Source of the DNA: Pseudomonadales bacterium
Lineage (GTDB): Bacteria; Pseudomonadota; Gammaproteobacteria; Pseudomonadales; Azotimanducaceae
DNA length: 38,109 nt
Assembly: GCA_028285415.1 (NCBI GenBank)
Contig: JANQPF010000018.1
Coordinates: forward strand, 1-38,109
Direction: 5' to 3'
In this document: positions 1-38,109 of the stretch, one piece after another
Layout: every line of letters starts with the position of its first letter
Position numbering within the stretch: position 1 is the first letter of the stretch
Program-made: the position numbers and the translations under genes
The notes under the pieces: generated by a model
The model's database searches: none
Told to the model about the DNA's origin: nothing
What the model saw: the letters and a program-made list of their open reading frames with translations, nothing else

Positions 1-307
1 CCGCCGGCATTCCGTAGTTATACATAGGCACCGACATGACTATCAGGTCGGCGGTTTCCACCTCTTCGATCAGCTCATCGGACAGGGACAACAACGCTCG
101 TTGCTCCGGTGTTCGGTTCTCGCCAGCAAACGCTGCGGCAATCCACTCCTCACTCACAGCGGGGGGCGGTTTTCTACCGACATCACGGAGAATCACCTGG
201 GTATGCGGTGACCGTTCCCGCCAACTGGCAACGAAGGCATCAGCAAGCCGGCGCGTTACGGAGCGCTCTTTTCTTGCGCTCGCATCGATTCTCAGGATTG
301 CGGTCAT
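1..307 (-). CDS. azoR: FMN-dependent NADH-azoreductase, 3' part cut by window edge
   Basis: The first 102 residues of a flavodoxin-fold quinone/azo reductase are present; the gene runs off the left edge. Translation from the ATG at 307 gives MTAILRIDASARKERSV at the N-terminus, which is the AzoR phosphate-binding loop region (beta-strand, then a Ser-rich turn that holds FMN phosphate). Around residues 90-102 comes LIVMSVPMYNYGMPA, the family's second FMN-contact segment (PMYN). The family reduces quinones and azo dyes with NADH by two-electron transfer in the cytoplasm. A good Shine-Dalgarno AAGGAGA lies 7-8 bases before the ATG. The gene is divergent from a LysR regulator and shares its promoter region, so it is the likely target of that regulator. 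Family assignment is firm; substrate is unknown. Confidence 0.88.
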   Translation of the reverse strand, partial: MTAILRIDASARKERSVTRRLADAFVASWRERSPHTQVILRDVGRKPPPAVSEEWIAAAFAGENRTPEQRALLSLSDELIEEVETADLIVMSVPMYNYGMPA

Positions 308-376
308 CGTGGATTCTCCTTTGTCAGTCACTAGAAAATGGATGAAAAATAGTCATCCCATTCGCTTATTGCTCGG

Positions 377-405
377 ATAATGTCCAATAAAAATAAGATT
401 GACAA
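377..405 (-). promoter_or_regulatory. predicted sigma70 promoter of azoR
   Basis: On the minus strand, -35 TTGTCA (405-400), a 17-base spacer and -10 CATTAT (382-377) precede the azoR start at 307. The -35 hexamer overlaps the -35 of the opposing LysR promoter, so the two divergent promoters compete for the same DNA. Inference from consensus match only. Confidence 0.5.
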
Positions 406-427
406 AGGATGAATTCTGACTTATAGA
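399..427 (+). promoter_or_regulatory. predicted sigma70 promoter of the LysR gene
   Basis: -35 TTGACA (399-404), a 17-base spacer and -10 TATAGA (422-427) form a near-consensus promoter. Transcription would begin at about 434, which is downstream of the most upstream possible ATG at 427. This therefore supports the ATG at 454 as the real start of the regulator. Confidence 0.6.
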
Positions 428-444
428 TGAATAAAACTCATCTA
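424..444. promoter_or_regulatory. inverted repeat, likely LysR operator
   Basis: TAGATGA-N7-TCATCTA is a perfect 7-base inverted repeat. It contains the T-N11-A core typical of LysR-type binding sites (it begins with T and ends with A). It covers the -10 and predicted transcription start of the lysR promoter, a position that fits autorepression. Binding is inferred. Confidence 0.55.
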
Positions 445-453
445 TCACGATTC

Positions 454-1332
454 ATGTTCGAAAGCCTCCCTTCACCCGGTGCGCTGCGTACCTTCGAGTC
501 AGCTGCCCGGCTTGGTAGCTTCAAGCGGGCGGCTGCTGAGCTATCGGTTACTCCCACCGCTGTGTCTCACCAGATTCGAGCGTTGGAAGACACACTCGGA
601 GTCCAGCTTTTCGTGCGCCAAGCGAGGCAGATCAAACTCACGGAGATCGGCTCAGCGCTTGCGCCAGCGTTCACTCGTGGATTTCAAGAGATGAAGACTG
701 CGCTGGACGAGGTGCTAGCGACCGACCCCGTTATCACAGTTTCCACTACGGCAGCATTTGCGTTGCTAAGGTTGGTACCGGAACTACCTTCGTTTTACGC
801 GCAGGCGCCCGGAATGCGCGTACAGATCGAGACTGCAACTCATCCAATTGATTTGCGGCACGATAGGCATGTTGATGTAGCGCTGAGGTATGGCAGTGGC
901 CCGCATCCTGGTCTTTTCGCGCTACCCCTCGTGGAAGAGGAGTTCGGCGCGTATGCAGCACGCGGCAGGATTGACAAAGACTCTCGTCTCAGCGGAGCAA
1001 CGCTGCTCGAAACAGATTGGCAACAACCGGTCCTGCGGGACGTTAACTGGCAAAGTTGGTTCGCTCGCGCACAGCTCAAGATCGACGACGTCGCGCGAAT
1101 CGTCCGTTTCGACGAAGAACACTTCGTTCTCCAAGCCGCGATCGCTGGCCAAGGGGTGGCGTTGGCGAGCTCGGTGCTGGCCTCTGACATGGTCGCGCGC
1201 GAACTTCTCGTGCCGGTGCGACCAAACGTACAGCTGAAAGGCTCCGCCTACACAGCGCTATGCTTGGAAGAAAATTCACGATCCCGCAAAGTAAGCACGT
1301 TCCTCGCATGGTTGGATGCGAGGTTCAGTTAA
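454..1332 (+). CDS. LysR-family transcriptional regulator, GcvA-like
   Basis: A 292-residue DNA-binding regulator. The N-terminus MFESLPSPGALRTFESAAR followed by a helix-turn-helix (SFKRAAAELSVTPTAVSHQI, about residues 24-43) is the GcvA-type LysR pattern. Residues from about 90 on form the periplasmic-binding-protein-like effector domain (TVSTTAAFALLRLVPELPSF). An in-frame ATG at 427 would add nine residues, but it lies inside the predicted -10 box and operator, so 454 is preferred; neither start has a clear Shine-Dalgarno. The gene is divergent from azoR and probably controls it in response to a quinone-like or electrophilic signal, which is inference. Family call is firm; ligand is unknown. 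Confidence 0.9.
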   Translation: MFESLPSPGALRTFESAARLGSFKRAAAELSVTPTAVSHQIRALEDTLGVQLFVRQARQIKLTEIGSALAPAFTRGFQEMKTALDEVLATDPVITVSTTAAFALLRLVPELPSFYAQAPGMRVQIETATHPIDLRHDRHVDVALRYGSGPHPGLFALPLVEEEFGAYAARGRIDKDSRLSGATLLETDWQQPVLRDVNWQSWFARAQLKIDDVARIVRFDEEHFVLQAAIAGQGVALASSVLASDMVARELLVPVRPNVQLKGSAYTALCLEENSRSRKVSTFLAWLDARFS

Positions 1333-1429
1333 CCGCATTTCCGTTCTACGCGAATTCCGCTTCGGGTCGGAATCGGCCGCTCGCGACAACGGCACTATCA
1401 GGCCGCTCCCGGCCAAGACGAGACATTAG

Positions 1430-2236
1430 TTACTCCGGTACACGGACTATCACAGATTGGCTGGCAGTTGCCATTAGGACACCATCTTCGGAGAACAAGT
1501 GCGCCGTCCCATAACCAAAGCCGTTGCCTATGTGATCCATCGTAATGTCACATTGAACCCAGTCCGTTTCTACTGGGTGGGCGGCTCTAATCGTGTTATC
1601 GAGACTAACGCCATAGGCTACTTTGCCGAGGGAGTTGCCGATGCCAGATAACATATAGTCGGCGAGTATCGCTAGGGCACCAATATCGTTTACAACTCTG
1701 GGCATCCTAACCCACATAGACAACAATCCAACGTCACTTGGTGAACCTTGGCCGGTAACACCGAACATGCCGTGAGCAAGGCGCAGTTGAGTATGCGAAT
1801 GCATAGCTGTTCTTGGATCACCAAGGTCTACGTCATCGCAAACATCATAGTGAGGTATCGAAGCCGGTACCGGAGCATCAGCGACTTCCTTTGAGTTTCG
1901 ACTGCCCAGACAAGCAGCAACGCGGAGAAAATCTACATCATCTAAATAGCCGCGTGCGTAGCCCTGAGCAACAGTCCGGCTTTGACTTGCAATTTCACAG
2001 TCTATCTTCAGTTGCTCCGCTCTGGTTTTGTTGGAGAGAAACTGCGCGGAGGCGAAAACCAATGGCATCCCCTGAAGCTGATCAGACAACGCGTTCATCG
2101 CAGCGGCTAACGCAACCCCTCCCCAGAGATCGCCACGCCCGCTACAAAGCTCGTAGGCGACATCCATCGCATAACTGGGTGTGTTGTCTAGCTGGTCGAG
2201 ACCTAAGAACTCCCTCGAACCGATTCGCTCAGTCAC
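1430..2236 (-). CDS. acyl-CoA thioesterase-like double-hotdog protein (TesB-like)
   Basis: A 268-residue protein with two hotdog halves (about 25-110 and 155-266), the layout of TesB/type II acyl-CoA thioesterases, which hydrolyse acyl-CoA to free acid and CoA. The second half carries the expected Asp193 (LADYML), Thr215 (SLDNTIRA) and Gln260 (TASQSV). The spacing is close to the Asp-Thr-Gln active site of E. coli TesB, so it may be catalytic. The GTG start at 2236 is chosen because GGAGAGG lies just upstream. It lies downstream of the amidase on the same strand, 132 bases away. This pair is noticeably more AT-rich than the rest of the window. Function as a thioesterase is likely; substrate is unknown. 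Confidence 0.75.
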   Translation of the reverse strand: MTERIGSREFLGLDQLDNTPSYAMDVAYELCSGRGDLWGGVALAAAMNALSDQLQGMPLVFASAQFLSNKTRAEQLKIDCEIASQSRTVAQGYARGYLDDVDFLRVAACLGSRNSKEVADAPVPASIPHYDVCDDVDLGDPRTAMHSHTQLRLAHGMFGVTGQGSPSDVGLLSMWVRMPRVVNDIGALAILADYMLSGIGNSLGKVAYGVSLDNTIRAAHPVETDWVQCDITMDHIGNGFGYGTAHLFSEDGVLMATASQSVIVRVPE

Positions 2237-2368
2237 AGCCCTCTCCGTGGCTAACCATCTATTTGCCGGAGTCTACGTCCCTCCGCACACTATGTCTCTT
2301 ATGGGTCGTGAGCAGCCGACTAAGCGTCCTCGATGAGAGGCAGCTTTCGGCCAATAGCGGAAGTTCGT

Positions 2369-3760
2369 TTAGCCTGTCACTGGGTCGATGGGTGTGATTG
2401 ATCCCACAATGTTCTCTATGGTTGCACCTGCCGTCAAACAAAGGTCTTCACGCCACAAATCCGAATATATCTGAACGCCAGTGGGCATCCCGTTTGCCGT
2501 CCCCATGGGTATTGCAACAGCTGGTAAGCCAAGGGCGCTGCCAGGTGTGATGAATTTGTTGGTATCGAGCACCAGTTCTGTGCCTACTTTCGGAACCAAA
2601 TCTGCGTCGAATGGCCAAGGCAGTTGCGTCCACGTCGGGCCAATCGCGACTGAATAGGATTGAAAAAACTTCGACCACAACCGAGAGAGTCGTGAACGTT
2701 CAGAGTGAACGACACTATTTGGAATATTCGTACAATCAAAGATTGAGCAAAGTTCTATCAAATTGTCGTAAATAGGCTTAGCTAGTAAGGGTTGGACGTC
2801 TGGAAGCAGCTTTGAAAAATCGATAGAAATCAGGCGGCCCCAGATCTCTGAAACCTTTGCGAGTTCCGGGGGTGCTGCTTCTTCTACTCGCCATCCGGCC
2901 TCCTCCAGTATTTTTCCTGCGCGACGAATTTCTCGTCGAGTGTCCAACGGAATCGCTACGCCAGGAATCTCGGTTACAAGAGCAGCGCTAGGTAAGTCAG
3001 GCATCACGCCGGTAAGCGGTGCATCCACCGATCGAGGGTCACGAATGTGTCGCCCAGCAGCGACTGTAAGACCCAATTCCAGATCTTTGACCGATCGCGA
3101 CAAAAACCCTTCGGACAGCATCAATTGCGACGCCATTCCAAAATCGAGTGGTTCGATGGAGCCTGCGCGTGGGACACGACCTGAAGTGGGTTTCAGTGCA
3201 GCAACACCACAACAATATGCAGGGCTACGAACAGATCCTCCAATATCGTTTCCAAGACCAAATGGACTCATACCCGTGGCCAATGCAACGCCTTCACCTC
3301 CGCTTGATCCACCAGCAGTCAGCTGGGAATTCCATGGATTGAGAGTACGACCTCGCAACGAACTATCCGTGGTCAAACGCATGCCCATATCCGGCATGTT
3401 GGAGCGGCCAATAGGTACCCCTCCTGCTGAGATCATCCTTGCGACTACGGGGGCATTCTCTGTGGGTAGGGCGTGCTCATTCGCTTTCATGCCATTTGTC
3501 GTTGCCGAGCCGACGTAGTCAATGTTCTCTTTGACCGTAAACGGAACACCAAGGAACTGCTGATCTGTCGACCCAGATCTATCCAGTTGATCTGCAAGTC
3601 GGAGAGCGCTTTCATCCAGTACAACTGTGATTGCATTTACATCATCGTTGACCGCCTCAATTCGCTCTAGATGGCTTTCTACAACCTCTCGACACGATGC
3701 TTCTTTGCGCTTAACGATGTTTGCCAGCTCGTGGGCTGAGTACTCGAATAGCTCTGTCAC
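2369..3760 (-). CDS. amidase-signature family hydrolase
   Basis: A 463-residue amidase-signature enzyme that hydrolyses an amide bond in the cytoplasm. The Ser-cisSer-Lys triad is visible: Lys77 in VPFTVKENIDY, cis-Ser152 in the Gly/Ser-rich AGGSSGGEG, and nucleophile Ser176 in NDIGGSVRSPA. The spacings 77/152/176 match those of known family members (75 and 24 residues). The ORF opens with GTG at 3760; no strong ribosome site is seen. Local base composition is low: bases 2701-2760 are 35% GC by count, against about 60% in most of the window, which suggests acquisition by transfer. Candidate substrates range from aliphatic amides to carbamates; I cannot narrow this. It probably forms a unit with the downstream thioesterase-like gene. 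Confidence 0.9.
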   Translation of the reverse strand: MTELFEYSAHELANIVKRKEASCREVVESHLERIEAVNDDVNAITVVLDESALRLADQLDRSGSTDQQFLGVPFTVKENIDYVGSATTNGMKANEHALPTENAPVVARMISAGGVPIGRSNMPDMGMRLTTDSSLRGRTLNPWNSQLTAGGSSGGEGVALATGMSPFGLGNDIGGSVRSPAYCCGVAALKPTSGRVPRAGSIEPLDFGMASQLMLSEGFLSRSVKDLELGLTVAAGRHIRDPRSVDAPLTGVMPDLPSAALVTEIPGVAIPLDTRREIRRAGKILEEAGWRVEEAAPPELAKVSEIWGRLISIDFSKLLPDVQPLLAKPIYDNLIELCSIFDCTNIPNSVVHSERSRLSRLWSKFFQSYSVAIGPTWTQLPWPFDADLVPKVGTELVLDTNKFITPGSALGLPAVAIPMGTANGMPTGVQIYSDLWREDLCLTAGATIENIVGSITPIDPVTG

Positions 3761-3968
3761 ATGAACCCAGGAGTAGTGCTACAAAATTAGCATATCCCGG
3801 CTTTGATCATAGATCTACCGCTAAGACTGTTGAGGGTCGACAACAGGCGCTTAACCCAAACATCGGAATGTCAGCGCTCATGCACCAGATCCCGGTTCGC
3901 GCCGGGAACATACCTGGTACCCAAATCGAACAGCGCTGTTTCATGTAAATCTGCGGTTGAGCTTCGGG

Positions 3969-4667
3969 CTATCCTGCATCTTTCACCTCTGTGCCAATGA
4001 CACGATAGACGAAAGCCCCCAAGACCCCTCCGACGATGGGCGCAACCCAGAACAACCACAACTGCGCAAGCGCCCAATCGCCTACAAACAAAGCAACACC
4101 GGTGCTGCGCGCGGGATTTACCGAGGTGTTGGTGACCGGAATGCTGATCAGGTGAATCAACGTCAGGGCCATACCGATAGCTATGGGCGCCAAACCCGCG
4201 GGGGCTCGATTGTCAGTTGCACCCAGGATCACGATCAGAAACATCATGGTCAGAACCACCTCGACGCACAAAGCGGCGAGCAGGGAGTAGCCACCCGGTG
4301 AATGCTCACCGTAACCGTTCGACGCGAACCCAGCCGAGACATCGAAGCCAGCTTGGCCGCTCGCGATGACGTAGAGGATGGCACCGGCCACAATAGCGCC
4401 GGCGACTTGTGCGGCGATATACCCTGGCAGCTGAGCCGCTGAAAATCTTCCGCCCGCCCACAGGCCGATAGAGACGGCAGGGTTTAAATGACAGCCAGAA
4501 ATGTGGCCGATGGCATAAGCCATCGTCAGTACCGTCAAACCGAAAGCCAGGGAGACTCCAAGAAGGCCGATCCCCACGTCTGGAAATCCGGCAGCCAGCA
4601 CGGCACTGCCGCAGCCGCCCAGAACCAGCCAGAAGGTTCCGATAAATTCAGCCAGGTACTTGTTCAT
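3969..4667 (-). CDS. aqpZ: aquaporin Z, water channel
   Basis: A 232-residue inner-membrane water channel (E. coli AqpZ has 231). It begins [20 protein letters not shown] and carries both pore motifs, NPA at 62-64 and NPA at 184-186. The aromatic/arginine filter is Phe42, His172, Thr181 and Arg187, the narrow water-selective set rather than the glycerol set. Residue 59 is Cys in HISGCHLNP where E. coli has Gly, next to the first NPA. The ATG at 4667 is chosen over those at 4673 and 4706 because GAGGGGG lies 8 bases upstream. The 208 bases between it and the amidase (3761-3968) show no convincing gene. Confidence 0.95.
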
Positions 4668-4882
4668 ATTCATAACCCCCTCGCGTAGCTCCGCGTCCGC
4701 ACTCATTGTTTGTTTGTCCGTAGCAAAGGGAGCGCCGTTTGTTTCGCGACGACCTTTTCCACTGTGCTTAATATACGCGGGCGCTTTGGCGGTGAGAGCT
4801 GGAATGTGTAAAACAGCAGTAAAACCAGGTGTCCGTGGATCGAACAGCGTCTACGGTTCACTGCCGTTTGAGGGATACCCAC

Positions 4883-5329
4883 TCAGTCGTGTGGCTCTCT
4901 CTCTTTGTAGTCAAACGCTTGAAAACCTGTAGATGACTTCACCAGCATCACAGACCCCGTTGGGTAAAAAACAACGTCGTCCTGTTTCCGCTCACCGAAG
5001 ACGAGAAATTTGAATGGCGCGTTGGACGTATTCTCGATGTGATGCGCGACAGCCTCTCCCGCAGGAAACCAGATGTGATCGCCTTGCGTGATCTCGATGT
5101 CTTCATTGCCAAGATGCAGAGTCGCCACGCCTTCAAGAACGAGAACGTGTTCCTCTTCAGCAGTGTGGTAATGATGATGGCTTGTTGTCGCGCCTGCCGG
5201 CGTCTCTTCGATCCGCACGCCTATGTGCTGACCGCTGAGATCAAGAAATCGAAAGCTGGCTTCCTCTTTCCTCGTCGACTCGCCTTCTTCGTACTGTGCC
5301 GTGTCGATGTTGGTTAGTCGGTCGTTCAT
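4883..5329 (-). CDS. small single-domain cupin protein
   Basis: A 148-residue cupin beta-barrel. Motif 1 (residues 45-67) reads PAGATTSHHHYHTAEEEH and ends in VLEG. Motif 2 (83-100) is GDHIWFPAGEAVAHHIEN. The His cluster (His51-53, His55) with a Glu, plus His96/97 in motif 2, can bind a metal. Such cupins may be dioxygenases, isomerases or sensors, and nothing nearby decides which. The ATG at 5329 follows a CGGAG ribosome site. The 215 bases between aqpZ and this gene (4668-4882) hold no recognisable gene. The cupin fold is sure; activity is unknown. Confidence 0.85.
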   Translation of the reverse strand: MNDRLTNIDTAQYEEGESTRKEEASFRFLDLSGQHIGVRIEETPAGATTSHHHYHTAEEEHVLVLEGVATLHLGNEDIEITQGDHIWFPAGEAVAHHIENTSNAPFKFLVFGERKQDDVVFYPTGSVMLVKSSTGFQAFDYKEREPHD

Positions 5330-5446
5330 TCCAGGCTCCGCAGGTTACACAGGTCTACTCTAGAAGTTCGACCGAAGGGCGGCAGCGGATCGAACTGGCT
5401 CTCGCTCATTGTTGGGCAAAGGTCTCTCTCGGCCAACTACACGCAG

Positions 5447-5989
5447 TCACTTTCTTCGGTGATTGATGATGTGATAGTTGGGAAACCACTCCATGCCATC
5501 GATGCTGACTTTCTGCTCCCACTCGGTGGACTCATGCGAGATATTGAATATTCGGCTCTTTGTATAGATTTCTCTATCAGGAAGCGTGATTACTGATTCA
5601 TAGTGGACTTCACCATCAACCCATGACGGTTGATACGTCCCTGCTCCCGTGGAACCATCGACAGCTGCTACATGCCATTGCTGAGAAGATGGACTGTAGG
5701 TATAGAGCGCTGTTCCACCTCTATAGGCTGTTCCGTCATCGCGGTAATTGTAGAAATCTTCTTGGATTACCCGACCTTCGAAAATGTACCTGGCAACGAC
5801 GGTTCCTTTTGTCTGATGAGCGACGTCACCATTGGCGTCGAAACTTGTTCGTATCAGTTCCCATTCCCCAATGAGAAATTCGAACTCGCCGTTGCTTTGA
5901 GCAGTCGCGCCCTCAACAAAGTCAGCATCTATTTGCGCTTCCAGCATAGACTTCAGTGAGAAAAGGTCTGATTTCGAAAACTCTGGCAC
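5447..5989 (-). CDS. DUF1579-like lipocalin-type protein
   Basis: A 180-residue protein. From residue 36 it resembles DUF1579-type proteins: the start FEFLIGEWELIRT, then a run of beta-strands with aromatic pairs (YIFEGRVIQEDF, TALYTYSPSSQQWHVA, FPNYHIINHR). These are small beta-barrels with no settled function. There is no signal peptide, so it is probably cytoplasmic. The start is GTG at 5989, supported by a strong AAGGAGAGACC just before it. It stands alone with about 110 bases on either side. Confidence 0.65.
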   Translation of the reverse strand: MPEFSKSDLFSLKSMLEAQIDADFVEGATAQSNGEFEFLIGEWELIRTSFDANGDVAHQTKGTVVARYIFEGRVIQEDFYNYRDDGTAYRGGTALYTYSPSSQQWHVAAVDGSTGAGTYQPSWVDGEVHYESVITLPDREIYTKSRIFNISHESTEWEQKVSIDGMEWFPNYHIINHRRK

Positions 5990-6097
5990 GGTCTCTCCTT
6001 TAGAACCTGTGAATCAACTCTCCGATCCGAGTGGCGGCTTTCTCGACAGCAGCCAGTCGACATCGAACCCCATCGCTCTCCGAACGGCCAGACGCGG

Positions 6098-6655
6098 TTA
6101 CATGTCCGACTCGTACTCTTCGTCGCTCCGAAGGCCCTTGATGAAGCCCTCGAACGTATCGGCTAGAAAGGTAATCTTGTAGCCAAACTCCTGGTCAACA
6201 TGGACTACCTGCGGCCGGCCATCTCTACCGCAGTGTCGGTAGTCGAGACAGATCATGTCATGTCCCGCTGAAGGACAGTCACCGAAATAGACGCCAATGT
6301 CCGGATAACCCCATCGTTCGATCATGAACTGACTTCCGAAGTCACCGCACAGCGAATGCGCCTTGGAATCCCCGATACCCAGTATTCCGTGGATGGCGAC
6401 ATGATCCTCTGCCCAGGAAGTAGGTTCCGTCGCAGGAAACGCGGTTTTCTTTGGAAGTCCACCATTCTGATGGCGCATGAGTTCAACGTAAGCCTCAGGC
6501 AGCTTGTACCCCAATGCGCCCTCTACCCTGGCCACTGAAATATCGGTGGGCCGCGGAAGGACGTATTCCCTTTTTTCGTAGTCGGAATTCAGCCAGAAGT
6601 CGGCAAGATCAAACCCATCGAAGTAGCTCACAAACACCCCTCGGACAACGGTCAC
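6098..6655 (-). CDS. SMI1/KNR4 (SUKH) family protein
   Basis: A 185-residue SUKH-superfamily domain. The family hallmarks are the first helix leading to LGYKLPEAYVELMRHQNGG (about 50-68), the mid-region GILGIGDS, and the C-terminal part with DMICLDYRHCGRDG and PQVVHVDQE. SUKH proteins are often immunity proteins against polymorphic toxins, or housekeeping proteins of unknown role. No toxin gene lies beside it here. The start is GTG at 6655 and overlaps the stop of the upstream methyltransferase gene as GTGA, so the two are probably translated in a coupled way. The family is clear; the job is not. Confidence 0.82.
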   Translation of the reverse strand: MTVVRGVFVSYFDGFDLADFWLNSDYEKREYVLPRPTDISVARVEGALGYKLPEAYVELMRHQNGGLPKKTAFPATEPTSWAEDHVAIHGILGIGDSKAHSLCGDFGSQFMIERWGYPDIGVYFGDCPSAGHDMICLDYRHCGRDGRPQVVHVDQEFGYKITFLADTFEGFIKGLRSDEEYESDM

Positions 6656-7440
6656 TCAAGCGAGCGTATCCTGCCCCACTCAACACGCGACTGAACGCGA
6701 TAGGTCAGCATCCCGTCGCCGTCTGCGTGAGGCCCCACAACCTCTTGCAGATCGTTCGAGAACTCTTCCATTCTCGTTCCTAGTCGAGACGGGGCGAACG
6801 TGTCTCTCGAGTACTGACAAAAAACAAATTCGTCGACGGACTGCGTGAACGTGAGTTCAAAAGAGGCATTCCCCTCCAAGCTCAACCAATCCTTGTGGCG
6901 CTCCATTTTCCTAGCGAAGGCTGAATCTTTGTTTCCGGGCTGGTAGCGCTCCCCCTTCAGTTCGAAAATCCACTTCGCCAAGAAAGCATCCCATTCTTCC
7001 TGCCAGGGTGGGAGATAAGCGTCGTCCCCTTCCACAACGGCAAATATGTGATTGTCGCGCACATGATTCAACAAACGAGGAAACAGCACTGCGTGATCCA
7101 TCCAATGGATGCTCGCGGCGGCAACAATCAAATCAAACGGCGGGCTACTAAAACTCGCTTCCTCAGCAAGACTACACACCCAGTCGATATTGGCGTGTCT
7201 CGACGACTGTAGCGCTTGCGCAACCGACAACATGGATTCGGATGGGTCGACAGCAGTGACGGCATCGAAGCGCTCACAGATCTTTCGAGCAATCTTCCCG
7301 GGACCACAACCTAGATCGAGAGCGCTGTGATGTTGCTCCGTAAGCTCATACAACTTCTCAAACAGCGCCGCAGGATAGGGCGGACGATATTTGTAGTGCT
7401 CGGCTACTTCTCTGCTTTCGAAAGACTGCCCCGGTCGCAT
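6652..7440 (-). CDS. class I SAM-dependent methyltransferase
   Basis: A 262-residue Rossmann-fold methyltransferase. Motif I is LDLGCGPG at 41-48. The acidic end of strand 2 is AVDPSESM at about 63-70, and a later strand is DLIVAAASIHWMD. These bind S-adenosylmethionine. The pattern near the start (YRPPYPAALFEKL) is that of methyltransferases acting on small molecules such as trans-aconitate or lipids; the substrate cannot be read from sequence. It overlaps the SUKH gene by four bases and is the first gene of that pair. Confidence 0.85.
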   Translation of the reverse strand: MRPGQSFESREVAEHYKYRPPYPAALFEKLYELTEQHHSALDLGCGPGKIARKICERFDAVTAVDPSESMLSVAQALQSSRHANIDWVCSLAEEASFSSPPFDLIVAAASIHWMDHAVLFPRLLNHVRDNHIFAVVEGDDAYLPPWQEEWDAFLAKWIFELKGERYQPGNKDSAFARKMERHKDWLSLEGNASFELTFTQSVDEFVFCQYSRDTFAPSRLGTRMEEFSNDLQEVVGPHADGDGMLTYRVQSRVEWGRIRSLE

Positions 7441-7536
7441 TCAGTTCACACTCGTTGCGCATCGATTGCTATGAAGCCACATAACTGGCGCCGTTTCTAT
7501 TCTGCTGATCAGTCAGGGCGCGGCGTCAACCCCGCT

Positions 7537-8343
7537 TCAGAAACTGATTTCCGTGTGAAACTCTCCGTTCTCCCCAAAGGCATCAATATGCGGAGCGAGC
7601 CGGGCTATGAACCCGCGATCGAACCGATCACCCACGTTGATACCCTCATCAGCTACCGTGACGGCGCTTACCGAACATGCGACGCCGGATGCAGCGAGAT
7701 CATGCAACAAAATATCGTACGCAATCTGCCAGATTGGAAACTTCAGATTCAGATGCTCGGTCCGGGCGTCCTCGCCGAACGCTCGCTCACGCCAGCTGCG
7801 GATGTGCTCGAGATGAAGGTCGCCGAACGCCAGTGAGCCGACGGAGGGCATCAGCTCCAGGCCGAGCACAACGTGATCCAGATAGTCGAGATTCGAATGC
7901 AGGGGGATACCAATCAAGGGGGCATTCAGATGCTTCGCCTGCGCCACGACGGTTTCGATTGGCAGATCCTGATGGGCAATCTGTCCCGTTGATCGATCAA
8001 ACGTCGTGATCAGCACAATCTCGTCATGATCGTTCGCCCTGGTCAGCGATCGATACGCCAGATAGCTGTCCTTGCCGCCGCTCCAGAACAAACCGCAACC
8101 TTGCTCAGAATCAGACGCACGTCCGTTGAGCCAGGCAGGCTGCTGTATCCGTCCCGGCCGGCTTTCCATCGGCACGGAGGCATGATGGTACGGGCAGTGC
8201 CTGCATCCGGCGCCGCAGCACTGGCCTCTTTCCAGCAGCCCCAGGCGGGTGAACACCTGGAATCCGGTGGTCGGGTCGACGTAAGAGAGCGCGCCGTCTC
8301 GACACGCCGCTTCGTGTACCGCAAAAACGTCCGGGTCAGGCAC
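7537..8343 (-). CDS. DUF5522 domain fused to a Dph6-like ATP pyrophosphatase
   Basis: A 268-residue two-domain protein. Residues 20-55 are a DUF5522-type Cys-rich unit (YVDPTTGFQVFTRL, then CCGAGCRHCPYHH), probably metal binding. Residues 84-268 are an adenine-nucleotide alpha-hydrolase (PP-loop) domain: SGGKDS at 88-93, the middle block FGDLHLEHIRSWRER and the terminal GENGEFHTEIS at 257-267, which is a signature of diphthine-ammonia ligase (Dph6). Dph6 uses ATP to amidate a carboxylate; bacteria have no diphthamide, so the substrate must differ. The gene ends a cobalamin-riboswitch operon and overlaps the upstream BtuF-like gene by 8 bases (GTG start at 8343). A role in corrinoid uptake or side-chain amidation is my inference, not shown. 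Confidence 0.82.
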   Translation of the reverse strand: MPDPDVFAVHEAACRDGALSYVDPTTGFQVFTRLGLLERGQCCGAGCRHCPYHHASVPMESRPGRIQQPAWLNGRASDSEQGCGLFWSGGKDSYLAYRSLTRANDHDEIVLITTFDRSTGQIAHQDLPIETVVAQAKHLNAPLIGIPLHSNLDYLDHVVLGLELMPSVGSLAFGDLHLEHIRSWRERAFGEDARTEHLNLKFPIWQIAYDILLHDLAASGVACSVSAVTVADEGINVGDRFDRGFIARLAPHIDAFGENGEFHTEISF

Positions 8344-9151
8344 TCAAGCACTCACCGATCGTGCGGTCGAGCACCGCGATGCTTTCCATCAGCACCGGGC
8401 TGGGTCGACTGAAGTGCTGGTACCCATCGAGGCAAACGATGTCCAGGGGTGCATCGTTCGCTTCCCGCGCAATACGCGTCTCATCAAATCCGCAACAGGC
8501 GGCCAGCACAACGTCAGGCCGTGCGTTTGTTACTTCCGCCCAGCTGAGCGCGTAAGACGGTTGTCCTGATTGCGCAAGTACGCTCACCCCACCCAGCCAT
8601 TCGATCAGATCCGGCACCCAGTGCCCCGCTGCGAACGGCGGTTCCAGCCAATCCAGAAAGGCAATTCGGGGTTTGGCGGACGCGTACTTCAATCGGTATT
8701 GGCCGAAGGTTTCGTGCCAGGTACTTTGCAGCGCTCTTGCTGCCTCCGGCCGACCGATGATGTCCCCGACAACGGTGAAGTCCAGCGGCACCTCGGCAAG
8801 ACGCTGCGGTGACAAATCCAACAGCACGGGAGCGTTCGGCAACGCGCGAATCGCCTCTTCCACGCTGCCGGCCGGAATGGCACAAACCTCGCATAGTGAC
8901 TGGCTCACGATGACGTCCGGCGCGAGCGCTTCGAGCAGTTCCAGATTGAGCTCGTAAAGCGGTTGTGAAGCGTTACGCACCTGCTCATCGATCTCGTCGC
9001 TCGAAACCGAGGTATCAATCCAGGTGCGGGTCAGCTGAGGTACGTCGGACCATTCTGAACCACAGCTGTGACTGACCCCCACCACCTGATCGGTGGCGCC
9101 CAACGCAACCAGTATGTCAGTGGCGCTCGGCAGCAGCGAAACGATCCGCAC
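8336..9151 (-). CDS. cobalamin-binding protein, BtuF-like, without signal peptide
   Basis: A 271-residue protein of the class III substrate-binding fold used by BtuF/FhuD. It begins RIVSLLPSATDILVALGATD and has the ligand-cleft segment VGVSHSCGSEW. A second block is LAPDVIVSQSLCEVCA (about 97-112), and the later block PDVVLAACCGFDE. The protein starts directly at the first beta-strand with no export signal. An in-frame stop (TAA, 9163-9161) lies only three codons before the GTG at 9151, so no longer form can exist. The start has an AGGGAAATCC ribosome site. It overlaps the upstream transporter by 35 bases. Corrinoid binding follows from the fold and the riboswitch; a cytoplasmic location is unlike true BtuF. 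Confidence 0.85.
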   Translation of the reverse strand: MRIVSLLPSATDILVALGATDQVVGVSHSCGSEWSDVPQLTRTWIDTSVSSDEIDEQVRNASQPLYELNLELLEALAPDVIVSQSLCEVCAIPAGSVEEAIRALPNAPVLLDLSPQRLAEVPLDFTVVGDIIGRPEAARALQSTWHETFGQYRLKYASAKPRIAFLDWLEPPFAAGHWVPDLIEWLGGVSVLAQSGQPSYALSWAEVTNARPDVVLAACCGFDETRIAREANDAPLDIVCLDGYQHFSRPSPVLMESIAVLDRTIGECLSA

Positions 9152-9647
9152 GGATTTCCCTTACTAACCAGATGACACCGAAAGCACAACCGCCAAAGAG
9201 AAGGTTCGCCAGCACGCCGCGCCACAAGAACGGCAGTCCGTTCACGTAGCAGGCGATCCAGCCCTCCAGCGTCCCCGGGTAGTAACCCATGGCCATCGGC
9301 GTCAAATGACTGAGGAGATAGAACACGATGGCGCTTGCGAGGCTCGCACCCAGAACCGCGGATGGTTTTACGACGCCGAGAATGGGGCGCGTTGCGTATG
9401 CCGCCGCAACATGTGCGAGGTAGACGAAACTCATCGCCAGAACGGCGTAAAACCCGTTCACCGCGTCAGCGACCAGGACCGTCGCAAGTGCCGGTACACC
9501 GATGAGGTATCGAGGGAGATAGGCGGCCGAAAGCATGCCAATTGCCCCCACGGTTGAGATCCCCATTTCGTGTGGGATCAGATGGGTGATGATGCCAAGG
9601 ACAGTACAGCCAACCAGGATCAGGCTGGTGCGCGCATGATGATGCAT
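9117..9647 (-). CDS. small membrane transport protein, DUF6580-like, putative corrinoid transporter
   Basis: A 176-residue, very hydrophobic protein with about five or six membrane helices (for example ILVGCTVLGIITHLI, VGAIGMLSAAYL, LIGVPALATVLVADAVNG, AVLGASLASAIVFYLL and VLANLLFGGCAFGVIWL). It resembles the DUF6580 family and, in size and topology, the S-components of ECF vitamin transporters. It is the first gene after a cobalamin riboswitch, so it probably brings in cobalamin or a precursor. No ECF ATPase or T-component is seen nearby. The ATG at 9647 follows CGGAG at a normal distance. The family match is from memory of the pattern; function comes from context. Confidence 0.72.
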   Translation of the reverse strand: MHHHARTSLILVGCTVLGIITHLIPHEMGISTVGAIGMLSAAYLPRYLIGVPALATVLVADAVNGFYAVLAMSFVYLAHVAAAYATRPILGVVKPSAVLGASLASAIVFYLLSHLTPMAMGYYPGTLEGWIACYVNGLPFLWRGVLANLLFGGCAFGVIWLVREIRADRFAAAERH

Positions 9648-9691
9648 GTTGAAACTCCGTAGGCCGCCATTCCTCGGACGGGGAAGTTGAA

Positions 9692-9836
9692 CCTGTTCGG
9701 CCGGTCTCCGGACTGACGAGTATGAGCTTTTGCCACCTTCCCATCCCGAGGGACAGTGGTATTCAGCAAAAAGCCACTCGATTACCGTTGCGAGGACAGT
9801 GTCGGAGTTGCGCCGACTTCCCGTTCACCGAACTGG
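9692..9836 (-). promoter_or_regulatory. cobalamin riboswitch aptamer
   Basis: The minus-strand leader of the transporter operon has the conserved parts of the adenosylcobalamin riboswitch in order: GGGAAGTCGG with its partner CTCCGAC, the core CGCAACGGTAA, CCACTGT then GGGAAGGTGGC, and the B12 box AGTCCGGAGACCGGCC at 9714-9699. The closing stem P1 is visible: GTTCGG (9833-9828) pairs with CCGAAC (9700-9695), extended after one mismatch by CC/GG. The distance from the aptamer end to the ATG at 9647 is about 45 bases and there is no terminator-like U run, so control of ribosome access is more likely than termination. Confidence 0.93.
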
Positions 9837-9893
9837 CTGTGCGAGTTCGCACGGCGACATCATACCTCAATCCTGTCGAGAACCGAGTCGGGA

Positions 9894-9950
9894 CGAATAT
9901 TCGATGTTTTTCGATATTTGACATTTTTGTATAATATATGACATATTTGT
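9894..9950. promoter_or_regulatory. AT-rich divergent control region with TetR-type operator candidates
   Basis: Between the riboswitch leader and the TetR gene lie three things: a perfect palindrome CGAATATTCG (9894-9903), a -10-like TATAAT (9930-9935), and two copies of TGACAT-N3/4-TTGT starting at 9919 and 9939, exactly 20 bases apart. The second copy, GACATATTTGTC (9941-9952), has symmetric GACA/TGTC ends. This is a likely autoregulatory site for the TetR protein that starts at 9954. The start has almost no leader and no Shine-Dalgarno. Confidence 0.5.
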
Positions 9951-9953
9951 CTC

Positions 9954-10511
9954 ATGACTTCAGTTGTAAAAATAGCCACACCCGACGCCATTGCCGAAGC
10001 GGGGTTCCGCGTATTGAGCCGCAACCCCGGCGCCAACCTGGCGGAAGTGGCCAACGCAGCGGGCATCACGCGCGCGACCCTGCATCGCTACTTCCCTTCC
10101 CGGCAGGCGCTGACGGCGGAACTCGCGCAACGCGCCATCCAGGAGATGGAAGACGCCGTCGAGATCGCCTGTGCAAACTCCACAACCGCAGGCGCGGCAC
10201 TCAGGGATTCGCTGATCGCGCTGATCCCTCTGGGTGATCGCTATGGCTTCCTCGCACACGAGGAGCTCAACCATGACGCAGCGATCGAGGCTGAGTTTCT
10301 GAGAATTCAGGCTGAAACCTCCGAGTGGATCGAAGCGGCAAAGCTCGAGGGGGTTTTCGACCACGCCGTGCCTACAGCGTGGATTAACCGCGCGTACGAT
10401 TACTTGTTGTACAGCGCCTGGGACAGCGTTCGCGCTGAGGAAACGACACCCAATCAGGCCGCAGACCTGGCCTGGCGTACGCTCACTTCCGGACTGGGAA
10501 CTGCAACATGA
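9954..10511 (+). CDS. TetR/AcrR-family regulator
   Basis: A 185-residue regulator. The N-terminal helix-turn-helix occupies about residues 8-55 (DAIAEAGFRVLSRNPGANLA, then GITRATLHRYFPSR, the TetR recognition helix). The C-terminal ligand domain is all helical and shows no recognisable subtype. The reading frame ends in a four-base overlap (ATGA) with the sterol-desaturase-family gene, so regulator and enzyme are made from one message. It probably represses its own operon. The inducer is unknown; a lipid or hydrophobic compound would fit the next gene. Confidence 0.85.
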   Translation: MTSVVKIATPDAIAEAGFRVLSRNPGANLAEVANAAGITRATLHRYFPSRQALTAELAQRAIQEMEDAVEIACANSTTAGAALRDSLIALIPLGDRYGFLAHEELNHDAAIEAEFLRIQAETSEWIEAAKLEGVFDHAVPTAWINRAYDYLLYSAWDSVRAEETTPNQAADLAWRTLTSGLGTAT

Positions 10512-11395
10512 CAACCATTGATGTTGACGCGCTGGGCGTGGCCGTAGATGACGCCTCCTATCTGGCCGCAGGCCTTGTACTCGTCTATGAGCTGATTGTC
10601 GGGCTGCAGCACAAACGCTTACGGTTGCGAACCTTTCAGGACATGTTTGCAAGCATCTCGACAACGCTACCGTACCTTCTGGTTGAGATCTTCATCCTTG
10701 GCTTCGTCTACCTCGGCTTCGTATACGTCAGCGACGCCTGGGTAACATGGTCCATGCCCATCAATGCCTGGACGATCGCGGCAGCCCTGCTTGCCTGCGA
10801 TTTTGTCTACTACTGGGAGCATCGACTCGCGCACGAGGTTCGGCTGCTGTGGACACAACATGCCGTGCACCACTCCTCGCGCTACATGAACGTTCTGGTG
10901 GCGTTCCGGTTCGGACCGTTCGAGGGCGCCATATCCGGCATTATCCACCTCCCACTGGTCCTCATCGGGTTTCCACCCGAGCTCGTATTCTTCGGCATTC
11001 TGGCGGTGCTCGCCTACCAGGGGTGGATTCACACCGAGTCCATCGGCCGTCTGGGATTCCTGGATCAGATACTGAACACCCCGTCGAATCACCGCGTCCA
11101 TCATGGATGTGACGATAAATACCTGGACAAGAACTATGGCGGGATACTGATTATCTGGGACCGCCTCTTCGGCACCTACCAGGCAGAGGAAGAGCATCCC
11201 CGCTTCGGGCTGAAACGGGATTTCGACAGCGTCAATCCCCTGCGAGTCTGGATATCAGAGTGGCCGGGCTTGTTCCGGGATCTGAGGTCATCAACCTCTT
11301 TCGGTGACGCGCTCATGATCCTCTTTGCCCACCCCGATTGGCTTGCAAAACAAGGTGTACAGAGGCGGAGCGCCAACGCGCCGCAGGTCCAATGA
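10508..11395 (+). CDS. sterol desaturase/fatty acid hydroxylase family protein
   Basis: A 295-residue integral-membrane di-iron enzyme. The eight-histidine pattern is complete in three blocks: His105-xxx-His109 (WEHRLAH), His118-xx-His121-His122 (HAVHHSS) and His195-xx-His198-His199 (HRVHHG), with His175 in WIHTES. Hydrophobic helices lie at about 17-33, 54-75, 87-101 and 143-172. The family hydroxylates or desaturates sterols, alkylglycerols, carotenoids or fatty acids using O2; which of these is not decided by the motifs. It is the middle gene of a TetR-enzyme-ABC membrane protein operon with ATGA overlaps on both sides. Confidence 0.9.
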   Translation: MTTIDVDALGVAVDDASYLAAGLVLVYELIVGLQHKRLRLRTFQDMFASISTTLPYLLVEIFILGFVYLGFVYVSDAWVTWSMPINAWTIAAALLACDFVYYWEHRLAHEVRLLWTQHAVHHSSRYMNVLVAFRFGPFEGAISGIIHLPLVLIGFPPELVFFGILAVLAYQGWIHTESIGRLGFLDQILNTPSNHRVHHGCDDKYLDKNYGGILIIWDRLFGTYQAEEEHPRFGLKRDFDSVNPLRVWISEWPGLFRDLRSSTSFGDALMILFAHPDWLAKQGVQRRSANAPQVQ

Positions 11396-12240
11396 TTGGG
11401 AACGATCCGCTTTCCGTCGGCAGTCTACTGCGCCGCTACGGCTCGCGGGTTTTCATCACGTGGGTGATGCTGGTGCTCGAAGTGGCGCTCCTCGCGCTGA
11501 TCCCTTTGTTCATCGGGCAGACGATTGACGCACTGCTGCAGGAACCATCCCTCGCTGCGCTGACCGAGATATCGCTGCTTTTCCTGGCGTTGATCGCAGT
11601 TGCAGTCGCCAGGCGAGCCTACGATACGCGCGCATACGGCACGATGCGTATTCATCTCTGCATGGCGCTCGTCGAGCGTTCGGAGCACAAAACAGTCTCC
11701 ACGTTGAACGCTCAGGTTGATATGGGCCGAGAGCTGGTCGACTTCCTGGAAGAGCACACTCCTCTTGTCATCAGCAGCGTGATACAGGTGATCGTCAGCA
11801 TCGTCGTGCTATTCAGCTTTGGCATGACAATGGGCGTTGCGGGTATCGTCGCCGTTGCCGCGATGCTGCTCCTCTACGCCGTGTTCCACTTTCGCTTCTT
11901 CAAATTGAACGCGACGCTCAATTCGATTTCAGAAGGTCAAGTCGGCGCGATCGAATCCGGCAACCTCAATGTGATTTCTAACCTGTTTACTCAGCGGCGT
12001 GAAAGCGAAGTCAAACTTTCCGATGCAGACTCCATCATGTACGGCCTGGTTTATCTGGTGATGTTTGGCCTGATCCTGGCGAATCTATGGACCGCCAGTT
12101 TCCTGCCTGCGGTGACGGTGGGTGCCATCTTCGCCATTATCAGCTACTCGTGGGAACTGGTGGGCGCAAGCGTTGAGCTGCCGGCTGCCCTGCAGCAGTG
12201 GACACGGCTCACGGAAATACAGGAACGGATCAATCAGTAG
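11392..12240 (+). CDS. ABC-transporter six-helix membrane domain, no ATPase
   Basis: A 282-residue protein equal to the membrane half of an ABC exporter. Six hydrophobic segments are seen, including FITWVMLVLEVALLALIPLF near the start and MYGLVYLVMFGLILANLW and VGAIFAIISYSWELVG near the end. A coupling-type segment RRESEVKLSDAD follows QRR at about 200. The protein stops right after the last helix (TEIQERINQ), where an exporter would go on to Walker A; no nucleotide-binding domain exists in this gene or beside it. The start at 11392 overlaps the previous stop as ATGA; a longer ATG at 11338 would run 57 bases into the enzyme gene and is rejected. Stand-alone versions of this domain are known, but their mechanism is not. 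Confidence 0.82.
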   Translation: MIGNDPLSVGSLLRRYGSRVFITWVMLVLEVALLALIPLFIGQTIDALLQEPSLAALTEISLLFLALIAVAVARRAYDTRAYGTMRIHLCMALVERSEHKTVSTLNAQVDMGRELVDFLEEHTPLVISSVIQVIVSIVVLFSFGMTMGVAGIVAVAAMLLLYAVFHFRFFKLNATLNSISEGQVGAIESGNLNVISNLFTQRRESEVKLSDADSIMYGLVYLVMFGLILANLWTASFLPAVTVGAIFAIISYSWELVGASVELPAALQQWTRLTEIQERINQ

Positions 12241-12253
12241 CAGGCTGAGCGCG

Positions 12254-12619
12254 TCAACCGGCAGTCAGCCAGCTCAGCGCCTCCAGCCGATGACGGAAGA
12301 CTTTGAACTCGAGACCAAACTCGCCGCCATAGACCTCCAGCATTCGCCCCAGGCCGAAGCGAAGGTCGTTTGAAACGACAAGCGCAATTCTGGGATCAAT
12401 GCGGTCGAGCAGCGTCGAGGCAAAGTCTGCGACGGCATGCAGCTCTTCTGCGGACGGCGAGTGTTCGGAGTGGCTGGCATCGATCATCAGCGACCGACGA
12501 TCCGAGCCAACGTGCTCACGAAGGATCGCTTCGATCTGATGCTGAATATCTTGCATCGAGTAGTCCCCGGATGCGCTGACTTCCAGGATGGGTCCAACCG
12601 ACGCGACACTGAAGTTCAT
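12254..12619 (-). CDS. small STAS/SpoIIAA-like protein of unknown function
   Basis: A 121-residue soluble protein with the alternating beta/alpha pattern of STAS-like domains: strand ILEVSASGDYS, helix MQDIQHQIEAILREH, strand RSLMIDAS, helix ELHAVADFASTLLDRI, strand RIALVVSNDL and the end FKVFRHRLEALSWL. Proteins of this sort often sit in partner-switching or small sensory systems, but no kinase or sigma factor is nearby. It is convergent with the ABC-domain gene (13 bases apart) and lies downstream of a TetR gene on the same strand. No strong ribosome site is seen before the ATG. Confidence 0.6.
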   Translation of the reverse strand: MNFSVASVGPILEVSASGDYSMQDIQHQIEAILREHVGSDRRSLMIDASHSEHSPSAEELHAVADFASTLLDRIDPRIALVVSNDLRFGLGRMLEVYGGEFGLEFKVFRHRLEALSWLTAG

Positions 12620-12671
12620 GCAAAGATACCGTTCTAAGTTACACGGTAAATGGTGTCTCTGGTTCGGTTTT

Positions 12672-13340
12672 TCAAGCGGCGGCCGTGAGCTCGTGACGGA
12701 TGCCCGCGATCAATGCTCGGAGCGTACGTTCGAAACTGTCGTCGAAGTCTGGTGGCATCATCGCCTGCAGCGAGCGCGCCAGATTCGGGAAGGGCGTAAG
12801 TTCGTCACCTTGCAACTGCAGCACCCGATATCCACCCGGCCCGTTCTGTTGCTCGAGTTCGGCAAATCGCTCCTCTTTCTGCACGCTGTTGAATGAGTGA
12901 TCAACCACCAGGCTGTAGGCACGCCAGGCGCCAGGTGTATCGAATCCAGCCGCAAACAGCTCGCCCAACGCGGTATCCAGAATGCGATAAGCTGACGGTG
13001 TGGACGGTCCAATCTTGAGCCCGTACTGACAGGCGCCGGGCATAGCTTGCAACGCAGCGCGAAAGGCATGCGCGAGTTCATGGAGATAGGACTGCCAGTC
13101 CGAGTTCCGCTCAGGCAGCTCCACCGTTTCGCAGAACTCATCCATGCACGCATCGAGCAGCGCCTCTTTCGAATCCACGTAACGATAGAGCGCTGCGGGT
13201 GACACCCGCAGGTGCCGGGCAAGCGCATGCATCGAGAGGTTGTCCACCCCAAGCTGCAGCGCGGCGTCAACAATGCGACGGCGGTCCACAACCTGTGGAC
13301 GGCCTTTGAATAGGGGCGCTTCCGCGGATCTTTTTCGCAT
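12672..13340 (-). CDS. TetR/AcrR-family regulator of the divergent efflux operon
   Basis: A 222-residue regulator. A basic lead (MRKRSAEAP) is followed by the helix-turn-helix at about 20-66 (RRIVDAALQLGVDNLSMHAL, then RVSPAALYRYVDSKEAL). The C-terminal domain resembles the group of TetR proteins with a TetR_C domain (SYLHELAHAFRAALQAMPGA, AYSLVVDHSFNSV). It is divergent from an MFS-RND-LolA-barrel operon and separated from it by 122 bases that hold strong inverted repeats. That is the usual layout for a repressor that releases its pump genes on binding a toxic compound. The ligand is unknown. Confidence 0.85.
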   Translation of the reverse strand: MRKRSAEAPLFKGRPQVVDRRRIVDAALQLGVDNLSMHALARHLRVSPAALYRYVDSKEALLDACMDEFCETVELPERNSDWQSYLHELAHAFRAALQAMPGACQYGLKIGPSTPSAYRILDTALGELFAAGFDTPGAWRAYSLVVDHSFNSVQKEERFAELEQQNGPGGYRVLQLQGDELTPFPNLARSLQAMMPPDFDDSFERTLRALIAGIRHELTAAA

Positions 13341-13355
13341 GCCAGTCTCGATTTA

Positions 13356-13402
13356 GTGAATTGTGTTCACATGCAAACAAGAATGATTTGCATTTACATG
13401 TG
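13356..13402. promoter_or_regulatory. nested inverted repeats, likely TetR operators
   Basis: Two adjoining symmetric sites are seen: GTGAA-N5-TTCAC (13356-13370) and ATGCAAA-N9-TTTGCAT (13371-13393). The outer arms CACATG (13368-13373) and CATGTG (13397-13402) extend the second site. They lie 16-63 bases from the TetR start and upstream of the MFS start, placed to control both. Confidence 0.65.
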
Positions 13403-13416
13403 GATGCTATTAACTT
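13388..13416 (+). promoter_or_regulatory. possible promoter of the MFS-RND operon
   Basis: -35 TTGCAT (13388-13393), 17 bases, -10 TAACTT (13411-13416). The -35 falls inside the inverted repeat, so a bound repressor would block polymerase. The -10 is a weak match; an alternative TATTAA begins at 13408. Confidence 0.4.
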
Positions 13417-13462
13417 AACACTCTGTCGGGCGTCATAGACAGCGGAGAGGGTAAGCAATTCG

Positions 13463-14677
13463 ATGAACACGGATCAAGCCAGAGCGTCAACGAAGAAACG
13501 TCTGATCACCTCTGTCACGCCCGGTCTCGTGGCCTTTTCCATGGGCCAAACCGTGCTCTTTGCCGTCGCGGGTCCTGCATTTCGCGAGGTGGGTTTGAGC
13601 GAAGCCCAGCTAGGCCAGATCGTTTCAGCGGCCGCCGTAGTATTCGTTTTTTCTTCCGGCATCTGGGGCCGCATCGCCGATCGCTGGGGTCGCAAACGCA
13701 CGGTGGTATTTGGACTGTGGTGTTATAGCCTCATAAGTCTCGCGTTCGCCGTCGTGCTGCAGATGGGTATCAACGGCGTCGTGGCTGCGTCGACCACATT
13801 CGCCCTGCTGCTGCTGCTTCGACTTGCCTATGCCGCGTTTGGCGGCGGCATTCAACCCGGCTCGGTGGCGATGATGGCGGACATTTCTTCTGCCGAAGAA
13901 CGCTCCTCGTCCGTCGCGGTTGTGGGCGCGGCATTCGGGATCGGCATGATTCTGGGTCCGGCGGCCGCCGCGGTGCTGGTCGGGTTCGGCATTTTGACCC
14001 CGCTTTATGCGATCGCCGTGCTGGGTTTGTTGACGGCTGTGCTTGCAACGCTGCGGCTGCCGGACGTTCAGCCAGTCCGGGAGGCAAGCAAAACGCCGGT
14101 GCGTATGCGTCAGCTGCTCCCAGCCATGGGCGCGGCGCTCTTCCTGTTTCTCGCCGTGTCTTCTCTTCAGCAAACGCTGGCGTTTCGCATTCAAGATCAA
14201 TTCGAACTGACCGCAATGGATGCGGCAAGGTTGACGGGCTTCTGCTTCATGGCCATAGCCGTGGCCACGCTTGTCATACAGGGCGGTGTCATTCAGTACT
14301 TCAAGCCGCAGCCACGCACTTTGCTCCTGGCGGGGCTTCCCCTCGTCCTTGCCGGCTTCGCGGCCTACGGATTCGCTGCCACATACTGGCAGGTGCTGGC
14401 GGCCAGCGCGCTGGTTGGTGCAGGTTTCGGTTTTGCCAATCCCGGCCTCACGGCAGCCGCGTCGTTACGCACCGGACCAGAAGCACAGGGACAAACCGCG
14501 GGGCTCATACAGGCAATGATGTCGGCGGGCTATGTCTTCGGTCCCGTCACCGCCACGACGCTCTATCAGAGCTCGCCAGATTTTGCAGTCATCTTGAGTG
14601 CCGGTTCGGTGCTCGTGGCGTTCGTGGTCATCGCCCCTTGGCTGCTCACGAGAACCGGACAGCCCCAGCCAGCCTGA
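13463..14677 (+). CDS. MFS drug-efflux type transporter, TetA-like (DHA1)
   Basis: A 404-residue inner-membrane transporter with about 12 helices. MFS motif A is in the loop after helix 2 (GIWGRIADRWGRKRT, 66-80). The helix-5 region GAAFGIGMILGPAAAAVL carries the motif C pattern (GxxxGPxxGG-like) of drug/H+ antiporters. GGGIQPGSVAMMADI is the loop before it. The family pumps hydrophobic compounds out using the proton gradient. It is the first gene of an operon with the RND protein 33 bases downstream, and divergent from a TetR gene. A GGAGAGGG ribosome site precedes the ATG. Confidence 0.9.
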   Translation: MNTDQARASTKKRLITSVTPGLVAFSMGQTVLFAVAGPAFREVGLSEAQLGQIVSAAAVVFVFSSGIWGRIADRWGRKRTVVFGLWCYSLISLAFAVVLQMGINGVVAASTTFALLLLLRLAYAAFGGGIQPGSVAMMADISSAEERSSSVAVVGAAFGIGMILGPAAAAVLVGFGILTPLYAIAVLGLLTAVLATLRLPDVQPVREASKTPVRMRQLLPAMGAALFLFLAVSSLQQTLAFRIQDQFELTAMDAARLTGFCFMAIAVATLVIQGGVIQYFKPQPRTLLLAGLPLVLAGFAAYGFAATYWQVLAASALVGAGFGFANPGLTAAASLRTGPEAQGQTAGLIQAMMSAGYVFGPVTATTLYQSSPDFAVILSAGSVLVAFVVIAPWLLTRTGQPQPA

Positions 14678-14710
14678 AGATCCGAAGCGCCGTCGCAGGA
14701 GGAAATTGAC

Positions 14711-17059
14711 ATGAACAACTCAGGTCGTATGGCTGTGCTCACCGAACGCATCATCCGCTGGCGCTGGTGGTGCCTGGGCCTCGTCACCCTGGTGACGCTC
14801 GCCGCAGCCAGCCGGCTGCCCTCACTCCAGATCGACAATTCGAACGAGACGTTTTTCGTGAGCGGCGATCCGACCTATCTCAATCTGGAGGCATTCCGCG
14901 AAACGTTCGGTAACGACGACTTTGTCTTCATTCTGATCGACGTTGACGACGCTTTCGAGCCCGACGTTCTGGCGCGGCTCGCGGAGTTGGCAGACCGCCT
15001 CGAATACGAAGTTCCGCACCTTGTGGATATCACCTGGATCGGCAACGTGGAGTGGATCGAAGGCGTGCCGGGCGGCATTGTCATCGATGAGCTCATCCCG
15101 GACTTGAGCCTGCCAGCAGAGGAACTGGCGGCGCTGGGTGACAAAGCGACAAGCGACCCGCTCTATCGTGACCGACTGATCTCCGCAGATCGCGCCACCG
15201 TTGGCATCCTGATGGAGTTCGAGAATTATCCCGACATTGGGATCGATCCTCGCAAGGACAGTCCACCGGTCATCGACGCAATCGTTGCCGAGTTTGACGA
15301 TCTCGATACGCATGTCGTGGGCGGCCCAACCTCAGACTACGTCATGGACAATCTCACTGCTGAGGAAGGACCAGTGTGGGTGGCTGTCGCTCTCATCGGC
15401 ATGTGCATGGCACTGGCGTTTACTACCCGCAGCGTAGCAGGCGTGCTGGTTCCCGCCGCGACCGTCATTCTATCCGTCGTTTGGACAATGGGGCTGGTCG
15501 CCCAGCTTGGGCTCACCCTGAACATTCTGGTGATCCTCGTGCCCACGTTGCTGCTTTGTGTGGGCATCGGCGACAGCATGCACGTGGTCGCCGAGCTCAA
15601 GCAGGTGCGCCGCGAGGGCGTAGCCATGCGTCCCGCAATGGCACATACCCTCGATCTGGTCACCCGCCCGATCGTGTTGACGACAATAACCACCGCCGCT
15701 GGGTTCCTGGCTTTCCTGGCCACCGACCTGAAACCGCTGCGCGAATTGGGTGCCCAGGCAGCAAGCGGGGTGGTGATTGCGTTGATCCTAACCTACCTCT
15801 TTGCGGTGCCCGTTCTGTCATTTACGAGAAATGAACAGGCTTCCCCCGCCGGTGACAAAGGTCCGGATCTATTCGATCGCTTGCTTGGCTGGACCGTGTC
15901 TCAGGTCAACCGCCACGGCAACGCCATTGGTGTCTGCTTCCTCGCGTTGACCGCGGGAGTCGCCTTCGGCGCCACTCGCCTGGTGATCGACACCAATACC
16001 ATCAATGCCATGGACGCGGAACATCCGCTACGCGTGGCGTTTGAGTACGTCGACGACAAGATGGGCGGTTCGATGTCAATTGAGCTTGTTGTGGACAGCG
16101 GCGAAGCCGATGGCATCAAGCGCCTTGCGCTACTGGAGAAAGTTGACGCCCTCCAGGCATTTCTAGAGCAGCATCCCCTCGTCACGCAGACGTCGAGCGT
16201 CGTCGATCAGCTGAAACAGATGAATCGCGCCGTGCGTGAAAACAGCGCTGATGCGTATACGCTGCCGAAATCTGATAGCCAGGTAGCAGAGTATCTGCTC
16301 CTCTACGAGAGCGGCGGCGGATCGCAGCTGGAAAAGTATGTGTCTTTTACCTACGACAAGATCCGCGTACAGGCGCGCACGAAGTCCATCGACTTTGCCG
16401 ACGTGCGGGAGCTGCAAGCGGCCGTTAGCGGTTTCGTCGAAGAAAACTTCGAAGAGGAAGTCGACATCCATACAACGGGCACGCTCCCGGTCTTTCAACG
16501 CCTCGGCGACCTCATTGCAGAAGGCCAGTCGAGAAGCTTTGCCGCAGCGTTTGTCGTCATCGCGCTGATTCTGATGGTCACGCTGCGTTCCGTGAAGCTC
16601 GGCCTCATCGCCATGGTACCCAACGTCCTGCCCGTTTTTGTGGCGCTCGGCGCCATGGGATGGATGGGCGCGGAGTTCAACATGATCATGCTGGTGCTCG
16701 CCCCCATGATTCTCGGCGTGGCCGTCGATGACACCGTGCACTTCTTCGTTCGCTACCGGCGCTACTACGACGAGCTCGAAAACTACGCTGACGCCTACCG
16801 CGAGACCATGCGCACAGTCGGTAGACCGCTGCTCTTCACGACAATTGTCCTCGTTATTGGGTTTTCCGGCTTCCAGTTCACTATTTTTGACGGTCCACGT
16901 AACTTCTCTCGCGCCGCAATGATTGCCTTTACGTCAGCACTCCTCGCGGAGTTTTTGCTCGCGCCGGTCCTACTCAAGTGGTTCAAGCCGCTCGGCAAGG
17001 TGAACAAAGAAACGTCCATATCTGAGCAGTCGCAGCCATTCGCGCAACCGACAACTTAG
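14711..17059 (+). CDS. RND-superfamily exporter, MMPL type
   Basis: A 782-residue membrane protein with the duplicated RND layout. Each half has one helix (near 18-36 and 400-420), a large periplasmic domain, and five more helices (about 225-375 and 640-770). The second helix groups carry LCVGIGDSMHVVAELKQ (about 284) and LGVAVDDTVHFFVRYRR (about 667), the acidic/histidine signatures of MMPL/HpnN-type proteins. At this length it is a lipid-type exporter, not a 1,030-residue AcrB-type drug pump. It has a strong AGGAGGA ribosome site. The next two genes encode a LolA-like protein and an outer-membrane barrel, a known conserved trio thought to move lipids or lipoproteins to the outer membrane. 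Substrate is unknown. Confidence 0.9.
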   Translation: MNNSGRMAVLTERIIRWRWWCLGLVTLVTLAAASRLPSLQIDNSNETFFVSGDPTYLNLEAFRETFGNDDFVFILIDVDDAFEPDVLARLAELADRLEYEVPHLVDITWIGNVEWIEGVPGGIVIDELIPDLSLPAEELAALGDKATSDPLYRDRLISADRATVGILMEFENYPDIGIDPRKDSPPVIDAIVAEFDDLDTHVVGGPTSDYVMDNLTAEEGPVWVAVALIGMCMALAFTTRSVAGVLVPAATVILSVVWTMGLVAQLGLTLNILVILVPTLLLCVGIGDSMHVVAELKQVRREGVAMRPAMAHTLDLVTRPIVLTTITTAAGFLAFLATDLKPLRELGAQAASGVVIALILTYLFAVPVLSFTRNEQASPAGDKGPDLFDRLLGWTVSQVNRHGNAIGVCFLALTAGVAFGATRLVIDTNTINAMDAEHPLRVAFEYVDDKMGGSMSIELVVDSGEADGIKRLALLEKVDALQAFLEQHPLVTQTSSVVDQLKQMNRAVRENSADAYTLPKSDSQVAEYLLLYESGGGSQLEKYVSFTYDKIRVQARTKSIDFADVRELQAAVSGFVEENFEEEVDIHTTGTLPVFQRLGDLIAEGQSRSFAAAFVVIALILMVTLRSVKLGLIAMVPNVLPVFVALGAMGWMGAEFNMIMLVLAPMILGVAVDDTVHFFVRYRRYYDELENYADAYRETMRTVGRPLLFTTIVLVIGFSGFQFTIFDGPRNFSRAAMIAFTSALLAEFLLAPVLLKWFKPLGKVNKETSISEQSQPFAQPTT

Positions 17060-17070
17060 GGGAGATGAAT

Positions 17071-17838
17071 ATGAAAACGGTAATGATGACAACTTTTCTT
17101 TTTCTTGCCGAAGCGGCATTCGGCGATTCGCTGAGCGGGCGCGACATCATCGCCCGCGTGGACGCGGTCGACAGCTCTCTGGATGGCCAACGTCAGGCCA
17201 CCATGGCAATAAACCGGGGCAATCAGCGGCTCGTGCGTCAGCTGGCAATGAAAAATAAAAAGTTCGGTGAAGACGAACGCTCGCTCATTCGCTTCATCGA
17301 GCCCGCAGACGTACGCGACACTCAGTATTTGTCCTGGACTTACGAGGCGACCGAGCAGGATGACGACATGTGGGTGTATTTTCCCTCCGAAAATCTCGTC
17401 CGCCGAATCAGCGGCGGTGGCAAAAAGGGTTCGTTCATGCGTAGCGATTTTGCCAACGAAGACATCGAGCGGCGCGCTGTCGACGATGACGTGCATACGT
17501 TTGTCGAGGAAAGCACGCTGAACGGCCGGCCCGTCTACATCGTGGAATCCCGCCCCATTCCAACCAAGGCGAAAGACTCGAACTACGCCAAACGCAAAAG
17601 CTGGGTGGACGCGGAGTATTGGCTGCCTTTGCAGGTAGAGTATTTCGACCGGCGAGATCGCCTCCTGAAGCGATTGACCCAGGGTGGCATCGAACACATT
17701 GACGGCATCTGGACGGCAACCAAACTGATTATGGAAACGCCGCGCCGCAAGTCGCGCACGCTCATGCAATACACGGACGTGCGCTACAACGTCGGACTCA
17801 CTGACAGCACCTTCGAGCAGACCGCGCTCAAACGGTAA
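17071..17838 (+). CDS. outer membrane lipoprotein-sorting protein, LolA-like
   Basis: A 255-residue exported protein. The signal peptide is about MKTVMMTTFLFLAEAAFG. The mature part has the conserved blocks SLIRFIEPADVRDTQYLSWT, DDDMWVYFPSEN and LVRRISGGGKKGSFMRSDF, which define the LolA-like family that accompanies MMPL proteins (unlike classical LolA, it has no known lipoprotein cargo). It probably carries a lipid through the periplasm between the RND protein and the barrel. The ATG at 17071 is preferred to the one at 17065 because GGGGAG (17059-17064) is then 6 bases away. It is 11 bases from the RND stop. Confidence 0.88.
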   Translation: MKTVMMTTFLFLAEAAFGDSLSGRDIIARVDAVDSSLDGQRQATMAINRGNQRLVRQLAMKNKKFGEDERSLIRFIEPADVRDTQYLSWTYEATEQDDDMWVYFPSENLVRRISGGGKKGSFMRSDFANEDIERRAVDDDVHTFVEESTLNGRPVYIVESRPIPTKAKDSNYAKRKSWVDAEYWLPLQVEYFDRRDRLLKRLTQGGIEHIDGIWTATKLIMETPRRKSRTLMQYTDVRYNVGLTDSTFEQTALKR

Positions 17839-17839
17839 C

Positions 17840-19078
17840 GTGAAAGCTTCGCGTGTGGCAGCCCGACTCGCGGCGGTGTTGTGCGCCTGGGCGCCACCGG
17901 TTTTCAGTCAGGCGGATCCTTTCGACTTCGACCTGACCGAGACCGAAAACGCCGACGCATCCAGCTGGCAGTTCAGCGGCTATCTCGAGAATCGCAATCA
18001 ATATTTCACAGCAGACATGGACGAGGACTGGCTATCCAATCGCCTGCTGGGACGCGGCGAGCTCACCTGGCGCCGCGATCGCTGGCTGGCGTTCGCTGCC
18101 ACCAACGTCGAACACGATCCCGCTACTCGAGACTATCGTGACCCGTTCCGAACCCAGGTGCAGGAAGCGTACCTGCAATGGGACGGTGATCGTCTCGACG
18201 TCAGTCTCGGCAAACAACGCGTCGCCTGGGGCACGGCTGATGGGGTCAGCACCATCGATCGGGTCAACGCCGTTGATCTACGCGAGCCGATTGGCAATGC
18301 CCGCACTGCCTCGCGACGACCCTCCTGGCTCGTCAGGGTGCAGCAGTCAACGTCCATCGGGATTGTGGAAGCCGTCTGGCTGCCACGAGGCCGCGACCGC
18401 AAACTGCCTGAACGAGACAGCCCCTGGGAGCCTGCTGATCTTGCTGCGCTACGGGAGCTTGCCGCCGCGGGCGTCGCCAATCTCGTGACCGATGATCCCG
18501 AGGATGACGAATACGGGCTTCGCTACTCGCGCTACGGCCAAGGCGTGGATTGGGGGCTGGCCGTTTTTGACGGCTACACCGACGCCCCGGTCACCCTGGC
18601 GGAAGAAAACAACTCGGTCGTGCTGAAACCCGAACGCATCACCACATGGAATGCCAACGCCGCAGTGGGGCTAGCCAACAGCACCTGGCGGGGTGAGGTG
18701 GCCTACACACCGGATCACGTGAACGGCGATGAGCAAACCGGTAGATGGCAGGCTGTTCTGGGCTGGGACCGGACCTACTTCTCCAATCTCTACCTCAACT
18801 TTCAGCTTTTCTGGGAAAAGGTTGGGGGCAACGAGGAAGACTTCGGCGGCACGTTTGCGGTCACAAACAAGTTCTTCGACGACGCGGCAACCGCTGGCGT
18901 TCGCGGACAGCTTGGCCGCGACAATCAGCTGTCAGCGGAAGTGTACATAGACTACGCCGTCAATGACGCATGGACGTTGACCGCAAAGGCGTTTGTTTTC
19001 GAAGGCGATATCGGCAGCGCATTGGCTGACTTTACGGAGAACGACTTTGTCGAGTTTACCCTGCGCTGGTCTTTCTGA
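17840..19078 (+). CDS. outer-membrane beta-barrel protein (DUF1302/alginate-export-like)
   Basis: A 412-residue protein with a signal peptide (KASRVAARLAAVLCAWAPPVFS, cleaved near 24) and many amphipathic beta-strands: WQFSGYLENRNQYF, RLDVSLGKQRVAWG, WTLTAKAFVFEG, and the final FVEFTLRWSF ending in Phe as outer-membrane barrels do. The block LGKQRVAWGTADG and RVNAVDLREP resembles DUF1302-type barrels that are partners of MMPL systems. It starts with GTG at 17840, one base after the LolA-like stop, so translation is coupled. It is the last gene of the operon and the probable outer-membrane end of the pathway. Confidence 0.78.
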   Translation: MKASRVAARLAAVLCAWAPPVFSQADPFDFDLTETENADASSWQFSGYLENRNQYFTADMDEDWLSNRLLGRGELTWRRDRWLAFAATNVEHDPATRDYRDPFRTQVQEAYLQWDGDRLDVSLGKQRVAWGTADGVSTIDRVNAVDLREPIGNARTASRRPSWLVRVQQSTSIGIVEAVWLPRGRDRKLPERDSPWEPADLAALRELAAAGVANLVTDDPEDDEYGLRYSRYGQGVDWGLAVFDGYTDAPVTLAEENNSVVLKPERITTWNANAAVGLANSTWRGEVAYTPDHVNGDEQTGRWQAVLGWDRTYFSNLYLNFQLFWEKVGGNEEDFGGTFAVTNKFFDDAATAGVRGQLGRDNQLSAEVYIDYAVNDAWTLTAKAFVFEGDIGSALADFTENDFVEFTLRWSF

Positions 19079-19101
19079 GCGGTCACCCAGACGTTCACAT
19101 T

Positions 19102-19213
19102 GAGAGCTCTCGGTCCCCGATTACGATTTTCCAGACAGCAATCCATATCTCGCGGGCAGATTCCAATTGGAGATGAGGGCCCGCACAGAATGGACATTGA
19201 CGTTCATTTGAAC
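19102..19213 (+). promoter_or_regulatory. sodN upstream region with two small palindromes
   Basis: The 183 bases between the barrel gene and sodN hold GAGAGCTCTC (perfect, 19102-19111) and GTTCA-TT-TGAAC (19202-19213). The second overlaps a -35-like TTGACG (19197-19202). This could be an operator for metal or redox control of sodN. No convincing -10 box was found. Confidence 0.35.
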
Positions 19214-19261
19214 GGTCGGCCAATCGTGCTAGCCTGCCTGGGAATTTACACAAGGAAAAAG

Positions 19262-19948
19262 GTGTTGAGAAAACCGGCATTAACGATCGTCTCATTTGGA
19301 TGGATTGCCGCACCACAAACGGTATTGGCCCACCACGACGGCGCACACGGGGATCCGTGGACAGTTCTGGGGCTCGGCTTACTGATGCTGGCGGTGCTTC
19401 TTGCAACCGTCGCCGCGCGTTACGATCGTGGCGGACCTACCCCACTCGAGCGGGCATGGAAAAACCGGCGCTGGCTCAATCTGCCGGTAGCTGAGGCTCA
19501 CTGCGATATCCCATGTGGCATCTACGACCCCACACCCATGCAGATTGCAGCCGTTTCTGTGCTTCGTTTCCTCGACCAGCTGGCTGAACTCGACTCGAGC
19601 ACGCAAGCAAGCCTGAGCGACCGAGCCCGGCTGACGAGACTCATTGCCGAGAAAGAAAGCCACGCTCAGGAAGTCAAAGATGCCGCAGTGGTCATCTGGG
19701 GCGATTATTTCAACGCCGCACGGATCGAAGCGCACCCGGAAATCCATGAGCTGACTCACGCCATCATGAAGGCTGCATCAACCTGCAAACAGGAGGTTGA
19801 ACGGGAAAATGGCGAGCGCCTGGTTGAGCTGGTCAATCAGTTTGCCGAGATTTTCTGGGCAACCAAGGGCGTGTCCACCCGGCGAGCGATTGTCGCTTAT
19901 AAGCCGGGGGTTGCCATTGTGCAGCCGGAACTCGCAGACGCAGGTTAG
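19262..19948 (+). CDS. sodN: nickel superoxide dismutase precursor with long membrane leader
   Basis: A 229-residue precursor. Residues 80-88 are HCDIPCGIY, the nickel hook: after cleavage His80 becomes the new N-terminus and, with Cys81 and Cys85, binds nickel. The 149-residue remainder is the four-helix Ni-SOD body (WGDYFNAARIEAHPEIHELT; FWATKGVSTRR). It converts superoxide to O2 and H2O2. The leader is unusual: a signal-peptide-like start (about 1-23, ending TVLA), a His-rich stretch HHDGAHGDPW (24-33), a hydrophobic helix (TVLGLGLLMLAVLLATVAA, 34-52), then a basic linker. Start GTG 19262 is preferred to the farther ATGs (19100, 19190) because AAGGA lies 5 bases upstream of it. sodX follows two bases after the stop. 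Confidence 0.92.
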   Translation: MLRKPALTIVSFGWIAAPQTVLAHHDGAHGDPWTVLGLGLLMLAVLLATVAARYDRGGPTPLERAWKNRRWLNLPVAEAHCDIPCGIYDPTPMQIAAVSVLRFLDQLAELDSSTQASLSDRARLTRLIAEKESHAQEVKDAAVVIWGDYFNAARIEAHPEIHELTHAIMKAASTCKQEVERENGERLVELVNQFAEIFWATKGVSTRRAIVAYKPGVAIVQPELADAG

Positions 19949-19950
19949 CC

Positions 19951-20268
19951 GTGTTTCGCCTCTTCCGTATTGGCGGCATCAGCATGGAGCCAACGCTCGA
20001 GAGCGGCGCTGTTGTCCTGGCGGTGCGTTGGCCGCGACGGCTGCTCAAGGCCGGGATGGTGGTGGCCGTCAACGCCGCGCCAGCAAAAGTCATTGTGAAG
20101 CGGATCGCCGCCATCACTCCCCACGACGAGATTGTGCTGGAAAGCGACAACGCGGCCACCGCTTCACGGTATTGCGGCGTGCCGCTTCCTCGAGATCGCG
20201 TCATTGGCAGAGTCGTTCTGTCCAGATATCGGGCAGACCAAGCCAAGGGATCACCCTCGCTCGGTTAG
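19951..20268 (+). CDS. sodX: Ni-SOD maturation protease SodX, S26 family
   Basis: A 105-residue signal-peptidase-like protease. Ser11 in GGISMEPTL and Lys50 in VIVKRIAAI form the Ser/Lys dyad of family S26; the end GVPLPRDRVIGRVVL is the conserved last block. It removes the SodN leader in front of His80 to expose the nickel-binding N-terminus. Unlike LepB it has no membrane helix, so it should act in the cytoplasm. The GTG start is two bases after the sodN stop. The function is well known from sodN-sodX pairs elsewhere. Confidence 0.9.
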   Translation: MFRLFRIGGISMEPTLESGAVVLAVRWPRRLLKAGMVVAVNAAPAKVIVKRIAAITPHDEIVLESDNAATASRYCGVPLPRDRVIGRVVLSRYRADQAKGSPSLG

Positions 20269-20299
20269 CCGTCCAGCGCGCGGGTTCGGTACTCTGGCG

Positions 20300-21469
20300 T
20301 CAGCGCTGAACCAAATTCTCGTACCGCCGATCGGTGAGCGCACGGAGGAAAGCGGCCAGCGCGCGGATCTGCTTCGGCGTCATGGGCTGGCCCCTGCGCA
20401 GCTCTTCCAGAGCGACGGTTTCTTCTATTTCGGCCGGCTGCCAAGGTCTTCCGGTCTCAGGGTTGTCACTGCGCACAAGGAATTTGTTGTAGAACGCAAT
20501 GGCAGTTTCGAGCTCACTGAAAACGCCGTTGTGCATGTAGGGTGCCGTGAGCGCCACGTTTCGAAGGGTTGGCACCCTGAACTTTCCACGCCCAGTTTCC
20601 GCATCAACCTGCGGATTCTCGAGAAGACCTTGATCGGTCGTCTCATCATCCCGCAGAGATTGCACCGCGACGTTGACGGGCACGCCGATATTGAAGTACT
20701 CGAAGTTCGTGAACGGTTCGCGCAGACGCCCTTCCATGCCATCCTCAAGGTGACAGTTCGCGCAATTCAACAGCGGAGAAAAGAACAGCACACGTCCTTC
20801 CTCCTCGATGCGCGACAATTCAATCTCGCCGGCAAGGTAGCGGTCGTAGCGGGAATCAAAAGGCGCAAACTCGCTGGTGCGTTCGAAGGCGGCAATGGCT
20901 TCGCCCGTCGCTCGGTGCAGCGCTTCGGGACGGCTCAGAACGGCTGCGCCAAAGTGACAGGAAAATCCTTCACGATAAACCGGATTTTCCGTCAGTCGCC
21001 TGGTCAACGAGTGCGCATCCGGCATCGCCATCTCCAGGGGGTTCACGATAGGTTGCATCGCCTGGGTTGCCAGATCAGAGGCTCGACCGTCGTGGAACAA
21101 GCCGCCGCGATAGACGCTGCCATCGTCCACCGCGAAGTCAGGCACCAGCGCTGCGTAAGTGATTGTCGGTGTATTACGTTTGCCCAGGGAAACACCGTCA
21201 GCACCCAGGGAAATCGCACCATCAGCGCCGTTGTCGCGTGTGTCGACAAAGGCCAGGTCGGGGCTATGACACGTTGCGCAGGACTGACTTCGATTCACGG
21301 ACAGATTGACATCGAAGAAGAGCGCGCGGCCGAGGGCATCCAGGCTCAACGAACATGTGCCGCTGTCGTCAGCTGCGATCGACGGCACCGCCAACGCTGC
21401 AAGGGACAACAGGAGGGCACCTCTCAGTGATACGGACACAGGCTGGTTCCTGATGAGTACAGTGTCCAT
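20300..21469 (-). CDS. di-haem cytochrome c peroxidase/MauG family protein
   Basis: A 389-residue periplasmic protein with a signal peptide (about 14-32, ending AVPSIAADD). It has two c-type haem sites, CATCH (64-68) and CANCH (236-240). The PYMHNGVF block (about 310-317) is a hallmark near the end of bacterial cytochrome c peroxidases, and NPLEMA is another. These enzymes reduce H2O2 with electrons from cytochrome c, or in the MauG branch oxidise proteins. The ATG at 21469 is chosen because the longer frame (to 21577) adds 36 residues with no signal-like character. It is convergent with sodX and divergent from fumC. Confidence 0.9.
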   Translation of the reverse strand: MDTVLIRNQPVSVSLRGALLLSLAALAVPSIAADDSGTCSLSLDALGRALFFDVNLSVNRSQSCATCHSPDLAFVDTRDNGADGAISLGADGVSLGKRNTPTITYAALVPDFAVDDGSVYRGGLFHDGRASDLATQAMQPIVNPLEMAMPDAHSLTRRLTENPVYREGFSCHFGAAVLSRPEALHRATGEAIAAFERTSEFAPFDSRYDRYLAGEIELSRIEEEGRVLFFSPLLNCANCHLEDGMEGRLREPFTNFEYFNIGVPVNVAVQSLRDDETTDQGLLENPQVDAETGRGKFRVPTLRNVALTAPYMHNGVFSELETAIAFYNKFLVRSDNPETGRPWQPAEIEETVALEELRRGQPMTPKQIRALAAFLRALTDRRYENLVQR

Positions 21470-21552
21470 TCTACAACAGCGGTATTGTCCTCCCGGCCTG
21501 CCGTCGACGCGACCATCCCAGCCGGTGATCACAGCGGCGAAGTGGACGGCTG

Positions 21553-21566
21553 GCAGATTTATCTGC
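21553..21566. promoter_or_regulatory. inverted repeat upstream of fumC
   Basis: GCAGAT-TT-ATCTGC is a perfect 6-base-arm inverted repeat in the 140-base gap between the divergent peroxidase and fumC genes. It sits 44 bases before the fumC start, a plausible operator. Identity of the binding protein is unknown. Confidence 0.4.
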
Positions 21567-21609
21567 ACGCTCACCAACTGGCAGAACGAGAACCTTCAAG
21601 GAAAGAGCC

Positions 21610-22995
21610 ATGAGCCACACCACACGCATTGTCAGTGACAGCATGGGCGATCTGGAAATCGACGCTAACGCCCTGTACGGCGCACAGACCCAGCGTGCCA
21701 TCGACAATTTTCCGGTCAGCGGGCAGACGATGCCGCGTCGTTTCATCGAGGCGTTGCTTCTGATCAAAGAAGTTGCCGCGCTCACTAACGCGCAGCTCGG
21801 CTGCATCGACGAAGATATGGCAAAGGCAATCGCAAGCGTCAGCGCCGCTCTGCGAGAACGCGACGATCTAATGGCGCACTTTCCCGTAGACGTGTTCCAG
21901 ACGGGCTCCGGTACCAGCTCGAACATGAACGCCAACGAAGTTATCGCCACCCTGGCAACTGAAGCGCTGGGCGGTACCGTGAATCCGAACGATCACGTCA
22001 ACTTCGGTCAGAGCAGCAACGACGTCATCCCAAGCGCCATTCACATCAGCGCGGCGCTGACGGTGAGCCACGAGCTCATCCCGTCAGTGGGTCGACTGAT
22101 CGGTATCATCGAGGCCAAAGCAGACCAGCTGGAGGGTTACTACAAGACCGGTCGCACGCACTTGATGGACGCGATGCCGGTGAGCCTCAGCCAGAGCATC
22201 AGAAGCTGGGGGGATCAGCTGCGCAACAACCTCACGCTTCTCGAAGGGGTATTGCCAGGGGTTCGCATGTTGGCCCTGGGGGGTACCGCCGTGGGCACGG
22301 GCATCAACACGCATCCTGAGTTCGCTGCTGCGTTTGCAACCCGCCTCTCCGAGATGACCGGCATCGACTTCAAACCGGCGGACAATTTTTTCCCGCTGAT
22401 CGGCTCGCAGGATGCCGCGGTTGCCTTGTCCGGTCAGCTCAAAGCGCTGGCGGTGTCGATCATGAAAATCGCCAACGATCTACGCTGGATGAACTCCGGT
22501 CCACTGGCGGGCCTCGGTGAAATCAGCCTTGAGGCGCTGCAGCCGGGCTCGTCCATCATGCCGGGTAAGGTCAACCCGGTGATTCCCGAATCCGCCGCCA
22601 TGGTGGCTGCCCAGGTCATCGGTAACGACACCGCCATCACTATTGGCGGTCAGTCCGGCAACTTCGAGCTCAACGTCATGCTGCCGATGATCGCAAGCAA
22701 CCTGCTCTCGAGCACGACCATCCTCGGCAACGCAGCAAGGCTCCTGGCCGACAGCGCCATCGCCACTTTTGACGTCAACAAAGAAGCGCTCAGCGAGCCC
22801 TTGCACAGAAATCCGATCCTCGTGACCGCGCTCAATCCGGTGATCGGTTATGCCGCGGCAGCAGAGATTGCCAAAGCTGCGTATCGCGAGGGCAGGCCGA
22901 TACTGGACGTTGCGCTCGAGCAGACGGATTTGAGCCGTGAAGAACTCACACAGTATCTCGACCCGGTCCGGCTGACCGAGGGGGGACTGTTTTGA
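21610..22995 (+). CDS. fumC: class II fumarate hydratase (fumarase C)
   Basis: A 461-residue enzyme (E. coli FumC has 467) that interconverts fumarate and malate in the TCA cycle. The superfamily signature GSSIMPGKVNP is at 313-323, with the catalytic Ser in the SS pair. GSGTSSNMNANE is at 99-110, and His184 in GRTHLMDAMP is the catalytic-site histidine. Class II fumarases have no iron-sulfur cluster and so keep working under superoxide stress or iron shortage, which suits the neighbouring Ni-SOD and peroxidase. AAGGAAAG precedes the ATG. Family and activity are firm. Confidence 0.95.
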   Translation: MSHTTRIVSDSMGDLEIDANALYGAQTQRAIDNFPVSGQTMPRRFIEALLLIKEVAALTNAQLGCIDEDMAKAIASVSAALRERDDLMAHFPVDVFQTGSGTSSNMNANEVIATLATEALGGTVNPNDHVNFGQSSNDVIPSAIHISAALTVSHELIPSVGRLIGIIEAKADQLEGYYKTGRTHLMDAMPVSLSQSIRSWGDQLRNNLTLLEGVLPGVRMLALGGTAVGTGINTHPEFAAAFATRLSEMTGIDFKPADNFFPLIGSQDAAVALSGQLKALAVSIMKIANDLRWMNSGPLAGLGEISLEALQPGSSIMPGKVNPVIPESAAMVAAQVIGNDTAITIGGQSGNFELNVMLPMIASNLLSSTTILGNAARLLADSAIATFDVNKEALSEPLHRNPILVTALNPVIGYAAAAEIAKAAYREGRPILDVALEQTDLSREELTQYLDPVRLTEGGLF

Positions 22996-23067
22996 CCTGG
23001 AAACCGGCACCCGTTGCTGGATCGTGGCTGATGACATGCACCCCGCGGTTGATCGAAAATCCACAGA

Positions 23068-24717
23068 ATGAACGACACCCGCGCGCTCCTGGTGGCCGGA
23101 TGGCACGTCGATCCCGAGCGCAACATGCTGACAAAAGGAGCAGACGAACGTCGGCTCGAACCGAGAGTCATGGATCTGCTCGTGTACCTTGCCCGACACC
23201 CCGGCGAGGTGATCGACAACGATCGCCTCATTCGTAACGTCTGGCCGCACCAGTTTGTCTCCGATACCGCCGTGCAGACCGCGGTCTCACATCTGCGGCG
23301 CGCGTTTGGAGACAATCCGCGTCATGCAACAGTGATCGAAACAGTGCCCAAGCGCGGCTACCGTCTCATAGCCTCAACCAACGCCGCGTCGCTGGTGGTT
23401 GCGGTGCTGCCATTCCGGGGCACGGCGGATCCCGCCCTGGTGGATGGTCTGACGGATGCGGTGATCGGCGATCTCGGAGCCTCGGACACCCTCAGGGTTC
23501 TGTCCAGGCACTCGGCGATGTTGTTTCGTGAGCGCCGGGTGCCGCTGCCGGAAATCGCCGACCAGCTCAACGCCAGCTATGTGCTCGATGGCAGCTTGCA
23601 GGTTGACGGTGATCGCGTCGGTGTATCGATCCAGTTGGTCGATGCCAGCCAGGATACGGTTGTGCTTGCGAAATCCTACAGTGCAAAGTTCACCCAGCTC
23701 TGGTCTGTGGCAGCGAACATTACCAGGGACATCGCCGCCCAGCTTGGTGCCTCACCGACCAAGGTCGCCGTCACGCACACCCAGGTCTCCGAAGAAGCCT
23801 TGGATGCTTACCTGCATGGCCGCTTCTATTGGTACCAGCTCAATCCCGAGTTGTTTTCCAAAGCGTTGGAACGGTTTGAAGCTGCCATTGCAGTCGCCCC
23901 GGAATTCGGCGCCGCACACGCCGGGATCGCCGACGTCTGGGGTGCTCTGGGGTACTGGGGGACAATGCCGACGCACGCGGTGCGCGCGCCGCTGCTGGAG
24001 GCGCTGCAGCGAGCGCTTTCCGCAGAGCCGGATAGTGCCGAGGCCAACATGATTGCAGGAGCCGCTCACTTCTATCTGGATCACAGCTGGCAGGCGGCAC
24101 GCGACGCGCTTGATTACGCAACCCAGCTCAATCCCAATCTGGGTCACGCTCACCTGCAGCGCGGGCTCCTGGGCGCGACGCTGGGGGAACCTACCGCCCT
24201 GGATGCAATGGACCGCGCCGTGCGGGCCGATCCGCTGAATCCGACTTGCCACTACGCGCGCGCCTTCTGCCTGGCAGGCACGGAGAACCTGAACGCAGCC
24301 AGGGCGAGCCTGGACCGCACGTTCGAGCTGGCACCGGCGTTTCCGCCCGGCCTGGAGTTACAGTCGGACATAGCCTGGATCACGGAGTCACCGCAGGCGC
24401 TGGCGCTGGAGCGCGCGCTGTGGACCCAGGACGCCGCCATCCGGGCACTTCTCGATGACGCCGACGCCAACCCGCCGAAAGCACTGCTGCACGCTGCTGA
24501 TGAACTCAAAAACCGATCGAGTTACGTATCACCCCGCCGCATCGCCAGGCTTTTGAGCCTGGGCGGCGATCCCGACCGTGCGCTCGAGGTACTGCACGCC
24601 GCGTTTCTCTCCGACGATCTCTTCCAGATCGACTTTCTGCAACTCGAGCCCGCGTTCGAACGGGTTCGTATCCTGCCTGCGTATCGCCAGCTGGCAGATG
24701 CCATGGGCTTGCCCTAG
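23068..24717 (+). CDS. winged-helix (OmpR/PhoB-type) regulator with TolB-like and TPR regions
   Basis: A 549-residue protein. Residues 1-103 are a Trans_reg_C winged helix (LEPRVMDLLVYLARHPGEVI; TAVQTAVSHLRRAFGD; VPKRGYRLIAS). Residues 108-230 resemble the domain often seen in CadC-like/adenylate-cyclase-associated proteins (VAVLPFRG; ADQLNASYVLDGSLQV; VSIQLVDASQDTVVLAKSY). Residues 240-540 are tetratricopeptide-like helical pairs (ALERFEAAIAVAPEFGAAHA; ALQRALSAEPDSAEANMI). CadC and ToxR types have a membrane helix after the DNA-binding domain; none is present here, so it should be soluble. Its target is unknown; the gene just downstream, encoding an exported protein, is a candidate. Confidence 0.85.
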   Translation: MNDTRALLVAGWHVDPERNMLTKGADERRLEPRVMDLLVYLARHPGEVIDNDRLIRNVWPHQFVSDTAVQTAVSHLRRAFGDNPRHATVIETVPKRGYRLIASTNAASLVVAVLPFRGTADPALVDGLTDAVIGDLGASDTLRVLSRHSAMLFRERRVPLPEIADQLNASYVLDGSLQVDGDRVGVSIQLVDASQDTVVLAKSYSAKFTQLWSVAANITRDIAAQLGASPTKVAVTHTQVSEEALDAYLHGRFYWYQLNPELFSKALERFEAAIAVAPEFGAAHAGIADVWGALGYWGTMPTHAVRAPLLEALQRALSAEPDSAEANMIAGAAHFYLDHSWQAARDALDYATQLNPNLGHAHLQRGLLGATLGEPTALDAMDRAVRADPLNPTCHYARAFCLAGTENLNAARASLDRTFELAPAFPPGLELQSDIAWITESPQALALERALWTQDAAIRALLDDADANPPKALLHAADELKNRSSYVSPRRIARLLSLGGDPDRALEVLHAAFLSDDLFQIDFLQLEPAFERVRILPAYRQLADAMGLP

Positions 24718-24811
24718 CGCAACCCACAGCAAACCCCAAGCTTTCCCCAAGGACTTTGCCCACCCGCGTGCCTACCCTCCAGGTTCCTCACAACACGGAG
24801 CACAGTCAGAG

Positions 24812-25384
24812 ATGTTGCACAGCAAACAGAGCCGCCGCGTCGCGGCCACCTTAGTGTTGGGCCTGGTCTTCTCGGGCATGAGCGCACTTGTCGCAGCCGA
24901 CAAACCAAAGCCGCGTCCGGTGGGTGCCTGGTACCTGGCGCTGGACGCCACGCCGTTCGGATTTCCCCCTGAGCTCGCCCTGACGCTTCCGGGCATGGCT
25001 ATCCTGAACGCTGATCGCACGATCCAGGTCATGGATGGTGGAGATTTTGGCGGACAGCCCTTTCTAACCCGGGATTCGACTCAGATGGGAACCTGGCGCC
25101 GAACCGACGACGGCAATATCCTCGCGACCACGCACTTCTTACGGGCCGATGCGTTGACGGGTGAAGTCAGAGCCTGGTTCAGAGTTGAGCTGCAGCTGTC
25201 ATTCCGCAACCGCAACACGCTTTCCGGCACGGTCAACGTCTATGCGTTGCCGTGCACGGAGCCACAACCGTTGCAGATCTTCAGCTGTCCGGATCCGGTC
25301 GCTGCAGTCGGCCAGTTTGTGCAGGACGGTCCGCCTGACGTGAAGGTCACTTTGCGTCGATTCAAGGTTCCCGAACGCCATTGA
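24812..25384 (+). CDS. exported protein of unknown function
   Basis: A 190-residue protein with a clear signal peptide (residues 1-29, SRRVAATLVLGLVFSGMSAL then VAA). The mature part begins DKPKPRPVGAWYLALDA and is rich in beta-strand, like a small lipocalin-type barrel (TMGTWRR-like motif QMGTWRRTDDGNIL; AWFRVELQLSFRNRNTLSGT). Two cysteines near 147 and 159 could form a disulfide. I do not recognise the family. The ATG at 24812 was chosen because the signal peptide begins there; the open frame extends upstream to 24578 inside the regulator gene. Confidence 0.65.
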   Translation: MLHSKQSRRVAATLVLGLVFSGMSALVAADKPKPRPVGAWYLALDATPFGFPPELALTLPGMAILNADRTIQVMDGGDFGGQPFLTRDSTQMGTWRRTDDGNILATTHFLRADALTGEVRAWFRVELQLSFRNRNTLSGTVNVYALPCTEPQPLQIFSCPDPVAAVGQFVQDGPPDVKVTLRRFKVPERH

Positions 25385-25394
25385 GCGTCGAGAG

Positions 25395-25433
25395 CGCGAA
25401 CGCTGATCGACGCTATGCCGATCAGTGTTCGCG
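25395..25433. terminator. long hairpin between convergent genes
   Basis: CGCGAACGCTGATCG (25395-25409) and CGATCAGTGTTCGCG (25419-25433) form a 15-base-pair stem with a single G-T wobble and a 9-base loop. It lies 11 bases after the exported-protein stop and 50 bases before the convergent yceI stop. There is no T run on either side, so it may be a bidirectional mRNA-end stabiliser more than a classical terminator. Confidence 0.6.
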
Positions 25434-25482
25434 TAGACCGTCGCCAACGGCTGCGCGTTCTGCAGCCGCCCCGTTTCGAAGG

Positions 25483-26070
25483 TTACGGTTTGATGAGCTC
25501 AACCGTAATGTTGAGCGTCACTTCGTCACCAACGGCGGGCACGTACTTACCCAATCCCCACTCCGAGCGTGACAGCGTGCCGGTGGCGGACAAACCGATC
25601 GTCGGTACACCACGCATCGGGTGGTTGGCAGCTTTGTTGATCGTCGCGTTTAGAGTGACCGGCTTGGTAACACCTTTGATTGTGAGATCACCTGTCACGT
25701 CGAAGGTGTTCTCGCCCGTAGCGACCATCCCCGTCGAAGCAAAGGTGATCTCAGGGTGGTTTGCGGTATCGAAGTAGTCGCTCCCGATCAGGTGTTTGTC
25801 GAACTCCTCTACCCGGCTGTCGATGCTGGACGCATCGATGGTCACGCTGACGGTGCTTTTCGAAGGATCCTCACTGTCTGCATTGAGGGCAACGTCAAAA
25901 GTGTTGAATCCCACGTGCGGCGTAGAAAACCCAAGATGGTCGTACGAAAACGTAATGTAGCCGTGGGTATTTTCGAGCTCGTACGCGCCGCTCGGCACGG
26001 CAAATCCTGCGGCAAAGGCCGTGCCGCCCGTAAGGCAGAACATCGCGACAATCAATGGACGAAACTTCAT
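25483..26070 (-). CDS. YceI-family periplasmic protein
   Basis: A 195-residue exported protein. The signal peptide is MKFRPLIVAMFCLTGGTAFA; the mature part is the complete YceI lipocalin-like barrel (AYELENTHGYITFSYDHLGF; SVTIDASSID; FDKHLIGSDYFDTANHPEIT; GDLTIKGVTKPVTL). YceI proteins bind isoprenoid-type lipids such as polyprenyl chains or ubiquinone precursors. The ATG at 26070 is set by AAGGAGATACG directly upstream; the open frame to 26166 is discarded. It lies 17 bases after the cytochrome b561-YceI fusion gene, a co-transcribed pair. Confidence 0.92.
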   Translation of the reverse strand: MKFRPLIVAMFCLTGGTAFAAGFAVPSGAYELENTHGYITFSYDHLGFSTPHVGFNTFDVALNADSEDPSKSTVSVTIDASSIDSRVEEFDKHLIGSDYFDTANHPEITFASTGMVATGENTFDVTGDLTIKGVTKPVTLNATINKAANHPMRGVPTIGLSATGTLSRSEWGLGKYVPAVGDEVTLNITVELIKP

Positions 26071-26087
26071 CGTATCTCCTTCATGGT

Positions 26088-27263
26088 CTAAGTCCTTGTT
26101 CGAGGCCCGGCCGTCACCAGAACGCGTACTGCTACGTGCTGTCCCACCCAGGTCGTATCTTGCCAATCGCCGGTGCCAACGTTGAATGCCAGCCGGTCGA
26201 TGGTTGCCGTCCCCGATAGCACCGTCACGGACGGGCTTTCGACAACGGTAAACTGGAATTCTAAGGGAAGCCGTACAGATTTGATCAGCAATTCTCCCTG
26301 TGCCACATATCCCTGACTGGTCTCCCGGTAGCTGACCGCGGTGAAGGTTGCCTGTGTAAAATTCGCTACGTCGAAAAATTCAATACCGCGGATCGTGTTG
26401 TCACGCTCAGCATCGTCAGTGCTGACAGCCCCGGTCTGAATGGTGACCTCCGCGCTGCTTGCGGCCAGCTGCTCCGGATCGAACCGGATATCCGCCTGCC
26501 AGTCCGTCCACCGCCCTGTGAAAGGTGCGCCTGCTTGTTCACCGGAGAATTCAACAAAACTCTCTTCGTAGTCGACAACCCAGCTGGGGATACTCGTATC
26601 TACCACAACGGGTGCGACCGCAGGCTTCTCGGCGGCCGGCGCGGCCTCGTCGCCAATCGGCTTCGCCGATGGCTGCAGCAGGACAATCCCGAGCACAAAA
26701 ACCACGCCTGCGGCAACGAGCGCCGGCCACGACGTCATGCGCGTGAGCACGTCATCACGATCCCACAGCGCATGTTTGATCGCAGCGCCAATGTGCAGGA
26801 GCGCAAGCACAAACAGGCACCCCGCCAGTGTTTCATGAACAATCTTGAGCTGGTCCGTAAGCGCCTCGTCCGGCGCCACGAGGTCCGGCAGCTGCAAGAC
26901 GTTGAACCAGCTGACCGAGTAAGCGGAAGCTGACGACATCAACCAGCCGCTCATCGGTAAGAGCAGTAGGCAGAGATAAAGGCCCCAGTGCGTGACGTTG
27001 GCGGCCGTACGATGCCACGCCGGCATCTGCTCAGGCAGCGCCGGTGCCGGATGCCGCCAGCGCCATCCAAGGCGCACAATCGCAACCGCAAGTATCGTCA
27101 TGCCCACCGACTTGTGGTTTGCAAGCAGCGCCAGCTGCTCGAGCGTTGCCGACTCGGCAGCGGCAGCTTCGGCAAGATTTGCCAGAACGTATTGCAGGAC
27201 AATGGCGGCCACAATCAGCCAGTGCAGCCATCGCGCCGTCAGCGTGTAGGTCGTGGCTGTCAT
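26088..27263 (-). CDS. cytochrome b561-type membrane domain fused to a YceI domain
   Basis: A 391-residue fusion. Residues 1-195 are a four-helix b561-like cytochrome with candidate haem-ligand histidines His14, His50, His143 and His157, plus a fifth helix at about 180-197 (ALVAAGVVFVLGIVLLQP). A short Ala/Pro-rich linker (about 199-225) leads to a YceI barrel (228-391) in the periplasm. It should pass electrons between quinol or a soluble donor and a lipid-type ligand held by YceI; the exact reaction is unknown. The separate YceI gene follows. This fusion is known in other proteobacteria. Confidence 0.88.
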   Translation of the reverse strand: MTATTYTLTARWLHWLIVAAIVLQYVLANLAEAAAAESATLEQLALLANHKSVGMTILAVAIVRLGWRWRHPAPALPEQMPAWHRTAANVTHWGLYLCLLLLPMSGWLMSSASAYSVSWFNVLQLPDLVAPDEALTDQLKIVHETLAGCLFVLALLHIGAAIKHALWDRDDVLTRMTSWPALVAAGVVFVLGIVLLQPSAKPIGDEAAPAAEKPAVAPVVVDTSIPSWVVDYEESFVEFSGEQAGAPFTGRWTDWQADIRFDPEQLAASSAEVTIQTGAVSTDDAERDNTIRGIEFFDVANFTQATFTAVSYRETSQGYVAQGELLIKSVRLPLEFQFTVVESPSVTVLSGTATIDRLAFNVGTGDWQDTTWVGQHVAVRVLVTAGPRTRT

Positions 27264-27398
27264 CGGTCCGGGCGCCTCCTACTCGGGGTTGATTGCCCGC
27301 CATGATGCGTAAAGCCCCTCACCACGCATCCGCGCGCGCGGTCCCCGCGAAACAGCTGCGCCACGCGCTCAGACTTGTCTCTCAGTCTTCTCACTCGA

Positions 27399-27419
27399 TC
27401 CTTCCTCGGTCCTTCCTCG
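27399..27419. repeat. two tandem copies of an 11-base unit
   Basis: TCCTTCCTCGG (27399-27409) is followed directly by TCCTTCCTCG (27410-27419). A short tandem repeat in non-coding DNA with no evident role. Confidence 0.7.
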
Positions 27420-27527
27420 ATACACGCAACCCCCCGCGCCCCTTCCAGACGTACGTTCGTGAGCGTTTGAGATACGCCGCCTGGGTACTGCGTGTCAATG
27501 CCGGCGGGAACTGAGCCACAAATTCAT

Positions 27528-27560
27528 CGTTCTGTAGTCGTTCTGTATCAAATCTGTAAT
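27528..27560. repeat. three phased TCTGTA repeats
   Basis: TCTGTA occurs at 27531, 27542 and 27553, exactly 11 bases apart. The first two are part of a longer CGTTCTGTA unit. Spacing of one helical turn puts all three on the same face of the DNA, as in activator-binding arrays. They lie directly upstream of the Fur-like box of the TonB receptor gene. Confidence 0.65.
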
Positions 27561-27579
27561 TGAAACTCATTCTCATTTA
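27561..27579. promoter_or_regulatory. Fur-like box
   Basis: On the minus strand the sequence AATGAGAATGAGTTTC matches 12 of 16 positions of the core Fur consensus AATGATAATCATTATC. It lies 35 bases upstream of the TonB receptor start, where Fur with iron would repress. Match counted by eye. Confidence 0.6.
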
Positions 27580-27614
27580 CGTTAGCGTTCGTGCCTCGAA
27601 CTTGGGGATCACTC

Positions 27615-29759
27615 ATGTCCATTGTAAAAACAACGAGAACAACCGCCTTGCACGCGCTGCCTTTGCTCGCGTTCGTGACCGCCAACGCATTCGCAGACGC
27701 CAGCGACGTTCAGCCGATCGAAGAAGAGATCATCGTCAAAGGCAAGTACCTTTCGATCGACAAGATCAACTCGGTGAAAACACCGACCCCGATCCTGAAC
27801 GTGCCCCAGAGCCTGTCGATCCTCACCAGCGAGCAGATCCAGGAGCAGGCATTTCGAAACTTCGGCGACGTGCTGCGCTACACGCCGGGGTTGTCCATCA
27901 GTCAGGGCGAAGGCCACCGTGACGCCATCATCATCCGCGGTCAACAAACCACCGCGGATTTCTTCATCGACGGCGTGCGCGACGATCTGCAGTATTTCCG
28001 ACCGCTTTACAACGTCGAGCAGATTGAGATCCTGCGCGGCTCCAACGCATTGCTGTTCGGTCGCGGCGGCGGTGGCGGCGTCGTCAATCGTGTCCAGAAA
28101 AAAGCGATTGTCGGCGAGCAGTTCACCAGCCTGAACGCGGGCATCGACACGCTCGATGCACATTCGTTCGAGGTTGATTCCAACTTCGGTAACCAGGACC
28201 GCGCGGCGTTTCGCGTCAACGCGTACTACCAGGGCCTCGAGAATCACCGCGATTTTTACGACGGCGACAGCTTCGCCATCAACCCGACGCTGACCTTCCT
28301 GCTGAGCGATGCCACCACCGTGCAGGTTTCGTACGAGTACGTCGACGATGACCGTACCGTCGATCGCGGCGTGCCGTCGGAGAACCGCGACAATGGCCCC
28401 AACGTACCGCTCGAAGGTTTCGAGGATACGTTCTTCGGTTCGCCGGACGCCAACAAAACCACCCTGGAAGCGCATATTCTGCGCGCCCGCGTCGAACACG
28501 AGTTCACCGACCAGCTGCGCGGCAACGTCACCATGCACTATGCCGACTACGACAAGCTGTACCAGAACCTCTACCCCAGCGATACGGTGTTCGTCACCAA
28601 CGGTACGTTCCCGGACGTTGAGCTCGACGGCTATCTGGACACGACCGAACGTGAGAACCTGATCGTTCAGGCGAATCTGATCGGTGAATTCCAGACGGGC
28701 GGCTTCGGCCACACTCTCCTTTTTGGTGTCGAGTTCGGCAATCAGGAAACGACCAACGCACGCAACGACAACGTATTTGCGGCCAACGGTGACGACCAGA
28801 TTCTCATCACCCCCTTCACCGATCCGCTTGTCATCCCTGACTTCTCGTTCTCCGCACCGGTACGCGACCGCGAGTCGGATCTCGATTTCGCGTCTGTCTA
28901 CCTGCAGGACCAGATCGACGTGACCGAGCAGCTCAAGGTGTTGGTGGGACTGCGCTACGACGCTTTCGACATCGACGTGCTCGACAACATCGAGCAGAAC
29001 GACGGTGACGCCGTCGACGGCAACTTCGACCGGAAAGACACCGAGGTGACACCCCGCTACGGCATCATCTGGAAGCCCGCCGAAAACATATCGGCTTACG
29101 CCTCCTACAGCGAGACGTTCCTGCCGCGCTCGGGCGATCAGTTTCTCACGCTCACTCTCGACAGCGAGAGCACGCGTCCTCAGTTTTTCGAGAACCGCGA
29201 GATCGGGCTCAAGTGGGATCTGCGTCCCGACCTCAGTCTGACTGCCGCGGTGTTCGAGCTCGAGCGCGAAAGCTATACGTCGGTTGATCCCGAAGACCCG
29301 AGCCAGGTCATCATCATCGAAGGCTCGGAAACGTCTGGGTTTGAGATCCAGCTGTCCGGGAACCTCACCGAGTACTGGGCAATCACCACCAGCTACGCAA
29401 GCCTCGACGGCGAAGTCGAGCGCGCAGACGGCAGCGGCAACGACGGCAACGCTACCCGGCAGACGCCGGATCACATGTTCTCGATCTGGAACAACGTGCG
29501 CATCAACGACAAGCTGAGCTTCGGTCTGGGTGCCACCTACCAGGACAGCTTCTTCGTGCGCGAGGATAATTCTGTGGAAGTGCCGGACTTCACGCGCGTC
29601 GACGCTGCGGTGTTCTACGACGTGAGCGAAGATCTGCGTCTGCAGCTCAACATCGAGAACCTTCTCGACGAAGAGTATTTCCCCGATGCGCACAGCAACA
29701 ACAACATCTCCACCGGCAAACCGCTCAACGCGCGCTTGTCCGCAACCTACCGCTTCTAG
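27615..29759 (+). CDS. TonB-dependent siderophore receptor
   Basis: A 714-residue outer-membrane receptor. The signal peptide is about 1-27 (LPLLAFVTANAFA), with a TonB-box-like EEEIIVKG at 36-43. The plug domain covers about 55-165 with PQSLSILTSEQIQEQ and the RGSNALLFGRGGGGGVVNR block (141-159) of siderophore receptors. A 22-strand barrel follows, ending LSATYRF. Dipeptide-level features (DFFIDGVRDD) fit catecholate-type receptors (Fiu/CirA-like), but the ligand is not certain. The ATG at 27615 is chosen over 27591 because the signal peptide then has normal length. The upstream Fur-like box points to iron control. Confidence 0.92.
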   Translation: MSIVKTTRTTALHALPLLAFVTANAFADASDVQPIEEEIIVKGKYLSIDKINSVKTPTPILNVPQSLSILTSEQIQEQAFRNFGDVLRYTPGLSISQGEGHRDAIIIRGQQTTADFFIDGVRDDLQYFRPLYNVEQIEILRGSNALLFGRGGGGGVVNRVQKKAIVGEQFTSLNAGIDTLDAHSFEVDSNFGNQDRAAFRVNAYYQGLENHRDFYDGDSFAINPTLTFLLSDATTVQVSYEYVDDDRTVDRGVPSENRDNGPNVPLEGFEDTFFGSPDANKTTLEAHILRARVEHEFTDQLRGNVTMHYADYDKLYQNLYPSDTVFVTNGTFPDVELDGYLDTTERENLIVQANLIGEFQTGGFGHTLLFGVEFGNQETTNARNDNVFAANGDDQILITPFTDPLVIPDFSFSAPVRDRESDLDFASVYLQDQIDVTEQLKVLVGLRYDAFDIDVLDNIEQNDGDAVDGNFDRKDTEVTPRYGIIWKPAENISAYASYSETFLPRSGDQFLTLTLDSESTRPQFFENREIGLKWDLRPDLSLTAAVFELERESYTSVDPEDPSQVIIIEGSETSGFEIQLSGNLTEYWAITTSYASLDGEVERADGSGNDGNATRQTPDHMFSIWNNVRINDKLSFGLGATYQDSFFVREDNSVEVPDFTRVDAAVFYDVSEDLRLQLNIENLLDEEYFPDAHSNNNISTGKPLNARLSATYRF

Positions 29760-29792
29760 AGATTGGGCGAGGAAGCTTGTGCGCTGGTGACA

Positions 29793-29821
29793 CCCGGATT
29801 GTGTTTGCGACATAATCCGGG
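29793..29821. terminator. hairpin between TonB receptor and dioxygenase genes
   Basis: CCCGGATT (29793-29800) and AATCCGGG (29814-29821) are perfect 8-base arms with a 13-base loop. It ends two bases before the GTG at 29823. It may be an attenuator or a translation-control hairpin for the dioxygenase; there is no T run. Confidence 0.5.
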
Positions 29822-29822
29822 C

Positions 29823-30620
29823 GTGGAACCCAAACTCGCGCAATCCATCCTACAGGCAAAGCAGCTTCTCGCTCAGGAGGGTGCCGTTGTCGTCACCAAC
29901 GTCGGCAGCTCCGCAGAAGCCGCCAAGGCACTCATGCGCGAGCTCTTCGAACCGGGCTTGAAGGCGCTGCCCGAGCCCGCCAGGGTCTTCGAAGGTGGCG
30001 AGAAGGACCGCAAGCTTGCCGGTACAGACCATCACGATCCCCTGCCCGCACACACGGACGGTTTCGCCTACGGTGACTACTACCCCGATTGCCTGCTGCT
30101 GGTGTGCGTCCACGCCTCCGGCCAGGGCGGCGAGAGCTTTCTCGTTGATGGGTACGCCGTGTTGTCCGAGCTCAATGCTAATGAGAAGACGCACTGGGTT
30201 GCTGATGCGCTGGCCGAAGTACCCGTCGATCAGACGGAAGAAGGGATGCAGCCCTCACTGTCCCCGATCGTGCAGCACACGCCAGCCGGCCGGTGCATGG
30301 TGCGACGCGTGCTCGATCAGTACGGCAACGGTCCAGCCGTCAGCGACGACAGCACCAACCCTGACCGGGACGCCGCGATGATCGAGGAGTGGCTCAAGAG
30401 CATTGAGGAAGCAGCAGCCCTCGCCCCTCGATTTCGTCTCCAACCCGGCCAGGCGCTGCTGGTGGACAACTACCGGATGTTCCACGGGCGCGAAGGTTAT
30501 GCCGACCCGTCGCGCTGTATGTGGCGGGTCTGGGGCTGGTCCGACGGCGCGTTGGGTGTGCCCGACCTGCCGCTCCATTCGGATACCCGCTACGCCTACA
30601 ACAGCGCGCCCGAGTCCTGA
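29823..30620 (+). CDS. TauD/TfdA-family 2-oxoglutarate/Fe(II) dioxygenase
   Basis: A 265-residue non-haem iron oxygenase. The facial triad is His77 and Asp79 (PAHTDGFAYG) and His221 (NYRMFHGRE). Arg231, ten residues after His221, suits binding of 2-oxoglutarate. GGESFLVDGYAVL (about 102-114) is the conserved strand with the substrate gate. The family hydroxylates or cleaves small acids with O2 and 2-oxoglutarate. It follows the TonB receptor by 63 bases, so it may modify an iron ligand or imported compound, which is inference. The GTG at 29823 is preferred; a TTG at 29763 adds 20 residues over the hairpin. Confidence 0.85.
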   Translation: MEPKLAQSILQAKQLLAQEGAVVVTNVGSSAEAAKALMRELFEPGLKALPEPARVFEGGEKDRKLAGTDHHDPLPAHTDGFAYGDYYPDCLLLVCVHASGQGGESFLVDGYAVLSELNANEKTHWVADALAEVPVDQTEEGMQPSLSPIVQHTPAGRCMVRRVLDQYGNGPAVSDDSTNPDRDAAMIEEWLKSIEEAAALAPRFRLQPGQALLVDNYRMFHGREGYADPSRCMWRVWGWSDGALGVPDLPLHSDTRYAYNSAPES

Positions 30621-30625
30621 TCGGC

Positions 30626-31006
30626 TCAACCCAGGGCAATCCAGGGTAGCGCGTAAGCGGCGAAGGCACCCACAAACCACAAGACGCCTGATAACCAGAC
30701 AAATCGGCGGTTCCGTCGGTCTGCCCGCTCGCACGCCGCCGCCAACTCCGGATCGGCCGGACAGGCCCGGCCCGGGCGGTATACCGCCCAGGCGGACAAG
30801 ACGATGAGTACGCCCGAGACCGCGAACATCCAGCCTTTGTAGAGACTCAGCGTCACGAGCCAAGGCATGGACGACGCCATGGACGCCACCGCCGCGCCAA
30901 GCCCGAGGCTCACGAGCGTGATCGGAATGGCGCAGCAGATGAGGGTACCCGACGTCGTGAAGAGCAGCAGCCAGCTCCACGTAAAGGGCCTTTCAGAGCG
31001 TTCCAT
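30626..31006 (-). CDS. MerT-like membrane metal transporter
   Basis: A 126-residue inner-membrane protein with three helices. Cys24-Cys25 in helix 1 (TLICCAIPITLVSLGLG) sit at the same place as the mercury-binding pair of MerT, followed by the family's VSLGLG. Two more cysteines, Cys82 and Cys92, lie in the loop between helices 2 and 3 after YRPGRAC, as in MerT. It should take a thiophilic metal from a periplasmic carrier into the cytoplasm. The ATG at 31006 is chosen over GTG 31012 for its GAGG ribosome site. It is last in a four-gene operon. No MerA reductase or MerR is present, so mercury is not assured. Confidence 0.8.
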   Translation of the reverse strand: MERSERPFTWSWLLLFTTSGTLICCAIPITLVSLGLGAAVASMASSMPWLVTLSLYKGWMFAVSGVLIVLSAWAVYRPGRACPADPELAAACERADRRNRRFVWLSGVLWFVGAFAAYALPWIALG

Positions 31007-31015
31007 GGTCACACC

Positions 31016-31666
31016 TCAGAAGACAAAGCCAAGTCCGACGTTGACAAAACCGCCGTCCCAATCGCTGTTGCGCTCATAGACCAAGTGCTTGTACTCCGCG
31101 CGGAAAATGACGTTCTTCCGGAAGTAAACAAACACGGGACCGGTCTGGACACGGTCACCCTCATCGGACGCCAGGAGCGAGACGTCCCAGAGCGTGTACA
31201 AGCCGCTGCCTCGACCCGGGAACGCAAGGCCGAGGTTGACGTCGAGGCCCGTGCGGTCGCCCCACGTGTAGAGGTCGTAAAGCTGGTAGAACGACGAGGT
31301 CTCCGTGCTGTAGGAGAAGCTGGCGCCGGCATCCCACTCCCCGTCCTCACCCGTGGGCAGCTGCACCTGTGGCGTGAAGCTCCAGTTGCCGGTTTTTGCC
31401 CCCTGGTTGAAGTAGCGCTTCAACGGCACGCCAAGCACGAGATCACCCAGGTCACCGTCGTGATACGGCAGCTTGAACGTCGCGCGAACGGACCGGTCCC
31501 AGGTGTAAACACCCTCGAGCCAGGTGGTCGTGACATCATCGAAACGTTCGACACGGGTCTGAAAACCGTAGCCGCCGTCCCAACGCGGCGCCATGTCCAT
31601 CACTGGCTGATGGGCATGCGCGACGGCGCTCGTCAGGAGCAAGGCCGCAAGTGCAAACGGTTTCAT
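31016..31666 (-). CDS. outer-membrane beta-barrel protein of the metal operon
   Basis: A 216-residue exported protein. The signal peptide is MKPFALAALLLTSAVAHA, and the mature part starts HQPVMDMAPRWDGGYGF. It is made of alternating amphipathic strands and ends NVGLGFVF, a Phe-terminal barrel signal. It resembles small transporter-type barrels annotated near metal-resistance genes. Its ATG overlaps the stop of the MerP-like gene as ATGA. Position between a metal-binding carrier and a MerT-like permease suggests a role at the outer membrane in the same path, but direct metal transport is not shown. Confidence 0.75.
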   Translation of the reverse strand: MKPFALAALLLTSAVAHAHQPVMDMAPRWDGGYGFQTRVERFDDVTTTWLEGVYTWDRSVRATFKLPYHDGDLGDLVLGVPLKRYFNQGAKTGNWSFTPQVQLPTGEDGEWDAGASFSYSTETSSFYQLYDLYTWGDRTGLDVNLGLAFPGRGSGLYTLWDVSLLASDEGDRVQTGPVFVYFRKNVIFRAEYKHLVYERNSDWDGGFVNVGLGFVF

Positions 31667-31998
31667 GGCGACCACGCCCGGCGTTCGCCGTCAGGGAGGA
31701 GCTCGTAAACCTCAATGGGGTCATAGCCGCCATCTTCGATGGCCGCAAACAGTGCCTGTCGGTCCATGGTTGCGCCGGGTTTCACGGCAAAAACGACTTT
31801 CTGCTCTTCTGCCTCGACCAGCACACCGTTGTTGAACTGCGAACGGTCGACAAAGGGAAGCTTGGAAACTTTCTTGGCAACGCCTAAAGAGCAGAACTGA
31901 CAGACGATGCCGTTGACGTCGACAACGTAGTTCTCCGCATGTGCGGGGAAGCTCGCCAGAGCGCTGGCGAACGCAACAATCTTGAACAAATAAGACAT
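31663..31998 (-). CDS. MerP-like periplasmic heavy-metal-binding (HMA) protein
   Basis: A 111-residue exported HMA-domain protein. The signal peptide is MSYLFKIVAFASALASFPAH plus A, cleaved after residue 21. The metal loop is VCQFCSLGV with Cys33 and Cys36 (GIVCQFC in place of the usual GMTCxxC). The rest follows the ferredoxin-like fold (KVVFAVKPGATMDRQALFAA; GGYDPIEV). It should bind Hg2+, Cu+ or a similar metal and pass it to the MerT-like protein. The ATG at 31998 has AAGGA upstream; a TTG at 32016 is possible. It ends with an ATGA overlap. Confidence 0.87.
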   Translation of the reverse strand: MSYLFKIVAFASALASFPAHAENYVVDVNGIVCQFCSLGVAKKVSKLPFVDRSQFNNGVLVEAEEQKVVFAVKPGATMDRQALFAAIEDGGYDPIEVYELLPDGERRAWSP

Positions 31999-32048
31999 AT
32001 CTTTCCTTTCATACAATGAGTAACCGGGGCAAGGCGCCCCTCAGCGAG

Positions 32049-32372
32049 TTATGAAAGGATGGGAATCGGTGGCCTGTACGGTGGGTCGGGATCCGAGGAA
32101 ACGGACGGCACGTTGCCTGCAAACGGCTGCGTCGTCGGTACCGGTACCGACGCGTCGATCGCGCTTGTCATCTGCAACGCGGGCACGCAGGCAAGACAAC
32201 AGTCTGCGTTGTCGTCTACCTTGTCGTTTTCCTGCACCTGGTGGCAGGGCGGCAACTCGGCGGCATCGCTCTCGGGCAGCATCAAGCAGCACGCGCCATA
32301 CGCGGACACGGTGTTCAGAAAGAACACTACCGCTGCGGTCTGTATGAAGAGTCTGGCCGAACGCAATTCCAT
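32049..32372 (-). CDS. small exported Cys-rich protein, first gene of the metal operon
   Basis: A 107-residue protein with an N-terminal signal/anchor (RLFIQTAAVVFFLNTVSAYG). The mature part has six cysteines as CC (28-29), C (43, in PPCHQ), CC (58-59) and C (62, in CCLACVPAL). The tail is Pro-rich with no cysteine. The arrangement resembles small Cys-rich proteins that precede copper or mercury resistance genes, so a metal-binding role is likely. The ATG at 32372 starts the signal peptide; ORF space upstream to 32444 is not needed. No strong ribosome site is seen. It lies 51 bases before the MerP-like start. Confidence 0.65.
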   Translation of the reverse strand: MELRSARLFIQTAAVVFFLNTVSAYGACCLMLPESDAAELPPCHQVQENDKVDDNADCCLACVPALQMTSAIDASVPVPTTQPFAGNVPSVSSDPDPPYRPPIPILS

Positions 32373-32468
32373 ACGATTATTAGACCACGAAAGACAAAGT
32401 GATTCCCCCGGCCCCGCCAGGTGCGAGAACGGGTAGACAGTCAAACTGAGAAGCGCAGCCTGAACTCA

Positions 32469-34190
32469 TCAGCTGACAAGCATGACGTGCCCGTCTGGTC
32501 TGACCAGCACCCAGCCGTTCGAGGGCAGGCCGAGAGATTCGACCAGGTTCCGCTCTCCCGGTCCACGGAGCTCGTCCAGATCAACCACTGAGACGCCAAC
32601 GCCAAACGTCTCCGGCAGGTCCACCTCTGTGTTGCCGGAGCTCAAGAGGGTAAATGAGGTGTAGTCAAAAAGGTCGTGTAGCGATTGGGCCTGTTCAACT
32701 CCGCTCAGCGGTCGGTGCGGAAAGCGCGCGCCTGCCCCGACAGTTTCAGTATAAGTGGTGACCTCACTGCCAGGCGTATCTCCGGCGTTGGCTGCCACGC
32801 ACCCCTCCCGGTATACGTACCCAAGATCCAGACCCAGTGAAGAAAAATGCTCACGCTGATTGTCGATGGCAGCGACGACACGCGCCCTGATTCCACGGCC
32901 CTTGTCGTCATGGCCCTGCGCGTCCCGGAGCTGGCTCTTAACCGGCCTGATGAGCACGGCGCGCAGCTTGTCCTGCACCGATTGGGGCAATACCTTCACC
33001 AATCGGGAATTCATCGTTTTGGCGAGCAGGCCTGCTTTCGCCGGATCCAGACCAAGCGCACGAACAACCTCGGTCATCTTCTCGTTGTTACGTCGACTCA
33101 CGTCGCAGTTTCGTTGAGCCACCGGGCGCCGCTCGATCTCGTAACTGTCGAGCAATGCTTCGATCTGCTCCGCAGACGCATCGCCCTTCAGAGCAGCCGC
33201 AAGTTTCCAGACAAGATTATGAACGTCACCTGCCCCTGTATTGAGCCCGAGGCCACCGGTAGGCGGAAAACGGTGGATCGAGTCCCCGATGAGAAACACC
33301 GGGCCGTCGCGAAACCGGTCGGCCACCTGCGCGGTCATCTTCCACACGCCTTTGTGACGAATCCTGCAGGGCTGATCACCGAACACCTGCTTCAGAATGC
33401 GTTCGCAGCGGGCGTCGTCATAGTCGTCTATCGACTCGTAAGGCACCGCAATCGGTCGCATGTAAACCGCCAGCCCGTGCGGATCGTGCACGATGATGGT
33501 GCCCTGAACGTCGGGATCGAGCAGCCAGTACAGCAACGTCGCATCTTCGCCAGAGGCCTGCGCAACATCCACTTCGCAGGTCAGATTCAGAAACGTGGCA
33601 ATGGCGTCCGGCCCCACTTTCCTGATATCGAGCGTTCGCGCAATTGGGCTCCCCGCACCGTCGGCCGCAAGGAGATACTGGTAACCCACGACCACCTCCT
33701 GCCCGTCGCTCCCTCGAAGCCGGCTTGCCTGCTTGTCATCGCTGGCGAAACCCATCCACTCGACGCCAAAGCGAATGTCGGCGAACGCAGACTTCTCAGC
33801 GTGGGACTTCAGATAATCTTCGAGCAGATGCTGAGAAATGTTCGTCGTATGCTCCGTGGAAAAACGGCTTTGCGCCAACAGCGCATCGCGGTTGGCGGCC
33901 ATGTCGAACGTGCCGATCGGGTCGCGTTCCAGGCCGCTCTTCCACGTCACAAGGCGCGCAAGCGGATGGTGATTGAGCGCGTACAGCGCCGCGACGTCGA
34001 TCCCGGCCTGGCGATAGATTTCCATGGTCCGGGTGTTGATTACGTGTGCAGCCGGAGCTCCCACCGTTTCGGCGCGTTGCTCCACGAGCACATGAGGAAT
34101 CTCCTGCTTGGACAATAGAATGGAAGCCAGCAGTCCGGTGGGTCCTGCGCCGACTACCAGGACGGGTGTGCGTTCATTCGGCTCAGACAT
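32469..34190 (-). CDS. FAD-dependent aromatic monooxygenase (PheA/TfdB/MhpA-type)
   Basis: A 573-residue class A flavoprotein hydroxylase. FAD/NADPH motifs are GAGPTG (14-19), the DG motif in YLLAADGAGSP (about 180), and the GD motif in PVFLIGDSIHRFPPTGGLGL (about 296-315). The C-terminal third has the thioredoxin-like domain of the phenol hydroxylase group and ends WVLVRPDGHVMLVS. It hydroxylates a phenolic ring with NAD(P)H and O2. It is the last gene of TetR-FAH-monooxygenase, 24 bases after the FAH gene, so a catechol-type product for the divergent dioxygenase is likely. The substrate is not known. Confidence 0.9.
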   Translation of the reverse strand: MSEPNERTPVLVVGAGPTGLLASILLSKQEIPHVLVEQRAETVGAPAAHVINTRTMEIYRQAGIDVAALYALNHHPLARLVTWKSGLERDPIGTFDMAANRDALLAQSRFSTEHTTNISQHLLEDYLKSHAEKSAFADIRFGVEWMGFASDDKQASRLRGSDGQEVVVGYQYLLAADGAGSPIARTLDIRKVGPDAIATFLNLTCEVDVAQASGEDATLLYWLLDPDVQGTIIVHDPHGLAVYMRPIAVPYESIDDYDDARCERILKQVFGDQPCRIRHKGVWKMTAQVADRFRDGPVFLIGDSIHRFPPTGGLGLNTGAGDVHNLVWKLAAALKGDASAEQIEALLDSYEIERRPVAQRNCDVSRRNNEKMTEVVRALGLDPAKAGLLAKTMNSRLVKVLPQSVQDKLRAVLIRPVKSQLRDAQGHDDKGRGIRARVVAAIDNQREHFSSLGLDLGYVYREGCVAANAGDTPGSEVTTYTETVGAGARFPHRPLSGVEQAQSLHDLFDYTSFTLLSSGNTEVDLPETFGVGVSVVDLDELRGPGERNLVESLGLPSNGWVLVRPDGHVMLVS

Positions 34191-34214
34191 GAGAACCCCC
34201 TTTCAACAGACCGA

Positions 34215-35081
34215 CTAAACCGCGAGCTGTTGCTCCTGGACGACATTCGTCAGCGTGCCGATACCGCTCACCTCAACTTCGACCACATCGCCGTCCTGGA
34301 GGAACGTCGGCGGCGCACGCAGCGCACCAGCACCCTCCGCCGAGCCCGTGACCAGAACATCACCTGGTTCCAGCCAGGTGACCTCTGATATGTGGGAGAT
34401 GAGATGGGCAAACGAGAAGATCAGGTCGTCGATGGACATGTTTTGACGAACCTCACCGTTGACCCGGGTCTGCAGAACCAGTTCTTCGCCAGAGACTTCG
34501 TCTGCGGTCACGAGCCAGGGCCCAAAGCCGGCGCTGTGCCATGCGTTCTTCCCCGTCGTAACCTGGAAACCACGAATCTGGTATTGACGCGCGGATCCAT
34601 CGTTGAAGCAGCTGTACCCTGCGATGTGCTGCGGGGCATCTTCCACCGATACGTTCCGACATCGCTCACCAATGATCACCGCAATCTCCCCTTCGTAGTC
34701 GAACTTCGGCTCGAGCGCCGGTTTTTCGATCGGGCTGCCGCTACCCACCAGCGTATTGCTGGCGCGCAGGAAAAACATGGGATATTGCGGAAGCTCTTTG
34801 ATGCCCATGCGCTCCGCCGCCTCGGCAAAGTGGGAGTGGGTGTTGATACCGGCACACCACATGGCGCCGGCGTTGGGTATGGGCGGCAACAGGACCACCT
34901 CATCCAGACCCACGTTGGGCTCTGCCGTGTCAGCAATCTGGCTTACGCCCGCGTAATTAAGGGCAATCAGATCTTTGAGGGTCGCGGCGTCTGGCAGCTT
35001 GTCGGAAAGGTTGATGATGCCACCTTCCTTGATCAGCCCATAAGCCGGCGCATCGTTCTTGAGATAGGACACATATTTCAC
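34215..35081 (-). CDS. fumarylacetoacetate hydrolase family protein
   Basis: A 288-residue FAH-fold enzyme. Metal ligands Glu130 and Glu132 (FDYEGEIAVIIG) and Asp161 (FNDGSARQYQ) are present, with WTTGKN-type block QVTTGKNAWHSAG and the C-terminal VTGSAEGAGALRAPP (the usual GTPxGVG region is changed to GSAEGAG). Family members cleave C-C bonds of ring-cleavage products or decarboxylate and hydrate dienoates. It should process the product made by the ring-opening dioxygenase. It lies between the TetR gene (17 bases) and the monooxygenase gene (24 bases). Confidence 0.88.
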   Translation of the reverse strand: MKYVSYLKNDAPAYGLIKEGGIINLSDKLPDAATLKDLIALNYAGVSQIADTAEPNVGLDEVVLLPPIPNAGAMWCAGINTHSHFAEAAERMGIKELPQYPMFFLRASNTLVGSGSPIEKPALEPKFDYEGEIAVIIGERCRNVSVEDAPQHIAGYSCFNDGSARQYQIRGFQVTTGKNAWHSAGFGPWLVTADEVSGEELVLQTRVNGEVRQNMSIDDLIFSFAHLISHISEVTWLEPGDVLVTGSAEGAGALRAPPTFLQDGDVVEVEVSGIGTLTNVVQEQQLAV

Positions 35082-35098
35082 GATTCAAACTCCCGTCG

Positions 35099-35725
35099 TT
35101 ATCCGGCGTTGGTGAGCAGCGTGGCGATGGCGTTAGCCTGAGCATCAATGGCTTCCTCTGTGAAAGGATCGTCGCCACTCAGCAATCGGCATTCCGGCGC
35201 CATGGCAAAGATGCACGCCCCACCGACCAGAACGTAGTAAAACTGCATGACGGAAATGGCGGGTATCGCACCTGTTCGACTTCCCGTGACATGGAGCTCC
35301 GCCACCGTCTCGAAAAATCCACGAACGAAGTTGTCTACGAGAAACGCTAACCGCCAGTCGTTGCAACGGCCCTCGTCGAACATGATCCGCGTCGTTTCCG
35401 GATGTGCTGCGGACGCGCGGATGTAGCGACGGACCAGAAAACGAATACGTTCTTTCGGTTCTATGTCCGCTGACTGTGTAATGGCGGGCACCATCACCTC
35501 ACCGAGCCGGCCAAACAGCTCGAACATGCAAGCCTTCCAGAAGGCTTCCTTGCTACCGAAGTGATAGGTGATGAGATTTCGTTGGACACCGGCGGCAGTC
35601 TGGACGGTTCGTGTGCTGGTGGCATCGTATCCGTTCTCAGCAAAGAGCCTGATCCCTGCTTCGAGCAGCTTCTGTCGAGTCACCTCCGACTTACCCGTAG
35701 CCGCTGCCTCCGCCATGGCGTTCAT
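35099..35725 (-). CDS. TetR-family regulator of the aromatic module
   Basis: A 208-residue regulator. Helix-turn-helix at about 15-62 (EVTRQKLLEAGIRLFAENGY; AAGVQRNLITYHFGSKEAFW). The C-terminal domain binds an effector, most likely an aromatic substrate or a ring-opened product. The open frame reaches back to 36184 across the divergent gene, but the promoter region ends it: the ATG at 35725 (or 35716) is the only sensible start. It is first in its operon and controls that operon and the divergent dioxygenase through the paired repeats upstream. Confidence 0.87.
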   Translation of the reverse strand: MNAMAEAAATGKSEVTRQKLLEAGIRLFAENGYDATSTRTVQTAAGVQRNLITYHFGSKEAFWKACMFELFGRLGEVMVPAITQSADIEPKERIRFLVRRYIRASAAHPETTRIMFDEGRCNDWRLAFLVDNFVRGFFETVAELHVTGSRTGAIPAISVMQFYYVLVGGACIFAMAPECRLLSGDDPFTEEAIDAQANAIATLLTNAG

Positions 35726-35730
35726 CCAAA

Positions 35731-35781
35731 TTTGACAATTGGCACATAATATATGATAGTTTTTGACACTTGGCAAATAAT
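35731..35781. promoter_or_regulatory. paired 20-base direct repeats and tetR promoter
   Basis: Repeat 1 (35731-35750, TTTGACAATTGGCACATAAT) and repeat 2 (35762-35781) differ at two of 20 bases and lie 31 bases apart (three helical turns). Each holds a near-palindrome TGACA-N2-TGGCA. A minus-strand promoter overlaps both: -35 TTGCCA (35776-35771), 17 bases, -10 TATATT (35753-35748). On the plus strand, TTGACA (35732-35737) can serve the dioxygenase with a weak -10 GATAGT. TetR bound at both sites would block both genes. Confidence 0.7.
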
Positions 35782-35794
35782 TGCGACATAAAAC

Positions 35795-36436
35795 ATGAGC
35801 AATCCCATTCCTGCGCCCACCAAGCTCGCCCACCTGGTGTTGAACGCGCGCCACTTCGATCAACAGATCGAGTTTTATCAATTGCTGCTCGGGGCCAGAA
35901 TTGTGCATGACGCCGGGGACATTGTTTTTCTGAGCTACGATGATGAGCATCATCGTCTGGCCATTGCCAGACGCCCGGGACTCCTGCCCAACCTGCGCAA
36001 TATGGCAGGCGTTGATCACCACGCGTACACCTACGAAAATCTCGACGTGCTGCTCGGGACCTGGCAGCGTATGAAAACGGCTGGCTACGAACCGATCTGG
36101 TGTACGCATCACGGTGGCACCATCTCCATCTACTACCAGGACGCCGATCGCAACGTGGTGGAAACGCAGGTTGATGTCTTCCACTCGATGGAAGAGACCA
36201 ACGCTTACCTCCTGAGCGAAGATTTCCAGGCAAATCCGATTGGTGTCGATTTCGACCCGCAGACCCTTCGCGAGAGATTGCAGCGCGGAGAATCCTGGGA
36301 GACATTACGCCAGCGCACCCCATCCGGGCCGCGGGACCCTTCGACGATCCCGCGCGCCTACCTCGGCGGATTCAACTGGTTGATGTTGAAACTCGGCAAA
36401 CTCCTGAGTCGCGCACCGAAACAGCAAGGCGTCTAG
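35795..36436 (+). CDS. VOC-family (glyoxalase/extradiol dioxygenase-like) protein
   Basis: A 213-residue vicinal-oxygen-chelate protein. Candidate metal ligands are His13 (KLAHLVLNAR), His in VDHHAYTY (about 74-75) and Glu in NVVETQVD (about 122-128), the His-His-Glu set of extradiol dioxygenases. It has one VOC module with two beta-alpha-beta-beta-beta repeats and an extra C-terminal tail of about 75 residues. The most likely role is ring cleavage of the catechol made by the monooxygenase. It is divergent from the TetR operon. There is no clear ribosome site before the ATG. Confidence 0.8.
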   Translation: MSNPIPAPTKLAHLVLNARHFDQQIEFYQLLLGARIVHDAGDIVFLSYDDEHHRLAIARRPGLLPNLRNMAGVDHHAYTYENLDVLLGTWQRMKTAGYEPIWCTHHGGTISIYYQDADRNVVETQVDVFHSMEETNAYLLSEDFQANPIGVDFDPQTLRERLQRGESWETLRQRTPSGPRDPSTIPRAYLGGFNWLMLKLGKLLSRAPKQQGV

Positions 36437-36443
36437 CGATTGT

Positions 36444-37775
36444 TCACCCGCTCCGGGCTTCAATGCGCGCGCGCAGCGCCTGTTGTTCAGATCTTCCGAG
36501 CGGAAAGCGCCACATGATCAAGGCAACCGCCAGCGTCACCAGAGTTGGGGACGCGGCGACGACGATCCGCACGGCATTGAGAATTTCCTGCGGATTCTGT
36601 CCGTTGGGATCGAACCCCACCCAGTCGAGAATTGGATAGATGATGCCGACTGCAAGCGCCGCGCCTAGCTTGTTCGTGAGCGTCAACATGGAGTAGTAGA
36701 GAGCACTACGATCCGCACCGACGGCAACGCGGTCCTGGTCGATGACATCCGCCATAATCGAGCGCATGAGAAGGTCTTTGCCACCGAAGTTAACCCCCAC
36801 CAACAGATAGATCAGAAACACCCACCAGAAGCTGGCGCTTGGCACGATAAAAAAGAGCCCGGTTGCAACGGTCGACTGCAGAGCGGCAACGCACAACGTC
36901 TGATGCTTGCCGAAACGACCGCTCATCCAGACAAACAGAGGGACGCACACAAGGCCAAACACAAAAATCAAAACGAGAAACAGGCTGGCCGCCTCCGGCA
37001 ACAGCAGAACCTGAATGATGAAAAAGAAATGCACGGATCCATTGATGCCACCCTGCAAACCCATCAACAAGTCAGCCAGCAGCAGGCGCCGCAATGCCCG
37101 GTTCTCGACGATGGCACGCCAACCTGCACTCCAACTCATCTTAGAGTGAGCGCTGACAGGAGGCTCAGGCACACTGAAGATCGCCAAGCCGAACAAAACC
37201 GGCAACGCAATTAGTATCAACCAACCCATCATCTCGCTGCGCAAGCGCATACCCCCTTCGGGAAAGAACTGATCGACTATGGCTGGAATGGCGAGTACCA
37301 CCACGGCGCCCGTCAGCCCGCAGATTTGCAAGGCACCCATAATTCGAGTGCGTTGATCGTAGTCGCCTGATAACTCCCCGGCCCATGCGGTATGCGATAT
37401 CGCAAGAAGCGTCCAGCCGACATAAAGAACGAGCAGCGCCGTCAGCAACGTCGATTCTCCCGGGGGGTCTGCTGGAAAGAACACTCCGAACGTTCCCAGC
37501 ATGAGCACCGGCACACCAACGACAATGGCAGGACGCCGGCGACCCCAACGCGTATGGACCCGATCCCCCAGCACGCCAAACACGGGATCGGTGAAGACAT
37601 CAAAAAAACGCGCCGTCATGAATATGGCCCCGACCGCAGTCAGACTGATGCCAAGCTCCGCATATAGCGGCGGCAGGATTGCAATGATCGGCAGACCCAG
37701 CGCTGCCAGCGTGAACGCCGGAGATGCAAACCCGACAATGCGTGCTGTCGGGAGTGGTCGGTCAACAATGCTCAT
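36444..37775 (-). CDS. GPH-family (MelB-type) sugar/cation symporter-like MFS transporter
   Basis: A 443-residue, 12-helix inner-membrane transporter. The helix-2 block reads RFFDVFTDPVFGVLGDRVH. Arg56, Asp59 and Asp63 copy the spacing of Arg52, Asp55 and Asp59, the cation site of MelB. GRRRP follows as in the GPH family. It imports a glycoside, uronide or another small acid with Na+ or H+; the substrate is open. It overlaps the upstream gamma-glutamyltransferase gene by four bases (ATGA), so they are co-transcribed, and it converges on the dioxygenase gene 7 bases away. Confidence 0.85.
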   Translation of the reverse strand: MSIVDRPLPTARIVGFASPAFTLAALGLPIIAILPPLYAELGISLTAVGAIFMTARFFDVFTDPVFGVLGDRVHTRWGRRRPAIVVGVPVLMLGTFGVFFPADPPGESTLLTALLVLYVGWTLLAISHTAWAGELSGDYDQRTRIMGALQICGLTGAVVVLAIPAIVDQFFPEGGMRLRSEMMGWLILIALPVLFGLAIFSVPEPPVSAHSKMSWSAGWRAIVENRALRRLLLADLLMGLQGGINGSVHFFFIIQVLLLPEAASLFLVLIFVFGLVCVPLFVWMSGRFGKHQTLCVAALQSTVATGLFFIVPSASFWWVFLIYLLVGVNFGGKDLLMRSIMADVIDQDRVAVGADRSALYYSMLTLTNKLGAALAVGIIYPILDWVGFDPNGQNPQEILNAVRIVVAASPTLVTLAVALIMWRFPLGRSEQQALRARIEARSG

Positions 37776-38109
37776 TCGATGCCCAGGGCGACCCCATCCA
37801 GTCCCGGATCAGCACCACCCCGAAGCCCGTCAGGCGCACGCTCAATGGCGTGCACGCCGGCTATGCCGAACGACGCCGGCGAGCGGATGATCTCGTAGTC
37901 CGCCTCTCTCAAGGGCTCGACGGTGTATTCAGGAATGCGGTTGGTGATATCGATGGCATCGCTGGTGGCGGAAAAGCGCGGCGCCGAGACGGCTTCAATC
38001 ACGGGCATCTGAAAATCGATCATGTTGAGCAGGGTCTGCAGCACACCCATGGCAATCTGCGTACCACCCGGCGCACCCAGCACAATCCGCGGTTGGCTAC
38101 CGTCGAAGA
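37772..38109 (-). CDS. gamma-glutamyltransferase-family protein, C-terminal part
   Basis: The last 112 residues of a GGT-family (Ntn-hydrolase) protein; the 5' part is beyond the window. It opens FDGSQPRIVLGAPGGTQIAM, where the glycines (GAPGG, usually GSPGG) line the oxyanion and substrate pocket of the small subunit. Then come VLQTLLNMIDFQMP and EAVSAPRF, the usual family order. The catalytic Thr and cleavage site are outside the window. These enzymes remove gamma-glutamyl groups from glutathione or act as cephalosporin acylases. It overlaps the MelB-type gene by ATGA. Confidence 0.88.
   Translation of the reverse strand, partial: FDGSQPRIVLGAPGGTQIAMGVLQTLLNMIDFQMPVIEAVSAPRFSATSDAIDITNRIPEYTVEPLREADYEIIRSPASFGIAGVHAIERAPDGLRGGADPGLDGVALGIE

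Follow-up and report, generated by a model that had tools for sequence, protein, structure and literature searches.

A riboswitch-headed operon joining DUF6580, a signal-less BtuF-like protein and a DUF5522::DUF71 fusion as a probable corrinoid-handling module

What does a PP-loop enzyme of the Dph6 type do at the end of a cobalamin-controlled operon in bacteria, from which diphthamide is absent (PMC3541065)? The operon in question lies in a stretch of 38,109 nucleotides from a Pseudomonadales bacterium, the whole of which is called here the window. The cobalamin riboswitch aptamer (RF00174; positions 9682-9847, minus strand) is matched by cmscan over the full model, 1-189, with 95.8 bits (E 7.9e-23) against a gathering score of 31.5. 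A short leader on the minus strand (9648-9681) runs from the aptamer to the start codon. In local folds of the leaders, the GGAG ahead of the ATG is able to pair with upstream bases, with partners that vary between folds, and this pairing weakly hints at translational control. Three minus-strand genes follow: a DUF6580 membrane protein of 176 aa (9117-9647; PF20221, 92.1 bits), a cytosolic BtuF-like protein of 271 aa (8336-9151; Peripla_BP_2, PF01497, 60.6 bits), and a DUF5522::DUF71 fusion of 268 aa (7537-8343; PF17653, 72.5 bits, and PF01902, 34.9 bits). The first two overlap by 35 bases and the last two by 8 bases. The preliminary description of a riboswitch over three overlapping genes, the last joining DUF5522 to a Dph6-type PP-loop enzyme, is borne out by these matches, and its claim of a B12 operon holds as well: the riboswitch and the same three genes are found in two more genomes of the genus, with proteins 55-61% identical. 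Such conservation indicates that the arrangement is not due to chance. A search of 37 genomes of the genus, not all of them complete (several are partial), recovered the fusion in 3. Two further cobalamin riboswitches in the same genome stand over BtuB- and BtuFCD-like genes (BtuB and BtuC being named from the best NCBIfam models, with scores under the cut-offs of those models), so the operon should serve something beyond ordinary uptake. The probability that it is a module handling corrinoids is put at about 0.9.

A B12 role for a Dph6-like PP-loop subgroup (DUF71-B12, within DUF71/COG2102) was published in 2012 by de Crecy-Lagard (PMC3541065). The idea that the operon is novel through the B12 link of its PP-loop protein was therefore rejected, as the link is already in print. 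In that work, B12 transporter genes adjoin 75 of 102 DUF71-B12 genes and cbiB adjoins 18 of 102; the subgroup anti-correlates with CbiZ in bacteria and tends, as a tendency and not a strict definition, to occur with CbiB in bacteria that lack CbiZ. The reaction proposed was that of a CbiZ-like amidohydrolase feeding CbiB, and a literature search found no later test of it since 2012. The fusion shares with this subgroup its PF01902 domain with SGGKDS, ENGEF/YH in place of EGGE/DxE, and clustering with B12-transport genes; CbiZ is absent, as expected. Unlike DUF71-B12, it carries a fused DUF5522, has a signal-less Cys-rich BtuF partner, is separated from its unfused relatives by a very long branch, and occurs in operon genomes that do not follow the tendency to contain CbiB.

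In the fusion, DUF5522 covers residues 10-55 and Diphthami_syn_2 (PF01902) residues 86-264, the latter against a cut-off of 23.2 bits. No other Pfam domain is matched, the CbiZ domain PF01955 included, and a Pfam search found no glutaminase domain among the three operon proteins, a point against amidation, which would need ammonia. The PP-loop SGGKDS (residues 88-93) is intact in all of 11 aligned fusions, a feature expected of a ligase that uses ATP more than of a plain hydrolase. The same alignment keeps GENGEFHT in 11/11 (ENGEFHT at residues 258-264), together with C42, C43, C47 and C50 of DUF5522, whose motif CCGxGCRHCPYxH is coded at 8182-8220 on the minus strand, and C223. The fusion profile matches the PF0828 structures 3rjz/3rk1 (E 1.8e-6), and Foldseek matches the fusion model to PH1257 (2d13, E 4e-7); a PDB sequence search with the fusion of the window alone gave no useful match. 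The likeness to Dph6, the diphthine-ammonia ligase (PF0828, 3rk1), thus lies in the profile match and the PP-loop. In contrast, the fusion has ENGEFH where Dph6 has EGGE/DxE, the proposed catalytic Glu188 is replaced by His in the match to PF0828, which likewise counts against amidation, and the score with the Dph6 family model TIGR03679 is 17.7 bits, far under the cut-off of 197.3. In a DUF71 tree built without archaeal rows, the fusions form one clade (support 100/100). The branch between this clade and 41 unfused DUF71 rows measures about 2.8 changes per site, long enough that the function may have shifted. DUF5522 also occurs as a stand-alone protein, and no paper on it was found in a literature search.

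The BtuF-like protein was said earlier to lack an export signal, and none was found: the protein begins with the opening strand of the fold, and 4 codons ahead of its start there is a TAA stop in frame. A profile of 10 BtuF-like relatives matches the vitamin B12-binding proteins 5ysc, 1n4a and 1n2z and also other metal-chelate binding proteins. Membership of the Peripla_BP_2 family and the match to BtuF structures are common to this protein and BtuF. The two differ in the signal peptide, absent here, in four Cys (C30, C87, C90 and C220) that are invariant in 10/10 aligned proteins and probably sit at the cleft, and in a score of 26.3 bits, far under the BtuF equivalog cut-off of 234. A BtuF-like fold outside the bacterial periplasm is also described, from a predicted structure, in the relevant passages of PMC10828217 for CBA1, an algal B12-uptake protein. 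CBA1, as portrayed there, differs in having a signal peptide and targets secretory-path membranes.

DUF6580 has six long predicted helices and one short one, and is probably a candidate small corrinoid carrier of the inner membrane. Its model is of low confidence (pLDDT 68). A fold search with this model gave no match with E < 0.001, the ECF S-component RibU (5kbw) ranking third with a probability of 0.66, TM 0.54 and E 1.5; no solved structure was matched in a sequence search against the PDB, and a literature search on DUF6580 found no paper. BtuM and the solitary ECF S-component transporters, in the sections of PMC6072759 devoted to them, are also small membrane proteins; DUF6580 differs in having no sequence match to solved structures and a weak fold match. 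It is B12-regulated here, and some relatives lie near BtuB or an adenosyltransferase. Among 30 DUF6580 loci, 12 have a PduO-type adenosyltransferase nearby; for DUF71, with equally short flanks, the figure is 2 of 30. A count made without the PduO-type query had suggested that most DUF6580 has nothing to do with B12, and the addition of this query overturned it. Co-occurrence of DUF6580 and DUF71 across 370 genomes is not above expectation (8 vs 6.3 expected, p 0.28).

The DUF5522::DUF71 fusion was found in 10 further genomes from several phyla. A BtuF-like gene lies beside it in 8 of the 11 loci. Five of these eight are Nitrospinota-like near kin, so that this count amounts to about two independent lineages; the flanks examined at L013, L017 and L018 (3/11) yielded no BtuF-like gene. 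The recurrence of the fusion with a BtuF-like neighbour is new. So are the other links described here: unfused DUF5522 in one gene string with DUF71, the three orders of DUF6580, cytosolic BtuF and DUF71, DUF6580 close to PduO-type adenosyltransferase, and the four invariant Cys of the BtuF-like protein. A riboswitch is present at three of the 11 loci and was not found at seven, the upstream side of L015 being outside the sequence examined. For the expectation that the PP-loop protein would be mostly B12-linked the picture is mixed, with the BtuF-like neighbour in favour and the scarcer riboswitch against.

For the unfused relatives, 40 gammaproteobacterial DUF71 loci were sampled. Genes were called as six-frame ORFs; GC-rich loci carry spurious long frames, in which a gene name refers to the part that was matched. 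The neighbours looked for, by profile or by single sequence, were BtuF-like, BtuB, BtuC, BtuD, BtuR, PduO-type adenosyltransferase, CobS, CobT, CobU, CbiB, CobD, CobQ, DUF6580, DUF5522 and DUF71; weak matches to BtuD were set aside. At 27 of the 40 loci no linked gene from this list turned up nearby, which speaks against a mostly B12-linked PP-loop protein at large. An unfused DUF5522 shares a gene string with DUF71 in 3/40 loci, upstream of it in L078 and L088 and with one intervening ORF in L085; in L088 and L085 a signal-less BtuF-like gene precedes DUF5522. The order is riboswitch-BtuB-DUF6580-DUF71-cytosolic BtuF-adenosyltransferase in L089, from another family, and DUF71-cytosolic BtuF-DUF6580 in L077, from a third, and three different gene orders join DUF6580, cytosolic BtuF and DUF71. 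L076 and L095 present riboswitch-BtuB-adenosyltransferase-DUF71 on one strand. DUF71 and cytosolic BtuF co-occur above expectation in the 370 genomes (4 vs 0.8, p 0.004), a count that leaves out a weak match in G389 and comes from a search scoring no more than six candidates per genome, so that cytosolic BtuF may be undercounted. ENGE(F/Y)H is present in 31/40 unfused loci and a close variant in 9/40, whatever the neighbours, and the motif therefore does not prove a B12 role.

In the three operon genomes CbiB, CbiZ and CobS are all unmatched, and an amidotransferase of the CbiA/CbiP type is likewise missing; the weak GATase_3 matches of these genomes, considered as CbiA/CbiP, are HisH. CbiZ was found in 0/40 genus genomes. 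CbiB is unmatched in 10 of the 11 fusion genomes, and its only match, in one of the eight outside the operon genomes, is partial (positions 1-111 of 282, within a 642-aa frame). Of 43 DUF71-bearing Gammaproteobacteria, one has a full-score CbiB (full-score matches being 279-330 bits) and 28 further ones have weak matches of about 20-73 bits, many of which pass the Pfam cut-off. These weak CobD_Cbib matches were rejected as CbiB with less certainty, being read as AmpE-like from five examined. By Pfam, CobD_Cbib (56-78 bits) beats AmpE in all of six weak cases, five of them from DUF71-bearing genomes, and five of the six also pass the AmpE cut-off. In the three weak cases given to NCBIfam, AmpE or 'CobD/CbiB family protein' models fit best, below their cut-offs, and one of the three matches the CbiB equivalog with 44.8 against 165.9 bits.

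The partners of the module and the missing B12-building genes point to a job other than the published one. It is plausible, if unproven, that a B12-repressed module imports and binds intact corrinoids and modifies them at the expense of ATP, most likely by restoring amides. Low intracellular B12 would allow the riboswitch to permit expression, DUF6580 would probably bring a corrinoid across the membrane as a small carrier, and the cytosolic BtuF-like protein would receive it inside the cell. The fusion would then use ATP via its PP-loop to activate a group on the intact corrinoid. By homology with Dph6, the likeliest reaction would convert a carboxylate side chain to an amide. Cells unable to build corrinoids could in this way mend those that are damaged or not fully amidated; as the operon genomes gave no CbiB, CbiZ, CobS or CbiA/CbiP-type enzyme, an enzyme that re-amidates would face no competitor in them. 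Amidation of a corrinoid carboxylate by the fusion is a tentative assignment, put at somewhat less than even odds. More doubtful is the complete scheme, in which B12 auxotrophs would have a dedicated system for repairing or completing cobamides: the cytosolic Cys-rich BtuF would present imported corrinoid acids to a DUF5522-DUF71 ligase that forms the side-chain amides anew, and DUF6580 would be a new small transporter for corrinoids. The module connects DUF5522 and DUF6580, two families without an assigned function, and a signal-less BtuF with a PP-loop family for which the 2012 work did not settle the B12 reaction. If true, the repair reading would give DUF5522 and DUF6580 functions and replace the CbiZ-like reading of DUF71-B12, and if imported corrinoids are repaired in the cell, the natural pool of usable B12 may exceed cobalamin itself. 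According to the part of PMC6072759 that treats its distribution, no more than about half of the bacteria auxotrophic for cobalamin are predicted to have BtuCDF, so that other uptake or handling parts are still to be named.

In the published reading, DUF71-B12 substitutes for CbiZ, cleaving adenosyl-pseudocobalamin to cobyric acid for rebuilding with the correct lower-ligand loop (PMC3541065). The transporter and cbiB neighbourhoods and the CbiZ anti-correlation support it, and CbiZ is missing here too. However, rebuilding from cobyric acid requires CbiB, matched in 0/3 operon genomes, only partially in one of the other eight fusion genomes and at full score in 1/43 DUF71-bearing Gammaproteobacteria. 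The product of a CbiZ-like cleaver could thus not be rebuilt in the operon genomes, which are cases where the published reaction should not be useful, and substitution for CbiZ is considered quite unlikely here. A reviewer within PMC3541065 also doubted a PP-loop enzyme as a hydrolase, to which the authors answered that one family can hold both ligases and hydrolases. The remodelling enzymes CbiZ and CbiR, as presented in the pertinent sections of PMC7733943, are likewise accessory enzymes of cobamide salvage. The fusion is neither PF01955, as CbiZ is, nor of the AP endonuclease 2 superfamily, as CbiR is, and their remodelling depends on genes for the assembly steps that follow, two of which, CbiB and CobS, are unmatched in the operon genomes.

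The invariant cysteines lend themselves to other chemistries. Those of DUF5522 and C223, with the unfused DUF5522 that stays near DUF71 in three loci, suit a transfer of sulfur to, or activation of, a corrinoid group, with DUF5522 as a sulfur or metal-cluster carrier. PP-loop sulfurtransferases such as TtuA are among the lower-ranked fold matches of the fusion, but at superfamily level, beside TilS, QueC and others. DUF5522 is also found alone, we know of no sulfurated corrinoid, and the proposal seems quite unlikely. The four cysteines of the BtuF-like protein might instead strip the upper ligand from imported corrinoids, the ATPase of the operon helping to hand these to the adenosyltransferase or apo-enzymes. 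The PduO-type adenosyltransferase near DUF71 and DUF6580 agrees with such an exchange, as does BtuM, which in the account given in PMC6072759 binds and decyanates B12 by a Cys. Decyanation, however, does not require ATP, and the Dph6-type active site would be left unexplained, so this role too appears unlikely, less so than sulfur transfer. Least probable is a PP-loop enzyme that modifies a partner protein or another non-corrinoid substrate, with a B12 link of co-regulation only. Dph6 does work on a protein-bound carboxylate (PMC3541065), and the 27 loci without B12 neighbours among the families sought fit this possibility, but corrinoid uptake and adenosylation genes recur near DUF71 in different orders.

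The three-gene module of the window is real, conserved and under B12 control, and it belongs to a kind that is already known but unsolved. New are its partners, namely DUF5522, DUF6580 and a Cys-rich cytosolic BtuF-like protein, and its occurrence in genomes apparently unable to rebuild corrinoids. The operon lies on the minus strand, where 34 bases separate a cobalamin riboswitch (9682-9847; RF00174, 95.8 bits, E 7.9e-23) from the DUF6580 gene (9117-9647) behind it. The BtuF-like gene (8336-9151) overlaps both this gene and the last one, in which a DUF5522 domain is fused to a Diphthami_syn_2 (DUF71) domain (7537-8343). The RNA-family and domain matches bear out the preliminary description of a riboswitch heading three overlapping genes, the last joining DUF5522 to a Dph6-type PP-loop domain. 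Its claim that the BtuF-like protein lacks an export signal also holds, because an in-frame TAA lies four codons upstream of the start and the start itself falls at the fold's first strand, so that no signal peptide can be carried. Local folds show that a GGAG ahead of the DUF6580 start can pair with bases upstream of it, the partners varying from one fold to another; translational control is only a guess. Downstream on the operon strand, genes for a SUKH/SMI1-KNR4 protein (6098-6655) and a methyltransferase (6652-7440; best NCBIfam model BioC, below cut-off) show nothing indicating operon membership. Upstream of the riboswitch (9954-11395) are divergent genes for a TetR-type regulator and a fatty-acid hydroxylase.

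A profile built from 10 relatives of the cytosolic BtuF matches structures that bind vitamin B12, haem and iron complexes. Four cysteines (C30, C87, C90, and C220) are invariant in 10/10 cytosolic BtuF proteins and, judging from their position after core strands of both lobes, would face the cleft. At E 1e-25, the protein is found in 8 of 370 gammaproteobacterial genomes, one of them (G389) with a weak partial match. In G000, G170, G207, and G296, DUF71 adjoins its gene and full-score CbiB is absent, whereas G094, G191, and G223 have CbiB (in pieces in G223) and no DUF71. By simple counting the odds of this split of CbiB, 3/3 without DUF71 versus 0/4 with it, are 1 in 35, a suggestive figure but a post hoc one.

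The fusion occurs in 3 of 37 genomes searched in the genus of the window genome, and the riboswitch, DUF6580, and cytosolic BtuF accompany every copy; a search of other genomes, as the preliminary description proposed, has recovered the whole set with each fusion of the genus. A species-genome collection was scanned once with two short DUF5522 peptide patterns, a query to which unfused DUF71 is invisible and which may have missed fusions. It gave 11 loci, ten being fusions and the eleventh a stand-alone DUF5522. Two fusions are from the genus (its two known carriers besides the window genome), five are Nitrospinota-like (three titled Nitrospinota or Nitrospinae, two grouped with them by the tree), and Verrucomicrobiota, Gemmatimonadetes, and Myxococcota contribute one each. 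With the window included, 8 of 11 loci have a BtuF-like gene next to the fusion, counting an L015 copy cut by a contig end with its N-terminus outside the contig; none was found near the fusion in L013, L017, and L018. These 8/11 loci represent about two independent lineages, since the five Nitrospinota-like ones are closely related in the tree. A cobalamin riboswitch is present at 3 of 11 fusion loci, the upstream side of L015 lying outside this count.

DUF71 scores above cut-off in 43 of 370 gammaproteobacterial genomes. Within flanks of up to 6 kb, several shortened by contig ends, 13 of 40 unfused DUF71 loci have one or more of the linked genes searched for, and the other 27 have none. The linked genes are BtuB and a PduO-type adenosyltransferase (L076), cytosolic BtuF and DUF6580 (L077), DUF5522 (L078), BtuB, BtuC, and BtuD (L079), a divergent adenosyltransferase (L083), DUF5522 with a signal-less BtuF-like gene (L085 and L088), BtuB, DUF6580, cytosolic BtuF, and adenosyltransferase (L089), BtuC, BtuD, BtuB, and adenosyltransferase (L095), DUF6580 (L100), cytosolic BtuF (L101), and a divergent BtuF-like gene (L102 and L103, both from one genus). 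This rate is lower than the 75/102 DUF71-B12 genes adjoining B12 transporter genes in PMC3541065, the 2012 paper that defines the subgroup. The supposed link of the PP-loop protein to B12 genes stands for the BtuF-like neighbours of the fusion and is weakened by the riboswitch count and by the 27 loci.

The RNA-family scan covered 35 of the 40 loci (L064, L097, L099, L102, and L103 lay outside it) and detected four cobalamin riboswitches. Those of L076, L089, and L095 precede the linked genes; that of L092 points away, and L092 is therefore outside the thirteen. L089 also has a SAH riboswitch (11409-11485), some 2 kb away from its cobalamin-riboswitch operon. ENGE(F/Y)H occurs at 31 of the 40 loci irrespective of gene context, and a close variant at nine (L065, L068, L074, L082, L088, L092, L093, L102, and L103), so the motif alone is no mark of a B12 role. 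B12-linked unfused rows are dispersed in the tree, with 9 label changes versus 11.1 in shuffles (28/500 as low), the labels being older than the detection of DUF5522 in L078 and of the adenosyltransferase in L083.

The window's fusion unites two genes that are neighbours in other families, because in L088 successive four-base overlaps link a BtuF-like gene lacking a signal, a CWC-DUF5522 gene, and DUF71, in L078 DUF5522 lies 26 bases upstream of DUF71, and in L085 a single 135-aa ORF separates the two. Two dissimilar signal-less BtuF types accompany such pairs. The second type (L088:5245-6054 and L085:1448-2299), without the SHxC motif, stands in a string with DUF5522 (plus the CWC domain in L088) and DUF71. 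DUF6580, cytosolic BtuF, and DUF71 are found in three differing orders (window, L077, and L089); this variety speaks for a working unit and against a single inherited gene string.

DUF6580 is present in 54 of 370 gammaproteobacterial genomes. Among its best-scoring 30 loci (1.5-kb flanks), 12 contain a PduO-type adenosyltransferase (three checked with Pfam, all confirmed), compared with 2 of 30 DUF71 loci at the same flanks; three more of the DUF6580 loci contain DUF71, two of them also cytosolic BtuF. No cobalamin riboswitch was found within these short flanks, and co-occurrence of DUF6580 and DUF71 across genomes is not above expectation. The structure prediction is of low quality (pLDDT 68), with no fold match at E <0.001; the best credible match, to the ECF S-component RibU (probability 0.66, TM 0.54, E 1.5), is weak. 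A small carrier like BtuM (PMC6072759) is a fair guess.

Ordinary B12 uptake seems to be present in the window genome and controlled apart from the operon, since two further cobalamin riboswitches precede, respectively, a BtuB-like receptor (BtuB the best NCBIfam model, below cut-off) and BtuF-like (signal judged by eye), BtuC-like (BtuC likewise best, below cut-off), and BtuD-like genes. Behind the latter lies a membrane-like protein (L029:6740-7465) without NCBIfam match. Across 40 genus genomes searched, CbiZ was found in none and CbiB in two (G026 and G030), which also have strong GATase_3 matches and CobS and lack the fusion. The three fusion genomes of the genus (99, 98, and 96% complete) gave no match to CbiB, CbiZ, or CobS, and their only GATase_3 matches are HisH; by these markers they are corrinoid auxotrophs.

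All 11 fusions share SGGKDS and GENGEFHT. Their profile matches PF0828 (3rjz/3rk1, E 1.8e-6) and PH1257, and the fusion model (pLDDT 81; DUF5522 residues 40-57 unresolved) matches PH1257 (Foldseek E 4e-7). They group as a single clade (100/100) separated by about 2.8 changes per site (both sides of the midpoint root summed) from 41 unfused rows, in a tree with two unfused rows on long branches and an incompletely settled bootstrap.

PMC3541065 cautiously proposes that DUF71-B12 acts like bacterial CbiZ; a reviewer there questions whether a PP-loop protein would be a hydrolase, to which the authors answer that such shifts are not unprecedented. No later test was found in the literature searched, which included passages of PMC5481537, PMC8305020, and PMC7733943. 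Such a role requires CbiB, and full-score CbiB (279 bits or more) occurs in 1 of 43 DUF71-bearing Gammaproteobacteria (42 of the 45 genomes with a DUF71 match, without G000 and two below cut-off, plus G044), versus 3/34 without DUF71 (p 0.32, not significant). Weak CbiB matches occur in 28 more of the 43, many above the Pfam cut-off; five examined look AmpE-like or unassigned rather than CbiB, not beyond doubt. Ten of the 11 fusion genomes lack any CbiB match, completeness figures covering the three genus genomes; in the remaining one (G065) positions 1-111 of 282 match inside a 642-aa frame recognised by no NCBIfam model. CobS is found in 4 of the 11. Compared with a CbiZ-like role, action on intact corrinoids is the better fit in Gammaproteobacteria, above all for the fusion. 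By analogy with Dph6, the most natural such reaction would be amidation, the earlier idea that the fusion restores missing amides of imported corrinoids; its probability is put at about 0.4, in part because of a Glu-to-His change relative to Dph6.

At L154 (49-1977), the first part of a 642-aa frame matches CbiB and the remainder has no Pfam or NCBIfam match, possibly through a frameshift of metagenome assembly. Away from DUF71, the icmF gene for a fused B12-dependent isobutyryl-CoA mutase (NF045497, 1773 bits) is followed 284 bases later by a stand-alone 59-aa DUF5522 gene (L019:9926-10105; single instance), with no DUF71 alongside. In the phylum of a Verrucomicrobiales genome (G063), DUF5522 occurs in 3 of 288 genomes, as one DUF71 fusion and two short frames. 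The flanks of short frames L143 and L144 contain no DUF71 or BtuF-like match; a neighbour at L143 resembles, by eye, a lactate-racemase-type protein.
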